Of a stretch of DNA of 47,549 bases, positions 1 through 47,549 are shown piece by piece. The notes under the pieces are model-generated. The model had not been told where the DNA came from. It saw only the letters and a program-made list of their open reading frames with translations, and searched no databases. Origin of the DNA: Clostridia bacterium (lineage in GTDB: Bacteria; Bacillota; Clostridia; Oscillospirales; CAG-272); assembly GCA_017508195.1 (NCBI GenBank), contig JAFVZL010000005.1, forward strand, positions 1-47,549, written 5' to 3'. The position numbers and the translations under genes are program-made. Within the stretch, counting starts at the first letter, position 1, and each line of letters opens with the position of its first letter.

Positions 1-338
1 TCAGCCGTTCAAAAAGCCAAAAGTGGCTTTTTGCATCTATATCATTGAAACAGAAATCGACAAATTTCCATCGCGAAATTTGTTCGCAAATCTCAGATTT
101 GCGGTCGAAATTTATTAATTTCGACTTTCGATTGTCGTTATAATGATTATGGAATATCGGAAAAGGCGGAAAGCCTTTTCACGGCTGAAACATCAGCCGA
201 ACAAAAAAGCCGTTTTTGGGCTTTTTGAATCCATATCATTTCAACAGAAATCGACAAATTTCCTTCGCGAAATTTGCTTGCAAATCTCAGATTTGCGGTC
301 GAAATTTATTAATTTCGACTTTCGATTGTCGTTATAAG
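1..338 (-). repeat. Repeat family A, two tandem units, first cut by window edge
   Basis: Two head-to-tail units (about 1-140 and 145-338) of a unit of roughly 195 bp that recurs at 12972-13173 and 28906-29298 in the opposite orientation. Each unit is a string of short palindromes: AAAAGCC/GGCTTTT, AAATTT/AAATTT around TCGCGA, CAAATC/GATTTG, CGAAATT/AATTTCG, AAAAGGC/GCCTTTT and CGGCTGA/TCAGCCG. Units are bounded by a CATTATAACGACAATCG-type end. The 64-aa reading frame inside (143-337) only translates the repeat and is not a gene. Confidence 0.85.
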
Positions 339-357
339 CCCAATTGACCGCAACTTG

Positions 358-386
358 TTGATTAAAATTTTAAGATATGATATAAT
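358..386 (+). promoter_or_regulatory. Sigma-A promoter for tag
   Basis: TTGATT (358-363), a 17-bp spacer and TATAAT (381-386) lie 33 bp before the tag start, just beyond the repeat A tandem. Confidence 0.7.
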
Positions 387-419
387 CAAAACAACAAGGA
401 TATTTCGAGGTTTTAGAGC

Positions 420-974
420 ATGGGCGGTAGAAAAAGATGCAAATGGTGCAACCTGAAAAACGAGCTTTATATAGAATACCACGATAGCGAGTGGGGCGTA
501 CCGAGATTCGATGACGGATACTTATATGAAATGCTTATTCTGGAGTCATTTCAAGCGGGGCTATCCTGGGAGTGCGTACTGAATAAGCGCGAGGCATTCC
601 GCGTGGCGTACGACGGCTTTGATATCGAAAAGGTCGCTCGGTACGGTGAGGAAAAGGAGCGCGAGCTGTCAGAGAATAAGTCGATAATAAGAAACAGACG
701 CAAAATAAGTGCAAGCATAAAAAACAGCAAGTTTTTTCTCAATATAATTAAGGAATACGGATCATTTTATGAGTATTTATCCGGCTTTACCGGCGGTAAA
801 ACTATAATAGAGGTCGACAAAACAACGAGCGAGCTGTCCGATGCAATTTCAAGAGATCTCGTTAAACGCGGCATGACCTTCGTAGGATCGGTAACAATCT
901 ACTCATATCTTCAGGCAATAGGCGTGATCTATTCGCATGGAAAAGAGTGCTTTCTATACAAGGCGGATAAGTAA
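420..974 (+). CDS. tag: DNA-3-methyladenine glycosylase I
   Basis: Base-excision repair enzyme that removes 3-methyladenine from alkylated DNA in the cytoplasm. The 184-aa product has the usual length and the family signature: an RCKWC start, YHDSEWG at residues 20-26, LESFQAGLSW at 41-50 and a C-terminal SHGKEC. The four zinc ligands of the E. coli enzyme correspond to C7, H21, H173 and C177, and the active-site Glu and Tyr to E42 and Y20, so it should be active. It is a single-gene unit with its own promoter and terminator. Identification is firm. Confidence 0.95.
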   Translation: MGGRKRCKWCNLKNELYIEYHDSEWGVPRFDDGYLYEMLILESFQAGLSWECVLNKREAFRVAYDGFDIEKVARYGEEKERELSENKSIIRNRRKISASIKNSKFFLNIIKEYGSFYEYLSGFTGGKTIIEVDKTTSELSDAISRDLVKRGMTFVGSVTIYSYLQAIGVIYSHGKECFLYKADK

Positions 975-991
975 CAACATTCTTAAATATT

Positions 992-1025
992 AAAGCCAAG
1001 TCAATCCTGATTGACTTGGCTTTTC
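992..1025 (+). terminator. Intrinsic terminator after tag
   Basis: A 14-bp perfect stem (AAAGCCAAGTCAAT and its complement) around a CCTG loop, followed by a T run. It can also serve the convergent gene ending at 1059. Confidence 0.85.
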
Positions 1026-1058
1026 TCTATTGTTACCAAACTACAATGACATCAACAA

Positions 1059-2684
1059 TCAAAGCTTGATATGCTCGCCTATTTTCGGGGTCGTTATGCG
1101 TGCATCCGGGTTTAACCTCTTCAGATGCTCTGCAATCACGTCGGCATGCTCCTCGCGCCACATATCGACAAACCTTCTGCCGTTCTCATATAGATGTGTG
1201 AGGATAAAATGCTTATCCGAGAAGTGACACATAAACCGCGCAAACTCATCCGCAAGAGTGGTATAATCCTCGGCATAGGAGTTACCGTCACCGAGGAAAA
1301 CGTGCGCAAAGCAAACGTCAGCCTTCGGAAGCTCGGGCAGCCCATCGAGCGCGTAGTCACGCACGTCCGCCGGGAAAGCCATTGACGGAGCGCCATAGGC
1401 GGTGATGTAGTAGCCGTATTCGTCAACGCCCTTGTGCGTTATCGGGCGGAAATGTCTGCCCTTAAACGGCAATATTGTCAACTTATCTATACAAATTGGC
1501 TGATTTTCGTGAGCCACGAGTATCCTTTCGGGCTTGATACCCCATGACAGAGCTTCGTCATAAATGAAGTCAGGGATCACCCACATCATATCACACTGTG
1601 CAAGATTTCTTACGGTTTCTTCCTCAAAGTGGTCTACGTGTCCGTGCGTTATGATCATCAGCTTCACTCCCGAGAGAAGCTCGGCACACCGTGAAGGCGC
1701 ACGCGAGAGCTTGTTCGCGAAGCGGAAGGCAGGATCCATAGCCCACAAGTAGCCACCCGTGTTAAATAAATAGAAGGTTGAATTAGCTAACGCGAGGGTA
1801 GTACCCTCGTTTTCCGTACCCCTTAAAACATCTGTCGCTCTGATAAACTTCGACTCGAAGCCGGTGCGGATCTCGTCGTACAGGCGCGCACAGGGCGGGA
1901 GTGCATCACCGAGCACCCTGACGGACGAGATAAGTGCATCGTGGGGATCGACAACCCCTTCAAGCCTCGGAAAATCAAGCTCGAGATTATATACCCCAAA
2001 ATAGCGCCATGCAATTGCAGACAGCAGCTCCTCCAGCGGCAGATAATAGTTGCCGAGCGGATAGTGCGTTTTCAAGCCGTTAAGCGCGTGAATATGCGTA
2101 TGAACGATGCGGTCTATGAATTCCGTGGGCGGAAGTATCAAGCCCTCACCGGGCTTATGCTTACCAAGGTAGTACATATAATGACCGAGATCGAAGCAGA
2201 GTCCGACGTTCTCGGCATTTACCTCTTTTACGGTTTTGAGTACGTATTCAAGGCTGTTCCCTTCCGTGTCATCGGGCATAAGACGGTTATTCTCGAGCGC
2301 GATAGTGACGGGATAGCCATTTTCTGTGGCGTAAGCCGAGAGCGACTTTAGTATTGCGGTGTTATCCGCGACTATGGGGTGAAGCACGAGAACGAGCTTT
2401 TCCTGCCTGAGCCCTCGAAGCACGCCCTCGAGAGGCGCGAATATGTCGCGTATCGCGGTTTCGGCAGAGTACATTCTCGAATGAACGGTTATCTGAAAGC
2501 CGAAGTTCCAGAGTCTGTTCGCTATCGTAAGCACATCCTCGCTCGTTGCCTCGCGTAAAACCGTGCGTATCTCGATGCTCGTTACACCGCTTCTTTTCAG
2601 CTCGGTGAGTGTTTTGTTTCTATCGAGGTGAGGTACTCCCTCACCTCTTAAAAGCCATGAATATGGTAAGGATACTCCAATCAT
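1059..2684 (-). CDS. Sugar isomerase-like TIM barrel fused to metallo-beta-lactamase domain
   Basis: A 541-aa two-domain protein. Residues about 1-255 resemble the xylose isomerase-like TIM barrel superfamily (AP endonuclease 2 fold), with barrel-strand signatures such as ALENNRL, GLCFDLGH, VHTHIHALNG and LELDFPRL carrying the metal-binding Glu, Asp and His positions. Residues about 285-541 resemble a metallo-beta-lactamase, with HGHVDH at 347-352, a later PADVRD that could give the bridging Asp, and LTHLYENG that could give the last His. Both metal sites look intact. I do not know a characterised protein with this pairing and the substrate cannot be named. It lies 14 bp upstream of the membrane protein gene's 3' end, on the same strand. 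Confidence 0.75.
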   Translation of the reverse strand: MIGVSLPYSWLLRGEGVPHLDRNKTLTELKRSGVTSIEIRTVLREATSEDVLTIANRLWNFGFQITVHSRMYSAETAIRDIFAPLEGVLRGLRQEKLVLVLHPIVADNTAILKSLSAYATENGYPVTIALENNRLMPDDTEGNSLEYVLKTVKEVNAENVGLCFDLGHYMYYLGKHKPGEGLILPPTEFIDRIVHTHIHALNGLKTHYPLGNYYLPLEELLSAIAWRYFGVYNLELDFPRLEGVVDPHDALISSVRVLGDALPPCARLYDEIRTGFESKFIRATDVLRGTENEGTTLALANSTFYLFNTGGYLWAMDPAFRFANKLSRAPSRCAELLSGVKLMIITHGHVDHFEEETVRNLAQCDMMWVIPDFIYDEALSWGIKPERILVAHENQPICIDKLTILPFKGRHFRPITHKGVDEYGYYITAYGAPSMAFPADVRDYALDGLPELPKADVCFAHVFLGDGNSYAEDYTTLADEFARFMCHFSDKHFILTHLYENGRRFVDMWREEHADVIAEHLKRLNPDARITTPKIGEHIKL

Positions 2685-2698
2685 ACCAATACCTCTTA

Positions 2699-3517
2699 TT
2701 ATTTATGGGGCGGAAGCGCCTCGGTGCCGTCACCGTCGATCTCGTCGGTGTTCTGAGGCTTCGCCTTAAGCACGCCTGCGGTCACCTTAGGTCTTTCGTC
2801 AGTCACCTCGGGAGCCTCTAGCTTATCAGGGTCTTCCTTCTTTTTCTTTTTGCTGAAGAATTTGCGCTTTACCACATCCCAGAGCTTACCCCAGAACGCT
2901 TTATTTTCCTCGCGCTTCTCTTCCATCTCGATTCCCGCCTGCTCGGTGAGTATTCGTCTGTTTTTCTCTCCCACGATCTCGGTATCCTCGCGCTCCTCAC
3001 CAAAAAGATCCTTAAAGAAGTTCTTCGTTTTGACAATTGGCTTAAGGACAAACTCGAAGTCCATCTTAAGTCCGTCGAGGAAGAGGGCGGCACGGTTGGT
3101 AACGTAGAGCTTAATGAGCTCGAATGCAACCTGCGCTATCCAGAGGAGTATCATCAGCGGTGTCGTAAGCATCGCAAAAGCGGTAACGTCGGCAGAATTT
3201 ACGTAGATCGAGTAAACGACGGATGCGAGCGAGACCGCGTTGAGCGTAAGCTTCGTCACTATGTATGCCGTTCGGCTGATCTTTTTGGTCGTCTTTGATT
3301 TCTTATCCCTCTTACCGTTGGTGATAAGATGAATAACAAGGTTCAGTGCAGTCATCACGAGCAGTATCGCGTTGATGATACGGTTGCCCTGCCCTATTAT
3401 AAGAGCGTAGGCAAGATATAGTATCATAAAGCTCTGCGTGACGATGGTGGTAATATTCGCAAGGATCCCGAGATCCTTTACTATTCTGTGATATGCTGCA
3501 ATCGTGTACTTTAACAT
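2699..3517 (-). CDS. Uncharacterised membrane protein with charged C-terminal tail
   Basis: About 272 aa. Hydrophobic stretches suggest four membrane segments in the first 150 residues, for example around TQSFMILYLAYALII, INAILLVMTALNLVIHLI, LNAVSLASVVYSIYV and TTPLMILLWIAQVAF. After these comes a long soluble tail with a lysine-rich patch (FFSKKKKKEDPDK) and acidic stretches. I start it at 3517 rather than at the ATG at 3535 because AAAGGACGG sits just before the inner ATG and nothing like a ribosome binding site precedes the outer one. I recognise no family. It is followed on the same strand by the TIM-barrel/MBL fusion with a 14-bp gap, so the two are probably co-transcribed. Confidence 0.7.
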   Translation of the reverse strand: MLKYTIAAYHRIVKDLGILANITTIVTQSFMILYLAYALIIGQGNRIINAILLVMTALNLVIHLITNGKRDKKSKTTKKISRTAYIVTKLTLNAVSLASVVYSIYVNSADVTAFAMLTTPLMILLWIAQVAFELIKLYVTNRAALFLDGLKMDFEFVLKPIVKTKNFFKDLFGEEREDTEIVGEKNRRILTEQAGIEMEEKREENKAFWGKLWDVVKRKFFSKKKKKEDPDKLEAPEVTDERPKVTAGVLKAKPQNTDEIDGDGTEALPPHK

Positions 3518-3610
3518 ATACGTCCGTCCTTTCATAAGGATATCTTAGTATAGCATATTTCGGGATAAAAAGCAAGCACCGCACCTTTTCTGGTGCGTAC
3601 TATCTAGAAA

Positions 3611-3643
3611 ATAAAAAAGCAAAGCGGTCAGCCTTGCTTTTTT
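3611..3643 (-). terminator. Intrinsic terminator after the cupin gene
   Basis: On the minus strand an AAAAAAGCAAGGC stem pairs across a short loop with GCTTTGCTTTTTT, which also provides the T run. It separates the cupin gene from the downstream membrane protein gene. Confidence 0.75.
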
Positions 3644-3658
3644 AGGTGTAAGCTATTC

Positions 3659-4207
3659 TTAATCCGCGTGTCTCTTTCCTGCGGCATCGATTCTCGGGTC
3701 TGTGTAGATATCGTACTCATCACGGCTCTTGGTCGAAAACTCGGATACTACCGCACCGTCGGGTCCTGCCTGGAACCAGTGGAAGGTATCGGGCATGATG
3801 GTGTACTGCTCACCCGGCTTAAGGATTATCTCCTTCTTGCATGTGAAGTACTTCTCCATTCCCTCGGGTATCTTTGCCTTGGTAACGCCATCTCCCTCTC
3901 CGTCAACGTAGAGGTATACCTCGCCGTAGCGGCAACGGAAGGTCTCTTCCTTACCCACCTTGCCGTTTACCTCGGGGTGCCTGTGCTCGGGGCAGGTCTG
4001 ACCGGGAAGGAGAACGAGCTCCTTTGCACAGCAGCGGTCGGTATTCACATAAACGAGAAGCTCGAGACCGACCTTATCAATGCAACCAAGCTCATACTCG
4101 GCAACCTCGATACGTGCTCTCTCCTCTTCGGTGATAGCTATGCCCGCCTTCTCAAAATACTTTGCCGCCTCAGCGGTATATTTGATATAATCTTCTCTTG
4201 TAAGCAT
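3659..4207 (-). CDS. D-lyxose isomerase-like cupin (YdaE family)
   Basis: A 182-aa single-domain cupin resembling D-lyxose ketol-isomerases, which interconvert D-lyxose and D-xylulose. Seen in the sequence: a conserved EHRHP (two metal-binding His), GKEETFRCRYGEVYLYV with the metal Glu, and the late PDTFHWFQ with the last metal His, which is the usual 3-His-1-Glu cupin site. I start at 4207 because AAGGAG lies 6 nt upstream; the ATG at 4246 would add 13 residues that overlap the promoter. It is a monocistronic unit with its own promoter and terminator. Substrate preference (lyxose, mannose or another aldose) is inferred from the family only. Confidence 0.85.
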   Translation of the reverse strand: MLTREDYIKYTAEAAKYFEKAGIAITEEERARIEVAEYELGCIDKVGLELLVYVNTDRCCAKELVLLPGQTCPEHRHPEVNGKVGKEETFRCRYGEVYLYVDGEGDGVTKAKIPEGMEKYFTCKKEIILKPGEQYTIMPDTFHWFQAGPDGAVVSEFSTKSRDEYDIYTDPRIDAAGKRHAD

Positions 4208-4236
4208 AATAGGCTCCTTCGGATTTGTTCGAACAC

Positions 4237-4265
4237 ATTTTATCATAAAAAAATACTTTTGTAAA
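4237..4265 (-). promoter_or_regulatory. Sigma-A promoter for the cupin gene
   Basis: On the minus strand: TTTACA (4260-4265), 17 bp, TAAAAT (4237-4242), about 30 bp before the chosen start codon. Confidence 0.65.
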
Positions 4266-4324
4266 TAGGTTCGCGAAAAAAGGTAGAAAGACTGCTTTTA
4301 GTTCGGCTCATTCGCTTCGCTCTC

Positions 4325-4353
4325 TTGATTTTCAAGCTGAAAGGTTGTATAAT
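4325..4353 (+). promoter_or_regulatory. Sigma-A promoter for 4381-4800
   Basis: TTGATT (4325-4330), 17-bp spacer, TATAAT (4348-4353), 28 bp before the start codon. Confidence 0.7.
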
Positions 4354-4380
4354 ATAATCAGTAAATATTATGGAGGGGCT

Positions 4381-4800
4381 ATGGGTAAAAGCATAACGGT
4401 AGTTATCTGTCTTGATGACGAGGGCGGAATGACGGTGTTCGGCAAGAGGCAGAGCCGCGACAGGGTTCTCATCGAGGAGCTGTGCGAGAGCGTTTCGGCT
4501 CCGATCTACGTAAATACGTTTTCGTCCTTCCTTTTCCGCGACAGGGCGGATCGCGTTCATATTTCGGATGACCCGCTCGGGGACTGTCCCGATGGGGGTG
4601 TTGCGTTTATTGAAAATCTTCCGCTGTTGCCTCATATAGATGATATCGGCACTGTGATACTGTATAAATGGAACAGGCTCTATCCGTCGGACGTGAAGAT
4701 AGATATAAGCTTCGACGGCTTCAGAGTCGAGTCGAGGAAGGATTTCGTCGGCAGCTCTCACGAGCGAATCACCAAAATAATTATGACAAAGAGGAGATAA
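4381..4800 (+). CDS. Conserved hypothetical protein
   Basis: A 139-aa soluble protein beginning MGKSITVVICLDDEGGM, with FGKRQSRDR near residue 20. From memory, Clostridia carry this family with a highly conserved [IL]CLDD.GGM..F..[KR]RQSRD start, sometimes labelled ribonuclease Z. No HxHxDH metal motif or beta-lactamase fold is visible, so I do not accept that label. The start at 4381 is set by GGAGGGG 3 nt before it; the ATG at 4345 lies inside the promoter. The nuclease lipoprotein follows after 6 nt and is probably co-transcribed. Function unknown. Confidence 0.75.
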   Translation: MGKSITVVICLDDEGGMTVFGKRQSRDRVLIEELCESVSAPIYVNTFSSFLFRDRADRVHISDDPLGDCPDGGVAFIENLPLLPHIDDIGTVILYKWNRLYPSDVKIDISFDGFRVESRKDFVGSSHERITKIIMTKRR

Positions 4801-4806
4801 GAGAGT

Positions 4807-5718
4807 ATGAAAGCCTTGCTTAAAAATCTGACTGCCCTCCTGCTTCTTCTTTCGCTTGTATTCGGCTTCGCCGCGTGCACTCTTCCCGGTGACGATACCG
4901 AGAGCTATAACGAGGAGCCGATATATATCGAGGGTATCGGTGAGATACCCGCCTTCAGCGGTAAGGCGTGGATATCGGTAAACGATAATAAGCCCTTATT
5001 TACCGAGAGTGAGATCACGCTCGAGTCCTTTGAAAGGTATGCTCCGCTCGACCCGCTCGGCAGATGCGGTGAGGCGTTTGCGTGTGTCGGTACCGATATT
5101 ATGCCGACGGATAAGAGAGAGGGCTCACTGAGCTCGGTAACACCGACGGGCTTCATTAATAAGGAGTACGATATCGTAGACGGCGGATTTCTCTACAATC
5201 GCTGTCACCTCATCGGCTGGCAGCTCACGGGAGAGAACGCGAACAAGTACAACCTCATCACCGGCACCCGCTTTATGAATATTGACGGCATGCTCAAATA
5301 CGAAAATATGATAGCCGACTACGTGAAGGAGACGGGTAACCACGTTATGTACCGCGTTACCCCGATATTCGAGGATAATGACCTTGTGGCACGCGGAGTG
5401 CTTATGGAGATGTACTCGGTTGAGGACGAGGGAGAGGAGATCAGCTTCTGCATTTTCGCATACAATAATCAGCCCGGTATCAGCATCAACTACAGAACGG
5501 GAGAGTCCAAGCTGAACGACGGTGTTCCCTACCCCGACGATGAGCCTGTGGAGCTGCCCGACAGCGACGGTCCCGATTACATAATCAATATAAGCACTAA
5601 GAAATATCATCTTCCGACCTGTCAGCACGCAACGGGTAATAATGCCCGTGAATATTACGGGACCGAGGATGAGCTTATACAAGACGGTTACGAGGCGTGT
5701 AAGGTTTGCAAGCCGTAA
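4807..5718 (+). CDS. DNA/RNA non-specific endonuclease lipoprotein
   Basis: A 303-aa secreted nuclease. Residues 1-23 form a lipoprotein signal peptide with lipobox FAAC, so C24 would be lipid-anchored on the outer face of the membrane. Residues about 60-215 match the DNA-entry nuclease group: YNRCHLIGWQL (catalytic His H134), GENANKYNLITGTRFMN, and a conserved MLKYEN region. The last 50 residues form a separate module (KYHLPTCQ...YEACKVCKP) resembling the Ada-type Cys-rich fragment often added to surface nucleases, possibly a small metal-binding fold. It likely degrades extracellular DNA for nutrients or uptake; competence involvement is speculative. It follows the hypothetical gene by 6 nt. 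Confidence 0.88.
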   Translation: MKALLKNLTALLLLLSLVFGFAACTLPGDDTESYNEEPIYIEGIGEIPAFSGKAWISVNDNKPLFTESEITLESFERYAPLDPLGRCGEAFACVGTDIMPTDKREGSLSSVTPTGFINKEYDIVDGGFLYNRCHLIGWQLTGENANKYNLITGTRFMNIDGMLKYENMIADYVKETGNHVMYRVTPIFEDNDLVARGVLMEMYSVEDEGEEISFCIFAYNNQPGISINYRTGESKLNDGVPYPDDEPVELPDSDGPDYIINISTKKYHLPTCQHATGNNAREYYGTEDELIQDGYEACKVCKP

Positions 5719-5772
5719 TAAGCTGCCATATTCGATAAGACCGAACAATTACATATACACATACCGGGTTTT

Positions 5773-5814
5773 GGGCTGACTCAAAAGCAAAATTTGAGTC
5801 AGCCCAATTTCTTT
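5773..5814 (+). terminator. Intrinsic terminator after the nuclease gene
   Basis: A 13-bp stem starting GGGCTGACTCAAA closes on its complement at 5793-5805 around a 7-nt loop and is followed by AATTTCTTT. Confidence 0.8.
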
Positions 5815-5875
5815 AGGCAAACTTTAGCCGTCGGGGATATAATCGTAGCATATAGAATAAAAACGGGAGGATAGT

Positions 5876-6616
5876 ATGACGGACAAAACCGTTTTCAACC
5901 GATATGAAATAAAATATCTGCTTACCGAAGAGCAATCAAGAGTTGTGCTCGATGCTGCCGAACGGTTCGTCACACCGGATGCCTACGGTCGCTCAACCGT
6001 AAGAAACGTATACTACGACACCGATAACTACAGACTTATACGCCGATCGATTGAAAGACCGTTTTACAAGGAAAAGCTTCGCTTGCGCTCCTACGAAAAG
6101 GCGGATGCAAGCTCTCCTGTGTTCGTAGAGCTTAAGAAAAAATACGACTCCGTCGTTTATAAGCGCAGAATTGCTCTTGCCGAGCGTGATGCCGTGGAGT
6201 GGTTGTCAGGAGCCTCCGAATGTCCGATCGACACCCAGATCTCGAAAGAGATAGATTATTTCAGATCATTTTACGAAAATCTCATGCCAACCGTTTTTCT
6301 TTCCTATGAGCGTGAGGCATTTTTTGCCAAGGATAACGGAGACCTTCGCATCACCTTTGACAGAAGCATTCTTGCCCGTTGCTCGGATGTCTCACTGAGG
6401 TCGGACGTATACGGCGAGCCCATTCTCCCGGATGGAGAGGTGCTGATGGAGATAAAGTGCTCGGGAGGTATACCGCTATGGCTCGTAAAGGTGCTCAGTA
6501 CGGAAAAAATATATAAGCACCGTTTTTCAAAATACGGCAGTGCATATGAGAAGCTGATACTGCCGCGCCTCAATCAAGAAAACGAAAATATCAAGGAGAT
6601 ACTTACACATGCCTGA
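5876..6616 (+). CDS. VTC domain polyphosphate polymerase
   Basis: A 246-aa protein of the VTC domain group, the CYTH-related tunnel fold that makes polyphosphate from ATP in yeast Vtc4. Visible family elements: FNRYEIKYLL at the start, RNVYYDT, KEKLRLRSY, VFVELKKKY, YKRR, and LMEIKCSGGIP near the C-terminus, giving the ring of basic residues and the acidic metal ligands of the tunnel. It has no membrane segment of its own. The stop overlaps the start of the DUF4956 membrane protein by 8 nt, so the two are translationally coupled and probably act as a complex. Polyphosphate synthesis is assumed from the family; bacterial members are poorly studied. Confidence 0.88.
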   Translation: MTDKTVFNRYEIKYLLTEEQSRVVLDAAERFVTPDAYGRSTVRNVYYDTDNYRLIRRSIERPFYKEKLRLRSYEKADASSPVFVELKKKYDSVVYKRRIALAERDAVEWLSGASECPIDTQISKEIDYFRSFYENLMPTVFLSYEREAFFAKDNGDLRITFDRSILARCSDVSLRSDVYGEPILPDGEVLMEIKCSGGIPLWLVKVLSTEKIYKHRFSKYGSAYEKLILPRLNQENENIKEILTHA

Positions 6617-7304
6617 GACAATTTTTACCGGATTATTTGACGGAATAGGCTCATCGGTCATCGACATTGGAGATTTTCTTCTTTGCATAGCCGTATCACT
6701 TATTCTCGGACTCATTACTTCGCTTGCATATACCTATAAATCAAAATATACGAAAAGCTTCCTTATTACCCTCGCTCTCCTGCCCGCTGTAGTATGCGTA
6801 GTTATACTGATGGTCAACGGCAACATCGGCGCAGGCGTTGCAGTAGCGGGTGCATTCAGCCTCGTTCGCTTCCGCTCAGCTCCCGGATCTGCCAGGGAGA
6901 TCGTAGCTCTCTTCTTAGCTATGGGAACGGGAATCGTGACGGGAATGGGTTATCTTGCATTCGCTTCTCTGTTCACTCTTATAATGTGCCTTGCCCTTAT
7001 CGTTTACAGTCGCTTTACAAGCGGAAAGCGCGGTACTGTCAGCGGTGCGAGAACCTTAAAGATCACGATACCCGAGGATCTTGACTACACCTCGGCATTT
7101 GACGATATTTTTGAAGATCTGACAAGCGAGCACGAGCTCATAAAGGTGAAAACCACCAACATGGGCAGCATGTTCCGCCTTACCTACGATATAACGCTTA
7201 AGTCGCCCCGAGAGGAAAAGGAGCTTATCGATAGGATACGAACAAGAAACGGAAATCTCGAGATATTGCTCTCGCGTCAGGAAACCGACTCCGGGGCGCT
7301 ATAA
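6609..7304 (+). CDS. DUF4956 membrane protein
   Basis: A 231-aa protein whose first 135 residues hold four likely membrane segments (around DFLLCIAVSLILGLITSLAY, FLITLALLPAVVCVVILMV, a Gly/Ala-rich stretch, and LFTLIMCLALIVYS). A soluble alpha/beta domain of about 90 residues ends the protein. The cytoplasmic loop AGAFSLVRFRSAPGS is the hallmark of DUF4956. In many Firmicutes this family sits beside a VTC protein, and here its start overlaps the VTC stop, so it is the likely membrane partner, possibly a channel or anchor for the polymer. The next gene begins 11 nt later behind AGGAGAGG. Confidence 0.88.
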   Translation: MPETIFTGLFDGIGSSVIDIGDFLLCIAVSLILGLITSLAYTYKSKYTKSFLITLALLPAVVCVVILMVNGNIGAGVAVAGAFSLVRFRSAPGSAREIVALFLAMGTGIVTGMGYLAFASLFTLIMCLALIVYSRFTSGKRGTVSGARTLKITIPEDLDYTSAFDDIFEDLTSEHELIKVKTTNMGSMFRLTYDITLKSPREEKELIDRIRTRNGNLEILLSRQETDSGAL

Positions 7305-7315
7305 GGAGAGGCAGC

Positions 7316-9394
7316 ATGAAGATAAAAATAATTACCGTTCTTTTACTCACGGCATTGCTTCTGGTATCCTGCTCACCCACACCCCCGACAATTAACGGCG
7401 CCGCTCCCCCGCCATCGGATCTTGGCACAGATGATACTGCCTATGGAGATAAGCTCGAGGATATAGGTGCTTACGATGGAATTTTCGATGGTGATAGCAG
7501 CTCGCTGAAGGTGACATATGTATCAGGTACCGAGGGCGGCTTCAGCGTAAATGACGGAGTATTAACGTTCTCGGGTATAAGCGAGAATTCGGTATATTCT
7601 TTATCGGGAAATCATAAAGGCTCTATCGTCGTGGATATACCCGAAGAATACAAGCTCGAGCTTGAGCTCTGCGGTCTGTCTCTGATATCCGAGAAAACCA
7701 ACGCTATCACCGCTCTTTCGGGTGACGAGCTTAAGCTCACCGCCAAGAATGGCTATGAAAACTATATCTATGACAAAAGAGAAGCAATTGATGAGAGCGA
7801 CGAGTCCCTCTACTCGGGTGCGATCCATTCCGAGATCGACCTCGAAATAGGCGGAAAAGGCGCTCTTACGGTGATATCTGATAATAACAACGGTATTCAC
7901 ACCAAGGATGATCTATCCGTGAAAAATCTCACACTGCTCGTCTGCGCAAAGGATAATTCCCTTAAGGGGAATGACAGCGTTGAAATCGAGAGCGGCAGCC
8001 TCACGCTGATATCCACCGTTGGTGACGGCATTAAAACAACCAACAGTGATATTTCCGAAAAGGGTAACCAACGCGGAAACGTATCCATTCTCGGCGGAGA
8101 GGTTTCGGTTTACGCAGCATGTGACGGCATCGACGCCGCATATAACGTAATAGTTGAAGACGAGAGCACGCTTCTCAATATATATACCGACAAATATTCT
8201 AACTATTCGGACACGGTAACGACGGTTACAGAAGACATTTATTATATACGTTTTTCAAGTAAGGCATACTGCTATTCGGTAAAATACTACAATTCCGACG
8301 ATGATTACGAATGGGTCAATGCCGAATACCATTCGAGTCTTTTCGCTGGAAGAAACACGTACTATTACTACTCCTTCCCCAAAATGGCAGAGTATTCAAA
8401 AATGCAGTTCTTTATCTATTCCGGCGAGGACCAGCTCGGACAAGACGAGGAATACGTTGCCGCGTCCGATTACCTGACTCCCAACACCATGTACGATACC
8501 TTCGCGCTCTCATCAAGAGGTGGCAGCCTCGGATATTCGTGGACCGACTACGGAAGGACCGACGGTCCCGGCGGAATGGGTGGCGGAATGAGCGACGGAA
8601 ACACAGAAAAGGGAGATTATTCAACAAAGGGTATCAAGGCTGCCAACGAGATCTTCGTTTCGGGAGGCACAGTCAATATCAAATCCTACGATGATGCTAT
8701 CCACGCAAACTCCGACGTTACTCCCGAAAACGGATCCATACCCAAGGGCAACGTTACAGTGAGCGGCGGCAAGCTGACTCTGTATACCAACGATGACGGT
8801 CTGCACGCAGACGGCACTCTGCTAATCAGCGGTGGCGAAATAAGCATAACGGGCAGCTATGAGGGTGCCGAGGGCCTTAACGTGCGTCTTGTGGGCGGTG
8901 TCCTTTCGATTTATTCAAGGGATGACGGTATCAATTCTACCGCAACCTCGGGTACGGGTGTATCGATCGAGGGAGGATATCTATATATATCATGCTCGGG
9001 TGACGGAATCGACTCAAACAGCAGAAGCTCCTATAAGGGTATTTCCTTCTCGGGCGGTACGGCTGTGATTCTCTCGAGCTCGGGTGGTAATTCAGCTATC
9101 GATACAGAGGCGGGATATGAATTTACGGCAGGCACGGTCATTGCACTTATGCCGCGCGGCGGAATGAGCAACGAAGCTACTCACTGCGCAAGCTTTTCAT
9201 CCATTGCAACGACAGCTCAGCTCTCGCTGAATGAGGGGGATTATCTTCGAGTTGATACAGGCTCTGCCGTATCGGTAAAAATGCCTTATTCCCTCTCTGC
9301 AACAGTCATCGTGCTAGGTTCATCAAACGCGAGCATATCTCAGGCGAATAGCTGCTCGGGTACCCCCGACGCGAACGGAGTTGCTTTCGAATAA
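7316..9394 (+). CDS. Cthe_2159-type beta-helix carbohydrate-binding lipoprotein
   Basis: A 692-aa surface lipoprotein. The N-terminus is a signal peptide ending in lipobox LVSC (about C19). The rest is a repetitive right-handed beta-helix: many rungs with GGxxxIxSxxDGI, for example NNGIHTKDDL, GDGIKTTN, CDGIDAAYN, DDAIHANSD, DDGLHADG and GDGIDSNS, as in the DUF4353 (Cthe_2159) family, whose founding member binds cellulose and pectate with calcium. The Asp-Gly turns would make the calcium sites. A distinct insert rich in Tyr (about residues 290-370) and a Gly-rich stretch (GGMGGGMSDG) interrupt the helix. It is the third gene of the VTC-DUF4956 operon, so it may anchor or respond to an extracellular polymer. 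Confidence 0.87.
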   Translation: MKIKIITVLLLTALLLVSCSPTPPTINGAAPPPSDLGTDDTAYGDKLEDIGAYDGIFDGDSSSLKVTYVSGTEGGFSVNDGVLTFSGISENSVYSLSGNHKGSIVVDIPEEYKLELELCGLSLISEKTNAITALSGDELKLTAKNGYENYIYDKREAIDESDESLYSGAIHSEIDLEIGGKGALTVISDNNNGIHTKDDLSVKNLTLLVCAKDNSLKGNDSVEIESGSLTLISTVGDGIKTTNSDISEKGNQRGNVSILGGEVSVYAACDGIDAAYNVIVEDESTLLNIYTDKYSNYSDTVTTVTEDIYYIRFSSKAYCYSVKYYNSDDDYEWVNAEYHSSLFAGRNTYYYYSFPKMAEYSKMQFFIYSGEDQLGQDEEYVAASDYLTPNTMYDTFALSSRGGSLGYSWTDYGRTDGPGGMGGGMSDGNTEKGDYSTKGIKAANEIFVSGGTVNIKSYDDAIHANSDVTPENGSIPKGNVTVSGGKLTLYTNDDGLHADGTLLISGGEISITGSYEGAEGLNVRLVGGVLSIYSRDDGINSTATSGTGVSIEGGYLYISCSGDGIDSNSRSSYKGISFSGGTAVILSSSGGNSAIDTEAGYEFTAGTVIALMPRGGMSNEATHCASFSSIATTAQLSLNEGDYLRVDTGSAVSVKMPYSLSATVIVLGSSNASISQANSCSGTPDANGVAFE

Positions 9395-9406
9395 TTCAAA
9401 AAACTA

Positions 9407-9435
9407 TTGTAGAAAACAACAAATAGTGGTACAAT
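9407..9435 (+). promoter_or_regulatory. Probable promoter for the two-component system
   Basis: TTGTAG (9407-9412), 17 bp, TACAAT (9430-9435). An imperfect inverted repeat (ACTATT...AATAGT, 9403-9427) overlaps it and might be an operator or a weak terminator for the upstream gene. The 133-bp gap holds no other feature I can support. Confidence 0.45.
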
Positions 9436-9527
9436 GATAATGCTTATCGGAAGTTAAAACAGAACCACTATGCGCTATTTCAACGCCAAATCTGTGACTT
9501 GAAAATTATACAAAGAGGGGATAACAT

Positions 9528-10208
9528 ATGCGTTTGCTTGTTGCCGAGGATGACCCTAAGCTACTGAAAACTCTTCTTCGATTATTTGAACTGAACAACT
9601 ACGCCGCAGACGGCGTTACAAACGGCACCGATGCATACGACTATGCCTTGAGCGGAGAGTATGACGGATTGGTGCTGGATATAATGATGCCCGGTCTTGA
9701 CGGACTCGAGGTAATACGAAGGCTCCGAGAGTACGGAATCACTACGCCCACTCTGTTTCTCAGTGCAAGAACCGAGGTTTACCAAAGGATAGAGGGACTC
9801 GATGCGGGTGCCGACGATTATCTGCCCAAGCCCTTCTCTACGGCAGAGCTGCTTGCAAGAGTAAGAGCAATGCTCAGAAGGCGCGACAACTTCACCCCTG
9901 ACATGCTGGAGTTCGCGGGAGTAAGCCTCAACAGCGCGACCTTCGAGCTCGGGTACCGAAACGCCTCACGCTCTCTCAGCGGTAAAGAATATCAAGTCAT
10001 GCAGATGCTGATGCAAAGCCCCGGCGCGGTTATTACAACAGAGCATTTCATCACCCATATCTGGGGATGGGACACCAGCGTTGACACCAGCGTGGTGTGG
10101 GTACACATTTCTAATATCAGAAAGAAGATAGAGGCTCTCGGCGCCCCCATTTGCATCAGATTTATAAGAAGCGCGGGCTACGTTCTGGAGGCTATCGATG
10201 ATCTATAA
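9528..10208 (+). CDS. OmpR-family response regulator
   Basis: A 226-aa regulator: receiver domain at residues 1-118 with acidic pocket E7-D8-D9, phosphoacceptor D51 (LVLDIMMPG), the SAR switch region and the PKPF lysine, then an OmpR/PhoB winged helix at about 125-222 with the conserved SxKEYQVMQMLM start and an RSAGYVL end. The start follows AGAGGGG. Its last 11 bp overlap the histidine kinase start, a standard coupled pair. Being directly downstream of the VTC-DUF4956-Cthe_2159 genes on the same strand suggests it controls or senses their product, though it has its own promoter-like sequence. Confidence 0.93.
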   Translation: MRLLVAEDDPKLLKTLLRLFELNNYAADGVTNGTDAYDYALSGEYDGLVLDIMMPGLDGLEVIRRLREYGITTPTLFLSARTEVYQRIEGLDAGADDYLPKPFSTAELLARVRAMLRRRDNFTPDMLEFAGVSLNSATFELGYRNASRSLSGKEYQVMQMLMQSPGAVITTEHFITHIWGWDTSVDTSVVWVHISNIRKKIEALGAPICIRFIRSAGYVLEAIDDL

Positions 10209-11496
10209 GCTGCAAAAGAAATTCATTCTGATAAGCGCGGTATCGGTGCTTTCTGTCATCGTGCTCATGTTTGCCCTCACGGCTGCATTCAACGTATCCT
10301 CAGTAAATAAGACGCTTGACATTCTTGCCGACAGGGTTGCGGAAGGCGGCGGAAGGTTTGAAAACTCACCCGAGAAGCCGCTTCCCGGCGCTCCGTCTCA
10401 TGGCGAGCCATCTCCCAACGAACCATCTCCCGAGGTAAAGCCCGAGCTTATGCCAAATGGAGCAGGCGGAGAAGCCTTTGGCTTCATTACACCCGAAACT
10501 CCTTTTTCGACCAGGCATTTCTCGGTATGGCTGAATTCTGACGGAACGGTGGAGCGCGTAAATACGGAGAGCATATACCTCATCTCGGATGAGAATGCGA
10601 TAGAGTACGCAAAGGGAGCGTTAAAAAGCGGTAACGAGCGCGGCTGGGCTGACAGTTACCGTTACAAAATTCTGAGAACGGAAAATGGATGCTGTGCCGT
10701 GTTTATTGACGGATCGCTTCATACGGCAACACTGACTCAGTCTCTGACTATTATGGGTGCCGTTCTTCTCGCATCAGCGGCACTGGTGCTCATTTTGATA
10801 ATTCTGCTCTCTAAAAGAGTCGTTGAGCCTATCGCGGCTGCTTATGACAAGCAACGGCAATTTATAACCGATGCAAACCACGAATTAAAGACCCCACTGA
10901 CTCTTATTCTCGCAAATCTGGATATACTCGAGGCGGATACCGGAAAAAACGAATGGATCGACGATATACGCGACGAGGGTGAGCGCATGTCGAAGCTTGT
11001 CAACGAGCTGGTAGCGCTTTCAAGGCTGGATGAAAATACCGGGAATACATCTGACACCGAGCTTTTACTCAGCGAGATCGTATGCGACACCGTATCTGAA
11101 TTTCAAAGCTCTGCAGCCTCAAGAGGCTTGACTCTTACTTCTGAAATCCGGCAGGGTATAAAATATACATCCGATGAGGCGCTGATGCGCAGACTCCTTT
11201 CCGTCCTGCTTGACAATGCGCTGAAATACTGTGATGAAGGCGGCACGATATCGGTATCGCTCGAGGAAAAGCACGGAGTTGTTCTTCGGGTAGAAAACTC
11301 CTTCTCCGACGTGGAGTGCATCGAGCTTGGCAAGCTCTTTGACAGATTTTATCGCTCGGACAAATCGAGAAGCACCTCAGGCGGCTTCGGAATCGGTCTA
11401 TCAATAGCAAAGGCAATTGTCGAAAGACATCGCGGTGAGATATCAGCATACAAGAGCGCTGACTCCGTAATATGCTTCCGAGCTATACTTCGATAA
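10198..11496 (+). CDS. Sensor histidine kinase
   Basis: A 432-aa membrane kinase. TM1 is at about residues 8-30, an external sensor of about 150 residues with a Pro/Ser-rich stretch (PSHGEPSPNEPSPEV) follows, TM2 is at about 182-204, then HisKA with DANHELKTPLTL (phospho-acceptor H228) and an HATPase_c domain with N-box LLDNALKYC, and FGIGLSIAKAIVERHRG. No clear HAMP domain separates TM2 from HisKA. It should phosphorylate the upstream regulator at D51. The Pro/Ser-rich external part suggests a cell-wall or surface signal, which is a guess. Confidence 0.92.
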   Translation: MIYKLQKKFILISAVSVLSVIVLMFALTAAFNVSSVNKTLDILADRVAEGGGRFENSPEKPLPGAPSHGEPSPNEPSPEVKPELMPNGAGGEAFGFITPETPFSTRHFSVWLNSDGTVERVNTESIYLISDENAIEYAKGALKSGNERGWADSYRYKILRTENGCCAVFIDGSLHTATLTQSLTIMGAVLLASAALVLILIILLSKRVVEPIAAAYDKQRQFITDANHELKTPLTLILANLDILEADTGKNEWIDDIRDEGERMSKLVNELVALSRLDENTGNTSDTELLLSEIVCDTVSEFQSSAASRGLTLTSEIRQGIKYTSDEALMRRLLSVLLDNALKYCDEGGTISVSLEEKHGVVLRVENSFSDVECIELGKLFDRFYRSDKSRSTSGGFGIGLSIAKAIVERHRGEISAYKSADSVICFRAILR

Positions 11497-11513
11497 AAGC
11501 ATAAAAGAATAAA

Positions 11514-11560
11514 GAGGACTGCCTCGGGTGCAAGCTTGCACCCGAGGCAGTCCTCTTCAT
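11514..11560. terminator. Bidirectional terminator
   Basis: A perfect 42-nt palindrome (11514-11555, 21 bp per arm starting GAGGACTGCCTCGGG) lies between the kinase gene and the convergent small gene, with T-rich sequence on the right (TTCATTTTCTTT) and A-rich sequence on the left. Confidence 0.85.
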
Positions 11561-11565
11561 TTTCT

Positions 11566-11730
11566 TTAAATTACGGTAAAATCGGGGAATTCGTAGCTTA
11601 GCCTCGTACCGATATCAACGTTTGCGGGAAGGAGTGCCATTGCTATGAACAGCTCCTCACCGCTGATATCGTCCCTGAGCGTTGCGTACTCACCGTCAAT
11701 TTTCACTACCGTGTAATTCTTCGGCTCCAT
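11566..11730 (-). CDS. 54-aa small protein, DUF3006-like
   Basis: A short gene of 54 codons plus stop, with product MEPKNYTVVKIDGEYATLRD at its start and ending EFPDFTVI. The sequence alternates like a small beta-barrel (VVKIDGEYATL, ELFIAMALLPANVDIG), reminiscent of DUF3006 proteins, which have the same pattern of a sheet strand, Asp-Gly turn and a LP...G segment. AAGGAG lies 7 nt before the ATG. It starts 35 bp inside the end of the ECF S-component gene on the same strand, so it belongs to the B12 operon and is translationally coupled. The bidirectional terminator follows its stop. Family assignment is tentative. Confidence 0.7.
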   Translation of the reverse strand: MEPKNYTVVKIDGEYATLRDDISGEELFIAMALLPANVDIGTRLSYEFPDFTVI

Positions 11731-12280
11731 TTTCGGTCTCCTTAGGTTCTGTTTTCAAATATTCACCGCCCATAAGCCTGCGAAGCAGCTTCACAAGCGG
11801 AAGGATAAGAAATCCAAGTGCAAAATTACTTATTCCGTGGATGAGGTCAAATGGGAAACCTGCGGCTATCCACGCAATCATGCCGTTAAAGTCAAGACCG
11901 AACATCGCCGCCTGGAGCGGTGCGTACAGTACACCGAACAAAAAGCCGTGCACAGCACTTATCAATGGATAGACTATCACAGCCGCTTTGTCGGGTATGC
12001 TTTTCGGAATCAGCATAACTGCTCCCCAAAGCACTGCCCAGACGTAGAGATAGGGTATCCACCACATGGAAAAGCCCGAGTAGACACCGTTCATCATAAC
12101 GTATATGTAGATCGGTATAAGCGCTTTTTTTCGGAATACTACGGTATAAAGGACTGTAAGAGTACCGAGAAGATGCATATTCGGGAGTATCTCCATGACG
12201 ATCTTCGACACGAACATAAGTGTGCCGAGCATCGCGAATATGACCATTTCCCGAATCTGCTTCGAAGCGGTATTTCTCAT
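11696..12280 (-). CDS. ECF transporter S component, probably for cobalamin
   Basis: A 194-aa integral membrane protein with about six hydrophobic segments, matching energy-coupling-factor substrate-binding (S) components: FAMLGTLMFVSKIVMEILPN at the start, YTVVFRKKALIPIYIYVM, and a long hydrophobic core to PLVKLLRRL; the last 25 residues are polar. S components bind the vitamin and dock on a shared EcfA/A'/T module, which is not encoded in this window. The operon is led by a cobalamin riboswitch, so the substrate is very likely cobalamin or a corrinoid. It starts 4 nt after the DUF4430 lipoprotein stop. Confidence 0.85.
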   Translation of the reverse strand: MRNTASKQIREMVIFAMLGTLMFVSKIVMEILPNMHLLGTLTVLYTVVFRKKALIPIYIYVMMNGVYSGFSMWWIPYLYVWAVLWGAVMLIPKSIPDKAAVIVYPLISAVHGFLFGVLYAPLQAAMFGLDFNGMIAWIAAGFPFDLIHGISNFALGFLILPLVKLLRRLMGGEYLKTEPKETENGAEELHGSEN

Positions 12281-12284
12281 AAAA

Positions 12285-12689
12285 TCAGCCCTTTGTGCAA
12301 ACTAAACTATACGTTACGCCCTCTGTTATAGGAGTTTCTGCGGCTCCTACGGTTGCATAGCTGCCGTCAATGCGAAGCTCCCAATAACTATGTGTATCCT
12401 CCCAGACTAGCTGCATACCGTTTACGGTATTGAAGAAGGAAGGATCGTTTACAAGTCCTTCCGCATAGAGGGCGGGACCGAGAAATTCCTCGTCGGTCTT
12501 AAGAGTTAGAGTTATGCTCTTTTCCTCTGCCTCGATAACTACGGTGGCAGTCTTCGAGCCTTCACCGAGCGTTACATCCTCGGTATAGGTCGCATCCTTC
12601 CAGAGTCCTGTGGGTGCTTGTGTGCAAGCGGTGAGCGTTAGTGCTAAGATAAGCACGGTGAGCAGTGACAATGCGAGTGTCTTTTTCAT
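12285..12689 (-). CDS. DUF4430 lipoprotein (transcobalamin-like domain)
   Basis: A 134-aa lipoprotein: hydrophobic signal (LALSLLTVLILALTLTAC) with lipobox LTAC, then one DUF4430 domain of about 100 residues with the typical SITLTLKTDEEFLGPALYAE, GLV, VNGMQLVWEDTHSYWELRID and GVYSLVCTK-like elements. DUF4430 is related to the C-terminal domain of animal transcobalamin and intrinsic factor, so a surface corrinoid-capture role fits the riboswitch and ECF S component. I chose the start at 12689 because AAGGAG sits just before it; the ATG at 12707 lies upstream of that site. Confidence 0.85.
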   Translation of the reverse strand: MKKTLALSLLTVLILALTLTACTQAPTGLWKDATYTEDVTLGEGSKTATVVIEAEEKSITLTLKTDEEFLGPALYAEGLVNDPSFFNTVNGMQLVWEDTHSYWELRIDGSYATVGAAETPITEGVTYSLVCTKG

Positions 12690-12733
12690 TTTGTTCTCCT
12701 TTTTCATTATTAAAAATTACAAAAGGATAAAAT

Positions 12734-12955
12734 AAAAGCGCCCTTCATGAGGCGCTGACACAGAAATATCCCATTTCCTACACCATGCCGCACTCCCCAA
12801 TTGCCCAAGAGGCTTTTACATACACGGAGTGATAAGCATCCCGACTTCGGATCTCTCCGTCACGGTAATGGCTGTTGCTGCGGATTCACACCGCATTCCC
12901 TTATCCCCTTGCGCTTTCGCGCTCGACAATGTGCCATGGCACAATACTCCGGTCT
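12734..12955 (-). promoter_or_regulatory. Cobalamin riboswitch with terminator expression platform
   Basis: Read on the minus strand, the core includes GGGAATGCGGTGTGAATCC, then GCAGCAACAGCC and GTGACGG and GAAGTCGGGATGCTTATCA, matching the conserved cobalamin riboswitch sequence and the B12-box region. The 3' end holds a hairpin (AGCGCC/GGCGCT, 12736-12755) followed by TTTTATTTTATCC, an intrinsic terminator that would form the expression platform, so B12 should switch off the downstream DUF4430-ECF operon. The upstream part (12900-12955) includes short palindromes GTGCCATGGCAC and GCGCGAAAGCGC, probably the P-arms of the aptamer. Confidence 0.85.
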
Positions 12956-12971
12956 TATTCTTCTGTATGGA

Positions 12972-13173
12972 TCATTATAACGACAATCGAAAGTCGAAAT
13001 TAATGAATTTCGACCGCAAATCCGAGATTTGCAAACAAATTTCTGAAGGAAAATTTATCGATTTCTGTTCCAATAATATAGATACAAAAAGCCACCCTTT
13101 GGCTTTTTGATCGGCTGATCTATCAGCCTCGAAAAGGCTACTTCGCCTTTTCGACATTATATAGTCATTATAG
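12972..13173 (+). repeat. Repeat family A, single unit
   Basis: A single copy of the unit seen at 1-338 in reverse orientation: TCATTATAACGACAATCG at the left and CGACATTATATAGTCATTATAGC-like sequence at the right, with six or seven short palindromes between. It has more substitutions than the copies at 28906-29298 and lies directly upstream of the riboswitch on the far side from its genes. Confidence 0.85.
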
Positions 13174-13311
13174 CACCCTTTAATCAGAATTTCAAGTATT
13201 TCTTGATGATTCAACCTTTTTCAAGGAATCACACGGTGATACCCGTAATAATTCGATCATAGAAGATCTCAAAGGGCGAAGCACGGGCATGGAAGATGCC
13301 GTATAAGATGG

Positions 13312-13334
13312 GCGCCCGCATTAACGTCGGGCGC
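13312..13334 (-). terminator. Possible terminator after the DUF1846 gene
   Basis: A 7-bp GC-rich stem (GCGCCCG/CGGGCGC) around a 9-nt loop 12 bp beyond the stop. There is no good T run, so it is weak. The rest of the 13174-13346 gap shows nothing I can support. Confidence 0.35.
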
Positions 13335-13346
13335 TCTCAATATTTA

Positions 13347-14834
13347 TCAATTGTGGTAAAGCTTCTTAGTCTGATACTTAGGCTCACAGGAAAGGTTTAC
13401 TCCAAGCTTGCGGAAGGTAGTTACGTCTACCTGTGAGAGTATAACCGTGGAATGTGCCTCCGCATGTCTGAGCGCGGGGAGTGCGCTCATAGCGCGCCTC
13501 GAATGAACGTTATCCTTAGCGGATACGGCAAGTGCGATAAGCACCTCATCGGTATGAAGCCTCGGATTATGGTTACCGAGATTCTCGGTCTTAAGCCTCT
13601 GTATGGGAGCAAGTATTTCGGGGGATATGATATCTATATCCTTATCGATGCCTGCCTCTGCCTTAAGCGCGTTAAGAAGTGCGGCAGCAGATGCACCGAG
13701 CAGCGGGCTCGTCTTACCCGTCACTACTCTGCCATCGTTAAGCTCGATAGCTACTGCGGGCGCTCCCGTCTCCTCGCTCTTAGCGAGTGCCTGAGCTACG
13801 GGCGCGCGGTCCTTGACGGCATCTGTGCCGAGCTTACGCAAAAGAAGCTCTATCTTCTCAACCTCGGGCTCGTTACCGTTGCCCTTTCTGACACCGCAAA
13901 GGGCTGTATAATAGCGGCGGATAATCTCTTGCTTTGCTGCAGCGGATACGGCCTCATCATCATAGATGCAGAAGCCCGCCATATTAACACCCATATCTGT
14001 GGGAGACTTGTAGGGGCAGTCACCGAGGATCTCCTTGAGTATTGCCGAGAGAACGGGAAATACCTCTACGTCACGGTTGTAGTTTACCGCGGTGGCTCCG
14101 TATGCCTCGAGATGGAAGGGATCGAGCATATTTACGTCTGCGAGGTCAGCGGTAGCAGCCTCGTATGCAATATTTACGGGGTGGCTGAGCGGCAGATTCC
14201 AGACCGGGAAGGTCTCGAACTTCGCATATCCCGCCTTTATTCCCCTTTTATTCTCGTGATAGATCTGAGAAAGGCAGGTCGCCATCTTGCCCGAGCCCGG
14301 GCCGGGTGCGGTGACGATAACGACGGGGCGGGTGGTGACAACGTACTCGTTCTTACCAAAGCCCTCATCTGATGCAATAAGCGGTATGTTGTGGGGGTAG
14401 CCGTTTATCTCATAATGCTTATAGACGGTTATACCGAGCTTTTCAAGCTTAAGCTTGAAGGCATCGGATACGGGGGTGGAGCGATAGCGTGTCATTACGA
14501 CAGATCCGACGGTAAGGCCGTAGCCGACAAATGCATCTATGAGCCTCAGAACGTCAAGATCGTAGGTAATACCGAGATCTCCGCGAACCTTGTTCTTCTC
14601 GATATCCTCGGAGTTTATAACTATTACTACCTCAGCATCATCCTTAAGCTCCGAGAGCATCCTTATCTTACTGTCAGGCTCAAATCCGGGCATAACGCGC
14701 GCTGCGTGGAAGTCATCGAAAAGCTTTCCGCCAAACTCAAGGTAAAGCTTTTCACCGAAGTAGGATATCCTCTCCTTGATCTTCTGGGACTGCAGCTTAA
14801 GATATTGCTCGTTGTCAAATCCGCGTCTAAACAT
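13347..14834 (-). CDS. DUF1846 family protein
   Basis: A 495-aa cytoplasmic protein matching the DUF1846 family end to end: start MFRRGFDNEQYLKLQSQKI, then YLEFGGKLFDDFHAARVMPG, a nucleotide-binding-like TAPGPGSGKMATCLSQ, and a C-terminal DEVLIALAVSAKDNVHSRRA. Structures in the family suggest an ATP-binding-like fold, but no reaction is established. I start it at 14834 because GGGGGTG sits 6 nt upstream; the longer frame from 14894 has no site. It is a single gene, divergent from the GH2 gene. Confidence 0.9.
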   Translation of the reverse strand: MFRRGFDNEQYLKLQSQKIKERISYFGEKLYLEFGGKLFDDFHAARVMPGFEPDSKIRMLSELKDDAEVVIVINSEDIEKNKVRGDLGITYDLDVLRLIDAFVGYGLTVGSVVMTRYRSTPVSDAFKLKLEKLGITVYKHYEINGYPHNIPLIASDEGFGKNEYVVTTRPVVIVTAPGPGSGKMATCLSQIYHENKRGIKAGYAKFETFPVWNLPLSHPVNIAYEAATADLADVNMLDPFHLEAYGATAVNYNRDVEVFPVLSAILKEILGDCPYKSPTDMGVNMAGFCIYDDEAVSAAAKQEIIRRYYTALCGVRKGNGNEPEVEKIELLLRKLGTDAVKDRAPVAQALAKSEETGAPAVAIELNDGRVVTGKTSPLLGASAAALLNALKAEAGIDKDIDIISPEILAPIQRLKTENLGNHNPRLHTDEVLIALAVSAKDNVHSRRAMSALPALRHAEAHSTVILSQVDVTTFRKLGVNLSCEPKYQTKKLYHN

Positions 14835-14941
14835 TCTATTCACCCCCAAAATAAAATACAGAAGTATTTTAGCATATAAGACACTCTTTTTCAAGTCAAA
14901 AAGATAATTTAAAAAAATATTTTTGCTCCGAGTCTCGCCTC

Positions 14942-14970
14942 TTGTAATTTTCCCGATATGGTGCTAAAAT
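14942..14970 (+). promoter_or_regulatory. Sigma-A promoter for the GH2 gene
   Basis: TTGTAA (14942-14947), 17-bp spacer, TAAAAT (14965-14970), 30 bp before the chosen ATG. Confidence 0.6.
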
Positions 14971-14999
14971 ATAGTAAGAACAACCCAAAGGAGTTGGCT

Positions 15000-16697
15000 A
15001 TGGCTAATACAGTACTCAAAACCGATTATATAAAAATGATGGACAGAGTTTGTCCGCACGGATACTATCCCCGCCCGTCTATGGTTCGCGACTCCTTCCT
15101 TTCACTCAACGGTGAGTGGGAGTTCGGTGTATCCGGAAGCAAGGATGAGCCTATATATAACGAGAAAATCCTGGTTCCCTTCTGCCCCGAGTCGCATCTT
15201 AGCGGAATCGAAAGAATGATCAAGCCCGATGAATATATGCACTACCGCAAAGCTGTCGTACTCCCTGATGGCTTTATAAAGGAACGTATAATTCTCCATT
15301 TTGGTGCTATCGATCAGGAGGCGTGGGTATATATAAACGGCAAGCCCGTATATGAAAGGCTCGGCGGATATATCCCCTTTGAGATAGATATAACCGATTA
15401 CATCGAGGGAGAGGAATTTGAGATCTCGGTCATCGTCCGCGATTCTCTCGATACCAAGTATCCTTACGGCAAGCAGACCTATAAAAGAGGCGGAATGTGG
15501 TACACGCCTGTCAGCGGAATATGGCAGTCGGTTTGGCTCGAAAGCGTGCCAAAAGACTATATTTGTAAGCTTAGGTTTACACAAATTGATGGTGGAGTGC
15601 ATCTCGAGGTGCTTGGCGGCGCTACTCACAAAGTCGTCACTCTTGATGGGGGCGTAGGAATAGGCTTCGACGGTGACGGCATAGATATCATTCCCGAGGG
15701 GGCTGTATTATGGACTCCCGAGACACCGAAGCTCTACGGGATAACCGTTACATCGGGCGAGGACACGGTTCGGAGCTATTTTGCGATAAGGCAGGTGGAT
15801 ATCCGTAATATTGACGGTGTCGAGCGCATCTGCTTAAACGGTGAGCCTTACGTATTCAACGGTCTTTTAGATCAGGGATACTACCCCGACGGCATATTTA
15901 TGCCTGCTACCGAGGAGGGATATCTCGATGATATCCGCGCGACAAAGTCGCTCGGCTTCAATATGCTGCGCAAGCATATAAAGATCGAGCCAGAGATATT
16001 CTACTATCTCTGCGACAGAGAGGGTATCGCGGTCTTTCAGGATATGATAAACAACTCTTCCTATTCATTCTTAAGAGATACTGCTCTGCCTACGGTCGGA
16101 ATACAGAAGCTGAACGACGAGAAAATGCACAAGGACCCCGAAACGCGAAAAATATTTGAAAAGACGATGTATGAAACGGCGGATCTGTTATACAATCACC
16201 CCTCCGTTGTATATTACACCATCTTCAACGAGGGCTGGGGTCAGTTTGCATCGGATGAAATGTATGAAAAGCTGAAAAAGCACGATCCCTCGAGGATAAT
16301 CGACTCGACCTCGGGCTGGTTCAGAAGAAAAAAGAGCGACGTGGACTCAAGGCATATTTATTTCAAAGCGCTTAAGCCCAAGGGTCTTGACGGCCGTCCT
16401 CTTGTAATAAGCGAGTTTGGCGGCTATTCGTACCGTGTCGAGGGACATCTTTTCGGTGACGCGAATTACGGCTACAAGCTATTCCCGGATAAGGAAAAAT
16501 TCGAGGATGCGATCATCATGCTCTATGCGAACGAGGTACTGCCGCTTGTTAAAGCGGGGGCATCTGCATTCGTATATACTCAGGTGTCCGACGTTGAGGA
16601 TGAGACAAACGGATTCCTTACCTATGACAGAAAGGTTCTGAAGGTCGATCCCGAGAGAGTGAGCGAGACTGTCGGAAGATGCTCGGGTAAGGTTTAA
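15000..16697 (+). CDS. Glycoside hydrolase family 2 enzyme
   Basis: A 565-aa intracellular GH2 enzyme (no signal peptide). The N-terminal jelly-roll sugar-binding domain (about 40-190) has LNGEWEFGVS and VPFCPES and ends with GGMWYTPVSGIWQSVWLE. It is followed by a short immunoglobulin-like domain and a TIM barrel. The acid/base is E411 (FNEGWGQF) and the nucleophile E472 (VISEFGGYS), both in place. It is shorter than classic beta-galactosidases, like the compact GH2 group of beta-galactosidase, beta-glucuronidase and mannosidase relatives, so substrate is uncertain. Start at 15000 is set by AAAGGAG; the ATG at 14958 lies inside the promoter. Confidence 0.9.
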   Translation: MANTVLKTDYIKMMDRVCPHGYYPRPSMVRDSFLSLNGEWEFGVSGSKDEPIYNEKILVPFCPESHLSGIERMIKPDEYMHYRKAVVLPDGFIKERIILHFGAIDQEAWVYINGKPVYERLGGYIPFEIDITDYIEGEEFEISVIVRDSLDTKYPYGKQTYKRGGMWYTPVSGIWQSVWLESVPKDYICKLRFTQIDGGVHLEVLGGATHKVVTLDGGVGIGFDGDGIDIIPEGAVLWTPETPKLYGITVTSGEDTVRSYFAIRQVDIRNIDGVERICLNGEPYVFNGLLDQGYYPDGIFMPATEEGYLDDIRATKSLGFNMLRKHIKIEPEIFYYLCDREGIAVFQDMINNSSYSFLRDTALPTVGIQKLNDEKMHKDPETRKIFEKTMYETADLLYNHPSVVYYTIFNEGWGQFASDEMYEKLKKHDPSRIIDSTSGWFRRKKSDVDSRHIYFKALKPKGLDGRPLVISEFGGYSYRVEGHLFGDANYGYKLFPDKEKFEDAIIMLYANEVLPLVKAGASAFVYTQVSDVEDETNGFLTYDRKVLKVDPERVSETVGRCSGKV

Positions 16698-16894
16698 GCC
16701 AACTCGAGCGGATGATTTAAACAAAATAATCAGCACTAAAGACGCAAAAGCATGGGGGCGTGTTGAGTTTTAAGCTTTTTTGAAGATGTTTTAACTTACA
16801 CTCCCCTTCTATACTCTATTACCAAGAAGGCAAATATAGCAAATTATCGGCAAGTCGGATATAACTCAAATTATTGTTTTTTTCATTAAGGACT

Positions 16895-16924
16895 GAATAA
16901 AAGCTGCGTTTAGGGGAACTATTA
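16895..16924 (+). promoter_or_regulatory. Possible sigma-F-type promoter for spoIIR
   Basis: GAATA (16895-16899) and GGGGAACTATTA (16913-16924) resemble the forespore sigma-F/sigma-G pattern (GYATA, then GGnnAnAnT). spoIIR is sigma-F-controlled in Bacillus, which is the reason for looking; the match is imperfect. The rest of the 16698-16952 gap contains no gene that I can see. Confidence 0.3.
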
Positions 16925-16952
16925 CCCCCAAGAAAGCTTTTGGAGGTTCAAA

Positions 16953-17570
16953 ATGGAAAATTGTAAAAGCGCGGCAAAGATAGCCGCGGTGATATTAGCA
17001 CTCATTCTTGTTATTACGGTAGTGCCTACGGATAGGGATGCGGCAGTATATAATGACACAATACGTCTACATATATTGGCAAATTCCGACAAAACAGAGG
17101 ATCAGGCTCTCAAATTAACCGTTCGTGACAAGCTGCTCGCAAAATATTCTGACGAGCTTAAAAGCGCGCATAGCAAGGATGAAGCAAAGGCGGAGATCAT
17201 GGCTCTTTCGGGCGCGATAAAGAATGACGTTGACAGCTGGATAAAGGAAGCCGGGTATTCGTATGAGAGCCGTATCGAGCTCCTTACCGAGTGGTACGAC
17301 AGACGCGAGTATGACGGATTCGCTCTGCCCGAGGGCTACTATACCTCGCTCCAAATCAAGCTCGGTGAAGCGGATGGACAAAATTGGTGGTGCGTGATGT
17401 ATCCGCCGCTATGCCTCGATATTGCAACGGAGGATGCACCGGCAGACGATGCGCTTTTGGGGTACAACAACGAAACCGCAACGCTTATAACAAGCGGCCG
17501 CTACACGGTCAGATTCAAGCTACTCGAGATAGCATCGGAGCTCTTTTCGGGTGGGAAGAATAGGAGCTAG
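16953..17570 (+). CDS. spoIIR: Stage II sporulation protein R
   Basis: A 205-aa secreted signalling protein of the SpoIIR family. In Bacillus, SpoIIR is made in the forespore and triggers SpoIIGA to process pro-sigma-E in the mother cell. An N-terminal signal/anchor (AAVILALILVITVVP) is followed by the characteristic NDTIRLHILANSDKTEDQ, KLTVRDKLL, GYYTSLQIKLGEADGQNWWCVMYPPLC-like blocks, and the conserved WWCVM. Length and motifs are normal, so this organism probably sporulates. It follows GGAGG with proper spacing. The next gene is smpB. Confidence 0.93.
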   Translation: MENCKSAAKIAAVILALILVITVVPTDRDAAVYNDTIRLHILANSDKTEDQALKLTVRDKLLAKYSDELKSAHSKDEAKAEIMALSGAIKNDVDSWIKEAGYSYESRIELLTEWYDRREYDGFALPEGYYTSLQIKLGEADGQNWWCVMYPPLCLDIATEDAPADDALLGYNNETATLITSGRYTVRFKLLEIASELFSGGKNRS

Positions 17571-17656
17571 TCGGCACTACCCGGATGAGTTTTCCTATGG
17601 CACGAGCCTAAGCTTTAAGCTCTTTACTATCACGTAGAGAGGCGGTTATTTAATCC

Positions 17657-17685
17657 TTGATTTTAAACCGCTTTTATGGTAAAAT
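17657..17685 (+). promoter_or_regulatory. Sigma-A promoter for smpB
   Basis: TTGATT (17657-17662), 17-bp spacer, TAAAAT (17680-17685), 28 bp before smpB. A GCGGTT/AACCGC inverted repeat (17641-17671) overlaps the -35 box and may end the spoIIR transcript. Confidence 0.6.
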
Positions 17686-17712
17686 AGATAAAAACAGTTT
17701 TTCGGAGAAATT

Positions 17713-18177
17713 ATGGCAGAAGATAAAAAGGGGACGAAGCTGATAGCCGACAACCGTAAGGCGCGGCACGATTACTTCGTCATAGAAACGTATGAGGCAG
17801 GCATCGAACTTTTCGGCACCGAGGTCAAATCGATAAGAGCAGGCGGTGTCAATCTCAAGGATTCATACTGCGAGATAGACGAGGGCGAGATGTTTGCCCT
17901 CGGGGTACATATAAGCCCCTATGAGCAGGGCAACATATTCAACCGAGAGCCGCTGCGCCCGAAGAAGCTTCTTATGCATAAAAGAGAGATAATGAAGCTC
18001 ACGGGTCTTGTGTCGCGCGAGGGATATACCCTCGTTCCTCTCTCGCTCTACTTCAAGGGCTCGAGGGTTAAAATGGCGGTAGGTCTATGCAAGGGTAAAA
18101 AGCTCTATGACAAGCGCGACTCCATCGCAAAGCGAGATGCGGACAGAGATATCGAGCGCGCTATGAAAACACACTGA
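17713..18177 (+). CDS. smpB: SsrA-binding protein SmpB
   Basis: A 154-aa RNA-binding protein that carries tmRNA to stalled ribosomes for trans-translation. Family features: [21 protein letters not shown], the [18 protein letters not shown] loop, and a basic C-terminal tail ([23 protein letters not shown]) that enters the decoding centre. Start follows CGGAG. The tmRNA gene ssrA, which often follows smpB, is not found in the next 190 bp. Confidence 0.96.
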
Positions 18178-18222
18178 CGCGAGGTGCATCGGAACATTGT
18201 CGATACACTCAGACGCGTTTTT
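18177..18222 (+). terminator. Hairpin directly after the smpB stop
   Basis: An extended stem-loop begins at the stop codon: ACGCG pairs with CGCGT and TGCATCG with CGATACA across a 9-nt loop, followed by TTTTT. It may be the smpB terminator or a small structured RNA. Confidence 0.5.
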
Positions 18223-18264
18223 CCAAATACGACCGGGTTCGTTTATACTAATTATCAAGAAATG

Positions 18265-18300
18265 AAAAAAGTCGGGAACAAGCCCGACTTTTTTGTTTTT
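18265..18300. terminator. Bidirectional terminator
   Basis: AAAAAAGTCGGG and CCCGACTTTTTT form a 12-bp stem around AACAAG, with T runs on both strands, between smpB and the convergent P-type ATPase gene. Confidence 0.9.
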
Positions 18301-18366
18301 CAGAAAATATGACAAAACCACAAAAGGGTATGTGTGGAAATGTCGAGAAATGTGATAAAACAAAGA

Positions 18367-20220
18367 TTAGTACCGTGATGGTACACGCAGAGTCCTCATC
18401 GAATTGAGTATCGCAACAACTGCAACTCCAACGTCGGCAACGACGGCAAGCCACATTCCAAAAACGTTAAGAGCGACGAGCACGAGAGCAAGAAGCTTTA
18501 CACCTATCGCAAAGACGATATTCTCTTTTGCGATCCTTACAGTTTTTCTTGCCGAGCTTATCATAAGGGGTATCTTATCGAGCTTATCAGACATAATTAC
18601 AACGTCGGATGACTCGATGGCACTGTCGGATCCGCGCTCTCCCATAGCGATACCGACGTCGGCGCGCGCAAGGCAGGGCGCATCGTTAATACCGTCTCCA
18701 ACGTATGCCGTACCGCGTTTGTTGGCTTCAATAAGCTCCTCGAGCTTCTTATATTTGTCCTCGGGGAGCATCTCGGAATGGTATTCATCGATACCAAGCT
18801 CCTCAGCGACAGCCCTGACACTGTCCTCACGGTCACCCGAAAGAATACAGGTGTGCTTTACACCGAGCCGTCTCAGCCTCTCGATCATAGCCTTTGCTTC
18901 GGGCTTTATTTTATCTCTGAGTATGACGTAGCCTCTGTATTTTCCGTCTATCGACACAAATACAACGCCCTCGCCTCGCACCTCGGGTACGTCTATACCC
19001 ATTTCCTTCATAAGTGAAGAGTTTCCGACGGCAACCCTTTTGCCGTCCACGCTCGCAACAACGCCCTTGCCCGCTATCTCATCCTGCTCGGTGACCTCAA
19101 AGTAATCACTTACCGCAGAAGCGATGCCCTTTGCTATCGGGTGATTTGAGTTTCGCTCACAGGATGCTATGAGTTTTAGGAAGTATTTCTCGTCTACGTT
19201 CTCGGGATTAAGCTCTGTAAGAGCAAACTCACCGCTTGTAAGCGTTCCCGTCTTGTCGAATACGATACTCTTCATTGCCGCAACTGCGGAGAAGATATTT
19301 CCGCCCTTGTAGAGCACTCCGACCTTAGCACCGCCGCCGATACCGCCGAAGAATGCCATCGGAACCGAGATGACGAGCGCGCACGGGCATGATACAACAA
19401 GGAAAGAAAGTGCGCGATAGATGGAATCATTCCATTCAAGCAGTCCCGTGAGGGCGGGAACGGTAGCCATGAGCAGAGCCAATACTATGACAGTGGGTGT
19501 GTAGTATCTCGAGAACGAGGTGATAAAGCTCTCCTCACGCGATTTTCTATCGGATGCCTCCTCGACAAGCTCAAGTATACGAGATGCACGCGAGTCCTCG
19601 CAGCTTCTTATAGTTCTTGCGGTAACCACAGAGCCGAGCAGTATAACACCGCTCTCGATAGTATCACCGACACCAACCGCAACAGGCACAGATTCACCCG
19701 TCAGCATCGAGGAATCGATCTCAGCCTCACCCGAGAGAATGACAGAATCGAGAGGTACGCGCTCACCCGGTCTGATCAGGATGACAGAGCCTATCTCAAC
19801 GTCCTCGGCATCACTCTCGCACTCCTCGCCGTCTATGATAACGCGTGCGGTATCGGGCTTTATCTCCATAAGAGAACGGATAGAATTTCTTGCCGCGCGC
19901 GTTGCCTTATGCTCAAAGTATTCACCAACGAGGAAGAACAGCATTACCGCTACTCCCTCGGTCATCTCGCCTATTATCATAGCACCTATCGAGGCTATGC
20001 ACATAAGGAACTTTTCATCGAGAAAATCTCGCCTTAACAGTCCGCGAATAGCATCCCTGAAAACAGGGAAACCCGTCAAAATAAGCGTTATAATGTAAAT
20101 TACTGTTGGCAAAATCTCGATTTTCAAGAGGTCGAGTGTCAATGCAAGAGCAAATAGCACTGCTCCCGTTATGATACGCAGGAGCTCGCTTTTCATAAAT
20201 TTATTAAGCAGGGTGAGCAT
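18367..20220 (-). CDS. Heavy-metal P1B-type ATPase (Zn/Cd/Pb class)
   Basis: A 617-aa metal-exporting ATPase. Membrane motif SCPCALVIS carries C278-P279-C280, typical of the Zn2+/Cd2+/Pb2+ group; the phosphorylation motif is DKTGTLT with D322; TGES is in the actuator domain (SMLTGESVP); GDGINDAPCLARADVG closes the P domain; and a conserved SNHPIAK in the N domain binds ATP. It lacks the N-terminal HMA metal-binding domain that many relatives carry; that domain is encoded as a separate gene just upstream. Its ATG begins 1 nt after the HMA gene's stop, so coupling is expected. It exports toxic divalent cations to the outside. Confidence 0.92.
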   Translation of the reverse strand: MLTLLNKFMKSELLRIITGAVLFALALTLDLLKIEILPTVIYIITLILTGFPVFRDAIRGLLRRDFLDEKFLMCIASIGAMIIGEMTEGVAVMLFFLVGEYFEHKATRAARNSIRSLMEIKPDTARVIIDGEECESDAEDVEIGSVILIRPGERVPLDSVILSGEAEIDSSMLTGESVPVAVGVGDTIESGVILLGSVVTARTIRSCEDSRASRILELVEEASDRKSREESFITSFSRYYTPTVIVLALLMATVPALTGLLEWNDSIYRALSFLVVSCPCALVISVPMAFFGGIGGGAKVGVLYKGGNIFSAVAAMKSIVFDKTGTLTSGEFALTELNPENVDEKYFLKLIASCERNSNHPIAKGIASAVSDYFEVTEQDEIAGKGVVASVDGKRVAVGNSSLMKEMGIDVPEVRGEGVVFVSIDGKYRGYVILRDKIKPEAKAMIERLRRLGVKHTCILSGDREDSVRAVAEELGIDEYHSEMLPEDKYKKLEELIEANKRGTAYVGDGINDAPCLARADVGIAMGERGSDSAIESSDVVIMSDKLDKIPLMISSARKTVRIAKENIVFAIGVKLLALVLVALNVFGMWLAVVADVGVAVVAILNSMRTLRVPSRY

Positions 20221-20221
20221 C

Positions 20222-20437
20222 TTATTTTTCGATTACGATGCCGTCCTCAAACGTCTTTGCCGAGGCGGTAGCTATCGCCAATACCTCGCTCTCGGAAAGC
20301 GAGGATTCGATAGTGAGCTTCTCGGTCATGAAGTTGATCTTCGCGGAATCGATGCCTTCCTTACCGTCGATTATCCCTGCGAGCTTTGCCGCACAGTTCG
20401 GGCAATCAAGGCCCGTAATTTTAAACTTGAATTTCAT
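20222..20437 (-). CDS. Stand-alone HMA-domain metal chaperone
   Basis: A 71-aa protein consisting only of a heavy-metal-associated domain: MKFKFKITGLDCPNCAAKLAG gives the CxxC metal site C12/C15, and the rest shows the ferredoxin-like alternation. It should bind Zn, Cd or Pb and pass it to the ATPase, whose start codon is next to its stop. The Asp just before C12 (GLDCPNC) is typical of the Zn/Cd/Pb type rather than the copper type (GMTCxxC). Confidence 0.9.
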   Translation of the reverse strand: MKFKFKITGLDCPNCAAKLAGIIDGKEGIDSAKINFMTEKLTIESSLSESEVLAIATASAKTFEDGIVIEK

Positions 20438-20457
20438 AGTGTTTTTCTCCTTTTAAA

Positions 20458-20826
20458 TTATTCCTTAATATGGTCCATTGCGCAGTCGATAATGGCTCTG
20501 ACGTGATCATCCGAGAGGTAGTATACTACGTTTTTACCCTCTCTTTTGTATCTGACAAGATCGTGCTGTCTTAACATCTTCAGCTGATAGGATATCGCGG
20601 GCTTGGTAATGCCGAGGACTGCCGACAGATCGCATCCGCACATGGGTCTATGCTCGAGAGCGAAGAGGATCTTAAGCCTCGTCGAATCTCCGAACACCTT
20701 AAAAAGATCGGACAGACCGCACGCGGTCTCATCGTCGGGAAGAACTCTATCTCTTATTTCATTGACGTCGCTATGGATCTCCTCGCACTCACACGAGGGT
20801 GCTACGTCGGTATAGCTATTTTTCAT
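20458..20826 (-). CDS. ArsR/SmtB-family metal sensor repressor (CadC-like)
   Basis: A 122-aa winged-helix repressor. N-terminal Cys pair CEC (C12, C14) and the helix Cys pair MCGCDLS (C63, C65) match the alpha3N cadmium/lead site of CadC; DHVRAIIDCAMDH near the C-terminus may give the alpha5 zinc site. The helix-turn-helix is LSAVLGITKPAISYQLKMLR and the wing is YKREGKNVVYYL. It is the first gene of the efflux operon. Metal binding should release it from the palindrome overlapping its own promoter region. Confidence 0.93.
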   Translation of the reverse strand: MKNSYTDVAPSCECEEIHSDVNEIRDRVLPDDETACGLSDLFKVFGDSTRLKILFALEHRPMCGCDLSAVLGITKPAISYQLKMLRQHDLVRYKREGKNVVYYLSDDHVRAIIDCAMDHIKE

Positions 20827-20853
20827 TGTCCGCTCCTTTAGTTTGTTAAACGA

Positions 20854-20869
20854 TTAAACAACTGTTTAA
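20854..20869 (-). promoter_or_regulatory. Candidate operator of the metal repressor
   Basis: An inverted repeat TTAAACAACTGTTTAA lies 13 bp downstream of the -10 box, where a bound ArsR protein would block RNA polymerase. Related half-sites (GTTAAACGATTAAAC) adjoin it at 20846-20860. Confidence 0.65.
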
Positions 20870-20881
20870 CTGTCTACTGTT

Positions 20882-20910
20882 ATTATACTCTACTCTATAC
20901 TAGTTGTCAA
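20882..20910 (-). promoter_or_regulatory. Consensus sigma-A promoter of the metal-efflux operon
   Basis: On the minus strand: TTGACA (20905-20910), a 17-bp spacer and TATAAT (20882-20887), both perfect. Such strength needs tight repression, which fits the operator just downstream. Confidence 0.85.
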
Positions 20911-20955
20911 TAGCTTTTTATGCATTTTTCTGTGCGGTGTTTATATGGGATTATG

Positions 20956-21028
20956 AAAAAACAGACACGCAAGGTTTTGCGCGTTATTCCGCTAAGGATA
21001 ACACGAATTAACTTGTATGTCTGTTTTT
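20956..21028. terminator. Long terminator-like inverted repeat
   Basis: AAAAACAGACA at the left and TGTCTGTTTTT at the right enclose a 50-nt region with further pairing (AAGG/CTT). T run on the plus strand, A run on the left; it separates the metal operon promoter from the convergent end of the protease gene. Confidence 0.6.
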
Positions 21029-21081
21029 AGTTGTTAGTTGATTAGATTAAAGCCATAGTATAGTACGATGCGTCCTCGTCA

Positions 21082-22455
21082 TCAACCGATAAGCTCTGGA
21101 GTGAGGTTCACGTTTGTGAGAAATTCTACGACTTTGTCGTGCTGAATGAATGCGCCGAAGGCGAAGTTTCCGCCACTGTCGGTTGCGGCGGCAAAGTTGA
21201 TGCCGACGAGTCTCAGATCAACGTTGAACACGGGGCCGCCCGACGAGCCGTTCGCAAGAGGACAGTTATGCTGACCTACAACGAAGCTGACACTGCCGCC
21301 CGCGACCACGGTGTTGTCGTATTTTGTCACGGTACCGTAGGTAACCGAGTTGTTAAGACCACCGGGTGAGCCTACCGAAATAAGCGTGTCACCTACATCG
21401 GGGTCGCAGCCCGCGAATTTCGCTACGCTAAGCTCGGTCTCTCCCCTTCTGAAGCGGATAACACCGAGATCGTATTCTGCACTGTAAGCAAGGCACTCGG
21501 CAGTATAGCTATTGCCGTAGGCATCGTGGACGGAATAGGTCGTGCTCGGATATCCGTCAAAGGGTTTTACAACGTGCTCGTTGGTTATTACATAGTAATA
21601 GCCATCGATATCGGTATATATCACACCGCTGCCCGTCGAGGTCATGCCGTAGGTCATACTGCGCCTTGTGGTAATGATCTCAACGGTCGAGGTAAGCGCC
21701 TCGAGCGCTATCCTGTTGCCGAGCTCGTTAAAATCAATGCTCCACGAGGCGTAGATGTGAGTATCACTCGTCAGAGGTGCCGAAAAATCAAAGGGAATTC
21801 TGCAAGCGGGGTCGGCATACCATCCGCTAAAGCCCGCGGTGCTGCCCGAGGTTGCGAGCGGAGCCTTCGGCTCACTCGGCTTCGCGGAATAGGGATAGGT
21901 CACCTCTTTTATATCGGTGCCGTTTTCGGGATGGATTATAAGCTTAACGCCCTCACTCGTGGGTCTCCAGGATGCGGATATCACGGTATGTGCGGCATCG
22001 GGCGCTTTGCCAAAGACAAATTCCTTGCCCGTTTCGGCATCGTACCAGCCTGCGAAAACGTAGCCCTCCTTCGTGGGGTCCCTTGGCCTTGTTATCGCAC
22101 CGCTTATAACGAGCGTGGTATCGGGCTCACCGTTGCCGTAAAGGAAGCTGACAACCTTCTCTCCCTTTTTCACAAATCGGGCGTAGAGGGTCATATCCGT
22201 GTCAACTTTTCCCGAGAGGTGAGGCCTTGTCAGCCCTTCATCGGTAAACCAACCGCCAAAGACGTACTCATCGCTTATGGGGTCGGGTACATAAAGCTCG
22301 GAATAGGTGGATACCTCGGTCACAACGGCATCTCTGCCGTCTCCGAGAACGAAGGTGACTGTATGTGTCTTATAAGCGTCAGAGGGCGTGCAGCCCGCAA
22401 AAACGAATACAAGAGAAAGCAACACGGCAAGAAGCAGTGTCAGTCTTTTTTTCAT
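21082..22455 (-). CDS. Surface lipoprotein serine protease with InlB-type repeats
   Basis: A 457-aa lipoprotein: signal peptide with lipobox FAGC, then three Listeria-Bacteroides (InlB B-repeat-like) modules at about residues 31-95, 100-165 and 170-240, each with FxGWxxD and LYAxW-type endings (FGGWFTDEG, FAGWYDAETG, FSGWYADPAC). A trypsin-like protease domain (about 245-455) has catalytic H294 (TNEHVVK), D329 (YDLGVIRF) and S405 (NGSSGGPV), all present, as in the HtrA/DegP-like S1C set. No PDZ domain is seen. It would act on the cell surface. It is the last gene of the PqqD operon, 3 nt after the nucleotidyltransferase gene. Confidence 0.88.
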   Translation of the reverse strand: MKKRLTLLLAVLLSLVFVFAGCTPSDAYKTHTVTFVLGDGRDAVVTEVSTYSELYVPDPISDEYVFGGWFTDEGLTRPHLSGKVDTDMTLYARFVKKGEKVVSFLYGNGEPDTTLVISGAITRPRDPTKEGYVFAGWYDAETGKEFVFGKAPDAAHTVISASWRPTSEGVKLIIHPENGTDIKEVTYPYSAKPSEPKAPLATSGSTAGFSGWYADPACRIPFDFSAPLTSDTHIYASWSIDFNELGNRIALEALTSTVEIITTRRSMTYGMTSTGSGVIYTDIDGYYYVITNEHVVKPFDGYPSTTYSVHDAYGNSYTAECLAYSAEYDLGVIRFRRGETELSVAKFAGCDPDVGDTLISVGSPGGLNNSVTYGTVTKYDNTVVAGGSVSFVVGQHNCPLANGSSGGPVFNVDLRLVGINFAAATDSGGNFAFGAFIQHDKVVEFLTNVNLTPELIG

Positions 22456-22458
22456 GTT

Positions 22459-23586
22459 TTACTCCTTTGGCGGTATGGTGTCCGCCTCTTTTTCACTCGC
22501 GCGTCGCTCTGCGGCATCGACCGCCATCAGCTCACGGCGCAGTCTACCGTCAAAGAGTGCCTTGAATATGCGCGCTATCCACGCGAAGGGCAGTAAAAAC
22601 GGAAGCGGAACGAGCCACTTATAAAGCTTTTTCATCGAAGAGTAAGGCAGGAATATGCGCGAGAGCAGGTATGACAGCTTGCTCTTTTTCTTCATGGCGA
22701 GCTCCACCTTATTTTCGACCGTGCCGTAGGTGCCGCCCGTGACGGTGTAGTACTCTAACTCAAATAGCTCCTCACTTCCCTCACCCGATGCGAACCAGAA
22801 GTCGGCAAGAGCGAGAGTTTTATCAAAGAAATCGAGTATATCGCGCTCTTTAAGCACTTCCCTGACCCTCTCTAAATCGAGGGTGTCGCGCTTCGCTCCG
22901 AGGAAGAGATAAACGTCGTATACCGAGCGCATACCGTTGCCGCCCGTGACGTGATGTTTATACATATGCGAGATGACAAAGGCAAGAAGATCCTCGTCAC
23001 TCATAACGTACCAATATTCGTTATCGGGTTTCGGTGTCCATCTCGAAAAATCGCCTTCAACGCCAACTTCAAGCAGTTTATGTAACTCAATGTTTACATA
23101 TATCTGCTTAAAGAGCGAATTATGAACATCATCACCGTGATCGAGGGTGTAGCCCATGCCGCAAAGAATTTCGGTCGCGCGGTCTATCTCCTCACGTCCA
23201 ACGTATATGTCCATATCGCTCATCGTGCGGTATTCGGGGCGCGCCCAAAGATCCTTGAAGATGAAGCCCTTCATCGGAAGGAATCTCACACCGCCCTCTG
23301 TAAATGCCGAGGTGACGGCAGAGAACTCACGCGTCTGAGTTATGTTCTTCGCACACTCGAGGTCGCGCTCCTTCCTGAGTCTTGTGGTAAGCTCGGGGTC
23401 GCTATCCTTGACAATATCCTCGATGGCATAGCAAAGCGCACCCGCGAGAGAGTGCCTTTTCGCTATTATGAATACGTCGCGATAGGTAATTCCATCGGGC
23501 AGAGGCGGAATCTCCCCACCTATGTTAAGTACGTTAATTACACGGGCGAGATGCCGTGCGGCAGCTATTATCTGTTCTTTTTCCAC
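22459..23586 (-). CDS. Nucleotidyltransferase family protein (NTP_transf_5)
   Basis: A 375-aa protein of the uncharacterised nucleotidyltransferase family (NTP_transf_5 type). Seen: FLPMKGFIFKDLWARPEYRTM followed by SDMDIYV, the acidic pair of the nucleotidyltransferase fold, and AFVISHMYKHHVTGG downstream. A basic and hydrophobic C-terminus (YKWLVPLPFLLPFAWIARIF) may touch the membrane. Members occur in lasso-peptide and similar RiPP clusters and next to PqqD proteins, where they may modify a peptide or carrier. Here it lies between an S26-like peptidase gene and a surface protease gene. The substrate is unknown. Confidence 0.82.
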   Translation of the reverse strand: MEKEQIIAAARHLARVINVLNIGGEIPPLPDGITYRDVFIIAKRHSLAGALCYAIEDIVKDSDPELTTRLRKERDLECAKNITQTREFSAVTSAFTEGGVRFLPMKGFIFKDLWARPEYRTMSDMDIYVGREEIDRATEILCGMGYTLDHGDDVHNSLFKQIYVNIELHKLLEVGVEGDFSRWTPKPDNEYWYVMSDEDLLAFVISHMYKHHVTGGNGMRSVYDVYLFLGAKRDTLDLERVREVLKERDILDFFDKTLALADFWFASGEGSEELFELEYYTVTGGTYGTVENKVELAMKKKSKLSYLLSRIFLPYSSMKKLYKWLVPLPFLLPFAWIARIFKALFDGRLRRELMAVDAAERRASEKEADTIPPKE

Positions 23587-23605
23587 AGGTATCTCCCCCT
23601 TTCAC

Positions 23606-24076
23606 TTAACTGTCCCTTTTACGCTTACCGAAAAGCTTGTTTTTGAGTCTTGCAAGGGCAAATTTCACTTTTCTCCACAGGCTGCGAAGCGGATATATAA
23701 AGCACCAGAATCGGGAATACATCCTATATCCGAGCTCCTTGCAATCATGCCTTTTTCCGCCTCGGTTGTATGCGACGAGCACTCCGACAACGGCAGAGTG
23801 AGGCACGTGCTCCTTTACGAAGGTGTTGTCGCCGCGGATGATATACTCTCCATCGCGGACGGCAATTACTCTATGAAGTATGTAGTTACCCTTCCCGTCG
23901 GGATAGAGGGCAACGTCGTATTTTTTGAGAATGCCGGATGGCGGCTCGATTATGGCCACGTCCTTGTGGTGTCTTAAGAGGGGGCTCATGCTGTAGCCTA
24001 CGGTGTTCGAGGCGTAGACACCGTGCTCGCGGAGCTCTCTTTCAACTATTCCCTCGGGATAGCCGATATCACTCAT
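23606..24076 (-). CDS. S24/S26 family signal-peptidase-like protein
   Basis: A 156-aa protein with the signal-peptidase I fold signature: GYSMSPLL with catalytic S29 and YILHRVIAV with H68 in place of the usual Lys, as in SipW and ER-type signal peptidases. No N-terminal membrane anchor is seen, but a hydrophobic, basic C-terminus (FWCFIYPLRSLWRKVKF) may bind the membrane. I start it at 24076, where ATGAGTGA overlaps the PqqD gene's stop; the longer frame from 24157 would overlap that gene by 89 bp. Its neighbours suggest it cleaves a leader or a surface peptide. Confidence 0.78.
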   Translation of the reverse strand: MSDIGYPEGIVERELREHGVYASNTVGYSMSPLLRHHKDVAIIEPPSGILKKYDVALYPDGKGNYILHRVIAVRDGEYIIRGDNTFVKEHVPHSAVVGVLVAYNRGGKRHDCKELGYRMYSRFWCFIYPLRSLWRKVKFALARLKNKLFGKRKRDS

Positions 24077-24338
24077 CGAGAAGCCCTGCTTTACGAAGCT
24101 TTTCAACGAAGGCACTGACGTCCTTCTCGGCAAGCGCACGAGGAACGTCATATTCATCGAGCATAGCGGCTACTATACCGTCCTCGTTAAGCTCCTTTTT
24201 TTCGAGAAGTCCGAAGATAAACGCACCCGTTTCATTCATGCGCACGAGCGCGTTGAACTCGTCGGCGCGCTCTCCGACAGCGACTGCAAGATACTGAGAG
24301 CCTACGCGCTCAACAACAAAGCCGTCTTTGATTTTCAT
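24069..24338 (-). CDS. PqqD family peptide-binding protein
   Basis: An 89-aa PqqD-like protein, the winged-helix fold used as a RiPP recognition element that grasps leader peptides. Family pattern: MKIKDGFVVERVGSQYLAVA, LNETGAFIF-type segment (MNETGAFIFGLLE), and a late AEKDVSAFVEKLRKAGLL. It is first in an operon with an S26-like peptidase, a nucleotidyltransferase and a surface protease, but no radical SAM enzyme, macrocyclase or obvious precursor peptide is found nearby. Stop overlaps the next start by 8 nt. Confidence 0.87.
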   Translation of the reverse strand: MKIKDGFVVERVGSQYLAVAVGERADEFNALVRMNETGAFIFGLLEKKELNEDGIVAAMLDEYDVPRALAEKDVSAFVEKLRKAGLLDE

Positions 24339-24370
24339 AAAAGGTTACCCCCGTTTGATTTCTTACCCTT

Positions 24371-24399
24371 ATTTTATCATAGTAGCGGTTGCTTTTCAA
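24371..24399 (-). promoter_or_regulatory. Sigma-A promoter of the PqqD operon
   Basis: On the minus strand: TTGAAA (24394-24399), 17 bp, TAAAAT (24371-24376), about 32 bp before pqqD. It would drive all four genes to 21082. Confidence 0.65.
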
Positions 24400-24517
24400 G
24401 TTTTTTCGGGTAAATTATTTCTGAGTTTGAGAAAGGAGTTACGTTTCGCGCTTTTTTGCGGGGATGCTATGATATCATCAATAGAGATCATCGCATAAAA
24501 TGAAGCGAGGTGATTTT

Positions 24518-25681
24518 ATGATAATACATAACGTAAAGTCAGGCGAGACACTGACGGATGTGGCAGCGTGCTACGGAATTTCCCCTATCAAGCTTGCCGA
24601 AAACAACGGTCTATCTCAGAAATCAGCCCTCATAGAGGGTGAGGAGCTGCTTATACTCCAGCCAACGAGAAGCACAAATGCAAAAGTCGGAGAGAGCCTC
24701 GACGATATTGCAAGGCGTTTCGGGGTAAGGGAGAGTACGCTCCTCGGGATCAATCCCGAGCTGTGCGGAAGCGGCAGACTCTACGCGGGGCAGCCCATAG
24801 CCGTAAAGTACGGTCAGCCGTTATACGGTCTCGGCATCGGTAACGGATACTATTACAGAGGGTGCAGTCGCGAGGCTCTTATGCGCGCTCTTCCCTACCT
24901 CAACTACGTTACGGTGTCGGGAGCGGTCGGCAGAGGCGGCAGAGTCAATATGCTATTTGACGACACCGAGGTAGTCTCTCTCGCGCGGGCGGCGGGAAAG
25001 CTGCCGATGCTAAGACTTTGGCTCGGTGATGAGGATGCCTCCCATAGGGAGGCAACTATCAAGAGCGCGCTGCTTATAGCAAGTGCTCGTGGCTATCACG
25101 GTCTCACTCTCGCAGGTGAGGTCGGTACAGGCGAAGAATCAAAGGCGACACTCTCTATGGCGAAGGAAGCGAGCGCGGAATGCGGTCTTTCGCTTTTCGG
25201 TGAGTGTGACGTATCGAGGGTCAGAGATGGCGTGGATATCCCCGACGTGACGGTGCTGACGTACGATAAAATACACTTCGAGAAGATACCGGGCTTTGAC
25301 GAGGGGGAGCGTGTCGAGTTTACGCGCTTTGCCGAGAGACACGACGCGGTGAGAGCCTTTATTGATCTGTCCCCATTTGCGCTGATATCCGGAAAGTATA
25401 TTACTAAAGACGAGGCGAGATATGCCGTCTTACGCGGCGGCGGAAGTATTCACGAGAGCGGCTGCGAGAGCTATGCCGTGGCATCCGTAGGAAAGGGGCG
25501 GCGCGAACGGCTCTACATCTGGGAAACGATGAAAAACACGAGAAAAAAGCTCGAGCTTTTATCCGAGCTCGGCTATTACGGCATAAGCTTCGATATCGCG
25601 AGGGCGCCGATATATGATCTGTTAATGTTCCGCGTGATGTTCTCCGATGGGATAGGGATGAGGGGGGATGTGTCACCGTAG
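24518..25681 (+). CDS. LysM-domain protein with degenerate GH18-like domain (SleL/YaaH-like)
   Basis: A 387-aa protein with two LysM domains (about 2-48 with VKSGETLTDVAACYGIS, and 54-96 with VGESLDDIARRFGVRES) that bind peptidoglycan, then a GH18-like barrel (about 100-375) as in the spore cortex-lytic SleL/YaaH proteins. The expected catalytic DxxxDxE strand reads GYHGLTLAGEVG: the Glu position is kept but both Asp are lost, so activity is doubtful. Start at 24518 is set by GAGGTG; the ATG at 24500 precedes it. The stop codon TAG (25679-25681) lies in the loop of the first hairpin of the downstream island, so the last residues (GDVSP) come from that island. Confidence 0.8.
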   Translation: MIIHNVKSGETLTDVAACYGISPIKLAENNGLSQKSALIEGEELLILQPTRSTNAKVGESLDDIARRFGVRESTLLGINPELCGSGRLYAGQPIAVKYGQPLYGLGIGNGYYYRGCSREALMRALPYLNYVTVSGAVGRGGRVNMLFDDTEVVSLARAAGKLPMLRLWLGDEDASHREATIKSALLIASARGYHGLTLAGEVGTGEESKATLSMAKEASAECGLSLFGECDVSRVRDGVDIPDVTVLTYDKIHFEKIPGFDEGERVEFTRFAERHDAVRAFIDLSPFALISGKYITKDEARYAVLRGGGSIHESGCESYAVASVGKGRRERLYIWETMKNTRKKLELLSELGYYGISFDIARAPIYDLLMFRVMFSDGIGMRGDVSP

Positions 25682-26035
25682 GTGACGCGATATGCTATCC
25701 ATGATAGCGTGATATTCCGCCATAGGCGGAGCGATATGTCACCGTAGGTGACGCGATATGCCTTGAAAGCAAGGCGTGATGAAATCTGCCTTTGACAGAT
25801 GAAGTCCAAGGCGTGCCTTGGATGAAGTCGCGCTATGCGCGGTTAGGGGGGATGTCACCGTAGGTGACGCGATATGCTATCCATGATAGCGTGATATTCC
25901 GCCATAGGCGGAGCGATATGCTTCGCGATGCGAAGGTCGATATGTTATCTTCGATAACTCGATATTCCGTCTGTGACGGATCGATATGTTTCGCTGCGCG
26001 AAACTCGATATGTTCTCCTAAGGAGAACGTTAGGG
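25672..26035 (+). repeat. Island of about 16 tandem mini-hairpins
   Basis: Short perfect inverted repeats with 5-8 bp stems and 3-4 nt loops follow one another, joined by a linker of the form G/T-C/T-GATAT: GTCACC/GGTGAC, GCTATC/GATAGC, TCCGCC/GGCGGA, GCCTTG/CAAGGC, CCAAGGC/GCCTTGG, CGCGC/GCGCG, CTTCGC/GCGAAG, GTTATC/GATAAC, TCCGTC/GACGGA, GTTTCGC/GCGAAAC, GTTCTCC/GGAGAAC. Two sub-arrays each begin after an AGGGGGGATG motif, and their first three hairpins with linkers (about 68 nt) are repeated almost exactly at 25669-25738 and 25852-25920. A third TAGGGGG closes the island. Confidence 0.9.
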
Positions 26036-26082
26036 GGCTGAGTTATTTTAGATTTTTCAGCCTCAAAAAGTGGCAAAATTTT

Positions 26083-26124
26083 AGAGCGAAGATGCCTTTT
26101 TCACGGTATCTTCGCTCTTTTTTT
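26083..26124 (+). terminator. Intrinsic terminator after the hairpin island
   Basis: Stem AGAGCGAAGATGCC with GGTATCTTCGCTCT, T-rich loop and a run of seven T. An outer inverted repeat (GCTGAGTTA/TAACTCAGC, 26038-26156) encloses it, and it may also serve the convergent tatD gene. Confidence 0.85.
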
Positions 26125-26151
26125 ATTTGAAAATGATTCAGCCCACTTAAC

Positions 26152-26943
26152 TCAGCGCGGTATGCGATAAAAGCGCTTCGCGTTTTCTTCGGTGAGGGCG
26201 GCACATTCTTCCTCGCTGATACGGAGTATCGATGCGAGGGTGGCGTTCGTGTATTTAAGATTGCCCGAGTGGTTAAGCGAGCCGCGAAGCGGATGCGGTG
26301 CGAGATAGGGGGCATCGGTCTCGATAAGGAGATACTCGGGCGGTACTACCGCCGCTGCCTCCTTCGGCTTACGGGCGTTGGTAAAGGTGAGAGTTCCCGA
26401 GAAGGAGATCATATAGCCCATGCGGACAAGCTCCTTAGCCATCTCGGCACTGCCCGAGAAGGAATGCATAACGCCTTTCACGGTCGGGTAGTCCCTTAGG
26501 ACTGTCATTATGTCCTCGTGCGCTTCTCTGTCGTGGATTGAAATGGGGATATCAAGCGAGCGCGCGAGCTCCATCTGGGCTCTGAAGTAGCGCATCTGCT
26601 TTTCCTTATCGGTGCCATCGTAGTGGTAGTCAAGCCCTATCTCACCGAGGCAGACGCACTTCGATGCGGGATCGCGGAGCATGGACTCGCACTCTGCGAG
26701 CTCTGAGTCAAGATCCGAGAGAAAGCGCGTATCGCCCGGGTGGATACCGACTGTAGAATACATATTCTGGAATTTTTTTGCCTGCTCTATCGCAAGGCGC
26801 GAGGTCGAGGGCATCGTGCCAACGTTCACGATATACGAAACGCTATCCGAAAGAAGAGCGCCGATAAGCTCATCGACGCTCCCCTCGCACTCGCTCTCGA
26901 AGCGCTCGTCATAATAGTGAGCGTGAGAATCGAAGTATCTCAT
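26152..26943 (-). CDS. TatD family metal-dependent hydrolase
   Basis: A 263-aa TIM-barrel DNase/hydrolase of the TatD family. Metal ligands: FDSHAHYYDERF (HxH at the start), GEIGLDYHYD (Glu), ISIHDREAHED (His), MHSFSGS (His) and LIETDAPYLAP (Asp). Length and motifs are normal. Its start ATG overlaps the stop of metG by 1 nt (TAATG), the usual metG-tatD order in Firmicutes, so the pair is one transcript. It probably acts as a 3'-exonuclease in DNA processing. Confidence 0.95.
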   Translation of the reverse strand: MRYFDSHAHYYDERFESECEGSVDELIGALLSDSVSYIVNVGTMPSTSRLAIEQAKKFQNMYSTVGIHPGDTRFLSDLDSELAECESMLRDPASKCVCLGEIGLDYHYDGTDKEKQMRYFRAQMELARSLDIPISIHDREAHEDIMTVLRDYPTVKGVMHSFSGSAEMAKELVRMGYMISFSGTLTFTNARKPKEAAAVVPPEYLLIETDAPYLAPHPLRGSLNHSGNLKYTNATLASILRISEEECAALTEENAKRFYRIPR

Positions 26944-28880
26944 TATCTTATTCTGTCTCCGTTCCTTGTCGCCTTGTCGAGGAAGATAACTCTTACATCC
27001 TCCTCGCCCGATGCGAGGATCATGCCGAAGCTGTCTACTCCGCAGAGCTTGCAGGGCTTAAGGTTGCATACGAGAACGACCTTTTTGCCGACTAGCTCCT
27101 CAGGCTTATAGTACTTTGCAATACCCGAAACCACCTGTCTTTTCTCATAGCCGAGGTCGACTGTGAGCTTAAGCAGCTTCTTAGCCTTCGGGATAGGCTC
27201 GCAGGTGAGGATCTCGGCACAGCGGAGCTCTACCGCAGAGAAGCTCTCGATGCCTATCTCAGCCTCGTGAGGGGGCTCCTCGGTAGCCTTTAGCGCTTCC
27301 TCGGCAGCTATTCTCTTAGCCTCCATATCGGCAAGGAACTTTGCCTCGTCGATTCTCGCAAAGAGAGTGAATGCCTCACCGAGAGGCTTACCTGCCTCGA
27401 GCGCACCGAACTCGGATACAGATGCAAAATCGGTCTTGTCTGTGCCGAGCTGACTGAAGATGTTGTTCGCGGTGGTGGGAATATAGGGAACGAGAAGCAC
27501 TGCCGCGGTACGGATGACCTCGAGAAGGTTGTAGATAACAGTCGCGAGTCTCGGCTTCGTCTCTTCGGACTTAGCAAGCACCCAGGGCATGGTCTCGTCT
27601 ATATACTTATTCGCGCGGCGGAGCATAGCGAAGATATGCTCGAGAGAGTCTGCAACGTGGTATGCGTTCATATCGCTGACAGATTTCTCTATTGCTTCCT
27701 TGACTGCTGTGTAAAGCTCCTCGTCAAGCGCATCCTTTACATCGGGTGCGGGGATGATGCCGTCGAAGTACTTCTTCGTCATCGCGTGTGTACGGCTGAC
27801 GAGGTTGCCGAGGTTGTTCGCAAGGTCTACGTTATATCTTGTGATAACGCTCTCGTAGGTGATGGAGCCGTCGGAGTTGTAGGGCATCTCGGATAGTGCG
27901 TAATAGCGCACTGCGTCAACGCCGAATATCTCTGCGAGCTCGTCTGCATACACTACGTTGCCCTTCGACTTCGACATCTTGTCGTTACCGAAGTTGAACC
28001 AAGGGTGACCGAACACCTTCTTAGGCAGGGGCAGACCGAGCGCCATAAGGAAGATGGGCCAATAGATGGTGTGGAATCTGAGGATATCCTTACCGATGAT
28101 GTGAACGTCGGCGGGCCACCACTTCTTAAACTTCTCGGACTGCTCCTCAAAGCTCTTGTCGGGGTCGTAGCCGATAGCGGTGATGTAGTTGGTGAGCGCA
28201 TCGAGCCAAACGTAGGTTACGTGCTTATCGTCGAAGTCTACGGGGATGCCCCACTTGAACGAGGTGCGCGATACGCAAAGGTCCTGAAGACCCGCATTAA
28301 GGAAGTTGTTCACCATCTCCTTTTTACGGCTCTCGGGCTCGATGAAGCCGGGGTTGTCCTCAATGTGCTTGATAAGGCGGTCGGTGTAGTTCGACATCTT
28401 GAAGAAGTATGCCTCCTCCTTCGCCTGTGCGACGGGGCGGCCGCAGTCGGGACACTTTCCGTCTACTACCTGCGTAGCAGTGAAGAAGGACTCGCAGGGA
28501 GTGCAGTACCAGCCCTCGTAGAAGCCCTTGTATATATCGCCCTGCTCGTAGAACTTTTTGAAGATCTTGCGAACCGCGGCGGTGTGGTAATCATCCGTAG
28601 TACGGATGAAGTGATCGTACTCAACGCCCATAAGATCCCAGATACCGCGTATCTCGGATGCAACGTTATCTACGTATGCCTTCGGTGAGATGCCCGCCTC
28701 GTTTGCAAGGTTCTCTATCTTCTGGCCGTGCTCATCGGTACCCGTGCAGAGGAAGACGTCCTTACCCATTCTCTTCTGAAATCTCGCGAATGCGTCGGAC
28801 ATGATGATCTCGTAGGTGTTGCCGAAGTGGGGCTTACGCGATGCGTAGGCAATAGCTGTTGTAAGGTAAAACTTTTCCAT
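26943..28880 (-). CDS. metG: Methionyl-tRNA synthetase
   Basis: A 645-aa class I synthetase that charges tRNA-Met. The HIGH-type motif is PHFGN near residue 17, the zinc-knuckle region has CTPCESFF and CPDCGRP, and the KMSKS loop is DKMSKSKG. An anticodon-binding helical domain follows and a C-terminal OB-fold tRNA-binding domain (from about residue 540, VELRCAEI) is fused. Start at 28880 is set by AAAGGAG 7 nt upstream and by MEKFYLTTAIAY; the frame is open another 73 codons upstream only because it runs through a repeat A unit. Confidence 0.96.
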   Translation of the reverse strand: MEKFYLTTAIAYASRKPHFGNTYEIIMSDAFARFQKRMGKDVFLCTGTDEHGQKIENLANEAGISPKAYVDNVASEIRGIWDLMGVEYDHFIRTTDDYHTAAVRKIFKKFYEQGDIYKGFYEGWYCTPCESFFTATQVVDGKCPDCGRPVAQAKEEAYFFKMSNYTDRLIKHIEDNPGFIEPESRKKEMVNNFLNAGLQDLCVSRTSFKWGIPVDFDDKHVTYVWLDALTNYITAIGYDPDKSFEEQSEKFKKWWPADVHIIGKDILRFHTIYWPIFLMALGLPLPKKVFGHPWFNFGNDKMSKSKGNVVYADELAEIFGVDAVRYYALSEMPYNSDGSITYESVITRYNVDLANNLGNLVSRTHAMTKKYFDGIIPAPDVKDALDEELYTAVKEAIEKSVSDMNAYHVADSLEHIFAMLRRANKYIDETMPWVLAKSEETKPRLATVIYNLLEVIRTAAVLLVPYIPTTANNIFSQLGTDKTDFASVSEFGALEAGKPLGEAFTLFARIDEAKFLADMEAKRIAAEEALKATEEPPHEAEIGIESFSAVELRCAEILTCEPIPKAKKLLKLTVDLGYEKRQVVSGIAKYYKPEELVGKKVVLVCNLKPCKLCGVDSFGMILASGEEDVRVIFLDKATRNGDRIR

Positions 28881-28905
28881 TTTTACTCCTTTTGCTCCGA
28901 GGTGC

Positions 28906-29298
28906 TTATAACGACAATCGAAAGTCGAAATTAACAAATTTCGACCGCAAATCTGAGATTTGCAAGCAAATTTCGCGAAGGAAATTTGTCGATTTCTGTT
29001 GAAATGATATGGATTCAAAAAGCCAAAAAACGGCTTTTTGTTCGGCTGATGGTTCAGCCGTGAAAAGGCTTTCCGCCTTTTCCGATATTCCATAATCATT
29101 ATAACGACAATCGAAAGTCGAAATTAACAAATTTCGACCGCAAATCTGAGATTTGCAAGCAAATTTCGCGAAGGAAATTTGTCGATTTCTGTTTCAATGA
29201 TATAGATGCAAAAAGCCTCCTTGTGCTTTTTGTTCGGCTGATGGTTCAGCCGCGAAAAGGCTTTTTCGCCTTTTCGACATTCTATAATCATTATCGAC
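28906..29298 (+). repeat. Repeat family A, two tandem units
   Basis: Two head-to-tail units (about 28906-29100 and 29094-29298) nearly identical to each other and to the reverse complement of 1-338. Each has CGAAATTAACAAATTTCG, GCAAATCTGAGATTTGC, AAATTTCGCGAAGGAAATTT, AAAAAGCC/GGCTTTTT, CGGCTGA/TCAGCCG and AAAAGGC/GCCTTTT palindromes, ending in CATAATCATTATAACGACA. They fill the gap between the divergent metG and holB genes. Two short frames inside (28906-29130 and the metG extension) are translations of the repeat. Confidence 0.88.
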
Positions 29299-29441
29299 AA
29301 ATGAGTCGGGCTACCGCGGTGCGTACATTATTCTAGTATAACATTTTAGCACAAGAGGAAAGAAAATACAAGTATTTTCGGAAAGTTTTATAGGTATGCG
29401 GGAGAATTTGGTGCGTAGGGCGCACTAAATATAAAAAAATA

Positions 29442-29470
29442 TTGACTTTCATGCCTTTTGATGATAGAAT
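29442..29470 (+). promoter_or_regulatory. Sigma-A promoter for holB
   Basis: TTGACT (29442-29447), 17-bp spacer, TAGAAT (29465-29470), 54 bp before holB. Confidence 0.7.
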
Positions 29471-29524
29471 ATATCTTGGCGGAATAGTAGCTTTGCCGCA
29501 AATAACGAGGATCGGAGAGATGGG

Positions 29525-30562
29525 ATGAGAGAGATATTCCCTGCGCTTTTTGGCAACGAGGCGACGAAGTCGCGTATCGGTGATGCTATCCTTTCATCGC
29601 GATTACCCCATGCGCTCCTGATCGACGGTCAAGAGGGCTCGGGCAAGTATACGCTAGCACTCGAGATCGCGGCAGCGATCAACTGCGAGAGGCGAGGCGA
29701 TCCTACCGCTTCTCTGCCCTGCCACGGGTGTCCGCGGTGTAAGAGAATATTCGGCGGCGGCTTTGTCGATCTTCATACCCTTGAGCGAGATGAGTCGCGC
29801 GCGACGATAGGCGTCGATCCCGTCAAGGAGATGAGGCGCGATATGTTCTTATCCGCGACCGAGGCAGACTGCAAGGTCTACATCGTGAGAGATGCGGAGA
29901 AGCTGACGACCGAGGCACAGAACGCTCTGCTCATAGTGCTCGAGGAGCCGCCCGAGGGTGTGCTTATAATGCTTCTAGCATCGGGTACGGACAAGATACT
30001 CACCACTATAAAAAGCCGAACACAGTATATACCGATGGCCCGTTTCTCGAACGGGGAGATCGGAGAGTATCTGTTAAAAACAGATAAAGAGGCAGAAAGG
30101 GTCCGTAATGTCGACCCCGAGGGCTTCGATATTGCGATAGCATCGGCAGACGGAAGAATAGGACTCGCAAAGGAGCTTATCACGCCCGAGAGCCGTGAGA
30201 GGATAGCCGAGGAGAGAGCGGAAACGCTCGCTATCATAAACTCGCTCGGCCGCGGTAAGAGCTATCGCGATATCTATGCCGCGGTGGGTGATCTTCCTAA
30301 GAAAAGAACCGAGCTTGCGGTGGCGCTCGAGAGGCTCATGCAAGCGGTTGCGGAGCTTATAAAGGTGGGATACTCGGGTGATGGTGTCAGCCTATCCTTC
30401 TTCCGCTCGACAGAGGAAGCGGAGACGGTCGGTGAGAGCATCAGCCGTGCAAAGCTATTCAAGCTATACGATATCGTGAGCCGAGCTTACGATGATAATT
30501 CAAAAAATGCAAATACCGCAGCGCTTCTCTCGACTCTCTCAGCAGAGCTCAGAATGGCGTAG
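29525..30562 (+). CDS. holB: DNA polymerase III subunit delta'
   Basis: A 345-aa clamp-loader subunit. An AAA+ domain begins with LPHALLIDG then the P-loop GQEGSGK (K41), a zinc module with C-x8-C-x2-C-x2-C-type spacing (CHGCPRCKRI), the AEKLTTEAQNALLIVLEEPP Walker B region and SRTQ sensor. It loads the sliding clamp with DnaX and HolA. In Clostridia it is normally followed by ricT, as here (15 nt later). Confidence 0.93.
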   Translation: MREIFPALFGNEATKSRIGDAILSSRLPHALLIDGQEGSGKYTLALEIAAAINCERRGDPTASLPCHGCPRCKRIFGGGFVDLHTLERDESRATIGVDPVKEMRRDMFLSATEADCKVYIVRDAEKLTTEAQNALLIVLEEPPEGVLIMLLASGTDKILTTIKSRTQYIPMARFSNGEIGEYLLKTDKEAERVRNVDPEGFDIAIASADGRIGLAKELITPESRERIAEERAETLAIINSLGRGKSYRDIYAAVGDLPKKRTELAVALERLMQAVAELIKVGYSGDGVSLSFFRSTEEAETVGESISRAKLFKLYDIVSRAYDDNSKNANTAALLSTLSAELRMA

Positions 30563-30577
30563 CGAGACAGGTGAAAA

Positions 30578-31645
30578 ATGGCAGAAAATAAGGAAAACAA
30601 AAAAAGACGCTCAAGACACGGCAGACGGCACGGTAAGGGTCACCATAGCGGTGCGCCCCGTGAGGCACAGGTCGCACAACAGACCTTGGAAGAGTCGGTC
30701 GAGATACGCGAGGTCGAGAACGTAATAGACGAGTGCGAGGTAGCACCCGAGGCGCCCGAGATACCCGAGGGTGTTGCGGCAGTCGATATAGTCGGCATCA
30801 ACTTCCGCGAGGCGGGAAAGATATACTACTTTGCTCCCGCGGGCATTGAGTGCAAGGTCGGTGACAGAGTCATAGTCGAGACCGCACGCGGTGTGGAGAT
30901 AGGCACGGTAAAGGTGGCGAACAGAAAGGTTCCCGAGACCGATATCGTTCCACCCCTCAAGGCTATCACAAGAATAGCTACGAAAGAGGACAACGAAAGG
31001 GATATGAGAAACCGCGAGCTCGAGATGGACGCGGCTCAGATCTGCAAAAAGAAGATAGCAAAGCACGGACTCGAGATGAGTCTGGTTGCAGTAGAATATA
31101 CCTTTGATAACTCGAAGCTGGTGTTCTACTTCACCTGCGAGTCACGCGTTGACTTCCGCGAGCTGGTCAAGGATCTGGCATCGACCTTCCACACAAGGAT
31201 CGAGCTCAGGCAGATCGGTATCCGCGACGAGGCAAAGATGATGGGCGGCCTCGGTGTCTGCGGCAGAAAGTACTGCTGTGCTGGCTTCCTCACCGATTTC
31301 GTTCAAGTGTCGATAAAGATGGCGAAGGAGCAGAACTTCTCGCTCAACTCGGCAAAGGTATCGGGTGCTTGCGGCAGACTTATGTGCTGTCTTAAGTACG
31401 AGCACGAGGTGTACGAGGAAGCTATCCGCCGTATGCCAACTCACGGCTCTCTCGTATCAACCGATGACGGCGAGGGTACGGTAATCGAGATCAAGCCTCT
31501 TTCGGGCGAGATCCGCGTCAAGCTCTCGGATAACGAGAAGGATCAGCCGAAGCTCTATAACTACAAGGACGTGAAGGTGCTCAGGATGGGCAAGAGGCAG
31601 AGCGACAAGCGTGCCGATGACGAAGATGCGGAGGACGAGGAGTGA
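30578..31645 (+). CDS. ricT: PSP1 domain protein RicT (YaaT)
   Basis: A 355-aa protein with a basic, low-complexity N-terminus (KKRRSRHGRRHGKGHH, then acidic), a PSP1 core (about 70-310) and an acidic tail. Iron-sulfur cysteines are in LGVCGRKYCCAGF and GACGRLMCCLKYE. In Bacillus, RicT (YaaT) works with RicA and RicF on RNase Y and the phosphorelay, affecting sporulation, competence and biofilm. Position after holB matches B. subtilis. The unusually charged N-terminal extension of about 60 residues is not part of the core and may be an added RNA-binding tail. Confidence 0.93.
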   Translation: MAENKENKKRRSRHGRRHGKGHHSGAPREAQVAQQTLEESVEIREVENVIDECEVAPEAPEIPEGVAAVDIVGINFREAGKIYYFAPAGIECKVGDRVIVETARGVEIGTVKVANRKVPETDIVPPLKAITRIATKEDNERDMRNRELEMDAAQICKKKIAKHGLEMSLVAVEYTFDNSKLVFYFTCESRVDFRELVKDLASTFHTRIELRQIGIRDEAKMMGGLGVCGRKYCCAGFLTDFVQVSIKMAKEQNFSLNSAKVSGACGRLMCCLKYEHEVYEEAIRRMPTHGSLVSTDDGEGTVIEIKPLSGEIRVKLSDNEKDQPKLYNYKDVKVLRMGKRQSDKRADDEDAEDEE

Positions 31646-31700
31646 TAGCTCCCCGGCGCAAGATTATTCGAGGATTTTTTCAGTTTTTTCCGAAATGCTC

Positions 31701-31728
31701 TTGATTTTTCATTTTAATATGTTAGAAT
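31701..31728 (+). promoter_or_regulatory. Promoter of the ferredoxin gene
   Basis: TTGATT (31701-31706), 16-bp spacer, TAGAAT (31723-31728), 55 bp before the ferredoxin start. Confidence 0.6.
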
Positions 31729-31782
31729 ATTGTTGTTGAGGTAATTCCTCGGCAAGCACATCTTATATGGAGGTATCTATCA

Positions 31783-31953
31783 ATGGCATACAAGATTTCT
31801 GATGATTGCATCTCTTGCGGCGCTTGCGCTGATGCTTGCCCCACCGGCTGCATCACCGAGGGTGACGACAAGTACGTTATCGATGCTGACGCTTGCGTTA
31901 GCTGCGGTAGCTGTGCAGACGCCTGCCCCGTAGGTGCACCCTCCGAGGAGTAA
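31783..31953 (+). CDS. 2[4Fe-4S] clostridial-type ferredoxin
   Basis: A 56-aa small electron carrier. Two classic cluster motifs: C9-x2-C12-x2-C15-x3-C19-P and C38-x2-C41-x2-C44-x3-C48-P, in near-symmetric halves (DDCISCGACADACP and DACVSCGSCADACP). Such ferredoxins link pyruvate:ferredoxin oxidoreductase, hydrogenase and similar enzymes in anaerobes, supporting an anaerobic host. TATGGAGG stands 9 nt before the start. It has its own promoter and terminator. Confidence 0.95.
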   Translation: MAYKISDDCISCGACADACPTGCITEGDDKYVIDADACVSCGSCADACPVGAPSEE

Positions 31954-31973
31954 TTTTTCCCGGAGATACTTAT

Positions 31974-32049
31974 TAACCGCATTTTCGGCTTTTCCGTCAC
32001 CCCATAAAGGCGATAGGGTCCAACCGAAAATGCGGTTATTCTATAATAA
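31974..32049 (+). terminator. Long terminator hairpin after the ferredoxin gene
   Basis: A 14-bp arm starting TAACCGCATTTTCGG pairs with CCGAAAATGCGGTTA around an internal branch. The stem is strong but the T run is poor. Confidence 0.55.
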
Positions 32050-32082
32050 TTAAGAAAGTGTGGCTATGCCACGTTACGATAA

Positions 32083-32832
32083 ATGGAGCTTAAGGACAAC
32101 GAGAGGCTCGACTACGTCAACGATTCTCTTTCGCTCATACAGAATACCGAGGGGCTGACCTTCGGCACGGATGCTCTCCTGCTCGCAGGCTATATCCGCT
32201 CGGGCTATGGCACCGCCACCGAGCTCGGCGGCGGCACGGGCATTATTTCGATGCTTCTAGCATCGAGGGGTAAGGCAAAAAGGATAAGCTGTGTCGAGAT
32301 ACAAGAGGAATATGCCGAGCTTATCGGCAGAAATATCTCCCACAACGGCTTAGACGACAAGGTCGGGTGCGTTCTCTCGGATATACGCGAATACACAGCG
32401 GCAGAGTGCGATCTCGTCTTTACGAATCCCCCATATATGAGGGCGGACACGGGAAGGCAGAATAAGATCTCCAAAAAGAATATCGCTCGGCACGAGATAC
32501 ACGGAGGGCTATCGGATTTCCTCGGTGCTGCCAAGCGCCTATTACGCTGGGGCGGTGATTTTTACGCGGTGTACCGCACCGACAGGCTTACCGATATGAT
32601 ATCGGAGATGCGTCTTTCGGGTATAGAGCCGAAGCGGCTCACCACAGTTCATGCGGATACCATTTCTCCCCCGTCGATGTTTCTTATCGAGGGCAGACGG
32701 GGCGGCGGTGTCGGGCTGAGGGTGACGATGCCGTTGTTTATTTATTCAGACCCATCGCACAAGGAATACAGTGAGGATATGAAATACATCCTCGAGCACG
32801 GTGAGTTCAAAGAGGACTTTGCCGTAAAATAA
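32083..32832 (+). CDS. tRNA1(Val) adenine-N6 methyltransferase-like protein
   Basis: A 249-aa SAM-dependent N6-adenine methyltransferase of the TrmN6/YabB type. SAM motif is ELGGGTGIISMLLA, and the catalytic NPPY is at residues 115-118 (FTNPPYMRADTGR). The substrate may be A37 of tRNA1(Val). It is followed 31 nt later by rsmI, the common yabB-rsmI (yraL) order in Bacillota. Confidence 0.9.
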   Translation: MELKDNERLDYVNDSLSLIQNTEGLTFGTDALLLAGYIRSGYGTATELGGGTGIISMLLASRGKAKRISCVEIQEEYAELIGRNISHNGLDDKVGCVLSDIREYTAAECDLVFTNPPYMRADTGRQNKISKKNIARHEIHGGLSDFLGAAKRLLRWGGDFYAVYRTDRLTDMISEMRLSGIEPKRLTTVHADTISPPSMFLIEGRRGGGVGLRVTMPLFIYSDPSHKEYSEDMKYILEHGEFKEDFAVK

Positions 32833-32863
32833 AAATTTGCCCACGAGGGGCAGAGGTGGCAAA

Positions 32864-33733
32864 ATGATGACAGAGGAAAAGAATAAGACCGAGGCGGCTA
32901 CCTTATATCTCGTCGCAACGCCGATAGGCAACCTTGCCGATATCACGGAAAGAGCAAAAAAGGTGCTCTCCGAGGTGGACTTTATAGCAGCAGAGGACAC
33001 GCGCAACACCGCGAAGCTTCTCGGCTGCTACGGCATACGCAAGGAGCTCGTCAGCTACTACGAGCACAACAAGCGCGAGAGCGGTGAGAGGATAGTCGCG
33101 AGACTGCTTGGCGGAGAGAGCTGCGCGCTCGTTACCGATGCGGGTATGCCCGCGATAAGCGACCCCGGTGAGGATATCGTCAGACTGTGTGCCGACTCGG
33201 GTGTGACTGTAAGGATAGTACCGGGTGCGTGTGCGGCTGTCAGCGCGCTTGCACTGGCGGGGCTTCCGACCTCGAGATTTGCCTTTGAGGGCTTCTTACC
33301 GCCGAAGGCGGGAGAGAGGCGCGCGAGGCTTAACGAGGTTGCACACGATACTCACACTCTCATATTCTACGAGGCTCCGCACAAGCTTCTCGCAACGCTT
33401 AAGGATATGGCGGAGATATTCGGTGAAAATCGAAGGATATCCCTCTCGCGAGAGCTGACGAAGCTCAACGAGGAAGTAATACGAACAACGCTCGGCGGTG
33501 CTGTCAAGCTATATACCGAGACCGACCCGAGGGGTGAGTACGTTCTCATTATCGAGGGCGGTGACGGAGCTTCATCGGTAACCGAGGGCGATGCTCTGGC
33601 TCTGCTCTCCCCCGACGAGCACGTAAGGCACTATGAGGACCGTGGCATGCCGAGAATGGCGGCTATAAAGGCAGCGGCAAAGGACAGGGGTATGTCGAAG
33701 TCGGAGTTATATAAGCTACTGATCGAGGACTGA
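32864..33733 (+). CDS. rsmI: 16S rRNA 2'-O-ribose methyltransferase RsmI
   Basis: A 289-aa tetrapyrrole-methylase-fold enzyme that methylates the ribose of C1402 in 16S rRNA. Family motifs: LYLVATPIGNLADIT, EDTRNTAKLLGCY, YYEHNKRE, LVTDAGMPAISDPGE and PGACAAVSALALAGL. I start it at the ATG at 32864 because AGAGGTGG is 4 nt upstream; the frame also opens at a TTG at 32837 which lacks a site. The last 60 residues form a helical C-terminal module. Confidence 0.94.
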   Translation: MMTEEKNKTEAATLYLVATPIGNLADITERAKKVLSEVDFIAAEDTRNTAKLLGCYGIRKELVSYYEHNKRESGERIVARLLGGESCALVTDAGMPAISDPGEDIVRLCADSGVTVRIVPGACAAVSALALAGLPTSRFAFEGFLPPKAGERRARLNEVAHDTHTLIFYEAPHKLLATLKDMAEIFGENRRISLSRELTKLNEEVIRTTLGGAVKLYTETDPRGEYVLIIEGGDGASSVTEGDALALLSPDEHVRHYEDRGMPRMAAIKAAAKDRGMSKSELYKLLIED

Positions 33734-33814
33734 CTCTCGAATTTAACATAGATGTTAAAATAATAATAATAATAGATCGGAGCATAGCTCCGACGGTACA
33801 GGAGACTACATATT

Positions 33815-35233
33815 ATGATCTACAACGTTAAGGATTTCGGTGCGGTCGCAGACGGTGTGACCCTCAACTCTAAGGCTGTTCAGGCAGCTGTCGATGCCTG
33901 CTCCGAGGCGGGGGGCGGCACGGTATATTTCCCCGAGGGAGATTACGTTCTCTCGACCGTTTTCTTAAAGAGCAACGTCACGATAGAGATACCGAGAGGA
34001 ACGAAAATCCTCGGCTCTCTCAACTTCTACGATTTCGAGCCCGAGGAGAAGGTTGACTATCCCCTTTATCAGGACGTGTCGCACAGCTTCTTCAACTGCT
34101 CCCTGTTCGTGGGACGTGACTGCGATAATATTGCAATACTCGGCGGCGGTGTCATCGATATGCGCTCGGTATGGGATGAGGACAACGTGCGTAATATCGT
34201 AAACAGAGGTCCTCGCTGCATCGCTCTTTTGAGGTGCAACAACGTCACGGTTTGCAATCTCGAGATCTACAATGCGACCGACCTCGCGGTCTACTTCACC
34301 GCGTGTGAGGAGGTTGAGATCTACGGTCTTAAGATGCGCGTATACATAGACGGTGTCAGCCCCGACAACTCGAAGAACGTAAAGATACATGACTGCGAGA
34401 TAGAGGCAGGTGACGATGCCATCGTATTCAAATCCTCTTACAACCAGAATAAGATAGACGTGTGCCGCAATATCCACGTATGGAACTGCAAGCTCCGCAG
34501 CCGCTGCTCGTCTCTCAAGTTCGGCACGGAGACCAACGGCGGCTTCGAGAATATTCTCATAGAGAATATAACCATCACCGACACCCGTATCACGGGTATT
34601 GCAATCGAGTCGGTAGACGGTGCTATAATTGATGGAGTTACCATCAGAAACGTTACGATGGAGAACGTAAACGCGCCCCTCTTCATCCATATCGGTCAGA
34701 GAATGAGAGGCCCTGCCGGCAGAGAGATCGGAAGAATAAGAAATATCCTTATCGAGAATGTTGTGGCAAGAGGTCCTTATCACGAGTATGAGATAATCGA
34801 GACCTATTACAGAACCTACAAGATGCAGGATCACATTCAGTATCCGTGGGTGTTCCTCGGAAAAATGCAGCCCGAGAATTCACTCAGTCTCATCCCCCGC
34901 CCCGACTTTGACGAAGTCAAGCTCAACAGATACGTAGACTGGCAGATGACATCTAACTGCTGCGGTCTGCCCGGTATTCCGCTAGAGAATATCACCCTGC
35001 GCAACTTCTACTTCTCGCTCGACGGCGGATGCCAATCCTTCAACCCCGACGTTCCCGATGCAAACGGCAAGTACCCCGAGGTATACTGCTACGGAAAGAT
35101 ACTCCCCGCTAAGGGTATCTACTTCCGTCACATCGACGGTCTGACTGTCGAGAACTTCAGAGTCGAGACCGAGCGCCCCGACATAAGAGAGCCGCTTGTG
35201 TTCGAGGATATCAAGGATCTTGTGGTGAGATAA
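33815..35233 (+). CDS. Glycoside hydrolase family 28 (polygalacturonase-like)
   Basis: A 472-aa intracellular (no signal peptide) right-handed beta-helix enzyme. It begins NVKDFGAVADGVTLNSKAVQ, typical of pectinase-type GH28/pectate lyase families. The catalytic acids of GH28 appear in DGVSPDNSKN and GDDAIVFKS. The usual GHG His region reads SSLKFGTETNGG, so the third conserved motif differs from classic polygalacturonases, which is common in bacterial paralogues. It likely acts on galacturonide or related oligosaccharides taken into the cell. It is a single gene after rsmI. Confidence 0.85.
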   Translation: MIYNVKDFGAVADGVTLNSKAVQAAVDACSEAGGGTVYFPEGDYVLSTVFLKSNVTIEIPRGTKILGSLNFYDFEPEEKVDYPLYQDVSHSFFNCSLFVGRDCDNIAILGGGVIDMRSVWDEDNVRNIVNRGPRCIALLRCNNVTVCNLEIYNATDLAVYFTACEEVEIYGLKMRVYIDGVSPDNSKNVKIHDCEIEAGDDAIVFKSSYNQNKIDVCRNIHVWNCKLRSRCSSLKFGTETNGGFENILIENITITDTRITGIAIESVDGAIIDGVTIRNVTMENVNAPLFIHIGQRMRGPAGREIGRIRNILIENVVARGPYHEYEIIETYYRTYKMQDHIQYPWVFLGKMQPENSLSLIPRPDFDEVKLNRYVDWQMTSNCCGLPGIPLENITLRNFYFSLDGGCQSFNPDVPDANGKYPEVYCYGKILPAKGIYFRHIDGLTVENFRVETERPDIREPLVFEDIKDLVVR

Positions 35234-35254
35234 ATCTGTTTTATATTTAAATTC

Positions 35255-35303
35255 AAAGTGGCTGCCCCGAGTACAAAACACATTCGGGGCAGCCACTTTT
35301 CTC
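35255..35303. terminator. Bidirectional terminator
   Basis: AAAGTGGCTGCCCCGA and its complement form a strong 15-16 bp stem around a 13-nt loop, with T-rich flank on the right. It lies between GH28 and the convergent XRE gene. Confidence 0.85.
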
Positions 35304-35306
35304 TCA

Positions 35307-35573
35307 TTATTTGAGCCTGTCAAGCTCTTTTTTTATTTTCTCTATAAGCGCATCGCGCCCATTTGTATCGGAATAATCTATCGGTATTCTGCATACGAGA
35401 TAGTCGATAGAGACCCCGAAAAAGTTCGCAAGTCTTATGAGCGCATCACTGTCGGGATTGGTCTTCCCCGTTTCGTAATTCGATATTGTCCTCTGATCGA
35501 TACCTACCGCGGCGGCAAGATCGCTCTGTCTCATATCTCTATCCTCGCGCAGGTCCTTAATTCTGTTAGCCAA
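35307..35573 (-). CDS. XRE-family helix-turn-helix regulator
   Basis: An 88-aa DNA-binding protein: HTH_3 domain at residues 4-60 (KDLREDRDMRQSDLAAAVGI, QRTISNYETGKTNPDSDALIRLANFFGVS), then a short charged C-terminal helix (RDALIEKIKKELDRLK). It is divergently transcribed from the zinc-finger membrane protein, and palindromes TACCAA/TTGGTA between the two genes are likely operators. Confidence 0.9.
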   Translation of the reverse strand: MANRIKDLREDRDMRQSDLAAAVGIDQRTISNYETGKTNPDSDALIRLANFFGVSIDYLVCRIPIDYSDTNGRDALIEKIKKELDRLK

Positions 35574-35612
35574 GATAATTTACCTCTTCGACTTTTTTTC
35601 AATTTTACCACA

Positions 35613-35710
35613 ATTTTAGTAAATACTCTTGACATACCAAAATTATTCATTTATAATATACCCATACCAATTTTTTGGTAATCATTTTGATAAATAGGAG
35701 ATTTTTGGTA
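35613..35710. promoter_or_regulatory. Candidate operator region of the XRE regulator
   Basis: A perfect inverted repeat TACCAA-TTTT-TTGGTA (35665-35680) follows the -10 box; a TACCAAAA half-site lies in the spacer (35635-35642); TTTACCA...TAGTAAA is at 35614-35632; TTTTTGGTA (35702-35710) overlaps the start codon. Confidence 0.6.
35629..35657 (+). promoter_or_regulatory. Consensus sigma-A promoter of the zinc-finger membrane protein
   Basis: TTGACA (35629-35634), 17-bp spacer, TATAAT (35652-35657), both perfect. TACCAA elements overlap the spacer. Confidence 0.85.
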
Positions 35711-36270
35711 TGAATTGTGACAAGCATCCGGAGAAAGAAGCGGTTGCTTCCTGCAGGTTGTGCGGTGCCGGCGTTTGCGCCGAATGTGCAGACAGAACCG
35801 AGCTATGGAAAACCGATAAAGGCGTTTTATGTATAGACTGCTACAAGTTTTACATTCAAGACGACATTGAGGACTTTAAGAAGGAATACCGAAAGGCAAG
35901 GAATATGTCAATACTTATTATTGCCCTTCTTGTTATCGGTCTTGCATTAACAACATTTGGAATAGTAGTATCGTTATTATCCGGTATTTTCGAAGAAGAC
36001 ATGATTTACGGAGGTTATATACTTACCGGCATCGTTCCTACCGTCAGTGCGGTCATCGGATTCTTCAAATCCCTGAAGGTAGATGAGCAAAATGAATGTA
36101 ACTGGGTGTCACTGATACTTTATCTTCTTCTTTTCGGGCTTATCATCCTTATCGCGCCATTCTTTACGATCAAATACTTGTTTGATCTCAGAAAGCAACG
36201 CAAGGAAGCAAGGTACTATATGGATATTTATCAAAAAGATCTTGACAATCTTGAGGCTGAGTGGTCGTGA
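35710..36270 (+). CDS. Membrane protein with N-terminal B-box-like zinc finger
   Basis: A 186-aa protein. Residues 1-45 hold a zinc-finger-like set C3, H6, C15, C18, C23, C26 and a later pair (LCIDC) resembling the B-box motif found in many bacterial small membrane proteins (CDKHPEKEAVASCRLCGAGVCAEC). Four hydrophobic segments follow, around SILIIALLVIGLALTTFGIV, GGYILTGIVPTVSAVIGFF and LILYLLLFGLIILIAPFFTI, then a basic tail. It is likely under control of the adjacent XRE repressor. The function is unknown. Confidence 0.8.
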   Translation: MNCDKHPEKEAVASCRLCGAGVCAECADRTELWKTDKGVLCIDCYKFYIQDDIEDFKKEYRKARNMSILIIALLVIGLALTTFGIVVSLLSGIFEEDMIYGGYILTGIVPTVSAVIGFFKSLKVDEQNECNWVSLILYLLLFGLIILIAPFFTIKYLFDLRKQRKEARYYMDIYQKDLDNLEAEWS

Positions 36271-36284
36271 TACATCTTATACAC

Positions 36285-36318
36285 AAAACAAGCCCTGCAC
36301 GTTTGCAGGGCTTGTTTT
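36285..36318. terminator. Bidirectional terminator
   Basis: AAAACAAGCCCTGCA and its complement form a perfect stem around CGTT with T run, between convergent genes. Confidence 0.85.
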
Positions 36319-36329
36319 CGTTTTTTCAA

Positions 36330-36560
36330 TTACTTAACGATGAAATTGTCGATCTTCTTGAAGAAGTCGGTAGCATCATCGGTGTGTGCTATGACCTCGA
36401 TGGGCGAGAGTGTGTCAAGAGCGAAAATACCCATGATGGACTTTGCGTCAACTATGTATCTTCCCTGAATAAGGTCTACCTCGTAGTCAAGAAGGATCAC
36501 CTGCTGAACAAAATCTCTGACAGACTGAACGCTGCCGAGGGTGATACTTGTCTTCTGCAT
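36330..36560 (-). CDS. HPr-like protein lacking the catalytic His
   Basis: A 76-aa protein with the HPr/Crh fold. The region of HPr Ser46 is intact (VDAKSIMGIFALD, Ser41 here), but the His15 active-site motif GIHARP is replaced by LGSVQSVRDF, with no His. It therefore cannot carry PTS phosphate but could be phosphorylated on Ser by HPr kinase, like Crh, and act in catabolite control. No PTS gene is in this window. AGGAGG stands before the start. Confidence 0.85.
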   Translation of the reverse strand: MQKTSITLGSVQSVRDFVQQVILLDYEVDLIQGRYIVDAKSIMGIFALDTLSPIEVIAHTDDATDFFKKIDNFIVK

Positions 36561-36600
36561 TTTTATTACCTCCTTAATGAAAGTTCTTCGTTTTCAAATA

Positions 36601-36890
36601 GATTATAATGATAATAGTTCGAGTTGCACTATTTCTGTTTCCGATACCCATTATAATGATCATAGAATGTAGAAACGCGTAAAAGCGTTTCTACGAGTCG
36701 ATACGATCGACTCGTTTACGATTCATTCGTACTAAATGAATCATGTTCTATATCATCGAAATGGGAATCGGTAAATTTTCGCTGGGATTTCGTGGCGATC
36801 CTGACGAAAATTTGTTGCCAAATCCAAGATTTGGCTTTGAAATAGTGCGTGTTGCACTATTTCTGTTTCCAATACCCATTATAACAAACG
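36601..36890 (+). repeat. Repeat family B, palindrome-rich unit
   Basis: A unit of about 228 bp framed by direct repeats of a 34-nt segment (GTTGCACTATTTCTGTTTCC followed by a CCCATTATAA end) at 36623-36656 and 36851-36884. Between them are serial palindromes: GTAGAAACGC/GCGTTTCTAC, GAGTCGAT/ATCGACTC, GATTCATT/AATGAATC, CAAATCC/GGATTTG-type, AAATAGTGC/GCACTATTT. Layout and the CATTATAA ends resemble family A. It sits between the HPr-like gene and the thrS leader. Confidence 0.75.
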
Positions 36891-36984
36891 CGGTATACTT
36901 TGTCAAGCGAATTAATAAAAATTCATGCCGCGTGCGCGCACGGTGCGTGTATGCAGGAGTTACAAAATATTTTTCGATTTTTTG

Positions 36985-37013
36985 TTGACTTTTACCTTTT
37001 TATGTGATAATAT
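36985..37013 (+). promoter_or_regulatory. Sigma-A promoter of thrS
   Basis: TTGACT (36985-36990), 17-bp spacer, TAATAT (37008-37013), just upstream of the T-box leader. Confidence 0.75.
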
Positions 37014-37017
37014 AAAC

Positions 37018-37245
37018 CTAGTGGAACAAGTCCCGGGTCTACATACACCAAAGAGAGCTGCGTCAGAGGCTGAAAGCGCAGTGTGATATGCCCACGGGGT
37101 ACCGCCCACGGCAGTCTGTCGCAAAAATGCGTGATAGCGGCTGCACAATCTATATCAATGAGTTAATCGCTCGGGTGGAACCGTGCGGGACTTTAGTCCT
37201 CACCCCGAAGACAGCAGTCGTCTTTTGGGTTGAGGTTTTTTTGTT
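37018..37245 (+). promoter_or_regulatory. T-box riboswitch, threonine type
   Basis: The T-box core TGGAACCGTGCGGGACTTT is at 37176-37194, followed by a terminator hairpin (CCTCACCCCGAAGAC region to GGGTTGAGG, 37197-37239) and a T run. Stem I closes with GTGG (37021-37024) and CCAC (37106-37109). Its internal loop holds ACC (37101-37103), a Thr codon, as candidate specifier. The TGGA in the bulge would pair with a tRNA whose discriminator base is U. Uncharged tRNA-Thr should prevent termination and let thrS be read. Confidence 0.88.
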
Positions 37246-37293
37246 TTTTATTAAAATTCGAGATATAGCCGATACTTCGGCAAAGGAGAAAAA

Positions 37294-39237
37294 ATGGCAA
37301 AAATCAAGTTTTCATCAGGACACGTGTACGAGGGCGAGGGTGCCGTATCCGTATACGAAGCAGCAAAGGCTCTTGAGATAATATCAAGAGATATCATTAC
37401 CTGTAAGGTGAACGGTGAGCTCACCGAGCTCTCCACCGTTATCGAGGGAGAGGCAGACGTTACCCTTCTCACCTTCCGTGACCCCGAGGGCGCACACGTA
37501 TTCCGTCACACTGCAGCTCATATCATGGCTCAGGCGGTAAAAAGGCTCTACCCCTCCACAAAGCAGACCATAGGTCCCGCTACCGAGACGGGCTTCTTCC
37601 AGGACTTTGACTCCGAGGTCACCTTTACTCCCGATGCGCTCCGCGCTATCGAGGCTGAGATGAAGAAGATCGTTAAGGAAAATCTTCTTATCGAGAGATT
37701 CGTTCTTCCTAAGGACGAGGCTATAAAGCTTATGAAGGAGCTCGACGAGCCCTACAAGGTCGAGAGAATTGAGGAGCTCGGTGACGATGCTACCCTCTCC
37801 TTCTACCGCCAGGGTGAGTACGTTGACCTCTGCGCAGGTCCTCACCTCCGTTCTACCGGTATGGTAAAGGCGTTCAAGCTCACGCAGTGCACCGGTGCGT
37901 ACTACAAGGGCGACCAGAACAACAAGATGCTCCAGAGAGTGTACGGAATCGCATTCCCCTCGAAGGACGAGCTCAACGCATATGTTACTCAGCAGGAGGA
38001 GGCTCTCAAGCGCGACCATAACAAGATTGGCCGTGAGCTCGAGTACTTCACCACCGTTGATGCTATCGGTCAGGGTCTTCCTATCCTTCTTCCCAAGGGT
38101 GCGAGAACCATTCAGCGCCTTCAGAGATGGATCGAGGACGAGGAGGAGAAGAGGGGCTACCTTCTTACCAAGACTCCTCTTATGGCTAAGAGAGAGCTCT
38201 ACAAGATCTCGGGTCACTGGGATCACTATCTCGACGGTATGTTCGTCATGGGCGATCCCGATGACTATACCAAGGAGTGCTTCGCTCTGCGTCCTATGAC
38301 CTGTCCCTTCCAGTATCAGGTATTCCTTAACAAGAAGCGCTCTTACAGAGAGCTCCCCATGCGTCTTGGCGAGACCTCTACCCTCTTCAGAAACGAGGAC
38401 TCGGGAGAGATGCACGGTCTTATCCGCGTTCGTCAGTTCACGATTTCCGAGGGTCACCTTATCCTTCGTCCCGATCAGCTCGCAGAGGAATTCAAGGGCT
38501 GTCTTGACCTCGCTAAGTACTGTCTTGAGACGCTTGGTCTTTGGGAGGACTGCTCATTCAGATTCTCGCAGTGGGATCCCAACAGAACCGACAAGTACGA
38601 GGGTACTCCCGAGCAGTGGAACGAGGCGCAGGCTATAATGGGTGAGCTTCTCGACACTTACCTTGGACGCGAGAACTACGTTATCGGTATCGACGAGGCG
38701 GCATTCTACGGTCCTAAGCTCGATATCCAGTGCAAGAACGTATTCGGCAAGGAGGACACCATCGTTACCATTCAGGTAGATATGCTTCTTGCGAAGAAGT
38801 TCGGCATGGAGTACGTCGACAGCGACAACACCATGAAGACCCCCTATATCATCCACCGTACCTCTATGGGCTGCTACGAGAGAACTCTCGCTCTCATACT
38901 TGAAAAGTATGCGGGTGCGCTCCCCCTCTGGCTCGCTCCCACTCAGGTAAAGGTCATCCCCGTAGTTGCTGACTTCAACGGCTACGGCAAAAAGGTCGTC
39001 GAGGCACTCGAGGCTCACGGCATCCGTGCGGAGCTCGATGACAGAAACGAGAAGCTCGGTTACCGTATCCGCGAGGCTCAGATCACAAAGATACCCTATA
39101 TGGTAGTAGTCGGAGAGGACGAGATGAACTCGAACAGTGTTACCGTTCGTGCGCGCGTTGAGGGCGAGGGCGGTAAGTTCACACTCGATGAGTTCGTAAA
39201 CAAGCTCGTTCTCGAGATCGCAACCAAGAAGCACTAA
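37294..39237 (+). CDS. thrS: Threonyl-tRNA synthetase
   Basis: A 647-aa class II synthetase that charges tRNA-Thr. Domains in order: TGS (about 1-62), second additional domain with HExxH-like editing site (about 65-225), catalytic core with MTCPFQYQVFL zinc and ATP region and motif 2/3 (ending HRTSMGCYERTLALILEKY), and a C-terminal anticodon-binding domain (about 545-647, PLWLAPTQVKVIPV). Length is normal. Regulated by the T-box leader. The start follows AAAGGAG. Confidence 0.97.
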   Translation: MAKIKFSSGHVYEGEGAVSVYEAAKALEIISRDIITCKVNGELTELSTVIEGEADVTLLTFRDPEGAHVFRHTAAHIMAQAVKRLYPSTKQTIGPATETGFFQDFDSEVTFTPDALRAIEAEMKKIVKENLLIERFVLPKDEAIKLMKELDEPYKVERIEELGDDATLSFYRQGEYVDLCAGPHLRSTGMVKAFKLTQCTGAYYKGDQNNKMLQRVYGIAFPSKDELNAYVTQQEEALKRDHNKIGRELEYFTTVDAIGQGLPILLPKGARTIQRLQRWIEDEEEKRGYLLTKTPLMAKRELYKISGHWDHYLDGMFVMGDPDDYTKECFALRPMTCPFQYQVFLNKKRSYRELPMRLGETSTLFRNEDSGEMHGLIRVRQFTISEGHLILRPDQLAEEFKGCLDLAKYCLETLGLWEDCSFRFSQWDPNRTDKYEGTPEQWNEAQAIMGELLDTYLGRENYVIGIDEAAFYGPKLDIQCKNVFGKEDTIVTIQVDMLLAKKFGMEYVDSDNTMKTPYIIHRTSMGCYERTLALILEKYAGALPLWLAPTQVKVIPVVADFNGYGKKVVEALEAHGIRAELDDRNEKLGYRIREAQITKIPYMVVVGEDEMNSNSVTVRARVEGEGGKFTLDEFVNKLVLEIATKKH

Positions 39238-39246
39238 GGGGGCAGT

Positions 39247-40107
39247 ATGATCTACACAATCAAAAACGACAGGCTTACTGCACAGATCGACAGCCTCGGC
39301 GCACAGCTTATTTCTCTCGCATCGCGCGAGCTCGAATATATCTGGCAGGGCGATATTTGGAAGGAGCACGCTCCCGTGCTCTTCCCCGCCTGCGGAAGAA
39401 TAGTAAACAACACCTACACCTACCGCGGCAAGGAATACACTATGGGTAAGCACGGCTTCGCATTCAAGAGCGAGTTTGAGCTACTCGAACATTCCGAGAA
39501 CCGTCTTGTGCTCGTTCTCGAGGACAACGCCGATACCTATGAGAGCTACCCCTTTGAGTTCAAGCTCATTGCTGAATTCCTTCTCGAGGGCTCGGTTCTT
39601 AAGGCTAACTTCACCGTATACAACGATGACGAGAAGGCTATGCCCTTCATGTTCGGCTGGCACCCCGGCTTCACCCTTTGGGGAGAGGAGCCTATTGAGA
39701 GCTTCACGCTCGATTTCGGTGAGACAGACGGTCTGACTCAGCATCTTTGCACAGAGACGAAGTATATCTCGGGCGCGGTTGCGGCATATCCTCTTAAGGA
39801 CGGTATCTACACCCTTTCCGAGGAGGAGATCTACTCTCAGGATACTCTCATCTTCTCGGACACCGAGGGCAAGGTTACAATGAGATCTCCCGAGTCGGAG
39901 AGATCGATCGAGGTCACCTGGTCGGATAATCTTCCCTATCTCGCTATCTGGAAGTGGCCCAAGACCGAGGCGCGCTACCTCTGCATCGAGCCCTGGTCTG
40001 GTCTGCCCGGCGACGGTGTTACGCCCGAGGATCTCGAGAAGCGTCTTAACATCACGCTTGCAAGCGGAGATAGCGAAACCTTTGAATATACCGTTAAATG
40101 CAAATAA
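39247..40107 (+). CDS. Aldose 1-epimerase family protein
   Basis: A 286-aa galactose mutarotase-like beta-sandwich protein. Visible: DRLTAQIDSLGAQLISL start, VLFPACGRIVNNTY, GKHGFAFKSEF (His), FGWHPGF (His) and LCIEPWSGLPG (Glu) with the catalytic His/Glu layout of this family. It is the LACX-like branch rather than GalM itself, and may convert or bind hexose-6-phosphate type sugars. It begins 9 nt after thrS and may be co-transcribed with it. Confidence 0.88.
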   Translation: MIYTIKNDRLTAQIDSLGAQLISLASRELEYIWQGDIWKEHAPVLFPACGRIVNNTYTYRGKEYTMGKHGFAFKSEFELLEHSENRLVLVLEDNADTYESYPFEFKLIAEFLLEGSVLKANFTVYNDDEKAMPFMFGWHPGFTLWGEEPIESFTLDFGETDGLTQHLCTETKYISGAVAAYPLKDGIYTLSEEEIYSQDTLIFSDTEGKVTMRSPESERSIEVTWSDNLPYLAIWKWPKTEARYLCIEPWSGLPGDGVTPEDLEKRLNITLASGDSETFEYTVKCK

Positions 40108-40143
40108 TTATCGACTTTTAACGCGAATTGACAGTTTAAAATA

Positions 40144-40195
40144 CACCGACATACCGATTTTCTTTCTGATAAACCGTGCGATGTCGGTGCTATTT
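40144..40195 (+). terminator. Possible terminator before the ABC operon
   Basis: CACCGACAT (40144-40152) and ATGTCGGTG (40181-40189) form a 9-bp stem with inner ACCG/CGGT pairing and CTATTTT after it. Confidence 0.45.
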
Positions 40196-40209
40196 TCGGA
40201 GGCTCATAA

Positions 40210-41937
40210 TTGACAAGATTACTTAAATATCTTAAGGGCTACACCAAGGAGAGCATTCTCGGACCGCTCCTCAAGCTTCTGGAGGCAACGCTCGAGCTTA
40301 TCGTCCCCCTGATAATTGCTATGATCGTGGACTATGGCATAATGGGAGATGGCGGAAGCTCGTACGTTATATGGATGTCGCTCCTTCTCGTCCTCTTCGG
40401 CGCTATCGGCCTTGCCTTCTCGGTTACCGCGCAGTATTTCTGTGCCAAGGCGTCAGTCGGCTTCGTTGCGAGAGTGCGCAGTGCGCTCTTTGGGAAGATA
40501 CAGACACTGTCTTATACCGATATTGACCGCATAGGTACGTCAACGATGATAACGAGAATGACCGGTGATGCATCTAAGGTGCAGAACGGTCTGAACCTTG
40601 CATTAAGGCTGCTTCTGCGCTCACCGTTCGTCGTATTCGGTGCTATGATAATGGCGTTCGTGGTCGATCCTACCTCGGCTACGTCCTTTGCGGTGGTTAT
40701 CCCCGTGCTCTCTGTCGTAGTGTTCGGCATTATGCTGATATCGATGCCCTTATACAAAAGGTCGCAGGCTGCGACTGACGGAATTCTCTTAAAGACCCGT
40801 GAGAATCTTGCGGGTGCGAGAGTTATTCGCGCCTTCTGCATGGAAAATGCGGAAACCGAGAGCTTCTCCGCGAGGAACGATGCTCTCACGGGTATACAGA
40901 AGCGTGTTGGAATGATATCCTCGCTTCTCAACCCTCTTACCTACGTAATTATCAACCTGGCAATTTTATGGCTCATGGAGCTCGGTGCTATACAGGTAGA
41001 TTCGGGAAATCTCACGGCGGGTGAGGTTCTCGCGCTCTACAACTATATGTCGCAGATACTCGTCGAGCTAATAAAGCTTGCCAACCTTATTATATCTATC
41101 ACGCGTGCGCTCGCCTCAGCAAGCAGAATTGCCGACGTGCTGGATATAGAGTCAACCGAGGTTTCGGGAAATGTCACAGATGGCAGTGATTCCGAGTACT
41201 CGGTCGAGATGCGCGGTGTATCTCTCACCTATTCGGGTGCCGGTGCTCCGTCGGTGTCGGGCATAGACCTGTCCGTAAGACACGGTGAGACTGTCGGCAT
41301 CATAGGCAGTACGGGCTCGGGCAAGACCTCGCTCATCAATCTTATCCCCGGCTTTTATCCTGCTACAGAGGGTGCCGTGCTCATCGACGGCACACCCGTA
41401 GGAGATTATTCCACCGAGGCTCTGCGTGAGCGCATCGGTGTGGTGCCTCAGAAGGCGGTGCTCTTCCGCGGAAGTGTGCGCGATAACATGAAGCTCGGTC
41501 ATCCGGATGCGAGCGATGAGGATGTCATCGAGGCACTTAAGACCGCGCAGGTGTACGACGTCGTCATGGACAAGGGCGGACTCGATGCCGAGATCGAGGA
41601 GGGCGGACAGAACCTCTCGGGCGGTCAGAAGCAAAGACTCACCATAGCGCGTGCGCTGGTCGGCAAGCCGAGCATTCTTATACTCGACGATTCGGCATCC
41701 GCGCTCGACTACGCAACCGATGCCGCACTCAGGCGCGCTATACGCGAGATGCAGGGTGAGGCAACGGTATTCATCGTTTCTCAGCGTACCTCATCGATAA
41801 TGCACGCAGACAAGATACTCGTTCTCGAGGATGGCGAGGCTATCGGCATGGGCACGCACGGCGAGCTCCTTAATACCTGCGAGGTGTACCGCGAGATACA
41901 CGAGTCGCAGTTCGGAGGAGGTGCGGTCAATGGCTAA
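40210..41937 (+). CDS. ABC exporter subunit, half-transporter with degenerate catalytic site
   Basis: A 575-aa half-ABC exporter (membrane domain about 1-315, ATPase about 330-570). Walker A is GSTGSGKTS, signature LSGGQKQR, and Walker B ends in LDD (D493-D494) instead of LDE, so the catalytic Glu is Asp. This gives the non-hydrolysing half of a heterodimer. It uses a TTG start at 40210 (GGAGG 7 nt upstream). Its last 8 nt overlap the partner subunit's ATG. Such pairs export drugs, peptides or lipids; the substrate is unknown. Confidence 0.9.
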   Translation: MTRLLKYLKGYTKESILGPLLKLLEATLELIVPLIIAMIVDYGIMGDGGSSYVIWMSLLLVLFGAIGLAFSVTAQYFCAKASVGFVARVRSALFGKIQTLSYTDIDRIGTSTMITRMTGDASKVQNGLNLALRLLLRSPFVVFGAMIMAFVVDPTSATSFAVVIPVLSVVVFGIMLISMPLYKRSQAATDGILLKTRENLAGARVIRAFCMENAETESFSARNDALTGIQKRVGMISSLLNPLTYVIINLAILWLMELGAIQVDSGNLTAGEVLALYNYMSQILVELIKLANLIISITRALASASRIADVLDIESTEVSGNVTDGSDSEYSVEMRGVSLTYSGAGAPSVSGIDLSVRHGETVGIIGSTGSGKTSLINLIPGFYPATEGAVLIDGTPVGDYSTEALRERIGVVPQKAVLFRGSVRDNMKLGHPDASDEDVIEALKTAQVYDVVMDKGGLDAEIEEGGQNLSGGQKQRLTIARALVGKPSILILDDSASALDYATDAALRRAIREMQGEATVFIVSQRTSSIMHADKILVLEDGEAIGMGTHGELLNTCEVYREIHESQFGGGAVNG

Positions 41938-43699
41938 AAAGATGGAAAAGGCTAAGCCCGGTACTCTCGGCAAGGTACTACGCTACATCGGAAGATATAA
42001 GCTGCTTCTCCCCCTCTCGCTTCTCTTTGCGCTGATCACGGTCGCGCTGACGCTCTACATTCCGATAATCATCGGTGATATCATCGACAATATAGGTACG
42101 GGCGAGATAGACTTCGTCTATATTGCAAAGCAGCTGCTTCTCGCAGCGATACTCATAGGCATTACGGCGGTTGCCAACTGGCTTATGAGCACGATAAACA
42201 ACAGAATCGCATATCAAGTGGTAAGGGATATAAGAAACGATGCCTTCAAGAAGGTGACTAAGCTCCCCTTATCCTATCTCGACACCCACGCGCACGGTGA
42301 TACCGTGAACCGAGTCATTAATGATGCGGATCAGTTTACCGAGGGACTTCTTCTCGGCTTTACTCAGCTCTTTACGGGAATACTCACCATAATCGGCACT
42401 CTCTTCTTTATGTTCTACATCAACTGGATAGTTGCTGTGGTCGTTGTGGTGCTTACTCCCATGTCACTCCTTATCGCAAGATTTATCGCTTCAAGAACAC
42501 ACTCCATGTTCAAGGCGCGCTCGGAAACAGAGGCAGAAACGACCGCACTTATCGGTGAGATGATCGGCAATCAGAAGCTGGTAAAGGCGTTCGCGTATGA
42601 AGATGATGCTATCAAGAGGTTCGAGAATGTAAACTCTCGTTTGCAAAAGAACACTCTCAGTGCAATTTTCTTCTCTTCCTTGGTTAATCCTACGACAAGA
42701 TTCATCAACAGCGTAGTATACGCAGCGGTGGCTTTCACAGGCGCGCTCCTGGCACTGAGCACCAAAGATTCGGCGGTTGCGTTCACCATAGGTGAGTTAT
42801 CCTGCCTGCTCGCGTATACTAATCAATACACCAAGCCCTTTAACGAAATATCGGGTGTTATTGCCGAGTTCCAGAATGCTCTTGCGTGTGCATCGCGCGT
42901 GTTTGAGCTTATTGAAGAGGATGCGGAGATATCCGACGAGGGTAACCGCGTCATTGGTGAGGCGGAGGGTAACGTAGCCTTTGATAACGTATCCTTCTCC
43001 TACACTCCCGAGAAGCCGCTTATCGAAAATATTTCTCTTTCTATCGTTCCCGGTCAGAGGGTCGCTATCGTCGGTCCAACGGGATGCGGTAAAACAACGC
43101 TCATCAACCTGCTTATGCGCTTCTATGACGTATCGGATGGTGCTATCCGTGTTGACGGAGATGACATCCGCGAGCTGACACGCCATTCACTGCGAAATAA
43201 TTACGGCATGGTGCTCCAGGACACATGGCTGAAGAGCGGCACTATCCGCGAGAATATCATTATGGGTAAGCTTGATGCTACCGACGAAGAAATAATAGCG
43301 GCGGCAAAGGCGGCGCACTCGCACAGCTTCATAAAAAGGCTGAAGAACGGATATGACACAGTCATCGGCGAAGGCGGTGAGGGGCTTTCCCAAGGACAGA
43401 AGCAGCTGCTTTGTATCACGAGAGTCATGCTGGCACTTCCTCCGATACTTATTCTCGACGAGGCTACCTCATCTATCGATACCAGAACCGAGATAAGGAT
43501 ACAAAAGGCGTTTGCCGAGATGATGTCGGGAAGAACGAGCTTCATCGTCGCTCACAGACTCTCTACTATCAAAGAAGCCGACCTCATCCTCGTTATGCGT
43601 GACGGTCATATAGTCGAGCACGGCAGACACGGGGAGCTCATCGAGCGTGACGGCTTCTACGCGCACCTTTACAAAAGTCGGTTCCCCACGGAGGAATAA
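41930..43699 (+). CDS. ABC exporter subunit, half-transporter with canonical site
   Basis: A 589-aa half-exporter: six TM helices in about 40-320, ATPase about 345-585 with Walker A GPTGCGKTT, signature LSQGQKQL and Walker B LDE (E511). The Gln in the LSQGQ signature is typical of one half of BmrCD-like pairs. Its start at 41930 follows GGAGGAGG and overlaps the upstream stop by 8 nt. The longer frame from 41831 is an extension without a site. It forms the active half of the heterodimer with 40210-41937. Confidence 0.92.
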   Translation: MAKKMEKAKPGTLGKVLRYIGRYKLLLPLSLLFALITVALTLYIPIIIGDIIDNIGTGEIDFVYIAKQLLLAAILIGITAVANWLMSTINNRIAYQVVRDIRNDAFKKVTKLPLSYLDTHAHGDTVNRVINDADQFTEGLLLGFTQLFTGILTIIGTLFFMFYINWIVAVVVVVLTPMSLLIARFIASRTHSMFKARSETEAETTALIGEMIGNQKLVKAFAYEDDAIKRFENVNSRLQKNTLSAIFFSSLVNPTTRFINSVVYAAVAFTGALLALSTKDSAVAFTIGELSCLLAYTNQYTKPFNEISGVIAEFQNALACASRVFELIEEDAEISDEGNRVIGEAEGNVAFDNVSFSYTPEKPLIENISLSIVPGQRVAIVGPTGCGKTTLINLLMRFYDVSDGAIRVDGDDIRELTRHSLRNNYGMVLQDTWLKSGTIRENIIMGKLDATDEEIIAAAKAAHSHSFIKRLKNGYDTVIGEGGEGLSQGQKQLLCITRVMLALPPILILDEATSSIDTRTEIRIQKAFAEMMSGRTSFIVAHRLSTIKEADLILVMRDGHIVEHGRHGELIERDGFYAHLYKSRFPTEE

Positions 43700-43701
43700 A
43701 A

Positions 43702-44673
43702 ATGACTAACCGTAAGAAAATATACAAATTAGTGCTGAATGCTCTTGCAAAGCGGGATATGACCCGCGAGAAGCTGCTCAGTTCTGTTACCGAACAGCTG
43801 CTCGGTGCCTGCACAGGCGGCACCTGCCCTGTCGGAAAGGTAAGCGAGGCGCGAGGCGCAACGGGTGCGGTTATAACCGAAATGCTCGACACGGGTGTGG
43901 TAATCTCCGAGGGCGAGATCCTCGCTCTTGCATCCTCAAAGCCTATCGCGCTGCGCGCGGAAAGCTGTGAAAAGGAGATCATTTCCCTGCTCTCGGAAAA
44001 AGCTATGTCTAAGCGCGAGATACGCGATAGACTGGTACGCCACTTCGGCACTGACAAGACCTCGTCCAAGCATGATGATAATATACTTTTCACCCTTATC
44101 GGTCAGGTGCTAAAGCGGCTTGTTGGCTTTGGGCTCATCGTAATAGAAGATGGCGACTACAAGATAGCGCCCGAGAAGGCGGCGAGGCTCAACGATATAA
44201 CAGAATACGCGGCTTTGAAGAGCGAGCTTATGGCAAGGATACACTCAAAGGGCGGTGAGTTCTTCGAGCACTTTGTCCTCACCCTGCTCTCAAAGCACTT
44301 TATCAAGCACGGCAAAACTGTCACCGAGGGATACGTTACCGGCGGCAGCTCTGACGGCGGAATCGACGGCATAATCAAGACTACCGACTCTCTCGGCTTC
44401 CGCGAGAATCACATGATACAGGCAAAGAACAGGCTCGAGCTGACGAGCGAGACTGCGGTCAGGAGCTTTTACGGCGCGGTATGTGCGGCACAGGGCTCAA
44501 GGGGTATATTCGCTACGACCTCGGACTTTCACCCATCGGCAAGGAGCTTTCTCGAGGGAATCGACAATTGCATCGGTATAAATGCCGATATGATATTCAA
44601 GCTCGCATGCGAGTGTCAGTACGGCGTGAAGAAACACGGCGACAAATACGTTATCGATACAAAAATACTATAA
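43702..44673 (+). CDS. Mrr-like restriction endonuclease domain protein
   Basis: A 323-aa protein. The N-terminal 170 residues contain two likely winged-helix parts (RKKIYKLVLNALAKRDMTRE and CEKEIISLLSEKAMSKREIRDRL). The C-terminal part is a Mrr-type PD-(D/E)xK nuclease: GGEFFEHFVLTLLSKHF, SSDGGIDGII with the acidic Asp and MIQAKNR with the QxK lysine. Mrr relatives cleave methylated or foreign DNA. No methylase is next to it. It starts 2 nt after the ABC gene, so co-transcription is expected. Confidence 0.82.
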   Translation: MTNRKKIYKLVLNALAKRDMTREKLLSSVTEQLLGACTGGTCPVGKVSEARGATGAVITEMLDTGVVISEGEILALASSKPIALRAESCEKEIISLLSEKAMSKREIRDRLVRHFGTDKTSSKHDDNILFTLIGQVLKRLVGFGLIVIEDGDYKIAPEKAARLNDITEYAALKSELMARIHSKGGEFFEHFVLTLLSKHFIKHGKTVTEGYVTGGSSDGGIDGIIKTTDSLGFRENHMIQAKNRLELTSETAVRSFYGAVCAAQGSRGIFATTSDFHPSARSFLEGIDNCIGINADMIFKLACECQYGVKKHGDKYVIDTKIL

Positions 44674-44685
44674 TTGGAGTTGTAA

Positions 44686-45186
44686 ATGAATTTTAACGAA
44701 GCAAAAAAGAAAATAGATGCGGCTCTCGGCACCGCCGAGGAGAAGCTCGCAGGTCTTGGCATCACTGTAACAAGGGAGCTCGAGGTCACCGAGAATCAGA
44801 TCTCCGAGTGCGAGAGCGAAACTCTTTACATCATAGGATCGCTCGCGCTGACAGGAGAGGGGCTGACCGAGGATGACACCTACTATCTCTCCATAGAGGC
44901 TCGTGTTGATGCGGGCGAGGTAAGCGAGGAGGCACTCGATGAGGCAATAGCTAAGTTTGATGCCCGCGCTCTCGAGGCATACGAGAGACTTTCCCAAGCT
45001 GAGGATAAGCTCGCTACGCTCGTTCTCATGGGCAAGGAGGTAGACGAGGAGCTCGAGCGTGTTTATGCCGAGGAGGCAGCAAAGAACGAGAAGGCTATCA
45101 AAAAGGACCTCAAGCTCGCTATCATAGGAACGGTCGGAATAATCGTTCTCTTAGTTCTCGCGGTAGTACTTTCAAAGCTGCTATAA
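44686..45186 (+). CDS. Uncharacterised C-tail-anchored protein
   Basis: A 166-aa protein: an acidic N-terminal half (AEEKLAGLGITV, ENQISECESETLYII), a helical middle with many Glu (YERLSQAEDKLATL, LERVYAEEAAKNEKAIKKD) suggesting a coiled coil, and one C-terminal membrane segment (LAIIGTVGIIVLLVLAVVLS). The topology suggests a cytoplasmic domain anchored by its tail. I recognise no family. It follows the Mrr-like gene by 12 nt behind TTGGAG. Confidence 0.75.
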   Translation: MNFNEAKKKIDAALGTAEEKLAGLGITVTRELEVTENQISECESETLYIIGSLALTGEGLTEDDTYYLSIEARVDAGEVSEEALDEAIAKFDARALEAYERLSQAEDKLATLVLMGKEVDEELERVYAEEAAKNEKAIKKDLKLAIIGTVGIIVLLVLAVVLSKLL

Positions 45187-45218
45187 TTTATCAGGCGCGA
45201 TGCCGGAAGAGGTAGAAT

Positions 45219-45428
45219 ATGGCGTTGGACTTTTCTAAATACATGGGCAAGCGCCCGTCAAACTGCGAGAGCTGCGAATTCTATGATTACGACGAGTATA
45301 CGGACAGCTACTCATGCTCGCTCTCCCTCGATGAGGACGAGATGGCAGACTACGTTTCGGGATATACCCGCGATTGCAAGTACTACCGCTTCTATGACGA
45401 GTATAAGAGCGTTCACAAGCAGATCTAG
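45219..45428 (+). CDS. Small Cys-rich protein, DUF6472-like
   Basis: A 69-aa protein with two cysteine pairs (NCESCEFY and later SCSL, DCKYYRFYDEY) and many Asp, Glu and Tyr residues. I recall a clostridial family with the same layout (DUF6472), of unknown function; possibly a metal-binding protein. GGAAGAGG stands 9 nt before the start. Confidence 0.75.
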   Translation: MALDFSKYMGKRPSNCESCEFYDYDEYTDSYSCSLSLDEDEMADYVSGYTRDCKYYRFYDEYKSVHKQI

Positions 45429-45483
45429 TGACAAAATCGGCATTTTCAACAAAAAATTTTTACATTTTTTTGTTTTTCGCAAA

Positions 45484-45540
45484 CGAGAAAACGAGAGAAA
45501 ACGAGAGAAAACGAGAGCTTTTACGAGCTCTCGTTTTCTA
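45484..45540 (+). terminator. Terminator-like hairpin preceded by 10-bp tandem repeats
   Basis: Three copies of GAGAGAAAAC (45484-45514, first partial) run into a stem AGAAAACGAGAGC/GCTCTCGTTTTCT (45506-45539). No T run follows; the role as terminator is uncertain. Confidence 0.4.
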
Positions 45541-45575
45541 AATTGATTTGGAACGAAAAAAGTTCTCAAAACCTA

Positions 45576-45604
45576 TTGACAAACTTTATGCCTTATGTTA
45601 TAAT
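45576..45604 (+). promoter_or_regulatory. Consensus promoter of rplM-rpsI
   Basis: TTGACA (45576-45581), 17-bp spacer, TATAAT (45599-45604), both perfect, fitting a ribosomal protein operon. Confidence 0.85.
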
Positions 45605-45649
45605 TAACGAGCTTGTAAAAAGACTTGAAAATTTATGGAGGAAAACAAA

Positions 45650-46075
45650 ATGTCCACTTTCATGGCAAAGGCAGAGACCATCGAGCGCAGATGGTTCGTT
45701 ATCGATGCTGCAGGTCAGCCTCTTGGCAGAACTGCTGTTAAGGCTGCCAACATTCTTCGCGGTAAGCACAGACCCGAGTTCACTCCCCACGCAGACTGCG
45801 GTGAGTACGTAATCATAATCAACGCTTCCAAGGCCGTTCTCACAGGTAGAAAGCTTGAGCAGAAGTATTACCGTCACCACTCCGGTTACATCGGCGGTCT
45901 CAAGGAGATCCAGTACAAGAAGCTTATGGCAACACGCCCCGAGTTCGCTATGGAGCTCGCTGTTAAGGGAATGCTCCCTCACAACACTCTTGGCGCTAAG
46001 GCGTTCACCCGTCTTCACGTTTACGCAGGCGAAAGCCACGAGCAGGCTGCTCAGAAGCCTATCGTACTTGACTAA
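45650..46075 (+). CDS. rplM: 50S ribosomal protein L13
   Basis: A 141-aa ribosomal protein (early assembly, 23S domain). Typical: [62 protein letters not shown] and [21 protein letters not shown]. The start is the ATG at 45650, 8 nt after GGAGG; the ATG at 45635 contains that site. It forms the standard rplM-rpsI operon. Confidence 0.98.
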
Positions 46076-46094
46076 TAAGGGAGGATAGATAATA

Positions 46095-46496
46095 ATGTAT
46101 ACTAGTGCAAAGCCCTATTTCTACGGCACAGGCAGAAGAAAGAAGTCTGTTGCGAGAGTTCGTCTTTATCCCGGTTCGGGTGTTATCACCATCAACGGCA
46201 GAGATATCGACGATTACTTCGGTCTTGATACCCTTAAGCTCATCGTTAACCAGCCCTTCGGTGTTACCGAGACTGTTGGTAAGTTCGATATCGTTGCTAA
46301 CGTAAGAGGCGGCGGCTTCTCCGGTCAGGCAGGCGCTATCCGTCACGGCGTTGCTCGTGCTCTTCTTACCGCTGACGAGGCTTACAAGCCCCTTCTCAAG
46401 AAGGCAGGACTTCTTACTCGTGACCCTCGTATGAAGGAGAGAAAGAAGTACGGACTCAAGGCTGCTCGTCGTGCACCTCAGTTCTCAAAGAGATAA
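46095..46496 (+). CDS. rpsI: 30S ribosomal protein S9
   Basis: A 133-aa ribosomal protein. Typical: [53 protein letters not shown] and the basic C-terminus ending [16 protein letters not shown] that touches the P-site tRNA. It begins 19 nt after rplM behind GGGAGG. Confidence 0.98.
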
Positions 46497-46518
46497 TTTT
46501 GTCACAGACAAAATACGA

Positions 46519-46549
46519 AAAAATGCTCCGATTTTTCGGAGCATTTTTT
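46519..46549 (+). terminator. Intrinsic terminator after rpsI
   Basis: AAAATGCTCCGA and TCGGAGCATTTT form a 12-bp stem around TTTT, with T6 after. Confidence 0.9.
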
Positions 46550-46572
46550 GTTATCTCTTCGATGAACCGAGG

Positions 46573-46760
46573 TGCAAACTATGATTGCCTTACGGCAAGT
46601 TATGATGCTCGCAAAGCGAGCAGTTATGAGAGGCTCCGCCTCGTGATGATGCCCTATCGGGCAGTTTTACGTAACAAAGGCAATCATATCATAACGTGCC
46701 ATAGGCACTCATAACTTTTGCGAAGCAAAATCATAACGTTCATGATGTGAACTCATAACT
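46573..46760. repeat. Second mini-hairpin island, mirrored linkers
   Basis: Seven short hairpins: TTGCC/GGCAA, TGCTCGC/GCGAGCA, GAGGC/GCCTC, TGCCC/GGGCA, GTGCC/GGCAC, TTTTGC/GCAAAA, GTTCA/TGAAC. In the left half the linker is GTTATGA (or GTGATGA); in the right half it is the reverse complement TCATAAC. The left edge ATGATTGCCTT returns inverted as AAAGGCAATCAT (46677-46688), so the island folds on itself as one large inverted repeat as well as many small ones. Confidence 0.85.
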
Positions 46761-46879
46761 ATAAACTCTTCACCGCACTTTCCAAGCACGCAGGACACAG
46801 GTAACGAAATCACCTCTAAATCTTGCGTTCACATCTTCAAAGAATACAAAGCCAAGAGCCTCTAATCTATCGAACACGA

Positions 46880-47035
46880 TAATCAAACAAAGCGAGTCTG
46901 CAAGCTTGCTTGTAAGCGAGCGAGTGCAGATTGCTCCTGCGAGTGTTTTGCGAATAGCAAAACGAAGTGCGTAGCACCACCTCGCAAGAGGGGTAACTCG
47001 CGAGAGTATTTGCTTTAACAAATGTGGCGGTTCAA
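46880..47035 (-). repeat. Degenerate palindromic tail
   Basis: Overlapping short inverted repeats continue: TCTGCAAGCTTGC/GTAAGCGAGCGAGTGCAGA, TTTTGC/GCAAAA, GTGCGTAGCAC, CTCGC/GCGAG, ATTTG/CAAAT. No clear linker is kept. The frame 46770-47021 runs through this and is unsupported as a gene. No other feature is seen in 46761-47050. Confidence 0.45.
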
Positions 47036-47059
47036 TTTGTAAATAACCCCGCCGTCCTA

Positions 47060-47088
47060 TTTACTTTTCACCGTTTTTATAGTATAAT
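47060..47088 (+). promoter_or_regulatory. Promoter of the zinc-ribbon gene
   Basis: TTTACT (47060-47065), 17-bp spacer, TATAAT (47083-47088), 41 bp before the start. Confidence 0.6.
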
Positions 47089-47129
47089 CTAACTAATCGA
47101 TAAACTTGAATTTTATGAGGGGGCACAAA

Positions 47130-47333
47130 ATGGACAAAAAATGCATTGAATGCGGAGGAGAATTGATAGAAGGAAAACTTGCCGGAATGCACGCTTCTTG
47201 CTTTTACCCTAATGGAGAATTAAAAAAAATGAAACCAAAGTACAGCAAAACTGTATGCTATTGTTGCAAAAAATGCGGATTAATTCAAAACATTAGAGCA
47301 GTTGACATTGATAAAATAGCAGACTGTACTTAA
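47130..47333 (+). CDS. Small zinc-ribbon protein
   Basis: A 67-aa protein with two knuckles: KCIECGGELIEGKL and CYCCKKCGLIQNI (CxxC and CxxC-type), a zinc ribbon like those in small uncharacterised nucleic acid-binding proteins. Start at 47130 is set by GAGGGGG 6 nt upstream. Base composition is more AT-rich than in the neighbours, so it may be a recent arrival. Its last 41 nt overlap the end of the opposite-strand XRE gene. Confidence 0.78.
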   Translation: MDKKCIECGGELIEGKLAGMHASCFYPNGELKKMKPKYSKTVCYCCKKCGLIQNIRAVDIDKIADCT

Positions 47334-47549
47334 TAAATTCCAATTTGTCGAGCAGTACAATGTTGGTGTGATTTTGGTGCAAATTTGGTGCAACACTTTG
47401 TGAAACGATAATCAACTCGTCTAAACTCAATCCAAACTCATCGCTAAGTGCTATCAAATTGGATATATCTGGTATTCCATTGTCAGTTTCCCACTTAGCA
47501 ACTGCAGAACGAGAAATCCCCAACTTTTCAGATAACTGCTCTTGAGTAA
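47293..47549 (-). CDS. XRE-family regulator, 5' end cut by window edge
   Basis: An open frame from the window edge to the stop at 47293 (85 residues visible). It starts within the helix-turn-helix: TQEQLSEKLGISRSAVAKWE, DNGIPDISNLIALSDEFGLSLDELI, followed by a short C-terminal tail. The N-terminus lies beyond 47549. It may control the zinc-ribbon gene or a gene outside the window. Confidence 0.8.
   Translation of the reverse strand, partial: TQEQLSEKLGISRSAVAKWETDNGIPDISNLIALSDEFGLSLDELIIVSQSVAPNLHQNHTNIVLLDKLEFIKYSLLFYQCQLL

Follow-up and report, generated by a model that had tools for sequence, protein, structure and literature searches.

Among the closest described counterparts of the repeat considered here are the REP repeats, which, according to a report on them, are found close to the 3' ends of genes and where two genes converge, and often supply a TAG stop codon (PMC3733652). 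REPtrons are described as relying on a strand-specific hairpin of single-stranded DNA, with a tag at its foot and read-out of its loop (PMC8266576). The promoters of the N4 virion RNA polymerase, as characterised in PMC4496689, require a closing pair and the 5' G and 3' A loop bases for extrusion from supercoiled DNA. A protein family also enters the comparison: PF05635 (TIGR02436), here called IVP, is described as functionally uncharacterised (PMC11270868), has Avd of diversity-generating retroelements given as a structural relative (PMC10053308), is reported beside cas genes (18 genes; PMC3936711), and appears in a list of CRISPR associations (PMC10910872). The open-access papers searched yielded no description of hairpin arrays like the one presented below, or of IVP with hairpin arrays.

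The hairpin array in the window

The window, that is, the whole stretch of 47,549 nucleotides that was analysed, carries 16 perfect hairpins in succession at 25672-26028, as the initial annotation had reported. Their stems are 5-7 bp and their loops 3-4 nt, apart from one loop of 7 nt. In 500 dinucleotide shuffles of the stretch the longest chain was 3, and hairpins with a stem of at least 6 and a loop of at most 4 never exceeded two per shuffle, against 14 observed. RNA folding of 25640-26060, a comparison that the initial annotation had proposed, gave z = -5.5 on the + strand and -7.1 on the - strand, with 0 of 100 shuffles equalling either. The duplication of hairpins 1-3 at a distance of 182 bp proved exact (25672/25694/25716 and 25854/25876/25898), and both sub-arrays do start with AGGGGGGATG (25661-25670 and 25845-25854). 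The claim of a constant linker needs qualification: GATAT occurs in 11 of the 15 linkers, but the four after hairpins 5-8 (gtgatgaa, gaag, tgaagt and gttaggggggat) deviate. The loops, which had been described as fixed, in fact vary (GTA, CAT, ATA, AAAG, CCTTTGA, CGTG, TAT, GAT, TTC, TGT, TGC and TAA).

The array is a mosaic on the + strand. After its AGGGGGGATG leader (25661..25670, read from the sequence), sub-array 1 (25672..25759, hairpin scan) comprises hairpins GTCACC, GCTATC, TCCGCC and GTCACC with GCGATAT/GTGATAT linkers; its linker-forward orientation is the + strand, and a covariance-model match covers 25672-25779. A middle stretch (25760..25841, +) follows, with hairpins GCCTTG, ATCTG, TCCAAGG and CGCGC and linkers gtgatgaa, gaag and tgaagt, a linker type different from that of the flanking sub-arrays. 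TGAAGT also occurs upstream of the IVP genes L371 and L372, and the middle stretch may be tied to the IVP type of these genes. The junction GTTAGGGGGGATG (25842..25854, +, read from the sequence) joins the sub-arrays and leads into sub-array 2 (25854..26028, +, hairpin scan), whose eight hairpins have GCGATAT/GTGATAT/TCGATAT linkers. A canonical five-hairpin unit (25920..26032, +; GCTTCGC, GTTATC, TCCGTC, GTTTCGC and GTTCTCC), delimited by alignment, pair counts and a model match, is the window's copy of a unit repeated elsewhere in the genome and scores 105.6 bits with the model.

Upstream lies a gene with a LysM domain (24500..25681, +; ORF and domain scan), the frame of which enters the array and ends within hairpin 1, where the loop supplies a TAG stop. 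Downstream are a terminator-like hairpin with a T run, recognised by eye (26083..26125, +), and a convergent gene for a TatD-family DNase (26152..26943, -), which served in the matching-site comparison below. The ten window ORFs scanned gave no match to a Cas family, and Rfam gave none in the window at the gathering score.

The window holds other hairpin repeats as well. A second hairpin-rich repeat, with seven hairpins from near TTATAACGACAATCGAAAG, occupies 160-319 and 28906-29304; positions 160-319 match 28924-29082 in reverse complement, and a tandem repeat with a period of 193 spans 28906-29294. Four hairpins with GTTATGA/GTGATGA linkers at 46585-46663 form a second solo array with another linker, and GTTATGA-linked hairpins are also found upstream of IVP gene L359.

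Copies in the host genome and its relatives

The initial annotation had staked its claim on the presence of further islands of this kind, and such islands occur both in the genome and in its relatives, so that the claim is not refuted on this point. A DNA search with the window array found 17 places in its own genome (G000), and a linker-only pattern, CGATATN{13,24}CGATATN{13,24}CGATAT, gave 33 matches there and its reversed control 0. A covariance model trained on 12 units gave 25 matches, including a few opposite-strand readings of one array, which I grouped into 14 islands. The usual unit of the family has five hairpins. Across 14 aligned units of this genome, 96.4% of cells pair and 7 of the 34 pairs have changed on both sides; 21 cells carry such a both-sided change, and 0 of 500 shuffles were as high. 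In two of the 14 rows MAFFT misplaced the last hairpin, and these rows were excluded from the model. Contig C34 has four tandem units that each repeat part of the upstream flank, as expected from local tandem duplication. On contigs C27, C36, C52 and C53 arrays lie near contig ends, where the repeats probably break the assembly, and the array copy number is a lower bound. A two-hairpin pattern specific to this genome had 0 matches in the genome-contig database.

With E <= 0.001, the covariance model matched 18 of 30 relatives, where the stems differ and the linkers are ATATCAC, ATATCGC or similar. The pattern YGATATN{12,20}YGATATN{12,20}YGATAT is present in 215 of 394 genomes of the host order, some through chance or coding matches, with counts up to 78; its reversed control matched at all in about 29 genomes and never more than 4 times (by eye). 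Several families of the order have few or no arrays, so the spread is patchy, and the family as a whole consists of arrays scattered through uncultured gut bacteria. An independent scan by linker alone found GTGATATN{12,18}GTGATATN{12,18}GTGATAT in at least 117 stretches of named genomes. Among the matches listed, both spacers were palindromic (at least 4 bp) in 75 of 94 Clostridia-titled stretches versus 1 of 23 others by my own sorting of record titles, the single positive outside being titled 'uncultured bacterium'. Likewise among the matches listed, 128 of 204 overlapping matches had a stem of at least 4 bp in both spacers, against about 0.34% for shuffled spacers. A phage origin was considered and rejected, as only 7 of the 70 stretches that a linker-only pattern found in IMG/VR have hairpin spacers by my cut, and one of the seven (L341) is a plain repeat.

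Placement could be assigned to 75 of 127 arrays, since 31 overlap a called ORF (calls that are probably spurious) and 21 are without one neighbour. Of these 75, 29 lie between convergent and 5 between divergent genes, and 22 and 19 are codirectional in the two orientations. There is no replication-strand bias by GC skew (GATAT strand G-rich 65, C-rich 54) and no coding-strand bias (GATAT strand coding-majority 39, minority 42). Of 26 same-genus genomes, TatD was located in 24; the 15 of these 24 other TatD loci that were inspected are all array-free at the site matching that of the window array. One of these genomes, G016, keeps the convergent pair (LysM-gene relative 58.5%, TatD 75.5%), with 307 nt between the matches; here the joined right flank scored 22 against the nearest relative, the shuffle maximum being 26, and no exact junction or target duplication was located.

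Loops and strand

Arrays were oriented from the linker only. Of the 323 distinct spacers, 253 form clean hairpins; the loop has 3 nt in 139 of them and 4 nt in 93, and the last base of the 5' arm, which closes the loop, is C in 225 of the 253. On the ATATC strand 116 of the 232 tri- and tetraloop hairpins have GNA or GNNA loops, compared with 4 on the other strand: 63 versus 2 of the 139 triloops are GNA, and 53 versus 2 of the 93 tetraloops are GNNA. When one hairpin is kept per distinct inner stem, the ratio is 40 to 1 (of 86). Many hairpins, including most of those in the window, are without this code. Mismatches within stems lean in the direction of the loop code: on the ATATC strand G-T outnumbers A-C by 22 to 8 (p 0.016), and 30 mismatches that read T-C on the GATAT strand correspond to G-A pairs on its ATATC complement.

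Both d(cGNAg) and d(cGNNAg) are stable DNA loops, and RNA would prefer GNRA. In the arrays the third position of GNNA is a purine in 27 of 53, which, unlike RNA GNRA, is no purine preference. Energy models do not decide between DNA and RNA, because both favour the ATATC strand (DNA 66 versus 8, RNA 55 versus 23, the rest equal). What argues for DNA over RNA is the occurrence of GNA and GNNA on one strand without a purine preference, together with the lack of a sense or antisense bias; judged by sequence, the loop code points to hairpins of single-stranded or extruded DNA and not of RNA. An RNA structure was among the options first proposed for the array, and of it the folding of a single strand survives, with DNA the more plausible material.

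IVP genes beside arrays

When the ORFs within 2.5 kb of arrays at 114 loci (400 proteins) were clustered, the most recurrent family was a four-helix-bundle protein (5 loci), followed by an rlmD/rumA-family gene (4 loci, partly shared with the former). The four-helix-bundle protein belongs to IVP, with relatedness to the solved structure 2rld at E 1.3e-20. PF05635 had 61 matches in 23 of the 30 relatives; 49 of these genes were examined, the omitted 12 being weak or fragmentary. The 36.5 kb within 400 nt of the 49 genes contain 28 GATAT-linked hairpin pairs, against 1 in the 89.7 kb farther away, and 25 of the 28 are upstream of the gene. They come from 8 loci, and as four of these are behind rumA-family genes, independent sites number at least 5. 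Arrays with any repeated linker (two or more spacers) are upstream of 25 of 49 IVP genes and downstream of 5 (Fisher p 2e-5). In a second set, the 28 top-scoring IVPs across the order, only 4 have arrays upstream (1 downstream), so the link is confined to some IVP clades. The host genome itself encodes an IVP with the window's linker (G000:C40:14959-15261, -), with CGATAT/ATATCG arrays directly upstream. The window array has no IVP gene alongside and would thus be a solo copy.

Within the regions upstream of IVP genes, the majority loop is GN(N)A up to 120 nt from the gene (20 versus 10) and TN(N)C farther out, at 120-240 nt (27 versus 6), which is what two arrays placed tail to tail would produce. 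At 17 of 77 IVP loci the array is separated from the start codon by a sequence with a strict extended -10 motif; a control window gave 2. A same-strand tRNA gene occurs within 450 nt upstream of 18 of 77 IVP genes, as compared with 6 of 460 control ORFs from other genomes; among the arrays of the window and the MAG loci, 3 of 87 are within 300 nt of a tRNA. IVP genes directly 3' of tRNA genes include L344, L353, L355, L362, L367, L368, L376, L386, L388, L389 and others, often with what appears by eye to be a terminator-like hairpin in between. Another recurrent site is 192-300 nt behind rlmD/rumA-family genes, where IVPs of three clades are found (L354, L361, L372, L375, L382, L385 and L387); L371 follows such a gene at 879 nt. 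A cargo family was sought behind the IVP genes and rejected, since 30 of 77 have a same-strand ORF right behind them and these ORFs are nearly all mutually unrelated, some of them housekeeping-like. The motif GxxRxxxSxxxNxxE given in PMC3936711 is matched in full by 0 of the 49 IVPs; six proteins inspected keep RxxxSxxxNxxE and are without the leading G. PADLOC gave no match for three IVPs.

On a tree of 46 IVPs, the CGATAT-linked proteins L382 (of this genome), L385, L384, L361 and L387 form one clade with support of 88/85, which is below the starred level. Broad GATAT-type linkers (7 rows) need 3 changes on the tree versus a mean of 6.2 with shuffled labels (4 of 500 as low), and the linker types TGAAT, TGAAGT and CATCAT are each found in IVP clades of their own. 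One clade of 11 has no arrays; its members include L347, L348, L349, L369, L370, L345, L377 and L381, and several are flanked by simple repeats without hairpins, for example TTCATTATTCA or CTTTCAACTTTCCA. At sites behind rlmD/rumA-family genes, each of three IVP clades has its own linker (TGAAT, TGAAGT or CGATAT), and three linkers at one type of site indicate that the linker tracks the protein and not the site. Four of the five CGATAT-linked IVPs are 243-300 nt behind a rumA-family gene and may represent one old insertion. As linker and IVP gene adjoin, shared descent alone could explain their covariation.

At the level of genomes, 69 of 73 array-rich genomes (6 or more pattern matches, a cut of my choosing) have an IVP, versus 111 of 321 others (odds ratio 33, p 1.6e-22, a test that ignores kinship); the array-rich genomes without IVP are G090, G308, G315 and G375. 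Among the 30 relatives, model matches occur in 7 of 7 genomes with a GATAT-linked IVP and in 11 of 23 without, the latter including G025 (97% complete) and G012 (88%). The arrays may be fossils there, or IVP may be dispensable.

Discussion

The reading that I favour, at about even chances, is that the window array is one dispersed copy, without an IVP gene, of a hairpin element that is associated with IVP and functions as DNA. In its full form the element would have a pair of hairpin arrays, set tail to tail, upstream of the small gene for the four-helix-bundle protein IVP. Its ATATCRC strand would fold into a comb of hairpins with 5-7 bp stems and GNA or GNNA loops, the closing pair mostly C-G, whenever that strand is single-stranded during replication or is extruded by supercoiling. 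Stems would drift freely as long as pairing holds, with linker and loop type retained. The IVP protein would bind the linker-hairpin units, and IVP or a host enzyme would spread them through a single-stranded DNA stage; the enzyme is left unnamed because IVP has no known catalytic domain. The window array could then depend, as a non-autonomous passenger, on the CGATAT-type IVP of contig C40; such a solo copy may have been enlarged by tandem duplication and have taken in units with a different linker type. A wider formulation, in which IVP is a small non-enzymatic protein reading a hairpin code in single-stranded DNA, each clade owning its linker word and solo arrays being passengers, is offered more tentatively and is possible rather than probable. 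The options first offered for the array were a substrate for recombination, a comb that binds protein, a structured RNA and a mobile element made of hairpin units. Among these, dispersed hairpin units with a recognised linker are what the copies in the genome, the differences between species, the array-free matching sites and the IVP neighbours support.

Four other explanations have to be set against this one. The arrays could be transcribed as 3' untranslated regions in which the hairpins protect or terminate mRNAs. Arrays avoid divergent gene pairs (5 against 29 convergent, of 75), they fold far better than shuffles, the window array is flanked by a stop codon and a terminator-like hairpin, and 27 of 53 GNNA tetraloops on one strand are GNRA. 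This reading is nevertheless unlikely: codirectional arrays occur in both orientations (22 versus 19), with the coded ATATC strand as often antisense; purines are not preferred in GNNA, and there are more triloops than tetraloops (139 versus 93); Rfam has no match in the window; and an extended -10 between array and IVP start (17 of 77) would exclude the array from the transcript. It is distinctly unlikely that the arrays are a selfish or neutral by-product, with template switching perfecting the hairpins, slippage and unequal crossing-over multiplying the units, and no recogniser at all. Such a process would suit the tandem duplication of whole units with their flank (C34), the joint change of both stem arms and the mosaic of several linker types, but it leaves unexplained why the linker is kept across unrelated stems and host families, why there is a loop code without a shared stem, and why IVP genes are linked.

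Improbable, too, is a repeat of the REP/BIME kind whose mover, a Y1 HUH transposase (RAYT/IS200-type), would read the hairpin and its linker tag. The logic resembles that reported for REPtrons, the location at gene ends resembles that described for REPs (PMC8266576, PMC3733652), and the host genome has two Y1_Tnp genes; but Y1_Tnp, present in 11 of 30 genomes, does not track the arrays and is absent from several array-bearing genomes, among them G021 (98% complete), which has 20 model matches. The 19 Y1 loci fetched have no GATAT hairpin array (L112 and L113 show chains of 4-5 hairpins with unrelated linkers), GC skew gives no lagging-strand type of bias (65 versus 54), and Y1_Tnp was rejected as the mover. 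Reverse transcriptase (RVT_1) was rejected too, being present in 6 of 30 genomes and absent from G000, G004, G005, G014 and G021. As neither is needed in G021, spread would fall to some other, unnamed enzyme. Very unlikely, finally, is a comb at gene ends that serves the host by absorbing supercoils or by binding nucleoid proteins or gyrase. Convergent gene ends are indeed preferred, and in N4 promoters this type of loop and closing pair is reported to need only a low superhelical density for extrusion (PMC4496689), yet the arrays are patchy among genomes of one order and absent from the relatives' matching site, and such a role does not predict IVP.

If the arrays are what the favoured reading makes them, a DNA-hairpin element associated with IVP, the link between array and IVP with a linker for each clade gives an uncharacterised family a candidate substrate that is directly testable, and under the wider, more tentative formulation it would be the first DNA substrate for the IVP/Avd-like family. 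A strand-specific GNA/GNNA code would be evidence, from sequence alone, of selection or an enzyme reading folded DNA over RNA. The arrays are classed here with the dispersed extragenic palindromic repeats, as a further form of them; an IVP-DNA system of a wholly new category is the bolder case.

Comparison with known systems

A CRISPR array has a constant repeat, variable spacers and cas genes, whereas here variable palindromes of 12-20 nt alternate with a constant linker; the reports of IVP at cas loci involve CRISPR arrays and not variable hairpins of this kind. The intervening sequences of 23S rRNA encode the same protein family (PF05635, TIGR02436), but the arrays described here occupy intergenic sites, in many cases after tRNA or rlmD/rumA genes, and are not in rRNA. 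Unlike Avd systems, the genomes G000, G004, G005, G014 and G021, which have both arrays and IVP, contain no RVT_1. The hairpins of N4 promoters, as described in PMC4496689, share with the arrays the small DNA hairpin, the C-G closing pair, the 5' G and 3' A and the strand-specific loop; they are single phage promoters and not arrays, and no such polymerase is implied here. REP/BIME repeats, to the extent that the reports cited above describe them, are similar as extragenic palindromes at gene ends and in having a strand-specific hairpin with a tag at its foot. The arrays differ from them in that stems are not conserved across copies or species while the linker is kept, in that units point one way, head to tail, with a 7-nt linker between them, and in that the fixed GTAG/CGTC tag is replaced by linkers of the form N[CT]GATAT and other words. 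The gene partner of REP/BIME is RAYT; here Y1 genes do not track the arrays, and the linked gene is IVP.
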